This document shows, in pieces, positions 1 through 64,000 of a stretch of 64,000 nt of DNA. The notes under the pieces are model-generated. The model did not search any database. It saw only the letters and a list, made by a program, of their open reading frames with translations, and had not been told where the DNA came from. The stretch spans positions 1,665,159-1,729,158 of the forward strand of contig NZ_KE384547.1 in the NCBI RefSeq assembly GCF_000426625.1, in the 5' to 3' direction. Source of the stretch: Psychrilyobacter atlanticus DSM 19335. Its GTDB lineage: Bacteria > Fusobacteriota > Fusobacteriia > Fusobacteriales > Fusobacteriaceae. Position 1 is the stretch's first letter, and the number at the start of each line of letters is the position of its first letter. A program made the translations under genes and the position numbers.

Positions 1-53
1 CTCATTTTATTTGTTATCTAAATTTAAAAAATCTATTCAAATGAGGTAGAATT

Positions 54-290
54 ATGACAAAAAAACAAGTTTTATTCTGGAGATTCACCTTAATTTTGGT
101 TGTTATTTCAGGTGGATATTTTATAACTCAAAAGATCTCAGGTAATAAAAATAAAAGTATAGATCAGGTAGTAGAGGTTAAAAAAACAGCAAAAGATATC
201 GATATCAATAAAAATGATGAAAAAACAGTTGAAAAAGAGGTAGAGTTAAGTATCAGACCAGATGATTTTTATAAAAAAAAGAAAAACTAA
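54..290 (+). CDS. Small membrane-anchored protein of unknown function
   Basis: This 78-residue protein is not recognised. Residues 8 to 26 form one hydrophobic segment, and the rest is highly charged and lysine-rich, ending in KKKKN. That suggests a single N-terminal membrane anchor with the tail outside the membrane. A GAGGT ribosome binding site lies 6 bases before the ATG. The gene ends 35 bases before hprK on the same strand, so the two may be cotranscribed. The short upstream sequence (1-53) is AT-rich and probably holds the end of another gene. The open frame and ribosome site support a real gene; the function is unknown. Confidence 0.6.
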   Translation: MTKKQVLFWRFTLILVVISGGYFITQKISGNKNKSIDQVVEVKKTAKDIDINKNDEKTVEKEVELSIRPDDFYKKKKN

Positions 291-325
291 CTATGAAATA
301 ACACCGATAAATAATAGGGGGGCTT

Positions 326-2230
326 ATGATTAAAAAATTTGTAAGGTTATCAAAACTAGTGAAAGCTTTTGAATTCACTGTAATCTATGGGGGATTAGAT
401 AATCTAGAAAGAAAGATCTTACTCCCTACAGTGCATAGAGTAGGAGCTGAATTAACTGGATTTTTGGTAGAAGGAGATGAACTCAATAAGCAGCTACACG
501 TTTTAGGGACAGAGGAGATGAGGTATATCGATTCCCTTTCCTCGGAAGTGAGAAAAGACAGATTGAAAAAATACTTTTCCTATAATTTTCCTTGTATCAT
601 TGTAGCCTGTGATAAGGATATCCATCCTGATTTTATAGAATATGCTAAAAAACATAATAAACCTCTTTTGACCACTAAAAATAAAACTGCAGTTATCATA
701 AGGAAATTAAAATATTATCTCCAAAGAAAATTAGCACCTGAAATAAGGGTAGAGGATCATGTTTTAATCGAAATCCTAGGAATAGGTGTTTTGATAGGTG
801 GTTATGAGGATGCAAAGATTGGATCTACCCTAGAATTAATCGAAAGAGGCCACAAATATATTACAGATGAAAATTTAATTATTAAAAAAATCGGACCCGA
901 TATCCTCTTAGGAGAAAATGGTTTTGATAAGAGTAACGTCAAAACACATTTTTATTTGGGAACAGGCAGTGAGAATATAGATATTACCAATAACTATGGG
1001 ATTATTGCAACTCGGAGAACTAAGGAGATAAACCTATATATCAATCTGGAAAAATGGGATAAAAGAAAGTTCTATGACAGGTTGGGAATAGATAAACAAT
1101 TCGAAGAGATCCTGGGAGTTCAAATTCCTAAGCTAAGTCTTCCTGTACGAAGGGGAAGAAATCTAGCTGTAATAATTGAAACGGCAGCTATAAATGAAAG
1201 GTTGAAGCAAATTGGAATGAATTCTTCTGAATATTTTTTAGAGGAAACTAAAAAAATGATCGCTTTTAACAAAGAGAATAAGAAAGGTGATAAGATGAAT
1301 AAAAATATTTTGACAGTAAAGAAAATAGTCGATGAATTTGGTCTAAAAGTTATTACGGGAGAGGAGTTTTTAGAAACAACTTATATAACTAAGACTGCAC
1401 TTCACAACCCTGCCTTGGCACTTTCTGGATTTTATGAAGTATTTTATCAAAATGGTTCTAAGAGTTTACAACTATTTTCCCAGGGAGAATTAAATTTTTT
1501 AAAGAGCCTGGATGATGATGTTAAATATAGAAATTTAAACAATTTTTTTGACTTTGACTTCCCTGCTATGATAATAGCAGATGCAGATGAGATTGAGCAA
1601 TGTTTTATCGATCTATCTAGGGAAAAAAAGAAGATCATGTTATTTTCCGATAAAACTTCTACTCAACTAACAGCAGACTTAAACCAATTTTTAGAAAAAA
1701 AGTTTGCTCCTAAAATCACCATGCATGGAGTTTTTGTTGAGATGTTTGGATTTGGTGTGCTTCTTACTGGTAAAAGTGGAATTGGTAAGAGTGAAACCGC
1801 TCTAGAGTTAATTCATAGAGGACATAGATTGATTACGGATGATAAAGTAACTTTTCATGAACATCCCAGTGGAATGGTGATAGGAAAAGCGGATAAAATC
1901 CCTTATTTCATGGAACTTAGAGGTCTCGGTATCATAGATATCAAAGCTCTTTATGGATTAGGGTCTGTAAGAAAAGAAAAAAGATTAGATGCAATCATAG
2001 AACTAAAGGAATTGAAAAGTGATGATTACCTGACTAAAACTTCTACCTCTAAGAGTATCGAAGTCGAAGTTTTAGGTCATCCTGTAGACCATGCAGAACT
2101 ATATATAAGTTCTGGAAGGAATGCTGCTACCATGGTAGAGACTACTATTATGAACTTAATAGCTATCAAATATGGTTATGATCCTGAGAAGGCATATAAG
2201 GGTAAAGTAAGACATCAAGAATTTATATAA
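326..2230 (+). CDS. hprK: Tandem (double-length) HPr kinase/phosphorylase
   Basis: HPr kinase/phosphorylase phosphorylates and dephosphorylates Ser-46 of the PTS protein HPr and so controls carbon catabolite regulation. The usual protein is about 310 residues; this one is 634 and holds two copies. The C-terminal half (from Met324) has an intact Walker A GKSGIGKS at 482-489 and the family signature RGLGIIDIKALYGLGSV at 532-548. The N-terminal half aligns over its length, but its P-loop reads IGGYEDAKIGST (157-168) with no GK[ST]. It should not bind ATP in the normal way, yet it keeps the usual C-terminal motif PVRRGRNLAVIIE (273-285). That motif is altered in the C-terminal half (ISSGRNAATMVE). 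An internal ATG at 1295 has its own ribosome binding site. It precedes yitT in a + strand operon. Confidence 0.9.
   Translation: MIKKFVRLSKLVKAFEFTVIYGGLDNLERKILLPTVHRVGAELTGFLVEGDELNKQLHVLGTEEMRYIDSLSSEVRKDRLKKYFSYNFPCIIVACDKDIHPDFIEYAKKHNKPLLTTKNKTAVIIRKLKYYLQRKLAPEIRVEDHVLIEILGIGVLIGGYEDAKIGSTLELIERGHKYITDENLIIKKIGPDILLGENGFDKSNVKTHFYLGTGSENIDITNNYGIIATRRTKEINLYINLEKWDKRKFYDRLGIDKQFEEILGVQIPKLSLPVRRGRNLAVIIETAAINERLKQIGMNSSEYFLEETKKMIAFNKENKKGDKMNKNILTVKKIVDEFGLKVITGEEFLETTYITKTALHNPALALSGFYEVFYQNGSKSLQLFSQGELNFLKSLDDDVKYRNLNNFFDFDFPAMIIADADEIEQCFIDLSREKKKIMLFSDKTSTQLTADLNQFLEKKFAPKITMHGVFVEMFGFGVLLTGKSGIGKSETALELIHRGHRLITDDKVTFHEHPSGMVIGKADKIPYFMELRGLGIIDIKALYGLGSVRKEKRLDAIIELKELKSDDYLTKTSTSKSIEVEVLGHPVDHAELYISSGRNAATMVETTIMNLIAIKYGYDPEKAYKGKVRHQEFI
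1283..1297 (+). promoter_or_regulatory. Internal ribosome binding site and start codon within hprK
   Basis: AAAGGTGA at 1283-1290 lies 4 bases before an in-frame ATG at 1295, which is codon 324 of the tandem hprK and the exact first codon of the catalytic half. In the +1 frame the same bases read TGA TAA just before the ATG, as expected if two adjacent genes were once separate and a small indel joined them. The site could let the catalytic half be made alone. The signal is visible; its use is inferred. Confidence 0.55.
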
Positions 2231-2255
2231 GATACACTAGGGGGGCAAAAAGGGA

Positions 2256-3125
2256 ATGAAAAGAAAGGTAAAAACGTTGGCAATAGATTATTTTGTAATT
2301 AATTTAGGGCTTATTATAGCTGCAATAGGAATAGGATTATTTATCGTACCTGCAAAGATAGTTAGTGGGGGGGTAACAGGAATAGCAACTATCCTATACT
2401 ATACATTTAATCTATCTGTTGGAACCAGTATGCTGTTTATCAATATCCCGCTATTTTTAGTAGGGGTTAAAACTTTTGGTAAGGAGTATGGTGCAAAGAC
2501 ATTGTTTGGAATCATAATGTTATCATTTTATATAGATCTTTTCAGGAAACTTGTAGGAATAGATAACGTAATAGATTTTACAAAAGGAAGTAATTTTTTA
2601 TTGGCACCACTCTTTGGAGGTATTTTACTAGGAGTAGGTTTGGGACTAGTTTTAAAATTTGGTGGCAGCACAGGCGGAACCGATATTGTAGCTCAAATGG
2701 TCAATAAAATTACTAAGATACCAGTAGGTTACTGTATGATGATCAATGATACGATTATCATTGTCAGTGGAATTGCTATCTTTGGAATTGAAAAAGGACT
2801 CTATGCAATCATCGCAATGTTTACAACTAACGTAGTTATCAATAAGATCTTTGAAGGTGTCGGATACACTAAGATGGTCTATATTATAAGTGATAAATAC
2901 GAACTTATAAGAGAAATAATATTAAAAGATATTAAAAAAGGTGGAACTGCTTTATCAGCTAAGGGACTCTATACAGATGAGAGTAAATCAATGATTATGA
3001 CTGTCTTAAAAAATAAGGAAATCAGAGATCTTCAGGCTCTTATAAAACAAGTGGACCCAAGTGCATTTATAATTATATCAGAGGTTTATGAAGTATTAGG
3101 TGAAGGTTTTAAATCACTGGATTAG
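2256..3125 (+). CDS. YitT family membrane protein (DUF161/DUF2179)
   Basis: The protein has 289 residues. The first 190 or so hold about five membrane segments with the glycine-rich pattern of YitT proteins (IVSGGVTGIATILYY near the start, KFGGSTGGTDIVAQM mid-protein). The soluble C-terminal 90 residues match the DUF2179 domain (KGGTALSAKGLYTDE). Transport or signalling roles have been suggested for the family, but no substrate is established. It starts 25 bases after hprK and is probably cotranscribed with it. Family assignment is firm; function is open. Confidence 0.85.
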   Translation: MKRKVKTLAIDYFVINLGLIIAAIGIGLFIVPAKIVSGGVTGIATILYYTFNLSVGTSMLFINIPLFLVGVKTFGKEYGAKTLFGIIMLSFYIDLFRKLVGIDNVIDFTKGSNFLLAPLFGGILLGVGLGLVLKFGGSTGGTDIVAQMVNKITKIPVGYCMMINDTIIIVSGIAIFGIEKGLYAIIAMFTTNVVINKIFEGVGYTKMVYIISDKYELIREIILKDIKKGGTALSAKGLYTDESKSMIMTVLKNKEIRDLQALIKQVDPSAFIIISEVYEVLGEGFKSLD

Positions 3126-3182
3126 CAACGTGACGTTGCATCCAGTTAAGCATAAATTAAAACATTGTAATGTTTTAATTTA
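3125..3182. repeat. Two inverted repeats between yitT and folB
   Basis: A 6-bp stem (GCAACG-TGA-CGTTGC) lies at 3125-3139 and overlaps the yitT stop. A longer AT-rich perfect inverted repeat with 14-bp arms and a 2-base centre lies at 3153-3182. Neither is followed by a T-run, so they are not classic terminators. They could be an RNA processing site or an operator before folB. Only the symmetry is observed. Confidence 0.45.
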
Positions 3183-3235
3183 TTGAAAGAGGTTTTAATT
3201 TTCCAAATAATAATAAAAACTCTTGGAGGAGAACA

Positions 3236-3610
3236 ATGGATAAAATTATCGTAAAAAATATAAAAGCATACGGATATCACGGTGCTTTAACTGAAGAAAA
3301 TATACTGGGACAAAACTTTTATGCCGATGTAACCCTATATAAACCATTACAAAGGGCAGGTCTTACAGATGACCTCAATAAAAGTATCAGCTATGTAGAT
3401 GTATATTATGATGTTGAAGATATCATAAAGAATAAAAAATTTAAATTGATAGAAGCTTTGGCTGAGATGATTGCTCATACTTTATTGGTAAAATACAGTA
3501 TAGAAAAGGTAGAAGTAGAGATTAGAAAACCCGGTGCTCCTATAAATGGAAGTTTTGACTATGTAGGAGTAGCAATAACTAGAGAGGCTAAAGATTATGA
3601 GATGGACTAG
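3236..3610 (+). CDS. folB: Dihydroneopterin aldolase
   Basis: FolB cleaves 7,8-dihydroneopterin to 6-hydroxymethyl-7,8-dihydropterin and glycolaldehyde in folate synthesis. The 124 residues show the family pattern: IKAYGYHGALTEEN near the start, the central DVYYDVEDI segment, LIEALAEMIA, and the C-terminal VEIRKPGAPINGSFDYVGV with the conserved Lys-Pro. Length is typical. A GGAGG site precedes the ATG. The 3' end overlaps the next gene by 14 bases, which fits translational coupling of FolB with FolK, the next enzyme of the pathway. Confidence 0.95.
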   Translation: MDKIIVKNIKAYGYHGALTEENILGQNFYADVTLYKPLQRAGLTDDLNKSISYVDVYYDVEDIIKNKKFKLIEALAEMIAHTLLVKYSIEKVEVEIRKPGAPINGSFDYVGVAITREAKDYEMD

Positions 3611-4490
3611 AGTTTATCTCAGTATGGGATCTAATATAGGGAATAAATATTACTATCTTCTAGGAGGTATTTTTGCCATATCTCAACTAAAAAAAACTAA
3701 AGTCACTGCTGTTTCAAAATTTTATTCAACAGATCCAGTAGGATACTTAGATCAGGATGAATTTTTAAATTGTACAATTGAGATAAAAACCCAGCTGCTC
3801 CCCTATGAACTTCTAAGAGAACTTCAAAGGATAGAGTTAAAGTTAAAGAGGGTACGAAAATTCAGATGGGGTCCTAGAACTTTAGATATAGATATTATAT
3901 CCTATGGAAATTTTAAGCTGAATAATAAGGATTTAGTTATACCTCACCCTAGATATAAGGAGAGAAATTTTGTTCTGATCCCTCTTTTAGACGTTATTAG
4001 AGATAAAAGCTATATCAGTTCTATCATAGATTATAGCGATAAAAGTGTAAGGGTTCAGAAAAAAGAAAAGCTCCTAATCAGCAGTTGTCTTGTTGGGAAA
4101 AAAACTTCATATAAAGGCACCGCTAATTATAATTATATCGTAGCTGAACTTCTAAAGGATAGATTTGAATTTATAGAAACTTGTCCTGAAGTAGAGGGAG
4201 GACTTAGTATCCCCCGTCTGCCAGCTGAAAGAAACGCTAATAAGGTAATCAATAATGAGGGTATAGATGTCACCGATGAATTTGAGGCAGGGGCAGAAAA
4301 AGCTCTGGAAAAAGCCTTAAAAAATAATATAAAACTTGCACTATTAAAAGGAAAAAGTCCATCTTGTGGAATAGATACTATATATGATGGCACTTTCAAT
4401 CATAATATCATTCCTGGAAATGGAATAACAGCAGATAAACTCCTGCTGAAAGGAATAGACATAATCGAGGTGAACAAGGATGAACAATAA
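3597..4490 (+). CDS. folK: HPPK (FolK) fused to a DUF523/TudS-like domain
   Basis: Residues 1-135 are 6-hydroxymethyl-7,8-dihydropterin pyrophosphokinase: LSMGSNIGNK near the start, the signature RWGPRTLDIDII (90-101) and IPHPRY (115-120). Residues 158-292 are a DUF523 domain with three conserved cysteines: SSCLVG (C164), CPEVEGGL (C196) and KGKSPSCG (C257). DUF523 includes TudS, a [4Fe-4S] thiouracil desulfidase. From memory its cluster cysteines are 10, 49 and 110, and the 61-residue spacing of the last two equals C196 to C257 here. Known FolK is about 160 residues, so the extra domain is the oddity. The gene overlaps folB and nrnA, so coupling is tight. Both domain calls are strong; the joint role is unknown. 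Confidence 0.9.
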   Translation: MRWTRVYLSMGSNIGNKYYYLLGGIFAISQLKKTKVTAVSKFYSTDPVGYLDQDEFLNCTIEIKTQLLPYELLRELQRIELKLKRVRKFRWGPRTLDIDIISYGNFKLNNKDLVIPHPRYKERNFVLIPLLDVIRDKSYISSIIDYSDKSVRVQKKEKLLISSCLVGKKTSYKGTANYNYIVAELLKDRFEFIETCPEVEGGLSIPRLPAERNANKVINNEGIDVTDEFEAGAEKALEKALKNNIKLALLKGKSPSCGIDTIYDGTFNHNIIPGNGITADKLLLKGIDIIEVNKDEQ

Positions 4491-5493
4491 GTTTAGTGAG
4501 ATATTAGAAGTTATTAAAAAAAGCAACAGAATATTAATTACAGGACATACCAGCCCTGATGGAGATGCCATAGGGAGTGGTTTAGCTCTTCTTTTAGCCC
4601 TCAATAAATTAAATGAAGCTTTAAGAAAAGAAACTGAAAGTAGGGGGGAGATCTACTTAGATAAAACTTTAAGGTTTATTTTAGATGATAAAACTCCTAA
4701 AAATTTAAAGTTTTTAACTCACTCTATCCTAATCGAAGAATTTGAAAACTATAATTCTAAATATGATTTTGATCTCATGATCTGTCTTGACAGCGGTAAT
4801 TTTGACAGGGTTGGAAGGGTAGGAGAATTAAAAGGTGAAGATACTAAAGTTATAAATATCGATCACCATATCAGCAATGATAGGTTCGGAGACTATAATT
4901 ACGTAGGAGATATTTCATCTACTTCAGAAATTTTATTCGATTTTATTAAAGAAGCAGGTATTGAATTAGATCATGGAATAGCAGAATCTCTCTACACAGG
5001 TATAGTCAATGATACCGGTAATTTTAAACATTCAAACACTACTAAAAAGGTCTTTAAGACAGCTTCTGAATTAGTGGAGTATGGAGTGGAACCAAACGAA
5101 GTTATAAAGAATTTTTTCAACACTAAATCTATGGCAAAATTAAAGTTAACAGGGAAAGTTCTGTCTGATTTTAAATTTGTAGATAGTCTGAAGTTGGTGT
5201 ATTATTATATAAGTGAGGAAGAACTAGCTGAGTTAGGGGCTGGTAAAGATGATACCAGTGGTTTAGGGGAACTTCTCCTTTCATATGAAGATGCAAGTGT
5301 ATCCCTCTTTCTCAAAGAGGATAAGGGGCATATCAAAGGAAGTTTCAGATCTAAATATGCTGTAGATGTAAATGCCTTGGCAGGACTTTTTGGAGGCGGT
5401 GGTCATATTAAGGCTGCTGGATTTAAAACTGACAAAAATTCCCATGAAATATTGGACATAATAATTAAAAATATGAGTTTAGGAGGCAAATAA
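4480..5493 (+). CDS. nrnA: DHH family nanoRNase / pAp phosphatase
   Basis: NrnA-type enzymes degrade 2- to 5-nt RNA fragments and often dephosphorylate 3'-phosphoadenosine 5'-phosphate. The 337 residues show the DHH layout: GHTSPDGDAIGS (22-33), LDSGNFDR (103-110), NIDHH with the DHH triad at 128-130, TGIVNDTGNF mid-protein, and the DHHA1 ending GGGGHIKAAGF. All metal-binding aspartates and histidines appear present. The start overlaps folK by 11 bases, and the stop touches the next ATG (base 5493), so it is part of the same operon. Confidence 0.9.
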   Translation: MNNKFSEILEVIKKSNRILITGHTSPDGDAIGSGLALLLALNKLNEALRKETESRGEIYLDKTLRFILDDKTPKNLKFLTHSILIEEFENYNSKYDFDLMICLDSGNFDRVGRVGELKGEDTKVINIDHHISNDRFGDYNYVGDISSTSEILFDFIKEAGIELDHGIAESLYTGIVNDTGNFKHSNTTKKVFKTASELVEYGVEPNEVIKNFFNTKSMAKLKLTGKVLSDFKFVDSLKLVYYYISEEELAELGAGKDDTSGLGELLLSYEDASVSLFLKEDKGHIKGSFRSKYAVDVNALAGLFGGGGHIKAAGFKTDKNSHEILDIIIKNMSLGGK

Positions 5494-6410
5494 TGAAGAA
5501 AAAACTATTAATAGTTGCTCTATTAGCGTTGACACTGGGTGCTTGTTCAAACGACGGTGTATCTAACGTAAGGAAAGATGATAAGATCCAAAGTATGAGA
5601 GATTACGATTCTGTACAAGGGGTAGTATCTCCTAAGAGAAAAGTTGTCATAGCTGAATTTAAGAATCAAACTAGATTTGGAAGCAGAAGATTGGGAAGCA
5701 GCTTAACTGATGTTATCACTACAGAACTTGTAAAGAGTAATAGATTTATTGTTTTAGAGAGGGAAGATCTATCTAAAGTAATGCAGGAAATTAACTTTTC
5801 TAATACTCTAGGGCAGGGGCAGTTAGCATCTGAAAGAAAATTCCAGGATGCAGATTACGTTATAACAGGTGCAATTACTAAATATTCTGTAAATACAACT
5901 GGAAATAAGGGACTTGTCTCTAGTAGTAAAACTCAAAGAGCTGAGATCTCATTTGACATGAAAATGATAAATGTAAGAACTGGAGAAGTAGTTCTCTCTG
6001 ATCAAGGAGAAGGTGTCTCAGACGTTGAATATGGCACTACTCTAGGTATTGGAAGTACAGGTGGATATGATGAAGGTCTAGAGCAAGAAGCCTTTAGAGC
6101 AGCAGCTATAAACGTTATGGACAACATTATAAAAACTGTGGATAAAACACCTTGGATGGCAAATGTAGCTAAGATATCTGGAAATAAACTTTATATCAAT
6201 GCAGGTCAAAAAAGTAATGTGGAAATAGGTACAAAATTAGGCGTCTACAAACAGGGAGAGAAGATTGAATTCAATGGTAAATTCTTAGGATTTGAAGAGA
6301 ATAAAGTAGGAGAAGCAAAGGTAGTGGATTATCTAGGTGAAGATGCTGCTATCTTAGAATATAAAGGTGAAGCTTTCAGTATTCCTGGTGTAGTAAAGTT
6401 GATGAAGTAG
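5493..6410 (+). CDS. CsgG/HfaB-like outer-membrane lipoprotein
   Basis: A lipoprotein signal peptide ends in lipobox LGAC with Cys18. The mature part matches the CsgG/HfaB family: KVVIAEFKNQT, LTDVITTELVKSNRFIVLEREDL, DADYVITGAITKY, then a C-terminal segment with beta-rich, SH3-like spacing. CsgG forms the curlin export pore in the outer membrane, but many relatives sit in other envelope systems. At 305 residues it is slightly longer than CsgG. There are no curlin genes nearby. It is followed after 1 base by a DUF799 lipoprotein, the same pairing seen in Neisseria-type clusters. A pore or envelope assembly role is inferred. Confidence 0.8.
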   Translation: MKKKLLIVALLALTLGACSNDGVSNVRKDDKIQSMRDYDSVQGVVSPKRKVVIAEFKNQTRFGSRRLGSSLTDVITTELVKSNRFIVLEREDLSKVMQEINFSNTLGQGQLASERKFQDADYVITGAITKYSVNTTGNKGLVSSSKTQRAEISFDMKMINVRTGEVVLSDQGEGVSDVEYGTTLGIGSTGGYDEGLEQEAFRAAAINVMDNIIKTVDKTPWMANVAKISGNKLYINAGQKSNVEIGTKLGVYKQGEKIEFNGKFLGFEENKVGEAKVVDYLGEDAAILEYKGEAFSIPGVVKLMK

Positions 6411-6411
6411 T

Positions 6412-7239
6412 ATGAAGAGGTATAAGTTATTTTTATTATTTATTCTCTTAATATTTATAGGTTGTACACCAAAGCAAGATTTTGTATTAAAAGCTACTCC
6501 CTCAATATCACCAGCTAAATTGGCTATTTTACCTATCAATAACAACACAAATGATGTAGCTGGAGGATTTATCTTCCGGGGAGTAGTTTATAATAATTTT
6601 GAACAGAACAATCGTGGATATGATATCCAGGATATAAAAAAAACCGATGAACTCCTCAATGAAGCAGGTATAACAGACGGTGGACAATTAAAATTTTTAA
6701 GACCCATCGAATTAGCTGAAATCTTAGGAGTAGACGGTCTCCTGTATATAGACTTGGATGAGTTAGATTTTATGACCTATCCCTACTATCATACTCGGTC
6801 TGTCAAAGGAACTTTTCTCCTCTATAATTTTGAAAAATTAATATGGGTAAAGCCAATCAGAGTCGCTATCAAATATTTTGGAGTCAGCTCGGCACTGGAT
6901 ACTATAAGTGGAGCAGTCAATGGGGACTCCGACCAATTAAATGATGGAATGACTCAAGCAGGGATAGATATAGCCGTCCATCAAGGTATAAAATTTGCTA
7001 CTATTGCTGGATTTGACCATGAGTTAGCCCCTGAGATGGCTTTGGTAAGTAAAAAGTTATCCAGTGTCATTCCAAAGGGAAGCCGGGCTGATTCAGCTTA
7101 TGTAAAACAAAGTGAAAATGAGATAAAATATCTCCGGGAAAAAATTAGTAATAAAGAATCTATAGTCACCGATGAGATGTATATAGAGGAGAAGGAAAAA
7201 ACCGAGGTGTTGGAAGAAATTATTCCAATATTAAATTAA
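6412..7239 (+). CDS. DUF799 / GNA1162-like lipoprotein
   Basis: The signal peptide ends at lipobox FIGC (Cys18). The mature protein begins with LAILPINNNTNDVAGG and carries the features of the DUF799 family: an NNT motif, a central VDGLLYIDLDEL strand and a Rossmann-like alternating pattern. The family includes meningococcal antigen GNA1162. In several proteobacteria it is encoded beside a CsgG/HfaB protein and a DUF4810 protein; here the CsgG-like gene is immediately upstream and no DUF4810 gene is seen. The C-terminal 40 residues are glutamate-rich and may be flexible. The exact function is unknown; an outer-membrane complex with the upstream protein is inferred. Confidence 0.75.
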   Translation: MKRYKLFLLFILLIFIGCTPKQDFVLKATPSISPAKLAILPINNNTNDVAGGFIFRGVVYNNFEQNNRGYDIQDIKKTDELLNEAGITDGGQLKFLRPIELAEILGVDGLLYIDLDELDFMTYPYYHTRSVKGTFLLYNFEKLIWVKPIRVAIKYFGVSSALDTISGAVNGDSDQLNDGMTQAGIDIAVHQGIKFATIAGFDHELAPEMALVSKKLSSVIPKGSRADSAYVKQSENEIKYLREKISNKESIVTDEMYIEEKEKTEVLEEIIPILN

Positions 7240-7254
7240 AGAGGAAGTGACAAT

Positions 7255-7572
7255 ATGAGCGATATTATTTTTATAAAGCCTAAAAGTTTTGAAGATTCTA
7301 AAAGAATAGTAAATTATATTGTAGAAGATAAAATTTTACATATCAATTTAACTTCATCAGATAAAAAAATGTACCAAAGAGTCTTAGATTTTATAAGCGG
7401 AGCAGTCTATTTAAAGGATGCAAAATTATTGAATCCAGCAGAAAACATCTATCTTTCTATACCAAAGGAAACTTCATTTTCATGGGGTGAAGAGGGTGGA
7501 GAAAATAAAAATAAAATGAATTTAGTGGATCTAAGATATGATGAAGAGGAAGAAATAAAACCTGTTTTTTAA
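7255..7572 (+). CDS. sepF: SepF-like cell division protein
   Basis: SepF binds FtsZ filaments and the membrane at the division site. The 105 residues contain the core SepF fold: IFIKPKSFEDSKRIVNYI, HINLTSSDK, and the hallmark RVLDFISGAVYL. The protein begins almost directly with the SepF core. It lacks the N-terminal amphipathic helix and long linker of Bacillus SepF, so any membrane attachment would differ. The C-terminus is acidic (DEEEEI). It closes the operon that starts at hprK, 15 bases after the DUF799 gene. Confidence 0.8.
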   Translation: MSDIIFIKPKSFEDSKRIVNYIVEDKILHINLTSSDKKMYQRVLDFISGAVYLKDAKLLNPAENIYLSIPKETSFSWGEEGGENKNKMNLVDLRYDEEEEIKPVF

Positions 7573-7591
7573 AAAAACTAATAATGAGTAA

Positions 7592-7641
7592 TATAATATG
7601 CTGAAGACCTGTTTTTTACAACAGGTCTTCAGCATATTATA
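7592..7641 (+). terminator. Long perfect hairpin downstream of sepF
   Basis: Arms at 7592-7613 and 7620-7641 pair perfectly over 22 bp with a 6-base loop (TTTTAC). There is no T-run after the right arm; the T-run is in the loop. It probably ends the hprK-sepF operon, but the length and lack of a U tract are unusual for an intrinsic terminator. It could also be a processing or recombination site. Confidence 0.6.
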
Positions 7642-7645
7642 CGTC

Positions 7646-7674
7646 TTTAAATTATTTTGAAAACATGATAAAAT
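7646..7674 (+). promoter_or_regulatory. Candidate promoter for the PfkB kinase gene
   Basis: TTTAAA (7646-7651) and TAAAAT (7669-7674) are separated by 17 bases, with a TG one base before the -10. The gene starts 40 bases downstream, and the preceding hairpin separates it from sepF. Prediction only. Confidence 0.45.
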
Positions 7675-7713
7675 ATAGAGTATTTTTTAAAATAAAGAAA
7701 TAGGGAGTAGTTT

Positions 7714-8673
7714 ATGTATAAGAAAAAAAAGCCATATATCTTGGTATTTGGAGCATCAGTTGTAGACATATTTGGTATTTGTAATGTTGGAGTAAAATAT
7801 AGAGTGAAAGACTCTAATCCTGGTAAAGTAAGGATGGCCTTTGGTGGTGTCTCTAGAAACATTGCAGAAAATATGGCTAGAATTGGTCTAAATACCAAGT
7901 TTATTTCTATCTTAGGAGACGATGAAAAAGGTCGTGCTATGTTGGATCATTCAGAATTAATAGGATATGATATGGAAGATTCTCTTATCTTAGAAGGGGG
8001 GAGAACACCGAGTTATCTAGCTATATTAGATCAATTTGGAGAGATGGTTTCAGCAGTAGCTGATATGGAAAGTATCAGTGCTATGAATACAGATTTTATT
8101 GATTCTAAATCTGATTTAATTGAAAATGCTGAATACACATTTTTAGATGCCGATGACCCCGAAAATTTAGAGTATCTGTTAAAAAAGTTTACTGGTAAAA
8201 CTAAATTTATCTTAGACCCAGTATCCTCTGAAAAGGCTGATAAGATAAAACACCTAATCGGTTATTTTCACACAATCAAACCAAATAAAAATGAAGCTGA
8301 GATCTTAACTGGATTTCCTATAGATACAGATGAAGATTTAAAGAAAGCTGGACAATATTTTTTAAACTTAGGTGTGGAAAAAGTATTTATAAGTTTAGAT
8401 TCTGAAGGTGTATACTATACCGATGGAATAGCTAGTGGAAAGGTCAAAGCCTGTGACGTAGTAGTTAAAAACGTAACAGGGGCAGGAGATTCGTTTGTAG
8501 CTGGTCTGGGATTCGGATATATGAATGATATGGATATAGAGGAAATTGTAAAATTTTCTATGACAATGTCTATAATTACCATCTCCTACGAAGGTACCAT
8601 CCATCCTGATATGGATCTTATGAAAATTGCCAAAGCTATGAGGGAAGTTTCATGGGAAGAAAAGTTTATCTAA
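7714..8673 (+). CDS. PfkB family carbohydrate kinase (pseudouridine kinase-like)
   Basis: The 319 residues have the ribokinase/PfkB fold: VFGASVVDIFG at the start, the first signature FGGVSRNIAENMARIG (43-58), and the ATP-site motif VTGAGDSFVAG with GAGD at 256-259. The GGV(A/S)RNIAEN wording resembles pseudouridine kinase (PsuK/YeiC), which phosphorylates pseudouridine. No pseudouridine glycosidase gene (psuG) is next to it, so the substrate is a guess; other nucleoside or sugar kinases are possible. A single-gene unit with its own promoter upstream and terminator downstream. Confidence 0.8.
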   Translation: MYKKKKPYILVFGASVVDIFGICNVGVKYRVKDSNPGKVRMAFGGVSRNIAENMARIGLNTKFISILGDDEKGRAMLDHSELIGYDMEDSLILEGGRTPSYLAILDQFGEMVSAVADMESISAMNTDFIDSKSDLIENAEYTFLDADDPENLEYLLKKFTGKTKFILDPVSSEKADKIKHLIGYFHTIKPNKNEAEILTGFPIDTDEDLKKAGQYFLNLGVEKVFISLDSEGVYYTDGIASGKVKACDVVVKNVTGAGDSFVAGLGFGYMNDMDIEEIVKFSMTMSIITISYEGTIHPDMDLMKIAKAMREVSWEEKFI

Positions 8674-8700
8674 AACACAGATCTATTAATTAAAGGTCTA

Positions 8701-8740
8701 AAAAAGAGAGGAGGTTCTAGTTAGAATCTCCTCTTTTTAA
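8701..8740 (+). terminator. Terminator after the PfkB kinase gene
   Basis: AGAGGAG and CTCCTCT pair around a shorter TTCT/AGAA stem, followed by TTTTT. The A-run on the left arm makes it usable from the opposite strand for the converging LysR gene. Confidence 0.75.
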
Positions 8741-8769
8741 TATCTACTCCATAGGTTATATACATATAT

Positions 8770-9651
8770 TTAGCTCGTTTTAATAATATACTTCATGAAT
8801 TCATTTAGCAGTGGTGATAACCATTTATTTTTATGATATGATATCTGTGTTGAAAATTTAATTTCATCCCCATTTCCCTTAATAACTCTAATTTTTTTAG
8901 CTTCTATCAAATCTTCTACACAAAATTTAGGCAGTAAGCTTACTCCAAGGTTACTTACTACACATTGTTTTACGGCTTCAATACTCGAAAATTCTAATAT
9001 TCTTAATGGTAAAACATCTATATTATAGAGATAATTTTGAAAGAATTGCCTTAAAGAGCATTCTTTTTCTGTAAAAATAAAACATTTTTTCTCTATTTCA
9101 CTTTTATTTTCTCTATTGATGTCTTTAACATCAAACTCTTTACCACTAATAAATATAAGATTTTCTTCACTAATTTTATGAGTTATTAAATCTTCAAAAT
9201 CCATTTTAGGTTCCAACGTAATGATAAGGTCAAGTTCACCAGTGTATAATCTTTCTCTAAGCTTAGAACAATTATCACTTATAATTTTCAAATTAACATT
9301 GGGATAGACATGATTAAATTGAGACAATCCTGAATTTAAACGATATATGACCAATGACTCCGAAATACCAATATTTAACTCTCCTTTTGTATCTATTTTA
9401 TCTACTGAAATATTCTTAATCATATCATAAGTATTTAGTAACTCAACTACATACTTGTATAGTTCATTTCCTGTATCTGTTACACTTATTGTTTTCCCAA
9501 GACGATCAAAAAGAGGTGCTCCCACCTCTCTTTCAAGGGATTGTATGTGCTCACTAACAGTGGATTTTCCATAATATAAACTCTCTGCTGCTTTGGAAAA
9601 ACTTTTAAGTTCAACTATTTTTTTAAATGTTTTAAATTTACGAATTTCCAT
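8770..9651 (-). CDS. LysR family transcription regulator
   Basis: The protein has an N-terminal winged helix-turn-helix (FKKIVELKSFSKAAESLYYGKSTVSEHIQSLEREVG) followed by a periplasmic-binding-like effector domain, the standard LysR layout of about 293 residues. The start is placed at 9651, with AAAGGAG 8 bases upstream; a longer ATG at 9669 would overlap that ribosome site. It is divergent from a DJ-1/PfpI gene, and LysR proteins usually control the divergent neighbour. A T-N11-A inverted repeat is present in the shared spacer. The effector is unknown. Confidence 0.9.
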   Translation of the reverse strand: MEIRKFKTFKKIVELKSFSKAAESLYYGKSTVSEHIQSLEREVGAPLFDRLGKTISVTDTGNELYKYVVELLNTYDMIKNISVDKIDTKGELNIGISESLVIYRLNSGLSQFNHVYPNVNLKIISDNCSKLRERLYTGELDLIITLEPKMDFEDLITHKISEENLIFISGKEFDVKDINRENKSEIEKKCFIFTEKECSLRQFFQNYLYNIDVLPLRILEFSSIEAVKQCVVSNLGVSLLPKFCVEDLIEAKKIRVIKGNGDEIKFSTQISYHKNKWLSPLLNEFMKYIIKTS

Positions 9652-9676
9652 ATATCCATCTCCTTTCATTTAGTAA

Positions 9677-9724
9677 GTTCGCTTTTCACGAACATTAATT
9701 TCTATTATTTTGATTTTACCGAAC
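9677..9724. promoter_or_regulatory. Candidate LysR operator between LysR and DJ-1 genes
   Basis: GTTCG-N7-CGAAC at 9677-9693 is a perfect inverted repeat containing a T-N11-A core (T9679, A9691), the form bound by LysR regulators. A further CGAAC half-site lies at 9720-9724. It sits in the 146-base divergent spacer. Binding is inferred. Confidence 0.5.
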
Positions 9725-9797
9725 TAATAGCTTATGTTATCATGCTAATATAAATTACTTTATTTGTAAATGTTTTTTAATAAAAGGAGATGATATT

Positions 9798-10388
9798 ATG
9801 AAGAAAATTTGTTTATTACTTGCTGATGGATTTGAAGCAGTTGAAGCAGCTGTTTTTACAGATGTAATGGGTTGGAATCAACTTGAAGGAAATGGTAATA
9901 CAGAGTTAATTACAGTAGGTACGAAAGACACATTGAAATGTACGTGGAATTTTACAGTTACACCAGAAATGCATATCAGAGATATAAATGTTGATGAATT
10001 TGATGCACTGGCAATTCCTGGTGGTTTTGAAGAGGCAGGATTCTACAAAGATGCTTTTAGTGAAGAGTTTTTAAATATTATTAAAAAGTTTGATAAACAA
10101 GGTAAAATTATAGCTTCCATTTGTGTTGCTGCACTTCCTATTGGAAAAAGTGGTGTTCTTAATGAAAGAAATGCAACTACTTATAACCTAAATAATAAAA
10201 AACGTCAGAAGCAATTATCTGATTTTGGAGTAAATGTAATACCAGATCAGCCTATAGTTATTGATAAGAATATAATTACGTCATATAATCCATCTACTGC
10301 ATTTGATGTTGCTTTTACTCTATTAGAGCTTCTTACTTCAAAAGAAAATAAAGACAATATTAAAAAATTAATGGGTTTTACAAAATAA
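9798..10388 (+). CDS. DJ-1/PfpI family protein
   Basis: The 196-residue protein has the DJ-1 core: LLLADGFEAVEA with conserved Glu13, LAIPGGFEEAGF, and the nucleophile elbow ASICVAALP with Cys109. Family members act as deglycases, chaperones or amidotransferase-like enzymes; the exact role here cannot be read from sequence. A strong AAAGGAGATGAT site precedes the ATG. Divergent to, and probably controlled by, the LysR regulator. It is followed by a bidirectional terminator shared with rdgB. Confidence 0.85.
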   Translation: MKKICLLLADGFEAVEAAVFTDVMGWNQLEGNGNTELITVGTKDTLKCTWNFTVTPEMHIRDINVDEFDALAIPGGFEEAGFYKDAFSEEFLNIIKKFDKQGKIIASICVAALPIGKSGVLNERNATTYNLNNKKRQKQLSDFGVNVIPDQPIVIDKNIITSYNPSTAFDVAFTLLELLTSKENKDNIKKLMGFTK

Positions 10389-10424
10389 GCACTAGAAAAA
10401 GAGTATGGGAAAGTTTAAAAATAA

Positions 10425-10458
10425 ATAAAAAAGAGAGCCTTCAATAGCTCTCTTCTAA
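10425..10458. terminator. Bidirectional terminator between DJ-1 gene and rdgB
   Basis: GAGAGC and GCTCTC pair around an 8-base loop (CTTCAATA), flanked by an A-run on the left and TTCT on the right. The A-run gives a good U tract for the minus strand gene rdgB. Confidence 0.7.
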
Positions 10459-10461
10459 TAG

Positions 10462-11040
10462 TTATAAATATCTATCAATCTCTGCCTGTAATTTTTTCAA
10501 TGCATTAGCTCTATGACTAATTTCTTTCTTTATCTCTGGAATCTCAGCAAAAGTCTTTTTGTATTTTTCAATATAGAAATGAGGATCATATCCAAAACCA
10601 TCTGTTCCACCTGGCTCTTCTACTATTACCCCTTCTACCTCTCCTCTGAAACTATGGTATTCACCATTTGGTTTCGCAAGAGTTATCACACATACGAATT
10701 TAGCACTCTTATCCTCTTTTCCCTTTAGTTCCTGGATCAATTTATTATTATTCTTCTCATCTGTAGCATTTTCTCCTGAATATCTAGCTGAATATATCCC
10801 AGGAGCTCCTCCTAGAGCCTCTACACACAACCCACTGTCATCTGCGATAACAGGCATACCTACAGCTTTAGCTATCTCTAAGGCCTTCTTCTGGCTATTT
10901 CCCTCAAAGGTATCTCTATCCTCTACCACATCTGGAATTGTGTATCCATCGTTTATTGAAAGTATCTCATACCCCTTTAAGATCTCAGATATTTCTTTTA
11001 TTTTTTTCTTATTTCCTGTGGCTAAAAATAATTTTTTCAT
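10462..11040 (-). CDS. rdgB: dITP/XTP pyrophosphatase (HAM1/RdgB)
   Basis: RdgB hydrolyses non-canonical purine triphosphates (ITP, dITP, XTP) to monophosphates and so keeps them out of DNA and RNA. The 192 residues match the family throughout: LATGNKKKIKEI at the N-terminus, TFEGNSQKKALEIAK, VIADDSGLCVEALGGAPGIYSARYSG, GTDGFGYDPHF and SHRANALKKL. Length is normal. rph lies upstream on the same strand, a common pairing, but here 314 bases with hairpins separate them. Confidence 0.95.
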   Translation of the reverse strand: MKKLFLATGNKKKIKEISEILKGYEILSINDGYTIPDVVEDRDTFEGNSQKKALEIAKAVGMPVIADDSGLCVEALGGAPGIYSARYSGENATDEKNNNKLIQELKGKEDKSAKFVCVITLAKPNGEYHSFRGEVEGVIVEEPGGTDGFGYDPHFYIEKYKKTFAEIPEIKKEISHRANALKKLQAEIDRYL

Positions 11041-11354
11041 ATTTTTTCTCCTTATTTACATTTTAGTCTTCTTTATTGGCATTTATGATACACCAAATAA
11101 AAAGCACCCCAAACCAAAATAATATAGCTATTTCTCTAGTATTAAATATAATTGTCACCTCTCTAGCTGTTAATCTATTTTTTTATTAAAATCTAATTCA
11201 ATATTTATCATTGAAACTATATCTTAATTATAACACATCAAGGGTTTATTAAAAAAAAAATCTCCTACAAATCTATGTAGAAGATTTTTTACTTTCACCT
11301 TTAACTATAGATTTCACCTTATTAGGGTAAAATCTATAACAAGAAATGAGAGTT
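11041..11354. other. Non-coding spacer between rph and rdgB with two hairpins
   Basis: No convincing gene is present. A hairpin at 11251-11289 has AAAAAATCT/AGATTTTTT outer arms and an inner CTACA/TGTAG stem and should terminate in either direction. A second, at 11306-11340, has 13-base arms with one mismatch (TATAGATTT core) just after the rph stop. The rest is AT-rich and probably holds the rdgB promoter, which I could not place with confidence. Confidence 0.6.
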
Positions 11355-12083
11355 CTATGCTTTCTCTATTGCCTCATTCTGCATTTCAAATAGTTCTTTG
11401 ATCCCTTTTTCAGCTAGATCTAAAAGGCCATTTAATTCTTTTCTTGTAAATGTAGTTTCCTCTCCTGTTCCCTGTACTTCTACAAATTCCATCTCAGAGT
11501 TCATTATTACATTCATGTCTACATCGGCATTAGCATCCTCAGTATATTTTAAGTCTAACATAGGAACTCCACCAACTACTCCTACACTGATAGCAGCTAC
11601 ATTTGAGATTAATGGAGATTCTTCTAACTTACCATCTGCAATTAATTTTTTTATTGCTATAGCAAGAGCTACATATCCACCAGTTATAGAAGCTGTTCTT
11701 GTTCCTCCATCAGCTTGAATAACATCACAGTCGATAGTTATACTTCTTTCACCTAATTTACCCATATCTAAACATGCTCTCAAAGATCTCCCAATCAATC
11801 TTTGGATCTCCATAGTTCTTCCACCTAATTTACCCATCGAAGCTTCTCTTCTATTTCTATCTTCAGTGGCTCTTGGTAACATAGAATATTCTGCTGTAAG
11901 CCATCCTTTTCCTGATTTTTTTAAAAATCTAGGTACACTTTCACTTACAGAAGCAGTACAAATTACCTTTGTATTTCCCATCTCTATCAATACAGATCCT
12001 TCAGCATGAATAGTGAATCCTGTTATTAAGTTTACTTGTCTTAAATCTTCATTAGTTCTGTTGTCATCTCTTAAAATACTCAT
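11355..12083 (-). CDS. rph: Ribonuclease PH
   Basis: RNase PH is a phosphorolytic 3'-5' exonuclease that trims the 3' ends of tRNAs and other RNAs. The 242 residues include the family core: [52 protein letters not shown] and [14 protein letters not shown] with the usual acidic residues. Length matches the family. It follows msbA on the minus strand after 124 bases that contain a hairpin. Confidence 0.96.
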
Positions 12084-12107
12084 TGTTTATTTCTCCTTTT
12101 ATAAAAT

Positions 12108-12134
12108 AGAAAGATTATTTTATAATCTTTCTAT
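12108..12134. terminator. Hairpin between msbA and rph
   Basis: GAAAGATTAT and ATAATCTTTC pair perfectly around a short T-rich loop. On the minus strand it lies after msbA and just before the rph ribosome site (AAAGGAG). The U tract on that strand is weak, so it may attenuate rather than fully end transcription. Confidence 0.5.
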
Positions 12135-12207
12135 TATTTTTTTTATTAAATTTAGATTCAAAATTATCTACTTTCTCTTTCCACTTCAGAAAAAAATAAG
12201 TATAAGA

Positions 12208-13965
12208 TTACTCTTCTCCAAATTGTGTTTCATACAGCTTTTTATAGATCCCTCCATGGGATAATAGCTCCTCATGACTTCCAGCTTCTGCAATTTTCCC
12301 CTTATCCATAACTACAATCTTATCTGCATTGACTATTGTAGACAATCTATGGGCTATTACAAAGGTTGTTCTCCCAACCATTAATTTTTCCAAAGCGTCT
12401 TGAACCAGTCTTTCAGATTCTGTATCTAGAGCAGATGTAGCTTCATCCAAGATCATAATCTCTGGGTTTTTTAGGAGTGCACGAGCTATGGCAATTCTTT
12501 GTTTTTGACCACCTGATAGTAATGTTCCACGCTCTCCTACCTCTTGATCATACCCATCTTCAAACTCTATAATAAAGTTATGAGCATTGGCCATCTTAGC
12601 AGCATTTATAACATCCTCTTTTGTCACTTCTCTTCCTGCACCATATAAGATATTAGAATAGATAGTACCACTAAATAAGAATGTCTCTTGGGGAACTATT
12701 CCTATATGATCTCTTAATTCTTTCATTTTTAGATCTCTTATATCCATCCCGTCTATAGTTATAGAACCATTTTCAATCTCATAAAATCTAGGAATTAAAT
12801 TTACTAAGGTTGTTTTTCCACTTCCACTTCTTCCAACTAATGCTACGATCTCTCCGGCATTTGCTTCAAAATTAATATTATCTATAGCATAGTCTAAATC
12901 TTTCCCATATTTAAATTTTAAATCCTTAAATTTTACTTTGGGTGAAAGTTTTCCATAGTCTACGGCACTTTCTCTTTCCACTACTTCTGGTACTTCTTCC
13001 AACAGCTCCATTACCCTGTCAGCTGATGGCATGATAGACATTAGTTCACTACCTCTTTTAATAACTTTTTTTAGTGGCTCAAACATAAGCCCTAATGAAG
13101 TTACAAATGAAGTAAGGTCTCCAGCTGTAAAGTTAGCATCCACAATAACTTTATTTCCACCATATAGTAGTACTCCCACTACTATAGTAGTAGTCATAAC
13201 TTCATTTATAGGTGAAATTCTAGCCTCTACCTTCTTATTTCTATATTCAGTATTTAATACTTCCATATTTTTTTCTTCATATTTTTTTATCTCATCCTGC
13301 TCAGTAGCAAATGCTTTTACTACTCTGATTCCAGATAGTGATTCCTGAATAAGAGAATTTAATTCTCCTCGCTGATCTTGCCTTTTTCTGGCGGTTTTCT
13401 TTATTTTTTTCAAAATTTTCTTAAGTATCATCATCATTGCAGGGAGCAATACCAAGGTCATTAGAGCTAAGATTACATCAATCCTAAATAATCCTATGAG
13501 AAGTACTGCTACAGTCAAAAATTCCGGCAGGATCTGAAATATCATAAATCCAATTTTACCTAGATTTCCTGCATCTCCACTTATCCTTGCCATTATTTCC
13601 CCTTGGGGAGTTTTATCAAAGTAAGAATGACTTAGTTTATGAAGATGTCTATAGATATCCTGTTGGATATCCCTAACTACTAACCTCGTTGTATAGGAAG
13701 AATAAATTTCCTTATAATACATGGAAAAACCCTTTATAACAGTTGCAATTACTAACCCACCGGACACCAGTAACAGCATCTTTACATCTTTATCTATAAG
13801 TACATTATCCATCAGGTATTTAGAAAAGTATGCCGGTGCTGCCTTTGCTAACCCTACGATTAAAGATAATACTACTATAATCATAAATCTATATTTATAG
13901 TTCATCCCATAATCAACCATTTTTTTTAATGATGTCTTTTGAACTTTTAATTCTATTTTATCCAT
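12208..13965 (-). CDS. msbA: MsbA-like lipid A flippase (ABC transporter)
   Basis: The 585-residue half-transporter has six membrane segments in the first 320 residues and an ATPase domain after that: Walker A VGRSGSGKTTLV, signature LSGGQKQRIAIARAL, Walker B IMILDEATSALD and the H-loop IAHRLST. This layout fits many exporters. Its position directly after lpxB, at the end of the lipid A cluster, supports MsbA, which flips lipid A-core across the inner membrane. The gap to lpxB is a single base. Confidence 0.88.
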   Translation of the reverse strand: MDKIELKVQKTSLKKMVDYGMNYKYRFMIIVVLSLIVGLAKAAPAYFSKYLMDNVLIDKDVKMLLLVSGGLVIATVIKGFSMYYKEIYSSYTTRLVVRDIQQDIYRHLHKLSHSYFDKTPQGEIMARISGDAGNLGKIGFMIFQILPEFLTVAVLLIGLFRIDVILALMTLVLLPAMMMILKKILKKIKKTARKRQDQRGELNSLIQESLSGIRVVKAFATEQDEIKKYEEKNMEVLNTEYRNKKVEARISPINEVMTTTIVVGVLLYGGNKVIVDANFTAGDLTSFVTSLGLMFEPLKKVIKRGSELMSIMPSADRVMELLEEVPEVVERESAVDYGKLSPKVKFKDLKFKYGKDLDYAIDNINFEANAGEIVALVGRSGSGKTTLVNLIPRFYEIENGSITIDGMDIRDLKMKELRDHIGIVPQETFLFSGTIYSNILYGAGREVTKEDVINAAKMANAHNFIIEFEDGYDQEVGERGTLLSGGQKQRIAIARALLKNPEIMILDEATSALDTESERLVQDALEKLMVGRTTFVIAHRLSTIVNADKIVVMDKGKIAEAGSHEELLSHGGIYKKLYETQFGEE

Positions 13966-13966
13966 A

Positions 13967-15037
13967 TTACTTCCCCTTCAAAAAGAATTTAGCGTATTTT
14001 TCTATTATATTATTCCCGCCTAATTTTTCTATTATTTCACCTATCTGCTCCTCAAAATATTCCCTATTATTTTCTATATTCTGTATAGCATCTAAGATAT
14101 TATCTCTATTACAATCTCCTTGGAGGAGTTCTCTATAAACTTCCCTATCCAAAGCTAGATTAGGTAAAGAGACATATTTTAACTTTAATATATATTTTGC
14201 TATCAATCCACTCAATCTGTCGATCTTATAGATTACAACTCCCGGTAACCCCAAAAGTGCTAGCTCCAATATTACCGTTCCTGAAGCTGCTATGGCATAT
14301 TTAGATTGTTTTACTACATCTTTAAGTGATGAATTATCTACAACCTCTAAGTTTTTATATCTGCTTATATCCAAATCCACCCAATTTAGGTGTTCCCTCT
14401 TGGCTAATTTTAATATAAAATTTTCATCCATAGATTTTTCCACAACTTCTAACATTACTGGGAGGAGCTTCTGTACCTCTTTTTTTCTGCTGCCAGGGAG
14501 TAGAAGGATCTTCTCTCCCCTTTTGTCTATCCGTTTATAGATATCTAAAAATGGATTCCCGTAATAGATTACATCTATTCCGTGTTTCTTATAAAAATCC
14601 ACTTCCCATGGAAATATAACCACTATATGATCTAAATGTCTTAATTTTTCAACACGTTTTTCTCCCCAAACCCAAACTTTAGGCGGTATATAATAGTATA
14701 TTTCTACATCCTCTATATGTTTTTTCAGGAGTTCCATAAATTTCAGATTAAATCCTCCATAATCTACTAAGATTACTTTTTTGATCTCCTCTTTTTTAAT
14801 AAATTCTATATATTCATAGACTTTATTCTTTAAAAATTTATATTTTTTTAGAGCTTCCCAAATACCCATTACAGCTAATTCATCTATATCCTGTATAACA
14901 GTAACACCAGCTTCTTTGGAATGTTTACCTGCTACTCCAAAAAAACTGGCATTGTTGTCAATTTTATTCATTGCATTTACAAGATATGATAGGTGAAGAT
15001 CCCCTGAGATCTCACCTGTCGAAACAAAATACTTCAT
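13967..15037 (-). CDS. lpxB: Lipid-A-disaccharide synthase
   Basis: LpxB joins UDP-2,3-diacylglucosamine and lipid X to form the lipid A disaccharide. The 356 residues show the family start STGEISGDLHLSYLV, YYIPPKVWVWGEKRV, FPWEVDFYKKHGIDVIYYGNPF, LLPGSRKKEV and the sugar-nucleotide region AIAASGTVILELALLGLPGVVIYK. Length is typical. It lies between lpxI and msbA with short gaps, in one minus strand operon. Confidence 0.95.
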   Translation of the reverse strand: MKYFVSTGEISGDLHLSYLVNAMNKIDNNASFFGVAGKHSKEAGVTVIQDIDELAVMGIWEALKKYKFLKNKVYEYIEFIKKEEIKKVILVDYGGFNLKFMELLKKHIEDVEIYYYIPPKVWVWGEKRVEKLRHLDHIVVIFPWEVDFYKKHGIDVIYYGNPFLDIYKRIDKRGEKILLLPGSRKKEVQKLLPVMLEVVEKSMDENFILKLAKREHLNWVDLDISRYKNLEVVDNSSLKDVVKQSKYAIAASGTVILELALLGLPGVVIYKIDRLSGLIAKYILKLKYVSLPNLALDREVYRELLQGDCNRDNILDAIQNIENNREYFEEQIGEIIEKLGGNNIIEKYAKFFLKGK

Positions 15038-15049
15038 ACTGTCCCTCCT

Positions 15050-15853
15050 CTATACCCTCACTCCTACAATGAAAATGTTATTGTCATTCGCTAATTTTAT
15101 ACACTCTTCTTTATCTAAAAATAACATTCTGTCAGCTTCTGCAACTATACCCTTTCCACCGATAGATATTATTTTTTTTATGGTATCTAAACCAATTGCT
15201 GGTATATCCACCCTCATATCCTGCTGTGGTCTAGCCATCTTTACCAGAATACAATTATTTCCTGCATATTCATAGGCTCTTTCGATAGTTTTATCGGTTC
15301 CCTCTATCCCCTCTAGGGTAATGATAGAACCGTCTTTACATACCACACACTGGCCTGCATCTATAATAGAGAGAGCTCGCGCCCCCTCTATACCTATTTT
15401 TATAGTTTTATTTTCATCATCGCTAGGGATAGTCTTTGTATATACCTCTTCAGAAAACATCATATCCTTCATAAGGTGGTTTTGAGGTAATACTTTTATA
15501 CCATTTAACCTAAATAGAGAGATTACACCAAATAATAAAGTTTCATCTTTTTTATCAGGCATCTTCTTTAGAAGTTCCTCTCCTACTTCATCTAACTTAA
15601 GGTCATTAAATAATAATTTTTTTTCTACCTTTCCTAGCATAACCATCTTTTCAATATTATTAGTCAATAAATATAGGAGAATTTTTTTCATCTCCCCTAT
15701 ATTCATCTCTACATAATTAGAATGAGACTTGACCTTATCAGATACTGTATCAAATAGCCCTATTGGATATGGATCTATTCCATATTCTTTAGCAGATTCT
15801 AAAAATTTTACTGGAAGTTCTCCATTTCCTACAATAACAGCTATCTTCTCCAT
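15050..15853 (-). CDS. lpxI: UDP-2,3-diacylglucosamine pyrophosphatase LpxI
   Basis: LpxI hydrolyses UDP-2,3-diacylglucosamine to lipid X and UMP; it replaces the unrelated LpxH in many bacteria. The 267-residue protein matches the former DUF1009 family: IVGNGELPVKFLESAKEYG at the start, MVMLGKVEK, DETLLFGVISLF, and the C-terminal EGTDKTIERAYEY, DMRVDIPAIGLDTI and GIVAEADRMLFLDKEE. The ATG overlaps the lpxA stop by one base. It sits between lpxA and lpxB, as in other LpxI clusters. Confidence 0.93.
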   Translation of the reverse strand: MEKIAVIVGNGELPVKFLESAKEYGIDPYPIGLFDTVSDKVKSHSNYVEMNIGEMKKILLYLLTNNIEKMVMLGKVEKKLLFNDLKLDEVGEELLKKMPDKKDETLLFGVISLFRLNGIKVLPQNHLMKDMMFSEEVYTKTIPSDDENKTIKIGIEGARALSIIDAGQCVVCKDGSIITLEGIEGTDKTIERAYEYAGNNCILVKMARPQQDMRVDIPAIGLDTIKKIISIGGKGIVAEADRMLFLDKEECIKLANDNNIFIVGVRV

Positions 15854-16626
15854 TATTTGATAATCCCCCTACTACTATTCCTAACAAATTCTAAAAAGTT
15901 TTTTACATACTCATTTTCACCATATGTTTCTTCTATCTCAGCTAAAGAATCCTTTAATAACATCTTAGATCTAAATATTAATCTATATACTTTTTTTAAT
16001 GTAGATATATCTTCCTTTGAAAATCCTCTTCTAGAAAGACCTACACTATTTAATCCACGAGCTACTGCACGAGATCCTTCTGCCAGAATATACGGCGGTA
16101 CATCTTGAACGATAAGGGATCCCCCTCCAGTCATACTGTGAGCCCCGATATTACAAAATTGATGTATCGGCGTTAATCCACCTATAATTGCAAAATCTCC
16201 CACAGTTACATGTCCTGCTAAAGTTACATTATTAGCCAAAATACAGTTATCCCCTATGATTACATCATGGGCTACATGTACGTATACCATAAGCAGATTA
16301 TTACTCCCTATTACAGTTTCCCACTTATCATCTGTTCCCCTATGGATAGTTACAAATTCCCTTATTTTATTGTTGTCACCTATTATGGTCTTAGTAGGTT
16401 CCCCTTTATATTTAAGGTCTTGTGATTCCTTTCCTATGGAGGCATATGAGTAGATCTTATTGTTTTTACCTATTATAGTAATTCCGTCTATCACAACATG
16501 AGATTCAACTATAGTATTATCCCCTATTACTACTTCGCTACCAATGATACTGTAGGGACCTATTTCTACACCTTTACCAAGTACAGCTCCCTCCCCAATG
16601 ATTGCGGTTTTATGTATGTTAGCCAT
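15853..16626 (-). CDS. lpxA: UDP-N-acetylglucosamine acyltransferase
   Basis: LpxA adds a 3-hydroxyacyl chain to UDP-GlcNAc, the first step of lipid A synthesis. The 257 residues are mostly left-handed beta-helix hexapeptide repeats (IGEGAVLGKGVEIGPYS, VIGDNCILANNVTLAGHVTVGD), followed by an alpha-helical C-terminus. The catalytic histidine lies in the HVAHDVIIG segment. Length and layout are standard. It follows fabZ by 11 bases. Confidence 0.96.
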   Translation of the reverse strand: MANIHKTAIIGEGAVLGKGVEIGPYSIIGSEVVIGDNTIVESHVVIDGITIIGKNNKIYSYASIGKESQDLKYKGEPTKTIIGDNNKIREFVTIHRGTDDKWETVIGSNNLLMVYVHVAHDVIIGDNCILANNVTLAGHVTVGDFAIIGGLTPIHQFCNIGAHSMTGGGSLIVQDVPPYILAEGSRAVARGLNSVGLSRRGFSKEDISTLKKVYRLIFRSKMLLKDSLAEIEETYGENEYVKNFLEFVRNSSRGIIK

Positions 16627-16637
16627 GAACTTCCTCC

Positions 16638-17057
16638 CTACTTTTTCATAATAGCAAACATTAGATCTGCTGTGGCTACTACCTCTCCATCTACTTTTGC
16701 TACTCCTCTACCTTTTACTATAGATCTTCTAGCTTTTATAACTTCCACTTCATATACTAATCTATCTCCAGGTACTACAGGTTTTTTAAATTTTGCACTT
16801 TCAATTGAGGCAAAAAGAGGTGTAATAGGTTCATCATCTGCATTTACTAATAATCCAAGCGCTTGAGCCATTCCTTCTACTATTAATACTCCTGGCATAA
16901 TTGGGTAATCTGGAAAATGTCCATTAAAAAATTCTTCATTTACACTTACATTTTTGTAGGCTTCCAAAGTAGTTTCTCCAATTTTTGTAACTCTATCTAC
17001 CAATAAAAACGGGTATCTATGTGGTATTCTCTTTTTTATCTCAGCTATATTCATCAT
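16638..17057 (-). CDS. fabZ: 3-hydroxyacyl-ACP dehydratase FabZ
   Basis: FabZ dehydrates 3-hydroxyacyl-ACP in fatty acid elongation and competes with LpxA for the same acyl donors. The 139-residue hotdog protein has [13 protein letters not shown] and the catalytic His and Glu in [21 protein letters not shown]. Its position between lpxC and lpxA is conserved in many LPS producers. Confidence 0.95.
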
Positions 17058-17087
17058 TTTTTAATCACTCCTATTTATTTTAATTAA

Positions 17088-17915
17088 TTATTTAGTTAAT
17101 AATTTTGCAAATTCTATATCCAGTGCATGTCCTGCTTTTATAGCAATAATATGACCTTTTATAGGTCTATTGATTACTTTTAAATCACCTATTATATCCA
17201 AAATTTTATGTCTTACAAATTCATCTTCAAACCTAAGACCGCTAGGATTATCCACACCATCTTTATTAATTACTATGGCATTCTCTAAAGTTCCCCCTAG
17301 AGCCAGGTTATTTTTTCTTAAATACTCTATCTCATAATCAAATCCAAAGGTTCTAGCTGGTGCTATCTCCTTTAAATAATTATCTTGATTGAGGTCTATC
17401 TCCAACATCTGTGTTTTTAAAAATGTATGATCAAATTTTATTGTATAGGTTATTTTAAATCCATCATGGGGTAATGCTACTATATGTTTATCGCCTTTAG
17501 TCAGATATACCGGCTCTGTTATTACCAGTTCCTCTATCTCAGAGTCTAAATCACAAGTTCCTATATCCCTCATCAGTTCTCCGAATATTTTGGCACTTCC
17601 ATCTCCAATGGGCAATTCATTACCATCGATCTCTACCATTAAATCTGTTATTTCGAATATGGCTAACGCCGATAAAAAATGTTCAATAGTATGAACTTTA
17701 GCCTCATATTCATTTTTTAAATTTGTTCCACGAGTCAGATCAAAGGTATTTTCTAAGTTCATTATTACCTCATTCTCTCCCTCTTTTAGATCTACTCTTT
17801 TAAATATGATTCCAGTTTTTTCTGTAACCGGTATTAATTTTATCTTTATCAATTCACCCTTATGAAGACCTATTCCCTCATAGGTTATCTCTTTCGCAAT
17901 GGTTTTTCTTCTCAT
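17088..17915 (-). CDS. lpxC: UDP-3-O-acyl-N-acetylglucosamine deacetylase
   Basis: LpxC is the zinc-dependent deacetylase that commits the cell to lipid A synthesis. Diagnostic parts are GIGLHKGE, VHTIEHFLSALAI with a zinc histidine, IDGNELPIGDGSA, and FVRHKILDIIGDL with the second histidine and the aspartate. The start at 17915 is preferred because AGGGAG lies 7 bases before it; an upstream ATG at 17942 would swallow the ribosome site. The protein is then 275 residues. It follows pcrA on the same strand. Confidence 0.95.
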   Translation of the reverse strand: MRRKTIAKEITYEGIGLHKGELIKIKLIPVTEKTGIIFKRVDLKEGENEVIMNLENTFDLTRGTNLKNEYEAKVHTIEHFLSALAIFEITDLMVEIDGNELPIGDGSAKIFGELMRDIGTCDLDSEIEELVITEPVYLTKGDKHIVALPHDGFKITYTIKFDHTFLKTQMLEIDLNQDNYLKEIAPARTFGFDYEIEYLRKNNLALGGTLENAIVINKDGVDNPSGLRFEDEFVRHKILDIIGDLKVINRPIKGHIIAIKAGHALDIEFAKLLTK

Positions 17916-17952
17916 ATTTTCTCTCCCTGCAGCATTTTTCATTGTAATTTCT

Positions 17953-20118
17953 TTATTCTTTCACTAAAAACTTTTCAGCTAAAACGAGTGGAAGTTTTTT
18001 ATCTCCATCTCTAAATCTAATTACAAGTCTTTTCCCTGCTTCTACGTCCTTTATAATCCCAGTACCAAACTTCTTATGAGTTACCTTTTCGCCAATTTTA
18101 AACGGTGATTTTTCATCCACTTTAAAGTCTGCTTTTGTGATTAAATTTAATCCTCCTAATTTACTTTCTTTCTTTTTAGGAGCAACCTTTGCTTTATTTA
18201 TATAATCCACATACCTGTCATCTATTTCCTTTAAAAATCTAGACGGATCTCTCATATATGAGATTCTTCCATATACCATCCTTTCAGATGCATGGGATAT
18301 ATGTAATTTTTCCTCAGCACGAGTTATAGCTACGTAGCAGAGTCTTCTCTCTTCTTCTAGATCATCATCAGAAAAATCAGCTTTAGAACTTGGGAATAAC
18401 TCGTCCTCCATCCCCACTAAGAAAACTATTGGAAATTCTAACCCTTTAGAGTTATGAATAGTCATCAGTTTTACATAGTCTGTGTCCTCTTCTAAGTCGT
18501 CTGTAGCTGCTACTAATGCAGTCTGCTCTAAAAATTCTCCTACACTTATGAACCCTTCATACTGTTCTGAATCTTCCATCTCCTGTATCGAAGTTCGAAG
18601 TTCCCTTACATTATCCATTCTAGCTTCAAATTTGTCATCGTAGGTAGTTAAATAGTTCATATAATTAGTTCCCTCTAAGATCATATCATATATCTCCGAG
18701 GCTGTTAAAAATTGACTTTCTTCCATTATATTTTTTAACATCTCATACAACCTAAGTACAGTTACTTTTATAGCTGATCCTAGTTTAGTTTCCTCTATCC
18801 TACCCATGGCTTCAAAGAATATAATCTCATTTCCATCGGCAAAATCTCTGATTTTTTCAATAGTTTTTGCTCCAATTTTTCTTTTAGGAACATTGATTAT
18901 CCTGAATAAACTAACAGTATCTTTAGGATTGTTTATTACTCTCATATACGAAAGGATATCCTTTACTTCTACCCTTTGATAGAATTGCATCCCGCCAAAT
19001 ATTTTATAACTGATCCTATGTCTTAGAAAAGCTTCCTCGAATACCCTTGACTGAGCATTAGTCCTATATAAAATAGTATAATCTTTATATGATCTGCCGT
19101 TATTTTTACCCTTTATAATTTCTTGTAATATATAGTCTGCCTCTGCTCTTCCATCTGATGCAGAAAATATCTCAATTAGGTGACCTTTTTCCTTCTCAGT
19201 CCAAAGATTTTTACCCCTGGAAGTTGTATTTAATTTAATAATACTGTTTGCTGCTCCCAATATATTCTGAGTAGATCTATAATTCTGCTCCAATTTAACT
19301 ACCATGGCACCTTTATATTCCTTCTCAAAATCCAGAATATTTTTTATATTAGCTCCTCTAAATCCATATATACTCTGGTCTTCATCTCCAACAACACATA
19401 TATTTTTGTGCTTTTTAGCTATCTTAGTTATTATCTGATACTGAATATTGTTGGTATCCTGATATTCGTCTACCATTACATATTCATATCTACCCTGTAT
19501 CTTTTCTAGTACTTCTGGATCATCCAATAATTTGTTGGTATTTATAAGTAGATCAGCAAAGTCCATAGCATTATTTTTTATAAGCTCTTCGGCATATTTT
19601 TCATATACAGCTGCTACAACTCTTGTGTCTGCATTATAAACATCCTTAGATATATCTGCTGGTTCATCACCGTCTTCCTTATATTTAGAGATTTTCGAAA
19701 CTACAGATGCTGGTGTTAACTGCTTATTTGTTACTACCAGTTCCTTCATCAATCTCCCTACTAATTTTTTCTGGTCATCTGCATCATAGATATTAAAATT
19801 AGCATCATAACCTAACTTTGTAGCATATACTCTGAGCAGTCTAACTCCAAATGAATGAAATGTAGATACCATAACTTTTTTAGCTTCTAATCCAATTAAG
19901 CTCTCTACCCTTTCCCTCATCTCTTTAGCTGCCTTATTTGTAAATGTTACAGCCAGAATCTTATATGGACTGATACTTTTTTCCAGTACCATATGGGCTA
20001 TTCTGTATGTAACTGTTCTTGTCTTTCCACTTCCTGCTCCTGCTAAGATCAGTAGCGGTCCGTCTATTTTTTCTGCTGCTTTTCTCTGTTCGTTATTTAA
20101 TCCATTTAATATACTCAT
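17953..20118 (-). CDS. pcrA: UvrD/PcrA type DNA helicase
   Basis: This superfamily 1A 3'-5' DNA helicase acts in repair and removal of recombinase filaments. The 721 residues hold all helicase motifs: LAGAGSGKTRTV (Walker A), AVTFTNKAAKEMRERV, VDEYQDTN, VGDEDQSIYGFRGA, LEQNYRS, MTIHNSKGLEFP and YVAITRAEEKLHISHA. The C-terminal VTHKKFGTGIIKDVE is the PcrA-type tail that binds RNA polymerase in known members. It is the likely first gene of the lpx operon, with lpxC 37 bases downstream. Confidence 0.93.
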   Translation of the reverse strand: MSILNGLNNEQRKAAEKIDGPLLILAGAGSGKTRTVTYRIAHMVLEKSISPYKILAVTFTNKAAKEMRERVESLIGLEAKKVMVSTFHSFGVRLLRVYATKLGYDANFNIYDADDQKKLVGRLMKELVVTNKQLTPASVVSKISKYKEDGDEPADISKDVYNADTRVVAAVYEKYAEELIKNNAMDFADLLINTNKLLDDPEVLEKIQGRYEYVMVDEYQDTNNIQYQIITKIAKKHKNICVVGDEDQSIYGFRGANIKNILDFEKEYKGAMVVKLEQNYRSTQNILGAANSIIKLNTTSRGKNLWTEKEKGHLIEIFSASDGRAEADYILQEIIKGKNNGRSYKDYTILYRTNAQSRVFEEAFLRHRISYKIFGGMQFYQRVEVKDILSYMRVINNPKDTVSLFRIINVPKRKIGAKTIEKIRDFADGNEIIFFEAMGRIEETKLGSAIKVTVLRLYEMLKNIMEESQFLTASEIYDMILEGTNYMNYLTTYDDKFEARMDNVRELRTSIQEMEDSEQYEGFISVGEFLEQTALVAATDDLEEDTDYVKLMTIHNSKGLEFPIVFLVGMEDELFPSSKADFSDDDLEEERRLCYVAITRAEEKLHISHASERMVYGRISYMRDPSRFLKEIDDRYVDYINKAKVAPKKKESKLGGLNLITKADFKVDEKSPFKIGEKVTHKKFGTGIIKDVEAGKRLVIRFRDGDKKLPLVLAEKFLVKE

Positions 20119-20229
20119 AATTCACACCCTACACTCTTTTTTACACTCTTTTAAAGTATATCATATCTCTTTTTCTATTTCAATTTATAGGGAAATAGAC
20201 CTTATATTTACTTTATTTTAATCAAAACA

Positions 20230-21453
20230 TTATATGGTACAATCCATATGGATTGTCACATCTCCCACGTCTTCAAATTTATTTAAGATGGAGTACTTTA
20301 TATCATCGGATAGTTCATGCCCCTCATAGATGGTCATCTTTCCGTCTAATCTAATATGCAATGAAAGATATACCATATTCCCCGATGTTTTCATCCTTAT
20401 ATCATGAGCATTTTCTATATATCCAAATGAGCTGACATAATTGTCTACCTCTTCTATTAATTTTCTATCCTGTATATCCATTAAATTATTAGAAGTCTGA
20501 AAAATTATATGCAGCCCTTCCTTTCCAATGATCAAACCTACCACAACACTCAGCAGAAGGTCAAATATTGGATTTACATAGATCGACAGCAATATTCCTA
20601 CTAAAACTCCTACAGAAGACAATACATCACTCTTATGTTCCCTAGCATCAGCTAAAACAGCATCATTTTTTATCCTTATCCCTATATTATATTTATATCT
20701 ATACAACACATACTTAACAGCTATAGAAATAAGAACAATAACCAAGGTAATATTTTCTGGAATCAAACGTTCTGTCTCTCTAAAATAATCCAGCACATTC
20801 TCTACAATCAAACTATATGCAGTAATCACAAGTATTACTCCAATTATATTTCCCGCTATACTCTCTAGTTTGCCATGCCCATAGGGATGTTCCTCATCTG
20901 CCGGCTTATTTCCTAGATATATTCCTACTAAAACTACCACAGATCCTACTATATCTGAAACTGAATGGAATCCATCGGCTACTAACGCCTTACTTTTCCC
21001 TAGCATTCCAAAAAAGATTTTTATACCTGCTAAAAATATATTGATCCCAATAGATAAAACAGTACTTCTTACCCCATCCCTTTTTCTTTTTTCCCTGGCC
21101 GTAAGACCATCTACCTTATAAAGGCTCCCAGACCACTCTTTGAAGCCCACCTTTTTAAAAAATATGGCATTTTCTAAATATCTGTCTAAATATACCTCAT
21201 CTACTCCCTTAGCAGAGAGATAATTTTTAATAAATTCTATTAACCTGGTTCCAAAAGAACTATATCTTCGTTCCTCTTTTATAAATATATCCTTCAAAAT
21301 TTTATCTTTCCCCAACACAGCATACCCTATAATCTCTTCTTCAAACAAAATTATAAATACTCTATCGTTTGAATTCATTATAATATCAGGATTCAATTCT
21401 TTCAATTTTTCTGTAAATTTTTCTAACGTTTTTCCTTTTAATATTCTATACAT
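20230..21453 (-). CDS. GNAT-like domain fused to a CDF metal transporter
   Basis: Residues 1-115 look like a GNAT acetyltransferase fold: VFIILFEEEIIGYAVLG, an acetyl-CoA-type helix start RRYSSFGTRLIEFI, and AIFFKKVGFKEWSGS near the end. Residues 125-407 are a cation diffusion facilitator. It has six predicted membrane segments with metal-site residues DGFHSVSD (D160, H163, D167) and AREHKSD (H273, D276), and a C-terminal cytoplasmic metal-binding domain. CDF proteins export Zn, Fe, Mn or similar in exchange for protons. The GNAT part has no clear catalytic residues and may be sensory. A stand-alone gene with a GGAGG site. Confidence 0.85.
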   Translation of the reverse strand: MYRILKGKTLEKFTEKLKELNPDIIMNSNDRVFIILFEEEIIGYAVLGKDKILKDIFIKEERRYSSFGTRLIEFIKNYLSAKGVDEVYLDRYLENAIFFKKVGFKEWSGSLYKVDGLTAREKRKRDGVRSTVLSIGINIFLAGIKIFFGMLGKSKALVADGFHSVSDIVGSVVVLVGIYLGNKPADEEHPYGHGKLESIAGNIIGVILVITAYSLIVENVLDYFRETERLIPENITLVIVLISIAVKYVLYRYKYNIGIRIKNDAVLADAREHKSDVLSSVGVLVGILLSIYVNPIFDLLLSVVVGLIIGKEGLHIIFQTSNNLMDIQDRKLIEEVDNYVSSFGYIENAHDIRMKTSGNMVYLSLHIRLDGKMTIYEGHELSDDIKYSILNKFEDVGDVTIHMDCTI

Positions 21454-21528
21454 TTTCCCTCCTCCATATAGAGTTGTTTTTAGTTAATGTATTATAATAC
21501 AAATTTTAAATTTACTCCAATTTATATT

Positions 21529-21562
21529 AAAAAGCCAATGGATTCCCATTGACTTTTTATTT
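21529..21562 (-). terminator. Terminator after oleate hydratase gene
   Basis: CAATGG and CCATTG pair inside outer AAAAAG/CTTTTT arms. It lies between the end of ohyA and the start region of the GNAT-CDF gene on the minus strand. Confidence 0.65.
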
Positions 21563-21608
21563 TAATATCTAAAAACTGAGTTAGTTTAAATCACTTTCTA
21601 TAATTTTC

Positions 21609-23216
21609 CTACCTGCTTATTGCTTTCATGGCTTTTATCAGTACCTGTGGCTTATTAATTGAATCATAAACAGGTAATACTTCTTTTCCAGTTTCAAAGA
21701 GCCCGTAAACTGCGGTTTGAGCACACCGGACAGAGTATTCAACTGTAAATACACAATCTTTTGGAAGTTCCGCAAACTGTCCTAAAAAAGCAAAGTTTAT
21801 TGCTCCTTCCGGCAACACCTCAGGGCGATCCCCTCTTGCACGGGGCATGAATAAACTGTCGATAAACGGCATAGCTACTGGAATACAATTAACTAATCCT
21901 GAATTTACAATAGGTTTCATTAAGTCTTGAATTTTAAGATGATACCATAATTCTTCAAGGATCTCCTCACCGTTACACTCAGACATTTTTTTCTTTATAT
22001 AATTGCCCACTTTGTCAGGATATAAACCATACCCCCAGAAAATCTTTATGCCTTCTGGTTGATTGGAAAAATGCGGCTGACGGGAAATTACAATTGACAT
22101 CAGCCAGTTAGAATCTGTCATAGTTACCAAACCGCCAGTTCCGTCTATGTTACCAGAAAAATTTTCCATATAATCGTGAAATGTTTTATCTTTCAGTGTG
22201 GCAGTAAATGAATACCATTTCTGTAAATCGATATTATCACTGAAAACTCCCGGGTTACCAAATTCTTTGTCTTTTTTTGCTATCTTTTCCCAAAGCATCC
22301 ACGACCCTGAAGTTGATTTATTTTTTAAAACTGGAGGTTTTGTCCAAGAACCATTGTCTGTGCTTTCTGTGATAGAACCATTGGTTATAAATACATAATC
22401 ATTTTCCCTCAAGATAATCTCATCTTTTTTTCTATTTTTATCAAAAACATGTAAAACCTGAGCTTTTTTTCCGTCAGCAGAAAAATTAAAGTCGATATCT
22501 ACGACCTGTTTTTCCATTTCAAACTGAACTCCTCTTTCTTGGAGATATCGTTTAAGAGGTATAACATCCGATTGGTATTGATTATATTTAGTACGCATAA
22601 TGCCTCCAAGTCTAGGCAGCCCATCCACCAGATGTATAAAACGCCTCATGTAACGCCTCATCTCTGCTAAACTACTCCATTTTTGAAATGCAAACATCGT
22701 TGTCCATAGTTTCCAGTAATTGGTTTCAAAAAATTCATCTTCAAACCAGTCTTCAATTCGTTTATTGTCTATTAATTTTTCAGGTGTAAGTGTCAACTTT
22801 AATAGAGCCATTTTTTCTTTTAATGAAAGTCCGAAAGATGTGAGATCCATTTTTTCTCCATTTTTAAGCAAGCGAGCTTTTGCATTTGAAACAAATTTAG
22901 AACTAAATTCAAAAGATTCATCTTTAACAGAAATATTTGGGTCTTCATAGGATGGTATATTAGATAAAAGATCCCAATAACATTCAAAATGCTCCTCATG
23001 CATCCTCCCGCCACGAATAATAAATCCTTTTTCTGGATCTCCTATACCATCAAGGGCACCTCCTAAAATATTATTCTGCTCCAATATATGGATGTTTTGT
23101 CCGGGTACCTCAGCATCTTTTATTAAATAAACTGCACTTGCTAACGATGCTATCCCACTCCCTATAAGATATATTTTTGAATTCTCTGGATTTTTATTTT
23201 TTTCTCTTTGCATCAT
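21609..23216 (-). CDS. ohyA: Oleate hydratase (short, OhyRe-like class)
   Basis: Oleate hydratases are FAD-dependent enzymes that add water to the cis-9 double bond of unsaturated fatty acids, often to detoxify them. The dinucleotide-binding motif is GSGIASLA (19-26). The segment after it reads IIRGGRMHEEHFECYWDL. Many family members have GGREME here, where the Glu is catalytic; this protein has Met72 instead, as reported for the smaller Rhodococcus OhyRe enzyme (from memory). The 535-residue length also fits that class rather than the 590-650-residue type. A strong AAAGGAGG site precedes the ATG. It is divergent from the glycosylase gene. Confidence 0.88.
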   Translation of the reverse strand: MMQREKNKNPENSKIYLIGSGIASLASAVYLIKDAEVPGQNIHILEQNNILGGALDGIGDPEKGFIIRGGRMHEEHFECYWDLLSNIPSYEDPNISVKDESFEFSSKFVSNAKARLLKNGEKMDLTSFGLSLKEKMALLKLTLTPEKLIDNKRIEDWFEDEFFETNYWKLWTTMFAFQKWSSLAEMRRYMRRFIHLVDGLPRLGGIMRTKYNQYQSDVIPLKRYLQERGVQFEMEKQVVDIDFNFSADGKKAQVLHVFDKNRKKDEIILRENDYVFITNGSITESTDNGSWTKPPVLKNKSTSGSWMLWEKIAKKDKEFGNPGVFSDNIDLQKWYSFTATLKDKTFHDYMENFSGNIDGTGGLVTMTDSNWLMSIVISRQPHFSNQPEGIKIFWGYGLYPDKVGNYIKKKMSECNGEEILEELWYHLKIQDLMKPIVNSGLVNCIPVAMPFIDSLFMPRARGDRPEVLPEGAINFAFLGQFAELPKDCVFTVEYSVRCAQTAVYGLFETGKEVLPVYDSINKPQVLIKAMKAISR

Positions 23217-23400
23217 TCTAACCTCCTTTAAGATTATTATTTAATTTAAGATCTATACTAAAATCAACATCTACTAATAGATATTTCAAAATAACAATAA
23301 AAATCCTTTTATTTAAATAACCAAAACAGATTAAAGAAAAAACACAGGAGAAGGAAAGAAGATTTTATGCAGTAAGTAAAAATAAAAAGGAGTGAATAAA

Positions 23401-23994
23401 TTGAAAAAAGTTATGGTTTTAAATAAAAATTTTTATATCTGGGATGGACATTCAGTGGCAAGGGAACTTTTGGGAAAGATCCTCGTCAAAAAGACAGAAA
23501 AAAATATCATGAGGGGAAGAATTGTAGAAACAGAAACATATCTTGCTCCTAAAGACAGAGCCTCCCATGCATATAACAACAGATTAACGAAACGAACAAA
23601 AGCCATGTTTATGAAAGGTGGACATTCCTATGTTTACCACGGCATCTATACCTGTTTTAATGTCGTTGCAAACCATAAAGGTATTCCACATGCTGTTTTA
23701 ATCAGAGCTTTAGAACCATTAGATGGTATAGAATTCATGTATGAAAACAGAAATCCCAAAACAAATCGTGAACTTTTAAACGGACCGAGGAAATTATGCC
23801 AGGCATTTAATATAAGTATAAACGACAATGCCTGCGACTTGACGACTCAGGAAAATTTATGGATAGAAGATGATGGCTATAAACCAAAATTCATAGTCGA
23901 GTGCAGAAGAATTGGAATAGAATATGCAAAAGAGTACAAAGAAAAACTATGGCGTTTTTATATTAAAAACAACAATTTTATCTCACGTAAATAA
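23401..23994 (+). CDS. Alkyladenine (3-methyladenine) DNA glycosylase, AAG/MPG family
   Basis: This family excises alkylated and deaminated purines from DNA. The 197 residues match: ARELLGKILVKK, IVETETYLAPKDRASHAYNN with the catalytic Glu region, MFMKGGHSYVYHGIYTCFNVV, AVLIRALEPLDG and LLNGPRKLCQAFNI. A TTG start at 23401 is preferred because AAGGAG lies 8 bases before it. A GTG at 23392 sits on top of that site, and the first ATG is at 23413. The window also carries the unrelated Tag enzyme at 41939. Confidence 0.92.
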   Translation: MKKVMVLNKNFYIWDGHSVARELLGKILVKKTEKNIMRGRIVETETYLAPKDRASHAYNNRLTKRTKAMFMKGGHSYVYHGIYTCFNVVANHKGIPHAVLIRALEPLDGIEFMYENRNPKTNRELLNGPRKLCQAFNISINDNACDLTTQENLWIEDDGYKPKFIVECRRIGIEYAKEYKEKLWRFYIKNNNFISRK

Positions 23995-24013
23995 AATCTT
24001 TATATTTTTGGGT

Positions 24014-24039
24014 AAAAAAAAAGGCCGTACATCGACCTT
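24014..24039 (-). terminator. Intrinsic terminator of the SRP RNA
   Basis: On the minus strand AAGGTCG pairs with CGGCCTT around the loop ATGTA, with one U-G pair, followed by a run of seven or more Ts. It sits at the 3' end of the SRP RNA. Confidence 0.85.
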
Positions 24040-24291
24040 CGAAAACATTCCAACCACACGGCACCCAATTAGAAAACTCAAATAAAGCTACCCTATAACA
24101 CCCAAAATAACCAACTTAGTGCTGCTTCCTTCCAGATCTGACACGGTTCACTGGCATTTCGCCGTATAGGACTTTACTCTCAACATCTTCTAAAAGGACC
24201 TGCTATGACAGATTGATCCTCAGGTCGACTTCACCTCTACTAAAGCGGATTGTAGATTACAAGGCACCGCTAGCTCCCCAGTTAGTACGAC
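24014..24291 (-). ncRNA. ffs: Long signal recognition particle RNA (with Alu-type domain)
   Basis: Read on the minus strand, the apical SRP domain is clear: TGTCAGATCTGGAAGGAAGC, followed by AGCACTAAGT. The 5' part reads ACTGGGGAGCTAGCGGTGCC and later CAATCCGCTTTAGTAG, and the 3' part has ATAGGGTAGC. These match the Bacillus-type long scRNA rather than the 110-nt 4.5S RNA. So an Alu-like 5' domain is present, and the gene is about 275 nt. The RNA binds Ffh and targets membrane proteins. Promoter and terminator are both visible. It has no protein-coding content; apparent small frames across it are spurious. Confidence 0.9.
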
Positions 24292-24297
24292 AAAATG

Positions 24298-24326
24298 AGT
24301 ATATCATGGTTTTTATATTAATGCAA
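24298..24326 (-). promoter_or_regulatory. Promoter of the SRP RNA gene
   Basis: On the minus strand TTGCAT (24326-24321) and TATACT (24303-24298) are separated by exactly 17 bases, with a TG one base before the -10. The predicted first base lies near 24291, matching the expected 5' end of the RNA. Confidence 0.75.
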
Positions 24327-24582
24327 ATTAATTTCCCTAATCCACCCTATTTCCAACAAAGTTGTTATTTTTTTATACATTACCGTTATATTTTCATTGG
24401 ATAATTGTTATACAGTAAGATTATTCTATTTTATCTATATTTTTTTAATATCTTATTTAATTTTTTTCTAACATTAGATACTCCTCCCTTATCCTATTTT
24501 TCTATCCCTTAAATCATGAATTGAATATATCATACTTTGTTTTTTTATTTAAAACTTATATGAAAAATCGTCCTATTTTAGA
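24327..24582. other. AT-rich spacer upstream of the SRP RNA
   Basis: I see no gene here. On the minus strand a GGGAGGAG motif 6 bases before ATG leads only to a five-codon frame (M-L-E-K-N-stop) in an A-run. That may be chance or a decayed peptide gene. Nothing else stands out. Confidence 0.4.
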
Positions 24583-24611
24583 GATACATTTAAGTGATGT
24601 TATGGTATAAT
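24583..24611 (+). promoter_or_regulatory. Extended -10 promoter for the small peptide unit
   Basis: TATAAT at 24606-24611 is preceded by TG one base upstream (extended -10). A weak -35 (GATACA, 24583-24588) lies 17 bases before it. It would start a transcript about 40 bases before the small reading frame. Confidence 0.6.
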
Positions 24612-24659
24612 AATTTTGTAAAACAGAGTAATAAAAAATTATTTTCGGAGGTAATAAAA

Positions 24660-24728
24660 ATGAAAAAAACAAATTCAAATTTCTTTAATCTATTAAAAAA
24701 ATATTTCATGCAAAGAGATATTTTTTAA
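24660..24728 (+). CDS. 22-residue peptide gene with strong ribosome site (leader-like)
   Basis: An ATG at 24660 follows GGAGGT (24647-24652) with a 7-base gap, close to ideal. The frame encodes 22 residues beginning MKKTNSNFFNLLKKYF and ending RDIF: basic, with five Phe and one Tyr, no Trp. It has its own promoter (24606) and a strong terminator (24821-24857), so it forms a complete short transcript of about 240 nt. It lies 340 bases before tyrosine phenol-lyase. It could be an attenuation leader, a type I toxin-like peptide or another small peptide. No homologue is recognised. Confidence 0.55.
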   Translation: MKKTNSNFFNLLKKYFMQRDIF

Positions 24729-24815
24729 CGATTTAACCCTACAAAAATTTTAATTATTAGGAGATGATGTAGATAAAAGTGCAAACCTTAAAAATAAAAT
24801 TTAATAAATCACATT

Positions 24816-24857
24816 AAAAAATGAGAATTTTCTTTAAAAATAAATTCTCATTTTTTT
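24816..24857 (+). terminator. Terminator of the small peptide unit
   Basis: ATGAGAATTT (24821-24830) pairs perfectly with AAATTCTCAT (24842-24851), flanked by an A-run on the left and seven Ts on the right. It ends the peptide transcript before the tpl promoter. Confidence 0.85.
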
Positions 24858-24940
24858 AGTTGTTTTTTTTACAATAAGGGAGACATTCGACTCTAAATAA
24901 AAAAAGCATTATTTTGTTATCTATTAAAGATCATAAACTA

Positions 24941-24968
24941 TTGACAAATAAAAAAAATAAGGTAATAT
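24941..24968 (+). promoter_or_regulatory. Promoter of tyrosine phenol-lyase gene
   Basis: TTGACA (24941-24946) and TAATAT (24963-24968) are 16 bases apart. The tpl start codon is 101 bases downstream, leaving a 5' leader of about 90 bases in which I see no further gene. Confidence 0.7.
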
Positions 24969-24999
24969 TAAAGGACAGGAATACATAAATAAGAATTAA

Positions 25000-26448
<1,449 letters not shown>

Positions 26449-26467
26449 ATTAAATTTTTCTGAAAAT

Positions 26468-26501
26468 AAAATACCGTCTATTTTTTAATAGGCGGTATTT
26501 T
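26468..26501. terminator. Bidirectional terminator between tpl and XRE gene
   Basis: A near-perfect stem (AAATACCG...CTATT with AATAG...CGGTATTT, one T-G pair) has a four-base loop. The A-rich and T-rich outer arms allow termination of both converging genes. Confidence 0.8.
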
Positions 26502-26515
26502 CATATATATAATTT

Positions 26516-27013
26516 TTATTTTAATTTCTTTTTAGTGAGAGAAAGAACAACTAAATCTTCTCCTTCCTCTGTGAGGGTCGGTTCCTCAACATTAAAAATG
26601 TCGCCATTAGAATCCCTCTCATAAAATTTAATAACATCAAAAACTTTTCCAGAATCTACTTGAAGTATAATCAGTTCACTTAAAAATTCCTTGAACAACC
26701 ATTTTCTAAATTCATCAAAATTCTCAAAAGAAAATTTATTTTTAATACTTTCAACATAAAAAACTCTAAGAGGTCTTTTAGAATTCTCTCTTTTTTTAGA
26801 GTCTACCACGAATAATCTTTTTTCAAAGAGATTCAAAAGTTTGGTCGCAAGATCTAAAGTTATTCCTTTCTTTCCATTTTCAAAATTACAAATACTAGCT
26901 TGCCCCGTACCAATTAAATTAGCGACTTCTCTTTGAGTTAGGTTTGTTTGTTCTCTAAAATCTTTTAAAAGTTTTCTAAAAAATACATTTAAATTTTGTC
27001 CTTTTCTGTTCAA
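26516..27013 (-). CDS. XRE family helix-turn-helix protein
   Basis: The first 70 residues are a Cro/C1-type DNA-binding domain: FREQTNLTQREVANLIGTGQASICNFENGKKG. The remaining 95 residues are not recognised; they include FDEFRKWLFKEFL and an acidic stretch near the end. The only in-frame start with a good ribosome site is TTG at 27013 (AAGGTG six bases upstream), an uncommon start codon. It converges on tpl and is alone. Likely a small regulator; the partner or target is unknown. Confidence 0.75.
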   Translation of the reverse strand: MNRKGQNLNVFFRKLLKDFREQTNLTQREVANLIGTGQASICNFENGKKGITLDLATKLLNLFEKRLFVVDSKKRENSKRPLRVFYVESIKNKFSFENFDEFRKWLFKEFLSELIILQVDSGKVFDVIKFYERDSNGDIFNVEEPTLTEEGEDLVVLSLTKKKLK

Positions 27014-27123
27014 AATAGCACCTTCTTTTTAATGTTATGTAAATCTTTAATAAACGAATATACACATTATAACATAAAAAAGTAAGATTATAAAAACCTA
27101 GTTTTGTATAAACATCTCTATTA

Positions 27124-27190
27124 ACCCTAAGAATATAAGAGAATCTATCAGGATAACTAACTTCCAACTGCTGGATCTATAACTTTTTAA
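27124..27190 (-). pseudogene. Decayed fragment of the mgtE 3' end
   Basis: On the minus strand this spacer reads GATCCAGCAGTTGGAAGT and, after a gap, GATTCTCTTATATTCTTAGG. The end of the adjacent mgtE reads GATCCGGCAGTTGGAAGT (coding DPAVGS) and then GATTCCTAATCTTCCTTGG. The order is the same, but about 25 bases are missing between the blocks and stops interrupt the frame. This looks like the remnant of a duplicated mgtE tail. The lengths compared are short, so confidence is moderate. Confidence 0.5.
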
Positions 27191-27228
27191 GAACTATTAG
27201 AGTCCTCCCCTTGATTCAACTTTTTCAT

Positions 27229-28596
27229 CTAAAAAATGAAAAGATTAGCTAATCCAAGGAAGATTAGGAATCCTAAAGCATCTGTAATCATCGTTAAAAG
27301 TATCGAACTTCCAACTGCCGGATCTGTTTTCAATTTCTTTAATAGTAATGGTATCAAAGTCCCACAAAGTCCCGCTATTGTAAAGTTCATAAATATAGCA
27401 AAGGACATAACCAGGGAAATTTTAGTATTTTTAAACCACATATACGATCCAAGGCCCACAAGAGTTGCAAATATCAGGCCGTTTAGAATAGCTACAATTA
27501 TCTCTCTGAAGAAACTCTGATCCCAGTTTGTATCATCTACATCACCCATAGCCAGCTGTCTCACCATTACTGTTAGAGCCTGATTACCTGTGTTTCCTCC
27601 CATACTAGCAACTATAGGCATCAAAACAGCTAGAGCTGGGAGTGCTTCTATACTAGTTTGGTATCTGGCAATAACAGAAGCTGAAAAGAAAGCTGTACAC
27701 ATATTTAAAAACTGCCATTTCCCTCTTTTTCTAGAGATATCTATAGCCTTTTTTTCCCCTTCTGCATCATCATCTACTCCGGCAAGATTATAGATCTGTT
27801 CTGTTGCCATCTCTTGTAATAGATCGTAGATATCATCAGCAGTTATCCTACCCACTAGATAATTATCATTATCTATTACAGGGACAACCTGCAGATCATA
27901 CTCCTTAAAATCCATTACTACCTTCTCGATATCTTCCTTATCATTTACGTATCTCGGTTTATATTTTTCAGGACGCTTACTTATTATCTCTTTAAAACTT
28001 TTATCAAAGTCAAATAACAGCATATCTTCTAATTGTACTGTAGCTACCAGATTGTTATAATCTCCTAAAATAAAGACACTACTTACATTCTCTAGTTCCT
28101 CACTGTACTTTAACTTCCTTAAATTTTCAATAGTTTCCCTAACTGTTTCATTGTGATTAGCTGCAAAAAACTCAGTTTGCATATAGGCTCCAGCTTCATC
28201 TTCCTCATAGCCTTTAAGCCTTTGAATCTCCTCCTGTTCCTTATTGTCTAATCCAGCTAGAATACTCTCTGCCAATTCTTCATCCAGTTCTTCTATATCC
28301 TGCATAAGGTCTGTTGCGTCATCTGAATCCATCTTTTTAATTGTTCCAATCATTTTTTTCAGACTTAAAATTTGCAAACTTTCCTTTAACATCCTTTCGT
28401 TAAATGTTTCTAATACATCCCCTAAGATATGTGTCGGCATCCTCTTGATATACTCGGAGAACCTCTCTTCATCCAGCCTTCTCATACGCTTAAAAATTTT
28501 AGATAAATCTGAATAATGTAAGTCTGCCTTGACTTTTTGATGTAGATATCCCTCTAGGCTGTCCACCAATTGCTGTATTTCTTTTTCTTTTTGCAT
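27229..28596 (-). CDS. mgtE: Magnesium transporter MgtE
   Basis: MgtE is a Mg2+ channel gated by cytoplasmic Mg2+. The 455 residues follow the family layout: an N-terminal helical domain with DATDLMQDI (to about 130), two CBS domains (about 135-255, ending GRITADDIYDLL), a connecting helix and five membrane segments. The pore motif VLMPIVASMGGNTGNQALTV and DPAVGSSILLTMITDALGF are intact. It starts 15 bases after the AsmA-like gene on the same strand, so the two are probably cotranscribed. Confidence 0.95.
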   Translation of the reverse strand: MQKEKEIQQLVDSLEGYLHQKVKADLHYSDLSKIFKRMRRLDEERFSEYIKRMPTHILGDVLETFNERMLKESLQILSLKKMIGTIKKMDSDDATDLMQDIEELDEELAESILAGLDNKEQEEIQRLKGYEEDEAGAYMQTEFFAANHNETVRETIENLRKLKYSEELENVSSVFILGDYNNLVATVQLEDMLLFDFDKSFKEIISKRPEKYKPRYVNDKEDIEKVVMDFKEYDLQVVPVIDNDNYLVGRITADDIYDLLQEMATEQIYNLAGVDDDAEGEKKAIDISRKRGKWQFLNMCTAFFSASVIARYQTSIEALPALAVLMPIVASMGGNTGNQALTVMVRQLAMGDVDDTNWDQSFFREIIVAILNGLIFATLVGLGSYMWFKNTKISLVMSFAIFMNFTIAGLCGTLIPLLLKKLKTDPAVGSSILLTMITDALGFLIFLGLANLFIF

Positions 28597-28611
28597 AATT
28601 TCACCTTCTTT

Positions 28612-30345
28612 TTAGTTAAAAAGATTTTTAAGGCCGTCTCCTAATCCATCGATTAGATTTCTTGTACTTTTAGAATCCTTATTTGATTTTGTTTCTTTTT
28701 CTAAACTCTTTAATTCCTTTGAACTTTCACCCATTATTTTTCTTAATCCTTCTACCTTTTCTACCTCTATATTCAATTCTTTTGTATATTTTTTTATCTC
28801 CTTATCTATCATGAGTTTTGCTTCTGTCTTATATTTTTTTATATTCTCATCTAAAACTTCCTTTATCAAGCCAGATAAAATAGTCCCTATATTTGTGTCA
28901 AAGTCTAATTGTTCTTTTGCTCCATCATAGGTATAGTTGATAATAAGTTGGTCTATTCCTTGTAAACCTTCACCTAGTACCTCTTTGATCTTCGGATCCA
29001 TCTCCAACTCATCAGGATTAATTTTTAAATTATCTAAAATCACCCTGCCATCTAGGTCTAGTATTTTATTTTCGTAACTCATATTATAACTTAAATCCAT
29101 CTTACTTCCAACTATTATAATTAAATTTTTATTTCCACCTATCATTTTATCATCTATTGTTAATCCAGATAGATTTAATTTAACCTGTGCTGTCTGTGGT
29201 TCCCTGTTCAACTCTCCACGAATATCACCTTTAATAGTCTTATCATCTGCATCTAAATTAAACTTAATGGGATTTGGAGTAATTCCCGCCTTGGAAGTTA
29301 TATCTTTTACTTTCCCTTTTAAAGTATAGTTTAGATGTTTAAATGTTAAACTGGCATTTTTCAACCAAAGGTCATAGCTATCTCCCTTAGGAGCCTCCTC
29401 TTCCTTATTAAGCTCATTAAAAAAATCTATATTTTTCCCTATGTATTCTTCTAGATAATTATTTAAAATAAGATTAATCTCTGATTTTAGCTGTTTTTCA
29501 TCCCATCCTACTATGTCCTTAAAAGGATCTTCGCTATTAATATATTCGAAAGCTTTATCCTGTATACCTTTAATAACTTTTATATCTTTATCAAATTGCT
29601 TTTTATCATTTTCCGCTTCCTTTACCAATTCATCTATCTCATCGATCAAATCGTTTAACTTATCCAGTTCATTCAACAGTTTCAATGGATCTTTCTCATC
29701 TTTTATCCTTTCTTCCACTACCTTGTATTTAGCCTCTATATTTTTTAATTTGGCTTTATAAGTTTCTTCGTTTAATTTTTTATCCCAATGAGTGTAAATC
29801 TTTTCTACTTTTCCCTTCTCATCCTCATATTCCTTTACTATTTTAATATTTAAATCATCTAAAATTTTCTTGTAATTGTCCCCGCTTAGATCTATGTCTA
29901 AACTACCTAGATCTAATTTTCCTTTCTTTTTTTCTTTAGTCCCACCAGTATTAGGAAGGTCCGTCGAAGAAGACAATTCTTTTTTTATAAGAGCCCCGTC
30001 AACTGTTCTGGGAGTAAATATCTCAACCAGCCCTAGAGTTGCATCATCTATTATTATAAGTTTTTTTAGGAGAGGTTTATATTCTATCTCCAAATTAACC
30101 TTTTGAATATCTCCTATATTTCTCATAGTATTATTTTTATCGGTAATTTGAACTCTGCCAATTTTTAGATTACCACCAAATAAATCTAAATCTACATCAT
30201 CTATATCTATTTTAGCTCCGTATTTTTGACTCCCTATTTTCTCACCAAAATACTCTATGAGAGTGTTTCTAAAAAGATAGGCTCCTAATACCACTAAAAC
30301 TATAGTTCCTACTATTATCCCTAATATTTTTTTTATTCTTTTCAT
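28612..30345 (-). CDS. AsmA-like envelope protein with coiled-coil region
   Basis: The protein has an N-terminal membrane anchor (ILGIIVGTIVLVVLGAYLF), then an AsmA-like segment (IDIDDVDLDLFGGNLKIGRVQI), a long charged helical region at about 170-300, and a beta-rich C-terminal half with repeats such as GDIRGELNREPQTAQVKLNLSG. This resembles the TIGR03545-type group of AsmA-like proteins, thought to act in the envelope, possibly in lipid transport; the assignment is tentative. The start at 30345 is chosen because AGGAGG lies 4 bases before it. A small TTTGCC/GGCAAG hairpin lies just upstream of that site. Confidence 0.65.
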   Translation of the reverse strand: MKRIKKILGIIVGTIVLVVLGAYLFRNTLIEYFGEKIGSQKYGAKIDIDDVDLDLFGGNLKIGRVQITDKNNTMRNIGDIQKVNLEIEYKPLLKKLIIIDDATLGLVEIFTPRTVDGALIKKELSSSTDLPNTGGTKEKKKGKLDLGSLDIDLSGDNYKKILDDLNIKIVKEYEDEKGKVEKIYTHWDKKLNEETYKAKLKNIEAKYKVVEERIKDEKDPLKLLNELDKLNDLIDEIDELVKEAENDKKQFDKDIKVIKGIQDKAFEYINSEDPFKDIVGWDEKQLKSEINLILNNYLEEYIGKNIDFFNELNKEEEAPKGDSYDLWLKNASLTFKHLNYTLKGKVKDITSKAGITPNPIKFNLDADDKTIKGDIRGELNREPQTAQVKLNLSGLTIDDKMIGGNKNLIIIVGSKMDLSYNMSYENKILDLDGRVILDNLKINPDELEMDPKIKEVLGEGLQGIDQLIINYTYDGAKEQLDFDTNIGTILSGLIKEVLDENIKKYKTEAKLMIDKEIKKYTKELNIEVEKVEGLRKIMGESSKELKSLEKETKSNKDSKSTRNLIDGLGDGLKNLFN

Positions 30346-30437
30346 TCTTCCTCCTCTTGCCAACGGCAAAGCAACTATACAAGTAATTTATGAATTACCC
30401 CTTGTTCTTTTTTCTGTACTATTAACTTTTTATTATT

Positions 30438-31211
30438 CTAAATATATTTTTTAAATTTTCCTTTAATTTTCCCTTTTTTTGTTTCCCCTTCACTCCCTGT
30501 AAATATGTGTTTCCCATATCTTCTGATAGAAATAACATCTCCCTCTTTAACAGTCAATGATTTATTTGTTTTCAATCTATAGTTTACCATAACCTGGGAG
30601 GAGTTTATCATCTTTAGGGCTTCATTTCTAGAACCACTTATAAGTGCCGAAACAATTACGTCCAGTCTGTAGGAGTTTATCAGATATTCTTTCACTTCAA
30701 ATTTATACTGAGGAATCTCCTTGTCTCCTATCTCTTCTATCTCCACCTTGGATCTCCCAATACTCAAAAGGTTAAGTTTTAAAAATTCAAATAACCCATC
30801 AAAAACAATCGTATAACAAGTTTTATCTTCCACTATCAGATCTCCTAATTTTTCCCTCTTTATACCTGTAGATAGGATCCCGGCCAGATAATGTCTGTGT
30901 TCTAAGTTTTCAAATTTAGAATTGGTTTTTACAACTATCAATTTAGAAGGGAAATCTATTCTGTCCTCAGAATAATAACTTTTAAAGGCTGTCATCTTCT
31001 TTTTACTCTCCATAGAAAGACCCTTCACTTCTACCAGCACACCTAATTCAGCCTCTATCTCAATTAATTTTGACCAGATTTGAGGTGGCAAAAATATATC
31101 TGTATATACGATTCCATCTATTTTTTTAGAGAGTTCTATCTTATCGTAGATACTAGATATAATTCCTTCATCTTCATCTATAAAGTAATTTTTAAATTTT
31201 TTCTTATCCAT
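30438..31211 (-). CDS. ylmH: YlmH-like S4-domain RNA-binding protein
   Basis: The 257 residues contain the YlmH core HRHYLAGILSTGIKREKLGDLIVED and a C-terminal S4 RNA-binding domain (YRLDVIVSALISGSRNEALKMINSSQVMVN). YlmH proteins bind ribosomes or tRNA-containing particles and in Bacillus have been tied to ribosome quality control. Start at 31211 is preferred, with GGAGG five bases upstream. In Gram-positives ylmH sits near sepF; here sepF is 23 kb away. A basic lysine-rich tail (KKGKIKGKFKK) ends the protein. Confidence 0.82.
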   Translation of the reverse strand: MDKKKFKNYFIDEDEGIISSIYDKIELSKKIDGIVYTDIFLPPQIWSKLIEIEAELGVLVEVKGLSMESKKKMTAFKSYYSEDRIDFPSKLIVVKTNSKFENLEHRHYLAGILSTGIKREKLGDLIVEDKTCYTIVFDGLFEFLKLNLLSIGRSKVEIEEIGDKEIPQYKFEVKEYLINSYRLDVIVSALISGSRNEALKMINSSQVMVNYRLKTNKSLTVKEGDVISIRRYGKHIFTGSEGETKKGKIKGKFKKYI

Positions 31212-31432
31212 CTTTCCCTCCATATGCTCACTTTAAATTATCAACTAATAAACTATAAAATTTAGAAAAAAATCCAAAATTTAAATATTATAAATCTATT
31301 AATTCTTTGTAAAAAAAACAGTAGTTTTCATTTAAGTATTTTTTAGTATAATTGATTTTATATTATTTGTATGGTAAAATCAATTGTTATTAAATTTTAT
31401 ATTATATTATTACAGATAGAAAAGGAGATTTT

Positions 31433-32131
31433 ATGAACAAAATTGAAAGAAAATACATTCTGCCCAACGCCATCACAGCCACTAATATGTTTCTAGGTTT
31501 CTTGAGTATTACCATGTCCATCAAAGAAAATTACCAGCTAGCTGCATGGTTGATTTTGTTAGCTATGGTTTTCGATGCTTTAGATGGTCTTACAGCTAGA
31601 AAATTAAATGCCTTCAGTGAATTTGGTAAAGAATTTGATTCATTTTGTGACTCTGTATCCTTTGGACTTGCACCTGGTATCTTAATTTTTTCAGTCTTAT
31701 CAAATACAGCAAATAATTTCCCCAAGGAACTTATTACACCACTTGCATTTATATATGCCCTTGCAGGAGTAGTTAGATTAGTTAAATTTAATGTAGTCAC
31801 TACTGCCAGTGACAGTAAAGACGACTTTAGTGGAATGCCTATTCCAAACGGTGCAAATTTAGTAGTATCTTATTTCTTATTTGCTGAAGTTACTGGATTA
31901 GGAGTAGATCCAAAAATATTAGCTATAGTTGCCTTAGGTTCAGCAGTTCTTATGGTAAGTACAATTCCATTTAAGATTCCACAAAAAGTATTTAGTTTTA
32001 TACCTAAAAAGATGCTCTTATTCGTAGCAATAGCTATCTTAGGTACGGCAGAATATTCATTATTCCCATTGGGACTATACTATGTTTTTGCTAATCTCTT
32101 TACTTTTTTCAATTCTAAAGATCAAAATTAA
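31433..32131 (+). CDS. pssA: CDP-diacylglycerol-serine O-phosphatidyltransferase
   Basis: PssA makes phosphatidylserine, the precursor of phosphatidylethanolamine. The CDP-alcohol phosphatidyltransferase motif is complete: DGLTAR, then G, D and D in FGKEFDSFCDSVSFGLAPG. The 232 residues have about eight hydrophobic segments and the start PNAITATNMFLGF typical of the membrane-type enzyme. Preceded by AAAGGAG and an upstream TATAAT (31347-31352). No psd gene is adjacent. Confidence 0.92.
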   Translation: MNKIERKYILPNAITATNMFLGFLSITMSIKENYQLAAWLILLAMVFDALDGLTARKLNAFSEFGKEFDSFCDSVSFGLAPGILIFSVLSNTANNFPKELITPLAFIYALAGVVRLVKFNVVTTASDSKDDFSGMPIPNGANLVVSYFLFAEVTGLGVDPKILAIVALGSAVLMVSTIPFKIPQKVFSFIPKKMLLFVAIAILGTAEYSLFPLGLYYVFANLFTFFNSKDQN

Positions 32132-32146
32132 ATTATATTTAAAAGA

Positions 32147-32181
32147 TAGAAAAAATGAGTGGTTTCCCGCTCATTTTTTTA
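32147..32181. terminator. Terminator between pssA and the GGDEF gene
   Basis: AAAAAATGAG and CTCATTTTTTT pair around a short GC-rich top. It lies between two converging genes and can serve both. Confidence 0.75.
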
Positions 32182-32186
32182 TTTAC

Positions 32187-33656
32187 CTAATTTTTATATT
32201 CTTTAAAGATCATCTTATTTTTTCCAGTTTTTTTAGCCAAATAAAGTGCTTCATCTACCATTACGAAATAAGATTCAATTGAATTTTTAGGTATAAACTC
32301 TAAAACTCCTATACTTATAGTCAATGGAATTCCCGCTCTATTTGTAGGTATTCCTAGTTTTTCTACTCTTTTTTGTATATTTTCAACCGCTATCCTAGAA
32401 TCACCTTTATTACAATCCTGCATTCCTCCAATAAATTCGTCACCTCCATAACGGGCTATATAACCCATCTTAAGCTCCTCCTTCAATATTTCAGCCACTT
32501 TTTGAAGTGCAGCATCTCCTTGGATATGTCCAAAATTATCATTGATCCCTTTGAAATTATCCAGGTCAAATAAAAATATGAATATTTTTTTATTATCTGT
32601 TCTAGCCCTCTCTATCTTTTTTTCAAAGGTTTCATAAAAATGTCTTCTATTACAAATACCAGTAAGATGGTCCATTTCGGAATATTCTTTTAACAGGTTA
32701 TTGGTTTCCTTCAACTTTTCATGTTTTAGGGTATTGTTCAATGCAATGGTCATAAAAGAAATCAATTCCCGACATATATCAAGTTCCTCTTTCTCAAAGA
32801 TAATTCTCTCATATATCTGATATGTAAAACCTCCTATTACCTCTTCCTCCATCAGAAGGGGAGCACAGTAGACACATTTAGGGACTTCCCCTACCAGAAG
32901 ACTGGTATCCCTGTCTATTATATCTTCTTTTATCACTTCATTTTTTGTGTAAATTGATTCTATCATAAAGCTATTTTTTTTAGAGTAAGGTATATCACAA
33001 AATTCTAACTTTTCACCAAATTCATAACAAAACCCATCTTTTAGTTTTTTATTTTTTGGATCATTTATAAATATCCCTATGGCACACTCCCCATAATTTC
33101 CCCTCATTATAGTATAAATCCTCTGGGACATCTTCTGCACAGAGGATGTCGAAACTACTGCCTTACTAGCTTCTTTCACTATAGAACGCTGTTTTAGTAA
33201 TTTTTTTACCCTTTCATTGCTCTCCCTTAACAGCTCTTTTTCCTTCTCTTTGTAAAAAAGTACCCCTGTCATCTTCTTTAGAATCGCTACTTTTTTTAAA
33301 ATTTCATCTGCAAATACACCTTTTTTCCTGCTCTCTAAAAAAAATATTCCTGCAACTTCCTCATCTAAAGATATAGGACAATAATATACAGACTGTACTT
33401 TATCCCCCTCTAAAACTATATTGTTATCAATATAATCATTTATAATTATTTCTTCTTTTTTCTCAATACACTTCTTTATTAAATTTTTATTGCCATTCAT
33501 CTTTTCAACCCAACAATTATCTTTTATAAAATATTCAAAAAGAACTCTATCACTGTCTTTTTCATAGGATATAATTCCCATCGTACTTATTTTGTCATAT
33601 GTATATATTATCTCATAGAGTTCCCACATGATTATTTTAAGGTTTTCATCAAACAT
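32187..33656 (-). CDS. GAF-GGDEF diguanylate cyclase
   Basis: The first 320 residues contain two GAF-like sensor domains. The last 160 form a GGDEF domain with the active-site loop ARYGGDEFIGG (near residue 403), LFDLDNFKGINDNFGH and DHLTGICNRR. The intact GGDEF predicts synthesis of cyclic di-GMP. The inhibitory RxxD site expected five residues upstream is absent (KMGY instead), so product inhibition at that site is unlikely. No membrane segment is seen, so it should be cytosolic. It converges with pssA and is divergent from the MATE gene. Confidence 0.9.
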   Translation of the reverse strand: MFDENLKIIMWELYEIIYTYDKISTMGIISYEKDSDRVLFEYFIKDNCWVEKMNGNKNLIKKCIEKKEEIIINDYIDNNIVLEGDKVQSVYYCPISLDEEVAGIFFLESRKKGVFADEILKKVAILKKMTGVLFYKEKEKELLRESNERVKKLLKQRSIVKEASKAVVSTSSVQKMSQRIYTIMRGNYGECAIGIFINDPKNKKLKDGFCYEFGEKLEFCDIPYSKKNSFMIESIYTKNEVIKEDIIDRDTSLLVGEVPKCVYCAPLLMEEEVIGGFTYQIYERIIFEKEELDICRELISFMTIALNNTLKHEKLKETNNLLKEYSEMDHLTGICNRRHFYETFEKKIERARTDNKKIFIFLFDLDNFKGINDNFGHIQGDAALQKVAEILKEELKMGYIARYGGDEFIGGMQDCNKGDSRIAVENIQKRVEKLGIPTNRAGIPLTISIGVLEFIPKNSIESYFVMVDEALYLAKKTGKNKMIFKEYKN

Positions 33657-33955
33657 TTTTTCCTCCCTAGCCCTTAATGAATTTTATTTCCATTCTATTG
33701 TAACCCCTTATTTAAAGTAAATCAAAATTTAATTATGATCTATATAGTTCTGTTCAAACTGGCCAGAAAGTATTTTTCTTATTCCTAAGTCACAGATCTT
33801 CTTTTTAAAAATCTATTATCAACACATATTTAAGTAATATTTTTATAGTTTCAATATTTTATTTGGAAAAATTTGGATTGTTTATTTTTATTCTTCTCTT
33901 GACTATATAGTTAACTATATAGTTTATACTGTGAATATATTAAGGAGGAAATTTT
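33657..33955. other. Divergent spacer with palindromic operator for the MATE gene
   Basis: This 299-base AT-rich spacer separates the GGDEF gene and the MATE pump. It holds the palindromic promoter at 33899-33930 and one more CTATATAGTT half-site at 33740-33749, about 84 bases before the GGDEF start. No coding frame is evident. Confidence 0.6.
33899..33930 (+). promoter_or_regulatory. MATE promoter with a 22-bp palindrome filling a 20-bp spacer
   Basis: TTGACT (33899-33904) and TATACT (33925-33930) are 20 bases apart. The palindrome at 33902-33923 (arms ACTATATAGTT and AACTATATAGT) covers almost all of the spacer. Long 19-20 bp spacers with an internal palindrome are the hallmark of MerR-type activation; a TetR or MarR operator is also possible. 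The regulator gene is not adjacent. Confidence 0.6.
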
Positions 33956-35269
33956 ATGAAAAACGAATCAACAACAAAAACATTTTTTAAATTTGCTATC
34001 CCAAGTATCCTCGGTCTTTTAATAGTTTCTATGCAGACTATGATTGATGGGATGTTTGTAGGAAATTTTGTAGGACCAAAGGGGCTTGCAGCTATAAACT
34101 TAGCTATGCCCTATGTAAACACACTAACCAGTATAGCCATGATGATTGCTATAGGTGGATCAGTTGTAGTAAATATTCAGATGGGAAAAGGCAATACTAA
34201 AAAAGCCAATGAGATCACTAGTTTTATCTTTATATCTTTTCTTGTTATTATTATTGGTTTATCTTTATTTAGTTTAATTTTTATAGATAAAATAGTAATT
34301 TTTCTTGGTGGAGCTACCCTTTTTAATTTAGTCAAAGGTTATTTATTTCCTCTTCTTTTGTTTACGGTATTTTTTACCGGACCAATATTTACAGAAACTT
34401 TCGCAAGGATCGGTGGAAAACCAAATGCTATCTTTTTAAGTGGATTTACTTGCTGTCTTTCTAATATCATATTGGATTACATCTTTATTGTAAAATTTGG
34501 ATGGGGAATAGAAGGGGCCGGATGGGCAACTATTTTAGCTAACTTATTTGGAACAATGGCATTATTTGGCTTATTTTCCAAAGGCAGATCCAAAATCCAA
34601 CTCTGCAAACCTAAAGGAGATTTAACACTATTAAAAACAGCACTCTATAATGGGAGTTCTGAGATGTTATCAGTTATATCCACTGCAATAGCAGCATTTT
34701 TATTCAATAGAATTATAATGGAATATATTGGTGAACTGGGTGTTTCTGCTCTCACTATTGTATTTTATGTAAATAATCTCGTAAACATCACATTATACGG
34801 ACTATCTCTGGCTCTTCAGCCCATTGTTTCTTATAATTTAGGTGCAAACAGGCCTGATAAAATAAAAGAAATTTTAAAAATTTCACTTTTTACTGGAGCT
34901 TTTGTGGGTATTTCTGCTTTTTTTATAATGAAATTCAACAGTGTGTCACTTATAAATTTATTTACTAAAGGAAATATTGAGTTAACTAAGTTAGCATTAA
35001 CAGCCACCAGTTATTTTATCTTAGCTTACTTCATTTCATTTATAAATGTAATTGCTTCTGCATTTCATACAGCCATTGAAAAACCATTTGAATCAGCATT
35101 GATAGCTCTTTTACGTTCTCTTATATTTGTATCGGTATTTTTATTTACACTTCCTCGTTTTTTCGGTGATAAGGGAATCTGGCTGGCTATTCCTCTCTCT
35201 GAAGTTTGCTGTCTAATTGTAAGTTATTATCTGACAAATAAATCAATAAAAAGTTTAAAATTAGCTTAA
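33956..35269 (+). CDS. MATE family efflux transporter
   Basis: The 437 residues form about 12 membrane segments with MATE features: PSILGLLIVSMQTMIDGMFVGNFVGPKGLAAINLAMPY at the start and the matching second-half YVNNLVNITLYGLSLALQPIVSYNLGA. MATE pumps export drugs and metabolites using Na+ or H+ gradients. The start has a strong AAGGAGG site. It is a single-gene unit with a palindromic promoter and a terminator at 35271-35311. The substrate cannot be read from sequence. Confidence 0.92.
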   Translation: MKNESTTKTFFKFAIPSILGLLIVSMQTMIDGMFVGNFVGPKGLAAINLAMPYVNTLTSIAMMIAIGGSVVVNIQMGKGNTKKANEITSFIFISFLVIIIGLSLFSLIFIDKIVIFLGGATLFNLVKGYLFPLLLFTVFFTGPIFTETFARIGGKPNAIFLSGFTCCLSNIILDYIFIVKFGWGIEGAGWATILANLFGTMALFGLFSKGRSKIQLCKPKGDLTLLKTALYNGSSEMLSVISTAIAAFLFNRIIMEYIGELGVSALTIVFYVNNLVNITLYGLSLALQPIVSYNLGANRPDKIKEILKISLFTGAFVGISAFFIMKFNSVSLINLFTKGNIELTKLALTATSYFILAYFISFINVIASAFHTAIEKPFESALIALLRSLIFVSVFLFTLPRFFGDKGIWLAIPLSEVCCLIVSYYLTNKSIKSLKLA

Positions 35270-35270
35270 A

Positions 35271-35311
35271 TAAAAAAAGACTGTAGATTTTTTTCTCTAC
35301 AGTCTTTTTTA
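35271..35311. terminator. Terminator after MATE gene
   Basis: AAAAAAAGACTGTAGA pairs with TCTACAGTCTTTTTT around a T-rich loop; usable from either strand. Confidence 0.85.
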
Positions 35312-35343
35312 TTCCTTTGATACCTTATTCCATTTAAAATATT

Positions 35344-36042
35344 TTACTGTTCAAATACTCCTAAATCTTTATTGTCATATAAAAGTTCCACACGAGGATC
35401 AGCTTTTAGATAACTATAATTTTCCATAAGCCAGTTCACTAATTCTTTATCCTGCTTTACCTCAGTTCCATTATCTATAAATACATTTATGGTTATCTGC
35501 TTAAAGTTTGCCAGCCCTGTCTCGATATCTTTCGTTATCATTTCCTCAGTCTGGCCTACGGTGCATACCAGTAAACAAGCCGAATAAAATTCATTGCTTA
35601 ATTTCTTTAAAGTATTTTCATCTATCACAAAGTTTTTACCGTAGGAGTCTATCCTGTAGTTATCATCAAAGGTTTCCACTCCTATACGGAACCTTATTTC
35701 TGTCCCATCAAAATAATCTCTGATCTCATCCAATCTTTTTATATAACCGTAATAGGCTTCGAAATATAAGACCTTTATCTTCTTTTCCCTGACAACTTCT
35801 CTGATTTTTTTTAATGTTTCAAAAGGGATTTCAAAAACAGAACCGGAGTTTATAACTTCTAACACTCCAAATTCTCCGGTTACTTCTTTTAAGACATCAA
35901 AGTTGACCTGATTTATCTCCCTTTCATCTATAGAATTATCCTCTATATAGTTACAAAATTTACACTTCCCATAACTGCAGGGAAAGCTTTTAAGAAGTAC
36001 TATTTCTCTAATATTTTTATCTAAAACCTTATTATATCTCAC
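35344..36042 (-). CDS. Radical SAM protein, candidate queuine lyase (QueL-like)
   Basis: The 232-residue protein begins RYNKVLDKNIREIVLLKSFPCSYGKCKFCNY. The cysteines C22, C27 and C30 form CX4CX2C, one residue longer than the standard CX3CX2C of radical SAM enzymes. It is shorter than most radical SAM proteins and has no extra FeS domain. The gene upstream on the same strand encodes a queuosine-precursor transporter. QueL is a radical SAM enzyme that converts queuine back to a precursor in queuine salvage, so this pairing makes QueL a good candidate. That is an inference from context; the sequence shows only the radical SAM class. Confidence 0.6.
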   Translation of the reverse strand: MRYNKVLDKNIREIVLLKSFPCSYGKCKFCNYIEDNSIDEREINQVNFDVLKEVTGEFGVLEVINSGSVFEIPFETLKKIREVVREKKIKVLYFEAYYGYIKRLDEIRDYFDGTEIRFRIGVETFDDNYRIDSYGKNFVIDENTLKKLSNEFYSACLLVCTVGQTEEMITKDIETGLANFKQITINVFIDNGTEVKQDKELVNWLMENYSYLKADPRVELLYDNKDLGVFEQ

Positions 36043-36378
36043 ATTTCACCTCTTGTTTTTTATTTTTACCACAGAATAAAACCTCTAAACATCTGTCACG
36101 AATTAAAACTCTTACTGCTACATCACAGAAGCTTTTCATTCTTTTCTCTTAGTTAGAACCTTGTTTATTCATGCCATTTGCGTCATTCGCGGTTAAATTC
36201 TTACTTACATTTCTTGGAACACAAAAATTCATAGAGATTAAGATTAGAAGTCCCATAGAGTTTTTCTCTGTGCTCTCTCTTCCCCTCCTCAGTGTATTTC
36301 CGTGTCCAAGTCTTTTATTCTCTTTTTCAGAGATAAAATTTCTTTCGTGTCTATTCGTGAGTAATTTTTTCTTCTCAA
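36043..36378. repeat. Non-coding spacer of decayed TTCGTG/CTCTGTG-type repeats
   Basis: On the plus strand this 336-base spacer reads like a chain of related short phrases: GTCATTCGCGGTTAAATTC, TCGTGTCTATTCGTGAG, TTTTTCTCTGTGCTC, CTCAGTGTATTTCCGTGTCC and, at the other end, ACCACAGAATAAAACC. Similar strings of (A)TTCGTG(G/T) and CTCTGTG phrases occur in spacers of many bacteria, from memory. No good reading frame is present. It separates the transporter and radical SAM genes. Confidence 0.55.
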
Positions 36379-37125
36379 TTATATATTTTCAACCTTAAGT
36401 TCTCCGTCTTCAATTGCCGTCTCTCTGTGCATCTTTTTAGCCAGATATAAAAATGGCGTATCAAAGGTAGCTATTACAATCTTCATCAAATATGTCGTTG
36501 TAAATATCTCTAAACATGTTTTAAAGTCATAAAATCCTGCATATGAGAATCCTAAAAAGTCAAAACTTAAGTAGAAGGCTAAATAAGTGAAGATTGCTGT
36601 GTCTACAAACTGACTCAGCATAGTACTTCCATTATTTCTAAGCCATAGATGTTTATTTTCTGGGAATTTTTTCTTAAGCTTTTCAAATAGATGGATATCT
36701 ATATTTTGTGACATCCAATAACATATAAGCCCCACTGCTGTAAACCTAGATAATGGTCCAAATAATGTTTCCATGGCCACCTGTGAATAATCCGCTGTAC
36801 TAGGTTCAAAAGCTACTGAAACTTGGAGTAATATAGTCGCTGCTATATTACTTAAAAGTCCTATTTTAGCCCCTTTAGCGGCTGCTTTCAATCCATATTT
36901 TTCCGACAATATATCTGTCACCAAAAAACTTGATGCAAACATTATATTTCCTAAAGTAGATGACATTCCGCCTATCTCTATGGCTTTATTTACCTGTATC
37001 TGAGCCAATATTATAGTTATCGGTATATAGGCATAGAGACCATTTTTCCCATAAGCTCTATAAAAATATAGGATAAATCCAAAGTTAACTAGTAACATTA
37101 CAAACCAAAGTATTATATTTTGCAT
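36379..37125 (-). CDS. Queuosine precursor transporter (YhhQ/VUT family)
   Basis: The 248 residues form about six membrane segments with the DUF165 pattern: SSTLGNIMFASSFLVTDILSEKYGLKAAAKG, then QNIDIHLFEKLKKKFP, WLRNNGSTMLSQFVDTAIFT. YhhQ-type proteins import preQ0, preQ1 or queuine for tRNA modification. Upstream sequence was examined for a preQ1 riboswitch, but none is obvious. Located before the radical SAM gene, which would fit salvage of queuine. Confidence 0.85.
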   Translation of the reverse strand: MQNIILWFVMLLVNFGFILYFYRAYGKNGLYAYIPITIILAQIQVNKAIEIGGMSSTLGNIMFASSFLVTDILSEKYGLKAAAKGAKIGLLSNIAATILLQVSVAFEPSTADYSQVAMETLFGPLSRFTAVGLICYWMSQNIDIHLFEKLKKKFPENKHLWLRNNGSTMLSQFVDTAIFTYLAFYLSFDFLGFSYAGFYDFKTCLEIFTTTYLMKIVIATFDTPFLYLAKKMHRETAIEDGELKVENI

Positions 37126-37241
37126 ATTTATTTCTCCTTTTTATTCTTTACTCTCTATTCTATGGGCTGATTTTGACTGCCCTAAAATAACTATTAATTT
37201 TTTTTAGTTTTATATCTTCCTTTTATTTTTCTAAATATAAA

Positions 37242-37264
37242 AGGAGGGATAAAAAATCCCTCCT
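37242..37264. terminator. Hairpin between mrcA and the queuosine transporter gene
   Basis: AGGAGGGAT pairs perfectly with ATCCCTCCT around five As. The U tract is weak on the minus strand; it may act with the terminator at 37275-37308. Confidence 0.55.
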
Positions 37265-37274
37265 AAAAGTACAC

Positions 37275-37308
37275 CAAAAAAAGCGTAGATTTGTTTCGAC
37301 CTCTACAC
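37275..37308 (-). terminator. Terminator of mrcA
   Basis: On the minus strand GTGTAGA pairs with TCTACGC around a GTCGAAACAAA loop, followed by seven Ts. It lies about 70 bases after the mrcA stop. Confidence 0.75.
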
Positions 37309-37380
37309 ATAGTCTTTGGTTTTTTATAGATGGATTTTTCGAACATCTACCACAAAAGTGGATTTAAATATTTAATTTTT

Positions 37381-39564
37381 TTAATTCCCAAAGAGATCTT
37401 TAAACATAGAATCAGAATTTATATTTTTTTCATTCTGTTCCATATTTTTTTTTGATTCCCTTGTTTCTTCTACCTTATCCATCATAATTTCATCGGATCC
37501 CATAAAAAAATCATTGAAATCTGAGTTATATATAGATGCCATCTCTACTGGTTCGGTTCCTTTTTTAAATAGTGCCCATCTCTTATTCCATCCAGATGTA
37601 GAATCTGCTAATCTACCATTTTTGGAATCGATCAGTACCTTACTCAGTTTACCATTTTTTAATCCATCAGTAATATAATTAAACTCTTTACCGGTATCAT
37701 ACCCATCATCTACCAACATTTGATAGTAATTACCCCACAATTTGGCTGTGAGACCGCCACCAGTAGCTGATTTATCCATAGGTCTGTTATCGTCATAACC
37801 AATATAGACTGTAGTAACATATTTAGGAGTTATTCCCGCAAACCAAGCTGTTCTCTGTCTGTTGGTTGTACCGGTTTTTCCACCTTGCACAATATTTTTT
37901 CCATCTTTCTTTACCCTGGCATTTCTACCACTTCCAAGGTTTACAACATCTTCCATCATATGGGTTATGAGAGCTACATCTTCACCTTTAAAAACTCTCT
38001 GTTGCTCAGCTTGTTCCTGATATATTACCTTTCCATATCTATTCTTTATCTGGGTAATAAACTGAGGTTTAACCCTATATCCGCCATTTGCAAATGGCAG
38101 GTATAAACTTGAAAGTTCATATGGTGTCACTACCATTGTTCCAAGTGCCGCTGTTAAATTTTGAGGGATCTTTATATCTTCCCCACCTGCTAATTTTACA
38201 GTTTCACCTACATTTTTAAGTCCAACTTTTTGCAGCGTTTTTATTGCGACTATATTTATAGATCTTTCCATTCCTTCTAAGAGGGTGAAATTTTTTCTGA
38301 AATTACCCCCGTAGTTTCTTGGTTTCCACTCGCCAAATTCCAGCGGAGTATCCTCAATCACTGTATTCATAGGATAACCAAGTCTCAAAGCTGTGAAATA
38401 TACAAATGGTTTAAAAGCGGATCCTGGCTGCCTTTTGGCATAGATAGCTCTATTGTAATCTCCAGATTTAAAACCTTTTCCACCTATAACAGCTCTTACA
38501 TAACCTGTATCAGCTTCTATAGTGACCATCCCGCCATCTAAACCTTTTTTATCTTTCAACGGCTTATAGTTTTCAAATGTTAATTTAGCTGCTTTCTGCA
38601 TACCTATATCCAAGGTCGTATAAACTTCTAACCCCTCTTCATATATCTGTTTTTCTGTAAACAATTCAAATAATTTTTTTTCTACTATATTAGTAAAATC
38701 AGGAGTTTTATAACTCCTTTTTTTACTCACACTCTTTATTACAGTAACATTTAATTTGGATAATTCCTCCACAGACAGGTCTTTTAATTCATCTGGCAGC
38801 TGCCCTTCATTATAAAATTTCTGAGACAGTGCTTTTTGATATTCTTCTTCATCTATGAGGTTATATCTTCTCATTTGAGCTAGAACTAATTTCCCTCTGG
38901 CTATTGCATTGTTTAGATGCCTTCTAGGATTATATTTATTAGGTCTGTTAGGTACTCCTGCTAAAAGTGCAGATTCAGCTATATTTATATCTCCCACAGA
39001 TTTACCATAAAATGCTCTGGCTGCTGTTTTTACTCCGTAGGCCCCTGATCCAAAATATATCTCATTCATATATTTTTCCAGAATCTCATCTTTGGTATAT
39101 CCTCTTTCCAATTCCACTGTAATTATAGCTTCTTTTACCTTTCTCATTATCCTTTTTTCATTGGTAAGGAAGGCATTTTTAGCCAGCTGCTGGGTTATAG
39201 AACTGGCTCCCTGGGCTTTACTCATAGTGACTACATTTACTACCATAGCTCTACCCATTCCCAGAACATCAAACCCATGATGACTATAAAATCTTCTGTC
39301 CTCTATAGCCACATAAGCATCTTTCAGTGATTTAGGCATCTCCTCTATAGTTGCAGTTTCTCTGATCTCTTTATAGAGAATATCTATTACTTCACCATTT
39401 GTATCATATATTTTACTTGGTACTACTGGGTTATACCCTTCTATTAGTTGTCCTAGGTCCGGCAGCTCTCTATATGCCTTCACAATAAGAACTGTAGCTC
39501 CTACTCCACCTAATATGAATAATCCTATAAATATAAATAATATATTACGAAATAATTTTTTCAT
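37381..39564 (-). CDS. mrcA: Penicillin-binding protein 1A (transglycosylase/transpeptidase)
   Basis: This bifunctional enzyme polymerises and crosslinks peptidoglycan. A membrane anchor occupies residues 8-28. The GT51 domain has the catalytic Glu in IEDRRFYSHHGFD (Glu88) and QGASSITQQLAKN. The transpeptidase has SAFK (382-385), a SIN motif and KTGTTNRQRTAW. The 727-residue length is normal for PBP1A. Its ATG lies 6 bases after the stop of rlmN. The terminator sits downstream. Confidence 0.94.
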   Translation of the reverse strand: MKKLFRNILFIFIGLFILGGVGATVLIVKAYRELPDLGQLIEGYNPVVPSKIYDTNGEVIDILYKEIRETATIEEMPKSLKDAYVAIEDRRFYSHHGFDVLGMGRAMVVNVVTMSKAQGASSITQQLAKNAFLTNEKRIMRKVKEAIITVELERGYTKDEILEKYMNEIYFGSGAYGVKTAARAFYGKSVGDINIAESALLAGVPNRPNKYNPRRHLNNAIARGKLVLAQMRRYNLIDEEEYQKALSQKFYNEGQLPDELKDLSVEELSKLNVTVIKSVSKKRSYKTPDFTNIVEKKLFELFTEKQIYEEGLEVYTTLDIGMQKAAKLTFENYKPLKDKKGLDGGMVTIEADTGYVRAVIGGKGFKSGDYNRAIYAKRQPGSAFKPFVYFTALRLGYPMNTVIEDTPLEFGEWKPRNYGGNFRKNFTLLEGMERSINIVAIKTLQKVGLKNVGETVKLAGGEDIKIPQNLTAALGTMVVTPYELSSLYLPFANGGYRVKPQFITQIKNRYGKVIYQEQAEQQRVFKGEDVALITHMMEDVVNLGSGRNARVKKDGKNIVQGGKTGTTNRQRTAWFAGITPKYVTTVYIGYDDNRPMDKSATGGGLTAKLWGNYYQMLVDDGYDTGKEFNYITDGLKNGKLSKVLIDSKNGRLADSTSGWNKRWALFKKGTEPVEMASIYNSDFNDFFMGSDEIMMDKVEETRESKKNMEQNEKNINSDSMFKDLFGN

Positions 39565-39570
39565 AGTATC

Positions 39571-40614
39571 CTACCTTTTGTTTTTTTGTCTTAGTTGTCC
39601 ACAAGCTCCATCTATGTCAGAACCTTTTTCTCCTCTGAAAGTTACATTGATTTTTCTTACTTCCTTCAATTGGTTGTAGAACTTCTCTATCTTCTCTTTA
39701 TCAGGTCTCTTATAGTCAGTTCCCTCTACTTCATTGTAAGGAATTAAGTTTACTATATGATCAAATCCATACATAAATTCAGCTAACATATCAGCATCTC
39801 TCATTGAACAGTTGAATTCATCTATTAAGATATATTCAAAAGTAAGTCTTCTCTTTGTGTACATTTGATATTGTTGTAAAGTTGTATATAGATCCTGTAA
39901 TGGATATCTTCTGTTTATAGGTATAATTTCATTTCTCTTTTGGTCAGTTACTGCATGAAGTGAGATAGCTAGTCCTATAGGCATCTTCTCTTCTAATAAC
40001 TTTTCAATTCCCGGTACAATTCCAGAAGTAGATACTGTAATTCTTCTCTTTGAGATATTGATTCCCTTTTCATCAGATAACATTCTTATAGATTTTATAG
40101 TGTTATTTATGTTTAATAATGGCTCTCCCATTCCCATATACACTAAGTTATTTACTCCTTCACCTTTTTTAACTAATCTTCTATGGATAGTGTATACCTG
40201 GTTTACAATCTCATGATTGAATAAATCTCTAGTGTACCCACCTTGACCTGTTGCACAGAAACTACATTTTACAGGACACCCTACTTGAGTAGACAGACAT
40301 ACTGTGTTTCTGTCTTTATGCTTTAATAACACAGTCTCAATAGTAGTTCCATCTTCTAATTTAAATAAAAACTTCTCAGTTCCATCTTTTTTAGACACTT
40401 GATGATCTAATAGGTTTAAATAAGGTATATAAGTTTTTTCTTCCAATAATTCCCTATTTTTTTTAGATATATTTGTCATATCCTCTATCTTTCTGGCAAT
40501 TTTTACATGAAGCCACTCATATATTTGTTTTGCATTAAATTTTTTCATTCCTAAATCTATTACAACACCTTCTAATTCATTGTACTCTAACTCTAATAAG
40601 TTTATCTTATTCAT
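39571..40614 (-). CDS. rlmN: 23S rRNA/tRNA adenine C2-methyltransferase RlmN
   Basis: RlmN is a radical SAM enzyme that methylates A2503 of 23S rRNA and A37 of some tRNAs. The cluster motif is [11 protein letters not shown] (CX3CX2C), with [12 protein letters not shown] and the C-terminal GACGQLR cysteine that carries the methyl group. Start at 40614 follows GGAGGAG by four bases; an upstream ATG overlaps that site. 347 residues is typical. It is followed 6 bases later by mrcA. Confidence 0.95.
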
Positions 40615-40774
40615 TTTTCTCCTCCACAATCTTTATATTCATAATTTCAATTAAATTTTCATATAGTTAAACGCTTTTTCTACCTACTTACTAAACTTTC
40701 ATATTATTCTATATTTTTATCTCAAAATTTCATTTTTTTGAAATATTATAAAAAATTTAATTTTACTCTTAATT

Positions 40775-41902
40775 TTAAAGTAATTTCATAAAAATATCAA
40801 CTATTTTTTCTATATTTATATCTATTCTCAAATTAATTCTTGTGGAATTCCCACCACCTTTCACAATATACCCTAATTCTTCTAAATTATTCTTTAATTC
40901 ACCACAGTTTATAGCCCTACTCATTACAGTAAAATTGCCATCTTCGCCGTGTATAACAGAATATTTTTCATTCCCTATAAACTTAGGAAAAAATTTTGTT
41001 ACTGCATCATTTTTTTTATAGATAATTATTTTATTTTCACCTTGAATTTTTGCATTGGCCTTTAATTTTTCACACAACAATTCACTATAGTCATGATACA
41101 GGCTGCTCAATTCTTTAGTTTTAGATTTATTTTCTTCCAACAAACAATCTATTTTATCATTTACCTCTTCCACAGTAGAGCTCAGTTGAGTTGTAGATTT
41201 TTTTATTATATTATGTTTTTCATAATAATCTTCGTAGGCTAATTTTCCCGCTTTATAATAGACACGAGTTATCGTTTTCTTTACTTTCTCATAATTTACA
41301 ACTTTAAATAATCCAATCTCTTTTGTACTCTGTATATGAAATCCACCGCAGGCATTCATATCAAAATCTTCTATTTTTACAACCTTTATCTTCCCTACTA
41401 TCTTATCACTTATAGATTTTCTAAGTGATTCGATTTGGCCAGCTTCCTCCCTGGAAAGTTCTAGTACCTCTATATTCATATCTTTTCCAATTATCCTATT
41501 TACCTCTTCTTCCAAATCTTTTATTTTTCCACTATCTATAAGATCTAAACTAGGAAAATCTACAGTAGAATATTCCTCTCCCATTCGGAATCCTACAGTA
41601 TCGTAATCATATTTTTTCTTTAAATATGCTGATATTATATGTTGTGTTGTATGATTTTTTCCTATCTCACATCTTCTATCCATATCTATGAGGTATTCAT
41701 AGACTCCTAAACCTAACTCCATATCTAAAAAGAGGTTCCCCTCTCTATCTACTTCCACTACATGAGCTTCTCCTAGACTTCCCCTGTCTCCTAACTGACC
41801 ACCCTTACCATCAGGATAAAATTCTATACCTCCGTCTAAGTATTCAACTACTGCTAGATATCTATCTTTTTCTTTTGTCAATTCTACAATTTTTAATTTC
41901 AT
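40775..41902 (-). CDS. AlaX-type alanyl-tRNA editing protein
   Basis: The 375 residues match the editing half of alanyl-tRNA synthetase: GGQLGDRGSLG, the zinc motif HTTQHIISAYL (HxxxH) and CGGFHI (CxxxH). A coiled-coil and a C-terminal DHHA1-like part (VIHGEDGNFTVMSRAINCGELKNNLEELGYIVKGGG) follow. It should hydrolyse Ser-tRNA(Ala) or Gly-tRNA(Ala) mistakes in trans. The long form corresponds to AlaX-L. Start at 41902 follows GGAGGAAAT. It is 36 bases after tag. Confidence 0.88.
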   Translation of the reverse strand: MKLKIVELTKEKDRYLAVVEYLDGGIEFYPDGKGGQLGDRGSLGEAHVVEVDREGNLFLDMELGLGVYEYLIDMDRRCEIGKNHTTQHIISAYLKKKYDYDTVGFRMGEEYSTVDFPSLDLIDSGKIKDLEEEVNRIIGKDMNIEVLELSREEAGQIESLRKSISDKIVGKIKVVKIEDFDMNACGGFHIQSTKEIGLFKVVNYEKVKKTITRVYYKAGKLAYEDYYEKHNIIKKSTTQLSSTVEEVNDKIDCLLEENKSKTKELSSLYHDYSELLCEKLKANAKIQGENKIIIYKKNDAVTKFFPKFIGNEKYSVIHGEDGNFTVMSRAINCGELKNNLEELGYIVKGGGNSTRINLRIDINIEKIVDIFMKLL

Positions 41903-41938
41903 ATTTCCTCCAACACCCGACCTTTTTACCACAAATTT

Positions 41939-42493
41939 TTAGCTTTTCTTTGAAAAGCATCCATCTACATGATCATCTACTACTCCTACCGCCTGTAAGT
42001 ATGCATAGATGATTGTAGTTCCGATAAATTTAAACCCTCTTTTTTTCATATCTTTACTTATTATATCAGATAAATCAGTTTTTGCTGGTACTTCTTTTAT
42101 ATTTTTTACCCTGTTTACTATCTGATTTCCATCTGTAAAACTCCATAGATAATCATAAAAACTTCCCCATTCACCCTGTATCTCCATAAACTTAATTGCA
42201 TTGTTTATAGACGCTCTTATTTTTAATTTATTTCTTACTATCCCCTTATTCCCCATCAACTCTTCAAATTTTCCTTCTCCGTATTCAGCCACTATATTAT
42301 AATCAAAATCATCGTAGGCTTTTCTATAGTTTTCTCTTTTTTTCAATATGGTCAGCCAGTTTAGCCCTGCCTGGGCAGATTCTAAAACAAGGAATTCAAA
42401 TAAGATTTTGTCATCATAGACTACTTTACCCCACTCCTCATCATGATATTTTTCATAGAGTTCATCTCCCACACACCAATCACACCTTTTCAT
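41939..42493 (-). CDS. tag: DNA-3-methyladenine glycosylase I
   Basis: Tag removes 3-methyladenine from DNA. The 184 residues show the family start KRCDWC and HDEEWG, LESAQAGLNWLTILKKRENYRKAYDDFD, FIGTTIIYAYLQAVGVVDDHVDGC, including the zinc-binding cysteines and histidines at both ends. It is unrelated in fold to the AAG-type enzyme at 23.4 kb, so the window encodes two separate enzymes for alkylated purines. Confidence 0.95.
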   Translation of the reverse strand: MKRCDWCVGDELYEKYHDEEWGKVVYDDKILFEFLVLESAQAGLNWLTILKKRENYRKAYDDFDYNIVAEYGEGKFEELMGNKGIVRNKLKIRASINNAIKFMEIQGEWGSFYDYLWSFTDGNQIVNRVKNIKEVPAKTDLSDIISKDMKKRGFKFIGTTIIYAYLQAVGVVDDHVDGCFSKKS

Positions 42494-42558
42494 CTTATCC
42501 CCCTGTATACTATATAAAAATCAATATCTACAATAAATATAAACTCTGTAATTTAAAA

Positions 42559-42587
42559 AGGAAGCAGATATTTATCTGCTCCATTTT
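42559..42587. terminator. Terminator after the lipoprotein gene
   Basis: AGCAGAT and ATCTGCT pair around ATTT with flanking GGA/TCC and a T-run on the minus strand. It separates the lipoprotein from tag. Confidence 0.75.
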
Positions 42588-42590
42588 TAA

Positions 42591-43027
42591 CTACTTCTCA
42601 GCTGTCTTTTTATAACTTCCCTCTAAAGTCGCACCTCCAGAACAGAAAAAATAAAGTAGATCCCCATCTTTTTCCTTTTCCATGAAAACTTTTAAGATTC
42701 CATCTTCTAAATCAAATAAAATAACTTTCTCATTAAATATTGATTTTAAAGTATTACTCTCCACTATAATTCCCTCTCCATCAAAGGTACAGGTCGGCTT
42801 TTTTTTATCTGAACGAGATTTAATACTTATATAAACAGCATTATCATCTTTTTTAGTAATTAAAATATTTATCCAGTCATAACCATCTGAACGTTGATAA
42901 TAATCTTCAGAAACATATTTCCCTAAAAATTTATCTACACTTTTTTTTGTAATCGATCGTTTTCTGAGTTGCAGGCTGAAAACAAAAAAGGTATAAATAA
43001 AATAAATACAATGTAATTTAATCTCAT
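42591..43027 (-). CDS. Lipoprotein gene interrupted by an A8 frameshift
   Basis: An ATG at 43027, five bases after GAGAGGAG, opens a frame whose first 19 residues are a lipoprotein signal peptide (MRLNYIVFILF...FSAC, Cys19). That frame reaches TAG at 42935-42937 just after a run of eight As (T-run at 42941-42948). Stepping back one base in the run gives the next frame, SVDKFLGKYVSEDYY, which continues 116 residues to 42591. So the complete product would be about 145 residues. The codons CAA AAA AAA form a slippery heptamer (A AAA AAA). The mature protein is not recognised; it ends with a small beta-rich region (SGGATLEGSYKK). Sequencing error, slippage or phase variation could each explain the break. 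Confidence 0.7.
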
Positions 43028-43071
43028 ATGGTCTCCTCTCTATACAAACTCTCAATACTTACAATATTATC

Positions 43072-43890
43072 TTAGTCTGTTATTAAATCCATTTTTTCCA
43101 ATAACTTTTCCAGTCTATCGGTAATCATATCTAATTTATCCACAATATCAAACTCCTTCCTATGCAGATTTTCAAAAAATTCCCTTATATCCGCTTCCAT
43201 ATTTTCCGGAAGGCACTCCAGTTGTTCTCCAGTAATCTTCAATAATTTTTTCTCTCCAGGATGGAGTTTCATATTTACTGCGAAAATAATATCAAAATAA
43301 CTTTCAAAAAATGCACTTATCCTGTGGTTAACACTCACAAGATCTCCTCTTTTTAAAGCTTTTTTTATCTGGTTGGTATAAGCCGGAATGATCTTATTTA
43401 ACAGGGGAAAGTTTTTTGAAACTATATTTTTTTTCAATTGTTCCGGATAGTCAACATCAAACTTTTTTTGCAGTAGATTTAATTTACCATTTCTGTCATA
43501 GAGGATATCTGACTTTATAAGATTGCCCCAAAAGCATGTTGTATAACCTGTTGAGGCTGTGCACTTAATAACGATCTCCTCCAACATCCCTTCTATAAAT
43601 TCCACATCTCTATATACAATATCTACCTGGACATTGATACCTTTGAAAAACCCCTGATCTTCCTGCTCCCATGTTGTATTGTTTAATTCGGCATAATTAA
43701 AGTATTTGTCCGCTATCTTTTCTCTGAATTCCAGCGGAACTCCCCCTTTAGAATATATATACAAATCATAGTCTGAATCACTATCAAAATTAGGAGTAGT
43801 CCTAGACCCCGATAAAAGAATAGCCTCCACCGATTCACACTTTGAAAAATCATCCACTAACTCCAATAATATACCATCGTACCCATTCAT
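43072..43890 (-). CDS. Nucleotidyltransferase (DUF4037-like)
   Basis: A nucleotidyltransferase fold is seen near the N-terminus: AILLSGSRTTPNFDSDSDYDLYIY has the GS motif and the two catalytic aspartates. The remainder is helical and similar to DUF4037-type proteins. Such enzymes transfer nucleotides to drugs, proteins or RNA; the target here is unknown. The start at 43890 has AGGGGTG upstream; a GTG at 43899 would overlap it. It lies 44 bases before the lipoprotein gene on the same strand. Confidence 0.75.
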   Translation of the reverse strand: MNGYDGILLELVDDFSKCESVEAILLSGSRTTPNFDSDSDYDLYIYSKGGVPLEFREKIADKYFNYAELNNTTWEQEDQGFFKGINVQVDIVYRDVEFIEGMLEEIVIKCTASTGYTTCFWGNLIKSDILYDRNGKLNLLQKKFDVDYPEQLKKNIVSKNFPLLNKIIPAYTNQIKKALKRGDLVSVNHRISAFFESYFDIIFAVNMKLHPGEKKLLKITGEQLECLPENMEADIREFFENLHRKEFDIVDKLDMITDRLEKLLEKMDLITD

Positions 43891-43970
43891 ATTTTTCACC
43901 CCTTTTTATTACTTAAATATTTTTTCAATATCATTGACTTTCTATAATTATAGCCCCTGTTATAAAAATT

Positions 43971-44156
43971 TTAAAGGCTATTTGTTTTATTACTTAATAT
44001 ATCTATCATGTTTTTAGAGGAATCAATAAGTGTAATACTTTTAAACGAATCTATAAGATTAAAACTTATAAATCCGGTTCCACAGCCAAACTCCATAGCT
44101 CTACAATTTTTTGCATAATTATCAAAACTCATTATTATTTCTCCTATGATTTCCAT
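43971..44156 (-). pseudogene. Remnant of a class I SAM methyltransferase
   Basis: The 61-codon frame contains only the centre of a methyltransferase: RAMEFGCGTGFISFNL (motif I, SAM-binding) and ITLIDSSKNMIDILSNK. A normal member has about 200 residues, with sequence before the motif and a long tail after it; both are missing here. The start overlaps the upstream YoaP-like gene by 13 bases, which suggests a deletion joined them. Likely non-functional. Confidence 0.65.
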
Positions 44157-44908
44157 TTTTCTATAAATTTTTCAAACTTTTTTTCAGACATCAATTCATG
44201 AGTTATAAATTCACCATCATAATAAATCCCCAGGGTTCCAAAAGCACTTCCGGTTTCCTGGGCTTCCTCACAATTTTTTAACTTTTTAATATTAAAGGGA
44301 ATTTCATTTTTACCGGAAATTTCAGCAAGTAATCCTGCATATTCTTCCATGAAAGGACATTGATTTGAATAAATATAAGTAAATCCTTTTTCATCTGAAT
44401 AACAATTATTTTTTACACTGTTTGAAAATACTGGATTCTCTCCTTTCTTATCAAACTTTAATGCCAATAATTCAAAATAAGGGGCAGCTGAATCGACTAC
44501 TTCAAAACCATGTTTTAAATAGAAGTTTTTATCGGTCAAATATGGTTTTACTTTTTTACTTGTAACGACAGTAATTCCATCCATTTTTTCTGTTCTTGCG
44601 GTTTTTATACATTCATTTAACAATTCTATTGCTACCCCTTTACCTTTGAACTTACCCGAAACCCATAAACAGTTGATAACCATAAAATTCTTTCCCCTTA
44701 TGGGTTTCCATACTTTTTCAATAGGCATATACTCAATAAAAACTTTACCTCTTTCATCGAATCTTTTAAAGACTAACCCTTCGTCAAATTTTGTTTTCAT
44801 CCATTCTTTTTTCGACTGTGCCCTGTTCTTATTTTTTTTATCATTTCCAATGGCACAACAGATATGTTCACAATCTATATTATTTTTATCGATAGTTATT
44901 ATTTTCAT
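44144..44908 (-). CDS. GNAT acetyltransferase with YoaP-like C-terminal domain
   Basis: The 254 residues start with a GNAT domain (WVSGKFKGKGVAIELLNECIKTAR holds the acetyl-CoA loop) and end with a YoaP-like part: KGFTYIYSNQCPFMEEYAGLLAEI, then AFGTLGIYYDGEFITHELMSEKKF. Function of the family is not known; the C-terminal CPFM segment is thioredoxin-like in character. It starts 1 base after the HEAT protein gene stop, so the two are coupled. Confidence 0.8.
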   Translation of the reverse strand: MKIITIDKNNIDCEHICCAIGNDKKNKNRAQSKKEWMKTKFDEGLVFKRFDERGKVFIEYMPIEKVWKPIRGKNFMVINCLWVSGKFKGKGVAIELLNECIKTARTEKMDGITVVTSKKVKPYLTDKNFYLKHGFEVVDSAAPYFELLALKFDKKGENPVFSNSVKNNCYSDEKGFTYIYSNQCPFMEEYAGLLAEISGKNEIPFNIKKLKNCEEAQETGSAFGTLGIYYDGEFITHELMSEKKFEKFIEKWKS

Positions 44909-44909
44909 A

Positions 44910-45443
44910 TTATTTCTCCCTCTTCAACCTGTTAATGAGTTTTTTCCCCCTGCTAACTATCGAGGGCGTCCCCTGTTCCATCATTTGTCTAATCAATTTT
45001 ACTATTTGAGGTTGAAGCTGTTGATCTTTTTCAGCAAAATCAGCCAGTGTCTGCATTGAAAAGACCTTCACAATATTGCTGTCAGTCGTCTTTATATAAG
45101 ACAATAATATATTTATGATTTTATTCCTCTCTGTTTTATCAATTTTTATATAGGAAAACATTTGAGCGGCATGCCACTGAACTTCCTGTTGTTTTACCTT
45201 TGAAATTTCATTAATCAACTTAGTTTTAAAAGGCTGAAGATATTCTGGGTGTTTTGCAGATACCTTTTCAACAGCATCAGCAGATCTCATTTTTATAATC
45301 GGATCATTACTTAACATTCCTTCAAAAACTTCGCTGAATAAAGAAGGGTTATCTAAGATTTCCTGAACTACTTCATCAGATTTACCGATAGATCTTAAGT
45401 CGCCGCCTTTTAATTTTTTCAGTACCTGACTCACTTTTACCAA
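44910..45443 (-). CDS. HEAT-repeat-like helical protein
   Basis: The 177 residues are predicted all-helical with HEAT-like repeats (SNDPIIKMRSADAVEKVSAKHPEYLQPF, then QQEVQWHAAQMFSYI and SNIVKVFSMQTLADFAEK). Such proteins are protein- or DNA-binding scaffolds, and some relatives are DNA glycosylases of the AlkC/AlkD type. No catalytic residues can be identified. It is upstream of, and probably cotranscribed with, the YoaP-like gene. Confidence 0.7.
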   Translation of the reverse strand: MVKVSQVLKKLKGGDLRSIGKSDEVVQEILDNPSLFSEVFEGMLSNDPIIKMRSADAVEKVSAKHPEYLQPFKTKLINEISKVKQQEVQWHAAQMFSYIKIDKTERNKIINILLSYIKTTDSNIVKVFSMQTLADFAEKDQQLQPQIVKLIRQMMEQGTPSIVSRGKKLINRLKREK

Positions 45444-45632
45444 CTCCTGTTTCTAATAAATGGTATAAATATCTTTCAGAAAAATTTAAGCCTTCCTTAT
45501 CTAACAGTATACCCTGTTGAAAATAATAATCCAAAAATAATTGACAAGATTGAATTTATAATGAAGTATTTATTAGAAGCCCTTTAAAAATAAAGTATAT
45601 ATAACAAAATTATAGTATGAGGAGGAAGATCT

Positions 45633-46118
45633 ATGAAAAAAATTGTGATTTTTTATTCTTTTGAAGGTGATACAAAAATGATAGCTGAAAATATAGCCCA
45701 GGCAATAGATGCAGATATTTTGGAATTAAAGCCAAAACAAGATTTAAAGTCGAAAGGATTTATGAAATATGTATGGGGCGGGAAAGCGGCTATAACGCAT
45801 AAACAGCCAGAACTGCTCCCTTTAAATAAAGATATCAACAGTTATGATATTTTATTTATCGGTACACCTGTATGGGCTTGGACATATGCTCCAGCATTAA
45901 ATACTTTTTTTTCTGCCCACCTATTATTGGATAAAAAAATAGCATTGTTCTGCTGCCACGGTGGCGGTAAGGGAAAAATATTTGATCATATGAACGATGC
46001 GTTAAAAGACAATCAAATCTTAGGAGAGATTGATTTTCAAGATCCGTTAAAAAATAACACCGATAAAAATATTGAGAAAGCTAAAAAGTGGGCAGAAAAG
46101 ATTATAGAAACCTTATAA
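45633..46118 (+). CDS. Flavodoxin family protein
   Basis: The 161 residues have a flavodoxin start VIFYSFEGDTKMIAENIAQAI (FMN phosphate loop), LFIGTPVWAWTYAPALNTFF (FMN ring stacking) and IALFCCHGGGKGKIFDHM. It would carry electrons or reduce quinones. TTGACA at 45541-45546 lies upstream, but no well spaced -10 is obvious. It opens a + strand pair with the GGDEF-EAL gene 141 bases downstream. Confidence 0.85.
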   Translation: MKKIVIFYSFEGDTKMIAENIAQAIDADILELKPKQDLKSKGFMKYVWGGKAAITHKQPELLPLNKDINSYDILFIGTPVWAWTYAPALNTFFSAHLLLDKKIALFCCHGGGKGKIFDHMNDALKDNQILGEIDFQDPLKNNTDKNIEKAKKWAEKIIETL

Positions 46119-46259
46119 TGATTCAATTCAGCGACTTTTTCTTTTTATTTATTAAAAACTTAAACCCTATTCTATCTCCTAATAAAAAGGAAATCTATAA
46201 AAATCGAGTAAATATAAACAAGAAAAACACTACTATATCTTATCGGGGAGAATCAGCTT

Positions 46260-48194
46260 ATGAAGTTTAAAAAATTTAAAATTAAATATATATATATATA
46301 CTTATTTTTATTTACTGTGATATTTTCATTCTTATTTTATAAGGGAAATTCAATATATATAGATGAGATAAAAAAAATAGATGATAACCTTTATAGAGCT
46401 GCTAAAAATTTGGAGTACCTATTGAAGGAAGAGTATAACTTCCATGGAATGAATAAAACTTCATATACACAGGAGGAAATTTTAGAAACTTCAAAAAAAA
46501 TAACAAGATTAGCAGAGATAAATAACGTTGATTTTCTCTACACTATTATAATTGAAGACGGGATGCCTACCTACACTTCTATCGGTGGCGGCTATGAATA
46601 TCATGAATATATAGAAAATAAAAATATCGATAAACTTTATTGGCTGACCTTTGAAGATGTAGAAGATGATTCTATCGATGAGACTGTTGAAGCATTTAAC
46701 AATAAAGATATTTATTATATCGATAGTTCCGATGATATTGGCAGTTATAGATCTGTATATCTCATGCTGACTTCAAAGGATGGCCGAAGATATATAGCAG
46801 GTGCTGACACTACTGTTCCTAATCTAAAAAACTCTATAATTAATGGCCTCTTTACTCTAACAATATATGCTTTACTCATTTCATTAGTGTTGGTAGTATC
46901 TCTGGCTATTATACTAACTAATATAAAAAAGCAAAAAAAACTTCAAAAAATTCTGATTAAAAATATGAATTTTGATAAACTTACCGGGGTTTTAAAGAGG
47001 GAAAATGGAATGGAACAGATAGATGAAATAATAAAAGAGTTACCCTTGGAGAATAAAAAAATGTTTTTGGGTTTATTTGATATCATGGATATGACCTATA
47101 TCAATGAGGAATTTGGAACCATAGTTGGAGACAATATGATAAAAAAGTTGACTGAAATATTAAAACTGACTTTTAGAGAGAGCGATAAAATAGTAAGGTT
47201 AAGTGGAGATCAATTTTTAGTTGCTATTATAGAACCTTTAGACGGGCAAGATATAAAAGAATTAGAAAAAAGATTTGATATTTTTCTAAAGAAATATGAT
47301 TTTGAAAAGAAAAGAAAACTCCATATGAGTGTACGAAAAGTATTTTTAGAGTGGAATAATGAAACTAATTTAAACTCCATGTTAAGGGTTTTATTTGAAA
47401 AGCTCCGATTTAAAAAAGGTAACGATAAAAAAGAAATTGCTATTATAGAACTTGATATCCAAAGGGGATTACGTGAAAATGAATTTGAGATATACTATCA
47501 GCCAAAGGTGAATATTATAACTCATAATATAGAATTTGAAGCTCTTATGAGATGGAACCATAAAGAAAAAGGCATGATCTCACCTAATTCATTCATCCAC
47601 ATAGCCGAAAATTCTTCCTTGATAATTTCTCTGACTGAATTTTTAATCAAGCAGGTTAAAAAAGATATCCAGATGCTCAAAACAAAGGTATCTTTAAATA
47701 TATCTCCTAACCATTTCAACAAAGAATTCTTTTTAGAAGAAATTATGGATAAATACAATTATTTAGATAATATAGAGTTTGAATTAACCGAAGAAAACTT
47801 CATAACAAACGTAGAGGAATCTATAAAAAAAATCAAAATTCTAAAAAAATTAGGGGTTAACTGTTTGATTGATGACTTCGGGACTGGATATTCTTCCCTT
47901 TCATCTCTATCGACCCTTCCCATAACAACTTTAAAAATTGACAGATCTTTTGTGGTTAATATGTTTAAAACCAGCAGAGATATGAAGATTATAAAGACTA
48001 TTATTGAATTGGGGAAAAGCCTGGATTTAAAAGTGGTAGTAGAGGGGGTTGAGGAAAAGAAAGAGGTAGATTTTTTAAGGGGAATAGGAGTTAATATTTT
48101 TCAGGGATATTATTTCGGTAAACCAGAAAGATTAGAAGTCGTTTTAGATAAATTAAAAAACGGCACCTACCTTATAAACTTAAAAGACCAGTAG
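46260..48194 (+). CDS. Membrane GGDEF-EAL protein, likely c-di-GMP phosphodiesterase
   Basis: A transmembrane segment at residues 8-25 and another near 195-220 enclose a 170-residue extracytoplasmic sensor domain. The GGDEF domain has SGDQF (about 315-319) in place of GGDEF, so it should not make c-di-GMP and may bind GTP to regulate. The EAL domain is complete: FEALMRWNH near 425, DDFGTGYSSL near 538, KIDRSFV and a catalytic Glu in VVVEGVEEKKE. So the protein probably degrades c-di-GMP. A GGGGAG site precedes the ATG. Confidence 0.9.
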   Translation: MKFKKFKIKYIYIYLFLFTVIFSFLFYKGNSIYIDEIKKIDDNLYRAAKNLEYLLKEEYNFHGMNKTSYTQEEILETSKKITRLAEINNVDFLYTIIIEDGMPTYTSIGGGYEYHEYIENKNIDKLYWLTFEDVEDDSIDETVEAFNNKDIYYIDSSDDIGSYRSVYLMLTSKDGRRYIAGADTTVPNLKNSIINGLFTLTIYALLISLVLVVSLAIILTNIKKQKKLQKILIKNMNFDKLTGVLKRENGMEQIDEIIKELPLENKKMFLGLFDIMDMTYINEEFGTIVGDNMIKKLTEILKLTFRESDKIVRLSGDQFLVAIIEPLDGQDIKELEKRFDIFLKKYDFEKKRKLHMSVRKVFLEWNNETNLNSMLRVLFEKLRFKKGNDKKEIAIIELDIQRGLRENEFEIYYQPKVNIITHNIEFEALMRWNHKEKGMISPNSFIHIAENSSLIISLTEFLIKQVKKDIQMLKTKVSLNISPNHFNKEFFLEEIMDKYNYLDNIEFELTEENFITNVEESIKKIKILKKLGVNCLIDDFGTGYSSLSSLSTLPITTLKIDRSFVVNMFKTSRDMKIIKTIIELGKSLDLKVVVEGVEEKKEVDFLRGIGVNIFQGYYFGKPERLEVVLDKLKNGTYLINLKDQ

Positions 48195-48197
48195 AAT

Positions 48198-48243
48198 TAA
48201 AATGGTCAAAGTCCTATATTCAATAAGACTTTGACCTATTTTA
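48198..48243. terminator. Bidirectional terminator between GGDEF-EAL and the GNAT array
   Basis: GGTCAAAGTC and GACTTTGACC pair perfectly (10 bp) around a 14-base loop with flanking A and T tracts. Confidence 0.8.
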
Positions 48244-48244
48244 T

Positions 48245-48766
48245 TTATCCGTTAATTTTTTCAAAAATTATTCCATCTTTCCATTCTCCATTTATTTTGA
48301 TAACCTGTCTTGTCCTTCCAACAAATTCAAATCCATTTTTAACCAGAACTATCTGTGAACCAATATTGCTTTGAGATGTTCCGGCTTCAATTCTATGTAA
48401 ATTATATTTATTAAAAGCTTTATCTATAACTAATTTAACTGCTTTAGTTGCATATCCTCGCCCATTATAGTTTTTCCCAATTCTGTATCCTATCTCTGCT
48501 TTTTGAAATAATCCCCTAACAATTGAATATAGGTTTACTCTCCCCACTATCTCTTTAGATTTATTTCTAATTAAATACATATAACAAAGTCCATTTTCCT
48601 GCTCCATTACAATTTCATCTAATATTTTCTCAATGTTTTTTAATGAATAATATTCATCTGCTCTGGGAAGAATATTTTCTTCAAAAAACTCCCTGTTTTC
48701 CTTCTCAAACTTCAACAACTCTTCTGCATGTGATTTGGATATTATCTCAATAGTTATATTTTTCAT
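48245..48766 (-). CDS. GNAT acetyltransferase (RimJ/RimL-like)
   Basis: The 173 residues show the RimJ/RimL pattern: EIVGRVNLYSIVRG, IGYRIGKNYNGRGYATKAVKLVIDKAF (acetyl-CoA loop) and NIGSQIVLVKNGFEFVGRTR. Such enzymes acetylate protein N-termini or small amines. The last gene of the minus strand array; the next gene upstream lies 76 bases away. The substrate is unknown. Confidence 0.85.
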   Translation of the reverse strand: MKNITIEIISKSHAEELLKFEKENREFFEENILPRADEYYSLKNIEKILDEIVMEQENGLCYMYLIRNKSKEIVGRVNLYSIVRGLFQKAEIGYRIGKNYNGRGYATKAVKLVIDKAFNKYNLHRIEAGTSQSNIGSQIVLVKNGFEFVGRTRQVIKINGEWKDGIIFEKING

Positions 48767-48842
48767 TATTTTCTCCTTTATTAAGATGAAATAGACTAAC
48801 TTTGTACCTAAGATAATGAAATCTGTTCCACCTTTAACTTCT

Positions 48843-49286
48843 CTATTTTTTCTCCATATAGAGGGTATTTGGATAGAATCCTAGTTTTTTATAGAATCCT
48901 ATAGCAAGGCCATTTTCCTGGGATACTGTTACCCCAATTTCTCCACATTTTTTCTCATTCATCCACTCTATATGTTTCCCTACAAGTTTTTTCCCAATTC
49001 CATTTCCCCTTTCAGTCTCATCGATATGGAGAGTTCCAAGCTCTCCCTTATTGCTGTCTATTATTGATATGCAATACCCTATATATTTTTCCTTTTCTTT
49101 GACAACACTTATTTTTATCTTCTCCTCACTGTATCCACTGAAAACTTTTATCCTTTCATCAAATTTAATAGAACTATATGATTCCTTAAAATATTCCGAA
49201 CTATCCTCATGATACAGTCTGTTTTTCTCCCAAAGATCCCTTATTACTTCAATCTCAGCATAAGAAATATCAAAAATTTCAACCAT
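48843..49286 (-). CDS. GNAT acetyltransferase
   Basis: The 147 residues contain the acetyl-CoA motif LHIDETERGNGIGKKLVGKHIEWM and the C-terminal NGLAIGFYKKLGFYPNTLYMEKK found in aminoglycoside-type and general GNATs. The substrate is unknown. It follows a HAD hydrolase gene by 43 bases on the same strand. Confidence 0.85.
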   Translation of the reverse strand: MVEIFDISYAEIEVIRDLWEKNRLYHEDSSEYFKESYSSIKFDERIKVFSGYSEEKIKISVVKEKEKYIGYCISIIDSNKGELGTLHIDETERGNGIGKKLVGKHIEWMNEKKCGEIGVTVSQENGLAIGFYKKLGFYPNTLYMEKK

Positions 49287-49329
49287 AATTATCCCCTCTC
49301 CTCAATAATTTTTTATGTGTTCTTTATTT

Positions 49330-49926
49330 TTATAATAATTTTAATTCTTTCAGTTTCTCTTTTAAAGACTCTGGTGTTTTTAAATGTACCCCGGATATCC
49401 CAAGTTTTTCAGCCGATATTATATTATCTAACTTGTCGTCTATAAAAATTGTCTCTTCTGGATTTAAAGAATAATCTGCCAGCAAACTTTCATAGATCGC
49501 TTTTTCAGGCTTTAGGTGTTTTACATAGGCAGAGACGACAGCTCCATCGAAATACTTAAAAAATTCATCCCTTTCTCTTATCTCCTCAAATGGAACTTTT
49601 GGAAAATTTGACAGTATATAAAGGTGGTATCCCTTTTCTTTCAGTTTTTTAGGAATCTCCTTGTTAAAATCAAATGGAACCATAATATCCTTTCTTACTT
49701 TCATAATATTCATTACTTCATCATAGGTGAAACTGCCACTTTCATCTAATTTTTCTGCCAGTTCTTTTTCCGTCAGAGTACCTCGATCTAGTTTTAGCCA
49801 ATCCTCATGTCCGAATATATATTCCATAATCTCATCTTTTTTCTCATAGTTATTTATCTCTAAAAATTCTTTAGGATTAAAGTTAATCAACACCATTCCC
49901 AAATCAAAAACTATATTTTTAATCAT
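49330..49926 (-). CDS. HAD superfamily hydrolase (YihX-like)
   Basis: The 198 residues begin IVFDLGMVLINF (motif I with the nucleophile Asp), then LYILSNFP (motif II) and IFIDDKLDNIISAEKLGISGVHL (motif IV). The motif I second position is Gly-Met rather than Asp, as in the YihX/epoxide hydrolase-type IA subfamily. Probably a sugar phosphatase. Confidence 0.85.
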   Translation of the reverse strand: MIKNIVFDLGMVLINFNPKEFLEINNYEKKDEIMEYIFGHEDWLKLDRGTLTEKELAEKLDESGSFTYDEVMNIMKVRKDIMVPFDFNKEIPKKLKEKGYHLYILSNFPKVPFEEIRERDEFFKYFDGAVVSAYVKHLKPEKAIYESLLADYSLNPEETIFIDDKLDNIISAEKLGISGVHLKTPESLKEKLKELKLL

Positions 49927-49953
49927 GATTTCCCCCTACCAAAAAAATTATTT

Positions 49954-50640
49954 TTACAGTACCTTCATCATATTCATAACTATTGTTGCTGCATTTTGTG
50001 CTGTGATTTGTTCAAATTTTTTATAACTCATAGTTGCTTCTCCATCTGCCTTATCAGAAATACTTCTTATCACAACAAAAGGTATCTCATTTATGTGAGC
50101 CACATGCCCAATGGCTGCCCCTTCCATCTCTACACAATGAGGAGAGTACTCTTTCATAATCTGTTCTTTTAACTGAGTATCGTCTACAAAACATTCCCCA
50201 CTTACAATTCTTCCCAAATGACAAGAACTGCCTATAACGTTACTACTTTTAAAGGCCCTCTCTGCAGCTTCAATTAATTTTCTGTCCCCTTCAAAATATT
50301 CCTGATGAGGAAACCAATTTTTCATCTGCTTTTTACGTACATCATGATGGGTTACATTACTAGAGATAACCACATCACAGACTTCTACATCTTCATGCAA
50401 TCCTCCTGCAATACCAGTATTTATGATTCCATCTACTCTAAATTTATTAATCAACGTCTGGGTACAGGAAGCAGCATTTACTTTTCCCACCCCGCAGGAT
50501 GTTATAACCACATCTTTTCCACATAATTCCCCCGTATAATATAAAAATCCCCCTGTTTTTTCCTTTCTCAGAGATTTCATATTATCCAGCAGCAGTTTAA
50601 CCTCTATATCCATAGCACCAATTATTCCTATTTTTTTCAT
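49954..50640 (-). CDS. mtnN: 5'-methylthioadenosine/S-adenosylhomocysteine nucleosidase
   Basis: MtnN cleaves MTA and SAH, and feeds methionine salvage. The 228 residues have IGIIGAMDIEVKLL, SCGVGKVNAASCTQ, GIINTGIAGGL, VEMEGAAIGHVA and VVIRSISDKADG, including the catalytic Glu and Asp. Length is typical. Lies between two HAD hydrolase genes, with gaps of 35 and 27 bases. Confidence 0.94.
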   Translation of the reverse strand: MKKIGIIGAMDIEVKLLLDNMKSLRKEKTGGFLYYTGELCGKDVVITSCGVGKVNAASCTQTLINKFRVDGIINTGIAGGLHEDVEVCDVVISSNVTHHDVRKKQMKNWFPHQEYFEGDRKLIEAAERAFKSSNVIGSSCHLGRIVSGECFVDDTQLKEQIMKEYSPHCVEMEGAAIGHVAHINEIPFVVIRSISDKADGEATMSYKKFEQITAQNAATIVMNMMKVL

Positions 50641-50675
50641 ATTTTCTTACTCCTCAAATTTTATAATTATAGAAT

Positions 50676-51326
50676 CTAAGTCAGTAATTTATACAACTGA
50701 CTTATAGAATCTACAATATATGTCGGACTGGCCGCTTCTAATTCTTCTAAACTGCCATATCCGTATAGGACTCCTATTGAATCTATATTGTTTTTTTCTG
50801 CTCCAATAACATCATATTTTCTGTCACCTATCATAATGGTTTCTTTCAAGTTTTTTATCTTTAGATTCTCAATTACACAATTAATTATCTCTGCTTTATT
50901 TCCAAGGGTTCCATCTAAATTACTCCCCACTACCAGATCAAAATATTCCATCATTCCAAAATGCTTTAAAACGGTATTGGCAAATACTGTGGGCTTAGAT
51001 GTTGCTACTGCAATTTTACAATCTCTGTTTTTTAATTCACCCAGCAGGTCTCGGATCCCAGAATACACTTCATTTTCAAATATTCCATTTTTCCTGAAAT
51101 ATTCCCTAAAATATTGGATTGAATCTGAAACCATCTTTTCATCGAAGGAATAAAACTCCACAAAAGAATCTTTTAATGGAGGCCCTATAAATTTTTCCAG
51201 AGTGCCCAATGATTCTTCTACTATATTATTTTTTTTTAATGCATATTGTACTGCTTTCGTTATCCCTACTCCCGGATCTGTAAGAGTCCCATCTAGATCA
51301 AATAAAATATATTTATACTTCATCAA
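50676..51326 (-). CDS. HAD hydrolase, phosphoglycolate phosphatase-like
   Basis: The 216 residues begin ILFDLDGTLTDPGVGITKAVQYALKK (motif I Asp-x-Asp), with IAVATSKPTVFA (motif II) and TIMIGDRKYDVIGAEKNNIDSIGVLYGYGS (motif IV). The cap is alpha-helical, as in Gph/PpaX. 2-phosphoglycolate, pyrophosphate or 5'-nucleotides are possible substrates. Confidence 0.85.
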   Translation of the reverse strand: MMKYKYILFDLDGTLTDPGVGITKAVQYALKKNNIVEESLGTLEKFIGPPLKDSFVEFYSFDEKMVSDSIQYFREYFRKNGIFENEVYSGIRDLLGELKNRDCKIAVATSKPTVFANTVLKHFGMMEYFDLVVGSNLDGTLGNKAEIINCVIENLKIKNLKETIMIGDRKYDVIGAEKNNIDSIGVLYGYGSLEELEAASPTYIVDSISQLYKLLT

Positions 51327-51390
51327 CCCCTCCTTTTAATCATTATATAAACTTTTATAACAGTATTTTAAAGATTCTTTTTACTCTAAA

Positions 51391-51912
51391 CTACAATTCA
51401 ATAATATATTGTAATACTTTCTCACCTGTATCTCCATCTATAAATGAAGATTTTAATTTACCCTTATTTTTTTCAATTATTCGGACAGAACCAATATTTT
51501 TCTCATCACAAGTTATCAATATATTAGTCATTCCCAGCTTACTAGCTTCTAATAATCCCATCTTTAAAATTTGACTTCCATTCCCTTTTTTTCTTCGAGT
51601 CATTTTAATTTCATAACCTATATGACCGATGGTTTGCAGATAATCATTATCTACTCTATGACGGATTCTTATAACACCAAGGACTTCACACCTTGAGTCA
51701 ATAAGCCAGTAACTACTAGATGGAACCCACCCCTTTGGCAATCCAACCCCTAATTCTATCTTTTTTAATTTTTCTATATATAATTTAAAATCTTCTTCTG
51801 CATCCTTATATAATTCATATGTTTCTGAACCACTTTTTTTTATTTCTTTAATATAGTTTAAAAATGAAATTTTATAATGTTCATTTGGCTTAATTAATTT
51901 AATATTTAACAT
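51391..51912 (-). CDS. GNAT acetyltransferase
   Basis: The 173 residues match a GNAT group beginning with a helical extension (FLNYIKEIKKSGSETYELYKDA). The core contains GHIGYEIKMTRRKKGNGSQILKMGL and ILITCDEKNIGSVRIIEKNKG. Function unknown. The fourth gene after the CPBP pair in this array. Confidence 0.85.
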   Translation of the reverse strand: MLNIKLIKPNEHYKISFLNYIKEIKKSGSETYELYKDAEEDFKLYIEKLKKIELGVGLPKGWVPSSSYWLIDSRCEVLGVIRIRHRVDNDYLQTIGHIGYEIKMTRRKKGNGSQILKMGLLEASKLGMTNILITCDEKNIGSVRIIEKNKGKLKSSFIDGDTGEKVLQYIIEL

Positions 51913-51964
51913 TTCCCCCTCCCCATTATGTTTTTTTTATCAGTTAAAAATATTAGATCTTTAT

Positions 51965-52942
51965 CTAATGCTTTTTAATTATTATCTCTATCTTTTCACC
52001 TGATGAGATCTCTCCATACCCTCCTACAGGAAAAGTAATGTGAGGTGTAGTATGTCCAAAATCGGCGTTATAAATAATTGGCATATTTTTTAATTCTGCC
52101 TTTGTGCTTATTATTTTTTCAAACAACTTCTCTTCCATCTTTGATTCTATTTGAAATCTCCCGAATACTATTCCCCTAACTTTTTCAAAGTTTGGCTGAT
52201 GGATCAGAGACTGTAGATCTCTGTCAAAAATTTCAGGTGAAGTCATCCCATCATCCTCTATAAAGAGTAGTGTCTCCGTTAAATCCGGCATAAATTCTGT
52301 TCCCTGTAGGAGGTTCAGCGTGCATAGATTACCCCCGATTATTTTCCCCTCTACCCTTCCACTTCCCAAGGATTTATAACCACTATTCTTATAAAAATTT
52401 CTCTCCTCCTGCTCCAAAAACCAGAGATCGTCACTCCACATCTTTGAAGGCTCTATCTTATATTCGTCTTTTGAAAACAAACACCTTTTAAAATATTCAA
52501 TAGTATAATCAATACCCTTTTTCATCCCAAAAGTGGAATAGTGGGGTCCGGAATAAGTAACCAAACCTGTCTTACTATAGATAGCATTGGAAAGAGCTGT
52601 TATATCCGAATAACCGCACAATATTTTAGGGTTACTTTTTATCAGATCGTAGTCTATGTATCTCAACAGCTGGTTTGAATTAAATCCTCCTATTACGGTG
52701 AGGATGCACTTTACATTTTTATCGGCAAAAGCCTCATGCAGATCTTCTATCCTTTCCTCTATGGATGAGGACATAAAATCATCACTTATCTCACAGTTTT
52801 TAGAAAAAGTTACCTTTAATCCCATCTCAGCAAAACATCTGTTTGCATAATCTCTGCACTCTTCACTTATCAGCTTTAAGCTTCTCGATGGGGCGATTAT
52901 CCTTATCTCATCGTTATTTTTTAATTTCTCTGGTATTATCAT
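51965..52942 (-). CDS. S66 family peptidase (LD-carboxypeptidase/MccF-like)
   Basis: The 325 residues match serine peptidase family S66: IIAPSRSLKLIS, ILTVIGGFNSNQLL, LCGYSDITALSNAIY (nucleophile Ser) and the catalytic His in FGHTTPHITFPVGGYG. LdcA trims murein peptides, while MccF-type members inactivate microcin C-like peptide-nucleotides. The GHTTPHITFPVG ending resembles MccF, but the two are hard to separate without a search. Its start directly follows the CPBP stop, with no gap. Confidence 0.85.
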   Translation of the reverse strand: MIIPEKLKNNDEIRIIAPSRSLKLISEECRDYANRCFAEMGLKVTFSKNCEISDDFMSSSIEERIEDLHEAFADKNVKCILTVIGGFNSNQLLRYIDYDLIKSNPKILCGYSDITALSNAIYSKTGLVTYSGPHYSTFGMKKGIDYTIEYFKRCLFSKDEYKIEPSKMWSDDLWFLEQEERNFYKNSGYKSLGSGRVEGKIIGGNLCTLNLLQGTEFMPDLTETLLFIEDDGMTSPEIFDRDLQSLIHQPNFEKVRGIVFGRFQIESKMEEKLFEKIISTKAELKNMPIIYNADFGHTTPHITFPVGGYGEISSGEKIEIIIKKH

Positions 52943-53809
52943 CTAAACCTCCCCTTTTTTACTTAATTTATTTATTTTTAAATTTTCATCCGATTCCCTG
53001 AGATATCGAAAAAATAATACTCCTGAACCTATAAATATCATCATTCCTATTAAAAATGAAATGATAGTAGGAGAATATCCCATATATTCTTTCGCTTCCC
53101 CCATAATCCCAGCAAATATATTGTTAGTCATATGCAAAGTAATACACAAGATCAATGAGTTAGTTTTATAATAGATAATTCCTAAGACCAACCCTATCAA
53201 TGTTGTATTGACAGATTGCACAATATTAAAATGCCATATCCCGAAAATCAATGCAGAGACAATTATAGCTTTCTTGGGGTTATATCTATTTAATAACCCT
53301 GTTAAAATAACTCCCCTCATAAAAAATTCTTCAAAAATAGGTGCTACTATCGCCATAGAAACAAATGTAATATAGGGATGAAGCTCCATCTCTCTTTCTA
53401 TCTCTTTTAACCATTCAGGAAGGGGGATCTTATCTGTTATTATCCCAATAGAACTCTGGTAAAAAAAATAGTATCCTATTATTAAGAAGATAACAGATAT
53501 CAATAATTTACAGTTTAATTTTCCCATATATTTTATCCTAAAATTATTATCACTCATTCTTTTAGCTTTTTTTACAGCTAATACTATTATTATGATCTTT
53601 AAAATAGTATTCCCTACTAAATTCATAACTGCTTTAACATTTTCAATGTTTTCAAAAGAATATGTACTGTAAATACTATCAATTATAAGGCTAAAAGGAG
53701 TCCATAACACTATCATGATAACCCCGACAATAATACTGTAAAATACTACAGTCCACACAGCTCCTAAAACAGATAGTTCAAATTTACTTTCCCTAGTTTG
53801 ATTTTCCAT
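52943..53809 (-). CDS. CPBP family intramembrane protease (copy 1)
   Basis: The 288 residues form about eight membrane segments. The metal-site motifs EEFFMRG (EExxxR), FGIWHFN (FxxxH) and a later His/Asn pair in LHMTNNIFAG are present. CPBP proteins are Rce1-like proteases, sometimes used for bacteriocin self-protection. The first 25 residues nearly repeat those of the copy at 56709 (MENQ[TA]RE[SG]KFELSVLGAVW), so these are recent duplicates. Confidence 0.88.
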   Translation of the reverse strand: MENQTRESKFELSVLGAVWTVVFYSIIVGVIMIVLWTPFSLIIDSIYSTYSFENIENVKAVMNLVGNTILKIIIIVLAVKKAKRMSDNNFRIKYMGKLNCKLLISVIFLIIGYYFFYQSSIGIITDKIPLPEWLKEIEREMELHPYITFVSMAIVAPIFEEFFMRGVILTGLLNRYNPKKAIIVSALIFGIWHFNIVQSVNTTLIGLVLGIIYYKTNSLILCITLHMTNNIFAGIMGEAKEYMGYSPTIISFLIGMMIFIGSGVLFFRYLRESDENLKINKLSKKGEV

Positions 53810-53859
53810 ATTACACCCTCTTCTTATAAATTTTATTTTCTATTTAAAAACTTGATAAT

Positions 53860-54603
53860 TTATTTTTTCCCTGCCTTTATAACTAAAAAATTAGGCTTAT
53901 GAAAATCCTGTACCATCTTTGGAATAAGTTTTATATCCTCTTCACTGGGTAGCGGTTCCAAAATTTTCTCTATTTGAAATCCACATTCATTCACTGTATT
54001 TATTATCTCAGAAAAGGTCCTGTGATATTTAATAACACCGTCAATAAACCACATTGTTTCCCTCTTACCACTCTTCATATAGTTAGCAAGGTTATAGTGG
54101 ACTGCCACTCCATTCTCATCCCTGGTCCATCTCCGACCATTCCCATGTGCAGTACTCAAGGGATGCTCTTGAGAATATATAAATAGCCCATCTTCCCTCA
54201 GGAGACTATTTATATCCATCAATAATTTTTTAAAATTCTCTATATAGTGAAGTGCCAGAGAACTGTATATCAGATCAAATTTCTCCGACAGGTTTTCTAT
54301 ATTATCCATACTCTTTTCTAAATATTCGATATTTTCATGGGAGTTTTCTTTTTCTGCAACTTCTAACATTTTTTTGGAGATATCGATACCTACAACTTTT
54401 TCTGCTCCTTTCTCTATAAAGTAACTGCAGCTTTCCCCATAACCGCAGCCTAAATCCAATACTCGTTTTCCTTTTAGATCCGGTAGTAAACTTTTTATTG
54501 CAGGCTGTTCCTGTAACTTATTATAATTATTTTCCTGTTCTCTGATCCCCTTGTACCCTTCAAAAAATATTTCATTGTCATAAACATTTTGATTCTTTCC
54601 CAT
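53860..54603 (-). CDS. Class I SAM-dependent methyltransferase
   Basis: The 247 residues have LDLGCGYGESCSYF (motif I), VVGIDISKKMLEVAEKENS (motif II), FDLIYSSLALHYIENFKKLL and LLREDGLFIYSQEHPL. The family is broad; relatives include small-molecule and demethylmenaquinone-type enzymes. The substrate cannot be assigned. It sits 29 bases after the GNAT gene and 50 bases before CPBP copy 1. Confidence 0.85.
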   Translation of the reverse strand: MGKNQNVYDNEIFFEGYKGIREQENNYNKLQEQPAIKSLLPDLKGKRVLDLGCGYGESCSYFIEKGAEKVVGIDISKKMLEVAEKENSHENIEYLEKSMDNIENLSEKFDLIYSSLALHYIENFKKLLMDINSLLREDGLFIYSQEHPLSTAHGNGRRWTRDENGVAVHYNLANYMKSGKRETMWFIDGVIKYHRTFSEIINTVNECGFQIEKILEPLPSEEDIKLIPKMVQDFHKPNFLVIKAGKK

Positions 54604-54632
54604 TGTTTTTTCACCCCTATTTTTATTTTCTA

Positions 54633-55127
54633 TTAAAATATCATTCCCATCATAACTCCAACTTCAAACTCCCCCTTGGAGTTTTTAATCCTATTCTTCA
54701 TCTTTCCCTCTACTTCAAAACCTAAACCTTCATAAAATTTTAAAGCTTTTTTATTGCTGCCCATAGCAACTAATTCTATCCTCGAAATTCCTTCTACCTT
54801 TTTACTGTCCTCTATTAACTTCATAAATATTTTCTTCCCTATCCCTTCCCCCCAAAAATCAGGAGATACAACTATGGTTATATTTGACAATATATGGTCA
54901 AACACTTTAATTCCTATCTTATATCCGTGGATCTCTCCTACTATATTCCCGTTTTTTTCTGCCACTATAAAAATACCATCATTCAACGCACTCTTTATAA
55001 ATCCTTCCACATATTCTCTAGTAACTTCATCCTCAAACCTGGCTATTCCCCCTTCTATTTGAGAGACTTCTTTATATAGTTTATAGACTTCCTCTACATC
55101 CTCTATCGTCCCTTTTCTAATATTCAT
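54633..55127 (-). CDS. GNAT acetyltransferase
   Basis: The 164 residues include NIVGEIHGYKIG, ITIVVSPDFWGEGIGKKIFMKLIEDSKK with the acetyl-CoA loop and NKKALKFYEGLGFEVEGKMKN. The ending resembles the PhnO/RimI-like small-substrate group. Its ATG overlaps the HD gene stop by 4 bases. Confidence 0.87.
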   Translation of the reverse strand: MNIRKGTIEDVEEVYKLYKEVSQIEGGIARFEDEVTREYVEGFIKSALNDGIFIVAEKNGNIVGEIHGYKIGIKVFDHILSNITIVVSPDFWGEGIGKKIFMKLIEDSKKVEGISRIELVAMGSNKKALKFYEGLGFEVEGKMKNRIKNSKGEFEVGVMMGMIF

Positions 55128-55945
55128 ATCTTCCCCTTCATTGAATTTATAATATTTTCTTCTAAATATTTTGTGAACAACTCTCTATTACTTAATAACT
55201 CCATGTCGTTATTCTCCATTATCCTAACCTTAAATTGTTTTTCTATATATTGTTTTGTAAATTCATAAGCAGGCTTCTCAATATACATCCCATTATCTTT
55301 TAATTCCTGTAGATCTATCTTCCACTCCGATCTGTCAAATGGATGCTCATGGGAATAAAATTGAACAACTCTATCTAACAATAACTCCTTTGGATTTTCA
55401 TAATTTCTCCCTGTTTCACTCAGATCTTTATAAAAAGAGAGGGGATGCATTACCCAGGCCCTGTCACAATCTCTTAAACCAAGTCTGTCATCACCTATAA
55501 TCGGTATCCCAATATATGGATTATCATGAACAGCTATCATCCCCACAACCTTTTCTACCTCTTTTGGGTTAAATCCATGTTCATATAAAATTTTAGATGC
55601 TAACGCCGCTCCTTCCTGCATATGAATAATTCTGCTATTTGAATTGATCCAATTTTTTTTATCTGCTATAGCAAAATAACCAATATCGTGTAATATTATT
55701 GCTGTCACTATCAGCCTATCAAGATTTTCTTCCTCGACTAAACTCAGGGCAAAATTTGTTGAAAATATTATATGGTGGGGATCAAACCAACGCCTCTTTG
55801 AAAGATCCTCATATTCCTTAAACAACCACTTAAAAACTTTTCTTTCCCTTTCGTTTAATTTTTCTTCTAAAATCATCTTTAAATTCTTTTCATTTTTTTC
55901 TGCAACTTCTTCCAGTATCTCTAAAATTTCTTTATATTCCAGCAT
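55124..55945 (-). CDS. HD domain phosphohydrolase
   Basis: The 273 residues contain an HD core: FDPHHIIFSTNFAL, VTAIILHDIGYFAI and VGMIAVHDNPYIGIP, then GLRDCDRAWVMHPLSF, which supply the metal ligands. HD enzymes cleave nucleotides or phosphates, but this group is not assigned. Its stop overlaps the next gene start. It begins 35 bases after the EFR1-type gene. Confidence 0.75.
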   Translation of the reverse strand: MLEYKEILEILEEVAEKNEKNLKMILEEKLNERERKVFKWLFKEYEDLSKRRWFDPHHIIFSTNFALSLVEEENLDRLIVTAIILHDIGYFAIADKKNWINSNSRIIHMQEGAALASKILYEHGFNPKEVEKVVGMIAVHDNPYIGIPIIGDDRLGLRDCDRAWVMHPLSFYKDLSETGRNYENPKELLLDRVVQFYSHEHPFDRSEWKIDLQELKDNGMYIEKPAYEFTKQYIEKQFKVRIMENNDMELLSNRELFTKYLEENIINSMKGKI

Positions 55946-55980
55946 TTTTCCCCCATTAAATTACGTTTCTTCTCTCTTCC

Positions 55981-56712
55981 CTATATTTCACTTATATCTA
56001 TCCTTTTATTTTTAAATCTTAACTTTCCCCTTGTATATTTTTTATATTCTATGGCTTCAAAGGGACAATAGTTAATGCATCTGAGGCATCCTTCACAGTG
56101 ATTACTCCAAACAACTTTATCTCCTACCTTTATATTCCCTACCGGACAGATTTTTTCACAGAACCCACACAGAGTACATTTTTCATTGGTTTTAAACCCT
56201 CTTTTGGCTCCTCTAAAATACCACATAGCTAATTTATATACAGGCAACAACAGGTAATATTCAAAGCTCCTGCTTATCTTATTCTCTTTCATAGTTTTTA
56301 TCTCTTTTATAATTTTCCCGACCTCTTCATCTGCTATCCTGTAAATTCCCTCATTTTTTTCATCTCTACTTTTTTTACTGGTAAATACCGTATCTGACCC
56401 TGGCATCTTGATTCCTTTATTGTAGTTAAATGACATCAGATTATCTACCTGTTTGAATGTTCCTCCATAATAACCAGCATATGTGAGGATAAAAAAAGAA
56501 TATGTAGATTTATCTTCAACTCTTTTTAAAAATTTAATCACTATATCCGGTACTCCAAAGGCATAGCAGGGAACTACAACTCCTACCTTCTCCTCTAAAA
56601 CTAGGGTCCCTTCTATTTTTGCTATATCTACCAATGTTCCTTTAGTTTTTTTAGCTATCTTCTGGGCTATGTAGTAGGAGTTTCCCGATCCGCTGAAATA
56701 ATATATCTTCAT
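55981..56712 (-). CDS. EFR1-type flavodoxin-ferredoxin protein
   Basis: Residues 1-140 look like a flavodoxin (YYFSGSGNSYYIAQKIAKKT, VVPCYAFGVPDIVIKFL). The C-terminal part has two 4Fe-4S motifs: CTLCGFCEKICPVGN and CEGCLRCINYCPFEAIEY. This combination is common in anaerobes and transfers electrons to unknown partners. Its ATG overlaps the CPBP copy 2 stop by 4 bases. Confidence 0.88.
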   Translation of the reverse strand: MKIYYFSGSGNSYYIAQKIAKKTKGTLVDIAKIEGTLVLEEKVGVVVPCYAFGVPDIVIKFLKRVEDKSTYSFFILTYAGYYGGTFKQVDNLMSFNYNKGIKMPGSDTVFTSKKSRDEKNEGIYRIADEEVGKIIKEIKTMKENKISRSFEYYLLLPVYKLAMWYFRGAKRGFKTNEKCTLCGFCEKICPVGNIKVGDKVVWSNHCEGCLRCINYCPFEAIEYKKYTRGKLRFKNKRIDISEI

Positions 56713-57545
56713 AGTACCTCCTGATTTTTATATAATTTATTTACTTCTAATTTTTCATTCAATTCCTTGAGGTATCGAAAAAATAACATAGTTGAACCTA
56801 CGAATATTATTACTCCTATAAAAAAAGTTATCGCATTAAAAGAATGCTCTGTATATTCCATAATCACAGATATAGTATTATTGGTCATATGTGCAGCAAT
56901 ACAGAGAAACAAAGAATTAGTTTTATAATAGATCATCCCTAAAATCAATCCTCCCAATGTTGCATCAACAAACTGTGGAATATTAAAATGCCATGCTCCA
57001 AATATCAGTGCAGAGGCAATTATAGCTTTCTTAGGACTATATCTATTCAATAAACCTCCCAGGACGATTCCCCTCATAAAAATCTCTTCAAAGATAGGTG
57101 CTTTTATTACTGCAAATATAAAAGCGTCATAGGGATGTAAGAACATTTCTTCAAACCCTTCTTCTATAAATTGGGGTACTGGAACTTTTTCCATAATTCT
57201 CCCTATTGAACTTTCATAGAATAAATAATATCCTCCAATCAAGAACATAGCAGAAAACAATAATTTATAGTTAAATTTATCCAGATATTTCAGTTTAAAA
57301 TTCCCATTACTTATCTTTTTAACTTTTTTTAAAGCTAATACTATTATTATGATATCCATAATAGTACTTCTCAATAAATCTATAATTACTTGAATATTTT
57401 CTGTTATTTTAAAATCAATTATAAGACTGAAAGAAGCCCATAACATTCCTATAATAAAAGTAACTACGAAACTATAAAATACTACCATCCATACAGCTCC
57501 TAAAACAGATAACTCAAATTTACCTTCCCTAGCTTGATTTTCCAT
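56709..57545 (-). CDS. CPBP family intramembrane protease (copy 2)
   Basis: The 278 residues share the layout of the copy at 52943: the same N-terminal segment, EEIFMRGIVLGGLLNRYSPKKAI (EExxxR), FGAWHFN and AAHMTNNTISV. The two are clearly paralogues from a local duplication but differ along their length. It starts 15 bases after the GNAT gene and overlaps the EFR1-type gene. Confidence 0.88.
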   Translation of the reverse strand: MENQAREGKFELSVLGAVWMVVFYSFVVTFIIGMLWASFSLIIDFKITENIQVIIDLLRSTIMDIIIIVLALKKVKKISNGNFKLKYLDKFNYKLLFSAMFLIGGYYLFYESSIGRIMEKVPVPQFIEEGFEEMFLHPYDAFIFAVIKAPIFEEIFMRGIVLGGLLNRYSPKKAIIASALIFGAWHFNIPQFVDATLGGLILGMIYYKTNSLFLCIAAHMTNNTISVIMEYTEHSFNAITFFIGVIIFVGSTMLFFRYLKELNEKLEVNKLYKNQEVL

Positions 57546-57560
57546 ATTACGCCCCTTTAT

Positions 57561-58052
57561 TTATAGTATTTTTCCCATATAATATTCATCTATAAATTTC
57601 CCATCCATTAAGATACTGTGTTCCTTGAGTCCCTCTATTTTAAATCCCATCTTCTTATACAAGTTAACCGCTTTTTCATTGTGGGTCATTACAGTCAATT
57701 CAAGTCTTTTGATGTTGTTTTTTCCAGACCACTTTTCCAGTTCCTCAAAAAGTTTCCTCCCTATTCCTTTTCTATGATGACCACCTAGGATCCCAATAAC
57801 TATATAGGCAGTATGTTTTATCCTGTTGGCACTTCCCCTTTGACCAGTTAAAAATCCGACTAATTTATCCTCCTCCTCTGCAACATACATAAAGGAATCT
57901 TCAAGTTTCCTTTTAATTATTGATTTTGTTACCTCAGGATCATTTTTTCTTTCTCCCGGCTCCAGCATCATGAATTTGGTTTCATTATCTAATTCCAGCA
58001 ATAAATTTGAAAATAATTCCGCATCTTTTTCTTTTATTTCTCTGATATTCAT
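57561..58052 (-). CDS. GNAT acetyltransferase
   Basis: The 163 residues contain LVGFLTGQRGSANRIKHTAYIVIGIL, then GGHHRKGIGRKLFEELEKW (acetyl-CoA loop) and EKAVNLYKKMGFKIEGLKEHSIL. The layout resembles the GNAT at 54633 (similar MNIR start). The ATG overlaps the preceding stop by 4 bases. Confidence 0.87.
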   Translation of the reverse strand: MNIREIKEKDAELFSNLLLELDNETKFMMLEPGERKNDPEVTKSIIKRKLEDSFMYVAEEEDKLVGFLTGQRGSANRIKHTAYIVIGILGGHHRKGIGRKLFEELEKWSGKNNIKRLELTVMTHNEKAVNLYKKMGFKIEGLKEHSILMDGKFIDEYYMGKIL

Positions 58053-58858
58053 AGTTTTCTCCTTATTTTTTCATTTAATTTCACCCATACTGAATATGCA
58101 CTTGATTTATCAGTAATATCAATTTTAGATAAGTCAAGTAGTTCATCTTTAAGAAATTCTTCAAATATATCTTCAAATGTTACCCAATTTAATTTTAATT
58201 TTTTCAACCTTTCCTCTATAAAGCCTTTTTCTTTAGTATATTCTTCCCTTTTATTTTCTAAACTTAATTCAATTTTTTTTGCTAAAGTACCCTTCTCTTT
58301 ATCTAATTTTTCTTCATATTCATAATATTTATACGAATACATTCTTGATCCATAATTTTTTTTAAATTTTCTAGGTGTCAACAAAGTAAAAACAACTTCA
58401 TTAGGAAATTTATTATTTTCTTGCATACATAGTAAATTTTCAATTACTCTATCCATTTGATTTCTCGTACATGAATGCTCTGTCATACCACTTAAATCAG
58501 AAAAATATTTGGCTTCAACAAAGCAAATTCGATTTCCAAACTCACTAAAATATTCTAATCCTGATTTAGTTTTTTCTCTTATATTAATTGAGCCTAGAGC
58601 CATATCTATATATGAATTCCCTTCTTTTTTTTTATAAGGTGTCATTGGTTGTCCTTCAAAAAATATACTATGATTATTATTGATTTTAAACCCTGAAACC
58701 AATTTATAAATTTCATTATTTTCTTTTGCTAAAAGACCTGTAAGATAAGTCCAAACAATTTCATTTCCATATATTTTTTTACTAAAAATATTTTCATTAC
58801 AACTCTCCTGAAAATTATTAATCACTGCTTTATTATCAAAAGTTTCAAATTTTCTCAT
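58049..58858 (-). CDS. PD-(D/E)XK nuclease-like protein of unknown function
   Basis: The 269 residues are not a known named family. A stretch reading YIDMALGSINIR ... RICFVEAKYFSDLSGM fits the D...(E)xK pattern of restriction-type nucleases: Asp in IDMA, Glu and Lys in VEAK. It is followed by RNQMDRVIENLL. The C-terminal half is helical and lysine-rich. No DNA methylase or specificity subunit is adjacent, so a restriction-modification role is not supported. It is the first gene of the 15-gene minus strand array. Confidence 0.6.
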   Translation of the reverse strand: MRKFETFDNKAVINNFQESCNENIFSKKIYGNEIVWTYLTGLLAKENNEIYKLVSGFKINNNHSIFFEGQPMTPYKKKEGNSYIDMALGSINIREKTKSGLEYFSEFGNRICFVEAKYFSDLSGMTEHSCTRNQMDRVIENLLCMQENNKFPNEVVFTLLTPRKFKKNYGSRMYSYKYYEYEEKLDKEKGTLAKKIELSLENKREEYTKEKGFIEERLKKLKLNWVTFEDIFEEFLKDELLDLSKIDITDKSSAYSVWVKLNEKIRRKL

Positions 58859-58927
58859 TTTTATAACTCCTTTATCATATTTTTTTATTTCTTCTTACTT
58901 CTACAATCAAGCATAACAGTATTCAAA

Positions 58928-58998
58928 ACTCCAATCCTCTACTTTAGGTTTCCCCTAGCGAGGGAGAGACCTATAAAAAGGGAAGAGGGTTACCTACT
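58928..58998 (+). repeat. Intergenic repeat copy A
   Basis: The segment includes CTCTAC, a run TAGGTTTCCCCTAGCGAGG, and CTATAAAAAGGGAAGAGGGT. Copy B at 62986-63101 reads CTCTACCTCAGTTTCTCCC, then CGAGG, and CTATATAAAGGAAGAGGGTC. They share two blocks in the same order, with an insertion in copy B. Only two copies are visible here. Confidence 0.4.
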
Positions 58999-59189
58999 TC
59001 TTCACTTACGAGTATACCCCTCTTAAAATCAATTTCAAAATAATAATTAAAAAATACTTAAATTTTCAGCTATCACTAGATCTCTTAATCCTCCATTAAC
59101 TCCCCAAACCATGGCCTGAATTTATCTTTCAAAATCAAATTTAGGAGATAAAACAAGTTCTTTAGTAAACAATATCTTTCATTTTATGA

Positions 59190-59195
59190 TATAAT
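59190..59195 (+). promoter_or_regulatory. Extended -10 before the radical SAM gene
   Basis: TATAAT with TG one base upstream (59187-59188); no clear -35. The predicted start would lie 80 bases before the ATG at 59281. Confidence 0.4.
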
Positions 59196-59280
59196 TAAGA
59201 GTAAAAATAAAATTATAATATTTAAGAATTGTGTTTATGAAATATAAAAATAAAACAGCATCAACACATTGGAGGTAAAG

Positions 59281-60468
59281 ATGAAAATAAGTAAGCAAGA
59301 AGCATTGGAATGGTTTGAATATTTAGCAGACATTCCTGTAGATGCAAAGGAAGTTTTTGAGGAGTATGAGGATATAATCAGATCTACCCAAAGACAGATC
59401 GAGAGATCATACATGAATGAGATAGCTGAGATCCAAAGTAAGATAGATGGATTAAAAGATATGAGAGGACGTACATACTATGTAGGGAAGAAGGAGAAAT
59501 TCCCTCCAGGATGTATTTCTTGCCTATTCGGTGACGGACTTGGAGGAATCAGAAAAACCCATACCTGTAACCTTACATGTGAGTTCTGTTACTACCACGA
59601 TTCACTGGATTCAGTAGATCCTATCCCTCAGGATATGTGGGATATTGGAGAAGAACTATATGAACCTGAAGATATCGATTTATTGTTATCTATTCAGAAG
59701 AAACCATCTGGAATTGCCTATGTATACCTAGAACCATTTATGGAGATAGAAAAATACTATAGTGTCGTAAAAAAATTCTCTGATGCAGGTGTTCACCAGC
59801 ATATGTATACCAATGGTACCCTTTGTACAGACGATAATCTAAAAAAATTAGCTGAAGCTGGACTGGACGAGATCAGATTTAACCTGAATGCCTCTGATAC
59901 CAGTGATCAGGTTATAGAAGCTATGAGAACTGCCCGTAAGTATTTTAAATGGGTAGGGATAGAAACTCCTATGACTCCTAAATTCTATGAGGATTTCATG
60001 GCTAAAAAGGAGGAGATCCTTTCTATCGGTTTAGATTATATGAACTGTGCCGAACTCCACCTGGGAACAGACAACTTGAATAACTATATGGGAGAAAACT
60101 TCTATACATATAGAAACGGATACCTTTCACCTCTTTGGTCTAGAAAGGTAACTCTTAAATTTATGGAAACTGCCGTAAAAGAAAATTGGGATATACTGAT
60201 TCATGACTGTTCTAACCATACTAAGTATGCCAGAGAGATCAATAAGATGAAAAACAGTGGTCAATTTGGATCTCATACTTATATCAGTGAGTTTGACAGA
60301 CCCCTTATTGCTGCATTTTTACCTATCTTAGAGAATGAGAATTTTAAATTTTTAGATTCTACTCCCCTGCCGGCTAAATATAAGCTGGAAAACTGCAAAG
60401 AATTTATAGAGGAGATCTTAGAAGATTTTTCTTTTGATGATGAGATCTATGAAGGATTTGAAGGATAA
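59281..60468 (+). CDS. Radical SAM protein of unknown function
   Basis: The 395-residue protein contains the cluster motif TCNLTCEFCYY (CX3CX2C; C96, C100, C103) and an upstream CxxC in GCISCLFGDG (C78, C81) that might hold metal. Later segments VYLEPFMEIEKYYSVVKKF and HMYTNGTLCTDDNLKKLAEAGLDEIRFNLNASD are typical of the radical SAM barrel. No substrate domain (SPASM or B12) is evident. Start at 59281 follows GGAGGT by four bases; a TTG at 59269 would overlap the ribosome site. It lies 26 bases before the terminator that leads into zupT. Confidence 0.85.
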   Translation: MKISKQEALEWFEYLADIPVDAKEVFEEYEDIIRSTQRQIERSYMNEIAEIQSKIDGLKDMRGRTYYVGKKEKFPPGCISCLFGDGLGGIRKTHTCNLTCEFCYYHDSLDSVDPIPQDMWDIGEELYEPEDIDLLLSIQKKPSGIAYVYLEPFMEIEKYYSVVKKFSDAGVHQHMYTNGTLCTDDNLKKLAEAGLDEIRFNLNASDTSDQVIEAMRTARKYFKWVGIETPMTPKFYEDFMAKKEEILSIGLDYMNCAELHLGTDNLNNYMGENFYTYRNGYLSPLWSRKVTLKFMETAVKENWDILIHDCSNHTKYAREINKMKNSGQFGSHTYISEFDRPLIAAFLPILENENFKFLDSTPLPAKYKLENCKEFIEEILEDFSFDDEIYEGFEG

Positions 60469-60494
60469 ATAAATATATATAATAAGAGGATTTC

Positions 60495-60546
60495 CCCCTC
60501 CTAATTGGTATTACTATAACAGTATCAATTAGGAGGGGATTTTTTT
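60495..60546 (+). terminator. Terminator hairpin containing the zupT ribosome binding site
   Basis: CCCCTCCTAATTG (60495-60507) pairs perfectly with CAATTAGGAGGGG (60526-60538); the stem extends by a G-U and two more pairs, with a 12-base loop, then ATTTTTTT runs to 60546. The zupT ATG starts at 60547. The right arm itself holds the AGGAGGGG ribosome site 8-10 bases before that ATG. So folding would both end transcription and hide the start site. Confidence 0.8.
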
Positions 60547-61410
60547 ATGCATGAAAATTTTTACATCGCTTTTGGCCTCACCTTGTTCGCAGGATTAGCC
60601 ACAGGGATAGGTAGTGCACTAGCTTTTTTTACAAAACAAACGAATAAAAAATTCCTATCTTTAGCCCTTGGATTCTCGGCCGGAGTAATGATCTACGTAT
60701 CCTTTGTAGAGATCTTCGTCAAGGCCAAGATATTTTTAGTCGCAGATTTAGGGGTAGTAAAAGGAACCTGGGTTACTGTAGTTTCGTTCTTTGGAGGAGT
60801 ATTTCTCATAGCCGTTATCGACAAATTGGTTCCGTCTTTTGAAAACCCCCACGAATTAAAGGAAATTGAGGAGATCAGTGAAATTACTGAATTAGAAGAT
60901 GACTTGGGAAAGATGGAAAAAGGCCATAAGAGTACAGGAGAACATCATGAATTTAATCATGCCATGATGAGGATGGGTATGTTCTCTGCTCTTGCCATAG
61001 GGATACATAATTTCCCTGAAGGACTGGCTACCTTTGTAGCAGCATTAAAAGATCCTTCATTGGGAGTTCCCATTGCAGTTGCCATCGCTATCCATAATAT
61101 ACCAGAGGGAATAGCCGTTTCAGTTCCTATCTATTTCGCCACAGGAAACAAAAAGAAAGCGTTTTTTTATTCCTTTCTTTCCGGACTGGCTGAACCTGTA
61201 GGAGCCTTGGTAGGTTATTTGATCCTGATGCCGTTTCTATCCGATACAGTCTTTGGGATTATATTTGCCGGCATAGCAGGTATCATGGTCTTTATATCCT
61301 TGGATGAACTTCTCCCGGCAGCACAAAAATACGGAGAGCATCACCTCTCTATCTATGGACTGATAAGCGGTATGGGAGTCATGGCCATCAGTTTATTATT
61401 ATTTATTTAA
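60547..61410 (+). CDS. zupT: ZIP family zinc transporter ZupT
   Basis: The 287 residues have about eight membrane segments and the ZIP metal motifs [10 protein letters not shown] and [12 protein letters not shown] (two HNxPEG sequences). [16 protein letters not shown] and a histidine-rich loop ([16 protein letters not shown]) lie before them. ZupT imports Zn2+ and other divalent metals. The start codon directly follows a terminator T-run, which suggests control by RNA folding or readthrough. Confidence 0.93.
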
Positions 61411-61412
61411 TT

Positions 61413-61441
61413 TTGTCTTATTAAGGTATATATGATAAAAT
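61413..61441 (+). promoter_or_regulatory. Promoter of the DEAD-box helicase gene
   Basis: TTGTCT (61413-61418) and TAAAAT (61436-61441) are 17 bases apart; the start codon is at 61480. Confidence 0.6.
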
Positions 61442-61479
61442 ATTGAATAATAAATTTTTATAGATCAAGGAGAAAAAAC

Positions 61480-62763
61480 ATGTTATTTAATGAATTAAAT
61501 TTAATTGAACCATTATTAGAAGCCGTTAAAAAAAGGGGCTATATAGAGGCTACACCTATACAGGAGCAGGCTATCCCGCTTATTATGGATGGTAGAGATA
61601 TCATAGGCTCTTCCCAGACGGGAACAGGTAAAACAGCAGCCTTTGCCCTTCCAATACTACAGAAAATTGCTTTAGATGGTAAGACAAAAGATCTGACAGC
61701 ATTGATCTTAGCTCCTACCAGAGAATTGGCACTCCAAATAGAAGAAAGTGTACATTCATATGGGAAAAATACCAGAGTTACCAGTGCTGTAATTTTTGGA
61801 GGAGTTTCACCTATAAAGCAGATCCACAAACTTAAAACAGGACCAAACATCATCGTAGCTACCCCTGGTAGATTACTTGATTTAATTTCAAAAGGTTACC
61901 TTAACTTAGAGTTAGTAGACCAATTAGTAATCGATGAGGCAGACCGTATGCTAGATATGGGTATGATCCACGAAGTTCGTAAGATCATCTCAAAATTACC
62001 AGAAGAAAGACAGACTATGCTTTTTTCTGCTACCATGCCAGATGAGATAAAAGACCTGGTAAAAACTGCATTGATTGACCCGGTAGATATCTCAGTATCT
62101 CCTACATCTTCTACTGTAGATACTGTTAACCAAAGTATATATTTAGTAGACAAGGGAGATAAGCCGGCACTTCTACTTCATGTTTTAAAAAAACAGAAGG
62201 TAAGTTCTGCTATCATCTTTGCTAGAACAAAATTTAGAGCAAACGATATCAATGAGATGTTATTAGAAGCAGGATATAAATCAGACGTTATCCATGGAGA
62301 AAGATCTCAGTCTGCTAGACAGAGAACTATCAGAGATCTAAAGAGTGGAAATATTCAGATCTTAGTAGCTACAGACTTAGCTTCTAGAGGTTTAGATATC
62401 GATGACCTATCTCACGTTATAAACTACGATCTTACCAGTATTCCTGAGACATATGTACATAGAATTGGTAGAACAGGTAGAGCAGGAAGTGAAGGGATTT
62501 CGATCTCATTCTGTGATGTTGAAGAAAAAAGATTCCTTAGAACTATCCAAAAAACTATAGACAGAACTATCTATGTGGAGAAGGATCACCCTTACCACCT
62601 TAGAGATACAAAGCCTTCTTTCGGTGACTTACAGACCGCTAGAGAAGAGAGAAATAAGAAAAAGTATGACTTTAAAGGTACTTCTACAGGGAGAAAAAAA
62701 CCAAGTAGAAGAGGTAAAAAAGGTCCTTCTAGAAAACCTAAAAGTATAAAAAAAGGAAATTAA
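61480..62763 (+). CDS. DEAD-box ATP-dependent RNA helicase
   Basis: The 427 residues contain the Q motif (YIEATPIQEQAIP), SSQTGTGKTAAFALP (Walker A), APTRELALQI, TPGRLLDL, DEADRMLDMG (Walker B), LFSATMP, ATDLASRGLDI and HRIGRTGRAG. A basic C-terminal tail (KKPSRRGKKGPSRKPKSIKKGN) would bind RNA. It is RhlE/CshA-like; exact subclass is not assigned. Such helicases act in RNA decay and ribosome assembly, often in the cold. It has its own promoter and a strong terminator. Confidence 0.94.
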   Translation: MLFNELNLIEPLLEAVKKRGYIEATPIQEQAIPLIMDGRDIIGSSQTGTGKTAAFALPILQKIALDGKTKDLTALILAPTRELALQIEESVHSYGKNTRVTSAVIFGGVSPIKQIHKLKTGPNIIVATPGRLLDLISKGYLNLELVDQLVIDEADRMLDMGMIHEVRKIISKLPEERQTMLFSATMPDEIKDLVKTALIDPVDISVSPTSSTVDTVNQSIYLVDKGDKPALLLHVLKKQKVSSAIIFARTKFRANDINEMLLEAGYKSDVIHGERSQSARQRTIRDLKSGNIQILVATDLASRGLDIDDLSHVINYDLTSIPETYVHRIGRTGRAGSEGISISFCDVEEKRFLRTIQKTIDRTIYVEKDHPYHLRDTKPSFGDLQTAREERNKKKYDFKGTSTGRKKPSRRGKKGPSRKPKSIKKGN

Positions 62764-62769
62764 AAGTTT

Positions 62770-62808
62770 AGGAGTTTATCGCTAATTGCGATAAACTCCT
62801 TTTTTTTA
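62770..62808 (+). terminator. Terminator after helicase gene
   Basis: AGGAGTTTATCGC and GCGATAAACTCCT pair perfectly (13 bp) around TAATT, followed by seven Ts. Confidence 0.92.
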
Positions 62809-62886
62809 ATACCAATTTTATGAATTATTAGAAATAATAATTTTGAAAGTGATTGATAATAAAATAAGGGGGAAAGAAAATCAGAG

Positions 62887-62926
62887 AAACCGGAGCTAAA
62901 ATCATCTTAGTAGCTCCGGTTTTTTA
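62887..62926. terminator. Second hairpin downstream of helicase gene
   Basis: AACCGGAGCTA and TAGCTCCGGTT pair perfectly (11 bp) around a 13-base loop and are followed by TTTTTT on the plus strand. No gene precedes it on the plus strand, so it may end a small RNA, or serve citF from the other strand as part of a double terminator. Confidence 0.65.
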
Positions 62927-62930
62927 CAAC

Positions 62931-62979
62931 AAAAAAAGACCAGATCGTAGCACTCTACCTACAACCTAATCTTTTTTTA
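62931..62979 (-). terminator. Terminator of citF
   Basis: On the minus strand AAAAAAAGATTAG pairs with CTGGTCTTTTTTT (two G-U pairs) around an inner GTAG/CTAC hairpin, then Ts follow. It is 120 bases after the citF stop. Confidence 0.6.
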
Positions 62980-62985
62980 TTTCCA

Positions 62986-63101
62986 CTCCCCTTATCTCTA
63001 CCTCAGTTTCTCCCTACGAGGTTCATATTTAAAATTAAGTATTAAATATACTTAATTTCAATACTCGTGAAATCGACTATATAAAGGAAGAGGGTCTCTT
63101 A
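62986..63101 (+). repeat. Intergenic repeat copy B with AT-rich hairpin insert
   Basis: The region shares with copy A (58928-58998) the CTCTAC...CGAGG block and the TATAAAGGAAGAGGGT block. Between them it carries an extra segment with perfect 11-bp arms AAATTAAGTAT (63032-63042) and ATACTTAATTT (63048-63058). It ends just after the citF stop codon on the other strand. Confidence 0.4.
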
Positions 63102-64000
63102 TTTTGCCTTTCTTACTACATCTAATACAGTTCCATCTCTGTACTCGATTACTGCTACTATCTCATCGGTAAATTCAACTTCTCTTGGTTTACCTGTCAT
63201 AGTTTCAGCAATATTTTTTAACTCATCGATAGTCATAATCGGTAAGTTAGTTTCCTTCAATCTTTCGATTAATTCTGTTCTCTTAGGATTGATTGCTATC
63301 CCTCTTTCAGTTACTATTACATCCACAGTCTCCCCTGGAGTAGTCAGAGCAGTTACCCTGTCTTTTATAGCAGATATTCTAGAGTTAGCTAATTGTGTTA
63401 CGATTATAGCTAATTTAGCTCCAGCTGATGTATCTGCATGTCCACCAGAACCACCCATGATAGTACCATCAGAAGTAGTAGTTACATTTACATTAAAGTC
63501 TGTATCTATCTCTGTAGCTCCTAATATAACTATGTCTAATTTATTTACTACTGAACCTTTGTTATCTGCATTTGCATACATAGATGCTGACATAGTCATA
63601 TGTCCTGCATTTTCCTTAGCTGATTTTATAGCTGCCAAATCAAAACATTGTACATCAAATAGTGATTTAAATAACCCCTCTTTATACATGTCTACGATAT
63701 AACCAGTTATCCCTCCAGAAGCAAAACTTCCTTTGATATTATTTTCAATCATCTCAGCTTTCATGTCTGCCGCTACTGCTAGAGATACTCCTCCGGCTCC
63801 AGTCTGGAAACTCATCCCATCTTTAAAATATCCAGAGTTTTTAATTAATTCTGTAGTCATATTTGCTATTTTTAATCCAATTGGATTTTTAGTGATTTGA
63901 GTAGTTCCAGATACGATTCCGTTTGGATCTCCTATAGCACCTACCACTACTACATAGTCTATAAGTGTTTGAGGAATATCAATAGTTGTATTTGGATATT
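63099..64000 (-). CDS. citF: Citrate lyase alpha subunit (5' end outside the window)
   Basis: CitF is the acyl-carrier transferase subunit of citrate lyase, which converts citrate to acetate and oxaloacetate for fermentation. The frame stays open to base 64000 on the minus strand, so the N-terminal part (about 210 residues) is cut off. The visible part reads ...IDIPQTLIDYVVVVGAIGDPNGIVSGTT, GAGGVSLAVAADMKAEMIENNIKGSFASGGITGYIVDMY and TVDVIVTERGIAINPKR. Other lyase genes are expected upstream, outside the window. The terminators at 62887-62979 lie after it. Confidence 0.93.
   Translation of the reverse strand, partial: YPNTTIDIPQTLIDYVVVVGAIGDPNGIVSGTTQITKNPIGLKIANMTTELIKNSGYFKDGMSFQTGAGGVSLAVAADMKAEMIENNIKGSFASGGITGYIVDMYKEGLFKSLFDVQCFDLAAIKSAKENAGHMTMSASMYANADNKGSVVNKLDIVILGATEIDTDFNVNVTTTSDGTIMGGSGGHADTSAGAKLAIIVTQLANSRISAIKDRVTALTTPGETVDVIVTERGIAINPKRTELIERLKETNLPIMTIDELKNIAETMTGKPREVEFTDEIVAVIEYRDGTVLDVVRKAK

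Follow-up and report, generated by a model that had tools for sequence, protein, structure and literature searches.

Organization of the locus and the split frame

The stretch of DNA analysed here (the window; 64,000 nucleotides of Psychrilyobacter atlanticus DSM 19335, contig NZ_KE384547.1) carries a split lipoprotein gene on the minus strand, located between the genes for a nucleotidyltransferase-like protein and a 3-methyladenine glycosylase (Table 1). The gene opens with an ATG at 43027, and the frame set by this codon translates as MRLNYIVFILFIPFLFSACNSENDRLQKKV*, terminating in a TAG at positions 42937-42935. This frame contains a lipobox, FSAC, with Cys19, but in the window sequence the lipobox is out of frame with the conserved domain that follows. 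The switch region reads CGA TTA CAA AAA AAA GTG TAG, so that the stop codon stands one codon beyond a run of eight As, and the slippery heptamer A AAA AAA is present at the junction in the zero frame (codons AAA AAA). A sequence-only reading of this DNA had assigned the lipobox and the ribosome site to one frame and the domain to the next, which the window sequence bears out; its figure of 145 residues for the joined product is also correct, and a -1 shift at the A8 run would join both frames. Reinitiation is rejected, as the stretch from the lipoprotein ATG to the domain contains no in-frame ATG, GTG or TTG.

Table 1. Features of the split lipoprotein gene and its neighbours (window coordinates)
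Feature	Position	Strand	Details
Upstream neighbour, nucleotidyltransferase-like protein with DUF4037	43072..43899	-	Ends 44 nt before the lipoprotein ATG
Shine-Dalgarno-like AGGAG	43033..43037	-	5 nt before the ATG; from sequence and conservation in the sister locus
Frame opened by the ATG and closed by TAG, 30 codons long; encodes signal peptide and lipobox FSAC (Cys19)	42935..43027	-	Frame continuous in the sister locus (L002)
A8 run, site of the frame change	42941..42948	-	Zero frame CAA AAA AAA GTG TAG
Conserved domain, -1 frame, to TAG stop	42591..42940	-	DKFLGKYVSEDYYQRSDGYDW...SRSDKKKPTCTF...FCSGGATLEG
Second A8 run, in frame (DKKKP motif), internal control	42799..42806	-	Comparison with the sister locus
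Intrinsic terminator 3' of the gene	42561..42582	-	9-pair stem, then CTTTTT; fold z -3.8
Downstream neighbour, 3-methyladenine DNA glycosylase	41939..42493	-	PF03352, 4.8e-77

An intact ortholog and the distribution of the gene

A congeneric sister genome (G007) harbors the same gene between the same neighbours, at about 87% DNA identity (L002:1432-1866). The two loci resemble each other in their neighbours, the ribosome site (the GGAGACCATATG stretch of this region is kept), the lipobox, the domain (80% protein identity) and the terminator, which is present in the sister with few changes. In contrast to the window gene, the ortholog consists of one unbroken frame of 145 codons (MKLNYVVFILFISFLFSACNSEKNRLPENGMDKFLG...), with lipobox and domain in frame and a linker that is devoid of the A8 run: at the corresponding position it reads CCA GAA AAT GGT ATG, without a long A run. 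The linker is ACAAAAAAAAGTGTAG in the window and GCCAGAAAATGGTATGG in the sister, and in the nucleotide alignment the window is one base shorter exactly in this linker, where the sister has CCAGAAAATGG. Because of the 80% identity to the sister-species protein and the matches to 46 relatives in other phyla (see below), the domain in the -1 frame is evidently genuine coding sequence, and both frames are, by sequence comparison, parts of one ancestral protein.

The other six congeners are without the lipoprotein gene, although four of those genomes are merely 62-81% complete. In G002, which is 99% complete, a gap of about 55 bp that holds no gene separates the nucleotidyltransferase gene from the glycosylase gene (window site 42493-43072). 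The gene is thus dispensable, since this genome has both neighbours without it.

Distant relatives and architecture of the domain

Among 84,980 species genomes, 46 further relative loci (L021-L066) are found, nearly all in Bacteroidota and five in Psychrobacter. With the gene absent from G002 at this site and its other relatives belonging to these groups, horizontal acquisition by the common ancestor of the window species and the sister is suggested. Like the window gene, the relatives encode a lipobox followed by the domain with invariant SRxDKKKPTCT-like and CSGG-like motifs, at 30-48% identity. In contrast to the window gene, most carry a PliI-like C-terminal domain (PF16743), and none is frame-split: in 46 of 46, one uninterrupted ORF encodes both the lipobox cysteine and the domain. 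The split is therefore, on the sequences compared, private to this genome's sequence, as every relative is single-frame; with the sister gene intact and devoid of A8, it is not a conserved recoding arrangement.

At least three of the 46 relatives (L034, L044, L045) are also short, like the window gene. PliI follows the conserved domain, above the cut-off, in L021, L025, L035 and L054, and MliC (PF09864) precedes it at the N-terminal side in L028, L054, L056 and L058. An invariant pair of cysteines occurs in the conserved domain, both in the window (42591-42940) and in L021-L066.

Pfam and NCBIfam offer no credible family for the domain: the window domain has no Pfam match at all, and the intact sister protein has no credible one. 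The domain itself matches neither PliI nor MliC, both models matching separate domains of the longer relatives. PliI and MliC are bacterial inhibitor families directed against i- and c-type lysozyme. Because the domain is elsewhere fused to both, the lipoprotein may, by association, be an accessory one contributing to resistance to animal lysozymes, and the domain is a possible candidate for a new lysozyme-inhibitor-associated domain. AlphaFold2 (pLDDT 82) models the sister protein as a small beta structure that also includes helices. The model gives weak matches to lipocalin/FABP-like barrels (best Foldseek E 3.8e-3, TM about 0.4), and in a second structure comparison the best hit is to a domain of 1ei5 (Z 10.2; 78 residues, rmsd 2.1), others having Z of 7-9. 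A PDB profile search with the domain returned chance-level matches alone. Highly conserved, lacking a Pfam or NCBIfam model and fused to PliI and MliC in Bacteroidota and Psychrobacter, the domain is a more useful point of this locus than slippage.

Constraint on the domain

Between window and sister, differences in the domain are mainly silent (dN 0.066, dS 0.306, ratio 0.216), this ratio spanning both lineages so that the time after the break is not separable within it. Over 176 shared genes the median dN/dS is 0.06, which places the domain among the faster genes but clearly under constraint. Family columns conserved at 90% or more are kept in 25 of 29 cases in the window and in 24 of 29 in the sister. 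Extra damage in the window copy is not seen at the sites that differ between the two: the balance of 11 to 6 in mean BLOSUM favours the sister copy and is not significant. The out-of-frame domain is thus without measurable excess decay, which implies that the break is recent, that it is partly bypassed by slippage, or that it is a sequencing error. An intact true genome, or slippage that maintains the product, would leave the domain equally free of excess decay.

Poly-A runs and frameshifts in the genome

Matches to A8 on both strands of the window number 46 against 39 expected, a count reached by 25 of 100 shuffles. Sense-strand runs of at least eight As occur in 65 of the 205 ORFs in 240 kb of this genome, and 211 kb of coding sequence holds 88 A8 runs and 162 in-frame A_AAA_AAA heptamers. 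The second A8 run of the lipoprotein gene lies in frame and causes no break in either species. By these counts, the A8 run where the frame changes is not remarkable. All 26 coding A/T8 runs that can be aligned with their flanks to the sister have equal length there, whereas outside ORFs the length differs in 15 of 91 runs of at least six; selection that avoids frameshifts is a contributor to this contrast.

Over about 199 kb aligned to the sister, within a census covering 240 kb of the genome and one genome per species, the lipoprotein gene is the only shared gene with an internal uncompensated frameshift. Elsewhere in shared ORFs, non-triplet indels either are offset by others, add up to whole codons, lie at ORF ends or fall in poorly aligned ORFs. 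The frameshift was detected by the nucleotide census; the protein-level census is blind to this gene, the 30-residue stub being too short. The assembly is locally good.

Origin of the frame split

The frame split most likely arose as a recent and unexceptional indel in a homopolymer, or else it is a miscall. That it is a real, recent one-base frameshift mutation in an accessory lipoprotein gene has about an even chance of being correct. The presence of the gene would reflect either acquisition on the branch shared with the sister species or loss from the remaining congeners. Point substitutions in the variable linker, which separates the lipid-anchor cysteine from the folded domain, would have built a long A run, from which one base would then have been lost by ordinary replication slippage. 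A young break fits the mainly silent differences of the domain and the conserved columns it has kept, in number similar to those of the sister copy. The good local assembly favours a real mutation, and we infer from the sequence that the cells themselves lack the base and have lost most expression of the gene: the product of the sequenced strain would mostly be a 30-residue stub, leaving the lipoprotein largely off. Some lipoprotein could still be made, at a low level, through rare events of spontaneous slippage or through reversion. A sequencing or assembly error, in which the record lacks one base of the A run and the true gene is as unbroken as that of the sister, is a tentative but serious contender. 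The break falls exactly at a homopolymer, a typical site of error; the intact version would be an A9 run giving a 145-residue protein, exactly as long as that of the sister; the domain is under purifying constraint with no excess decay; and a single error per roughly 240 kb is credible even in a good long-read assembly. However, every comparable coding A/T8 run matches the length in the sister and no second frameshift of this kind accompanies it, although a lone young null allele is only slightly more plausible than a lone miscall in a homopolymer. Direct translation of the -1 frame from a TTG at 43055, which would yield a 154-residue protein without a lipobox, is very improbable: an open frame does extend from the TTG to 42591, but no ribosome site precedes the TTG, in contrast to the AGGAG before the ATG of the other frame, and in all relatives lipobox and domain share one frame.

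The sequence-only reading was right in seeing a lipoprotein split at the A8 run, but its further proposal, that the run is a site of slippage or phase variation, is not supported by the relatives: the long A run is missing from the sister linker, no other relative is split, and coding A/T8 lengths are constant between the two species. That slippage or phase variation tunes the amount of lipoprotein, whether by transcriptional slippage, -1 ribosomal frameshifting at A_AAA_AAA or reversible changes in run length, is accordingly unlikely. In its favour, the -1 shift would join the frames just ahead of the zero-frame stop, the domain is still well conserved, and for Deinococcus and Nostoc IS elements there is a proposal of slippage at runs of eight As (PMC1088944). 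However, neither the split nor the slippery run is conserved in the sister or among the 46 relatives, selection against A-run slippage is evident from length nine in many bacterial genomes (PMC1088944), and in-frame A_AAA_AAA is common in the coding sequence. No Shine-Dalgarno-like or purine-rich stimulator is visible in the sequence 8-14 nt upstream of the run, and the fold downstream is weak: the first 71 nt reach -14.2 kcal/mol (z -1.7; 12 of 200 shuffles as good), forming a weak A-U hairpin, while the matching sister sequence gives -10.7 kcal/mol (z -0.3). The DNA pattern spanning the junction has no match in viral contigs. Like bacterial transcriptional slippage sites, such as the A9 run of Thermus dnaX and those of IS elements (PMC1088944), this locus places an A run at a frame junction; those runs are conserved among relatives or experimentally tested, whereas the run here is eight long and not conserved. 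A programmed role for slippage lacks its main support, namely conservation. The more specific proposal, that the A8 run acts as a low-efficiency slippage site or a reversible off switch for a lysozyme-resistance surface lipoprotein, new in this species and absent from the sister, is even less likely. As a slippage site the locus is probably unimportant, one more recent homopolymer frameshift or base-call error.

A methyltransferase fragment upstream

At positions 43911-44155, about 245 bp are missing from the sister genome. At 43971-44156 (minus strand) this segment encodes 61 residues of a class I methyltransferase, with Pfam matches over roughly the initial 40 positions of the models. This fragment looks like a gene remnant.
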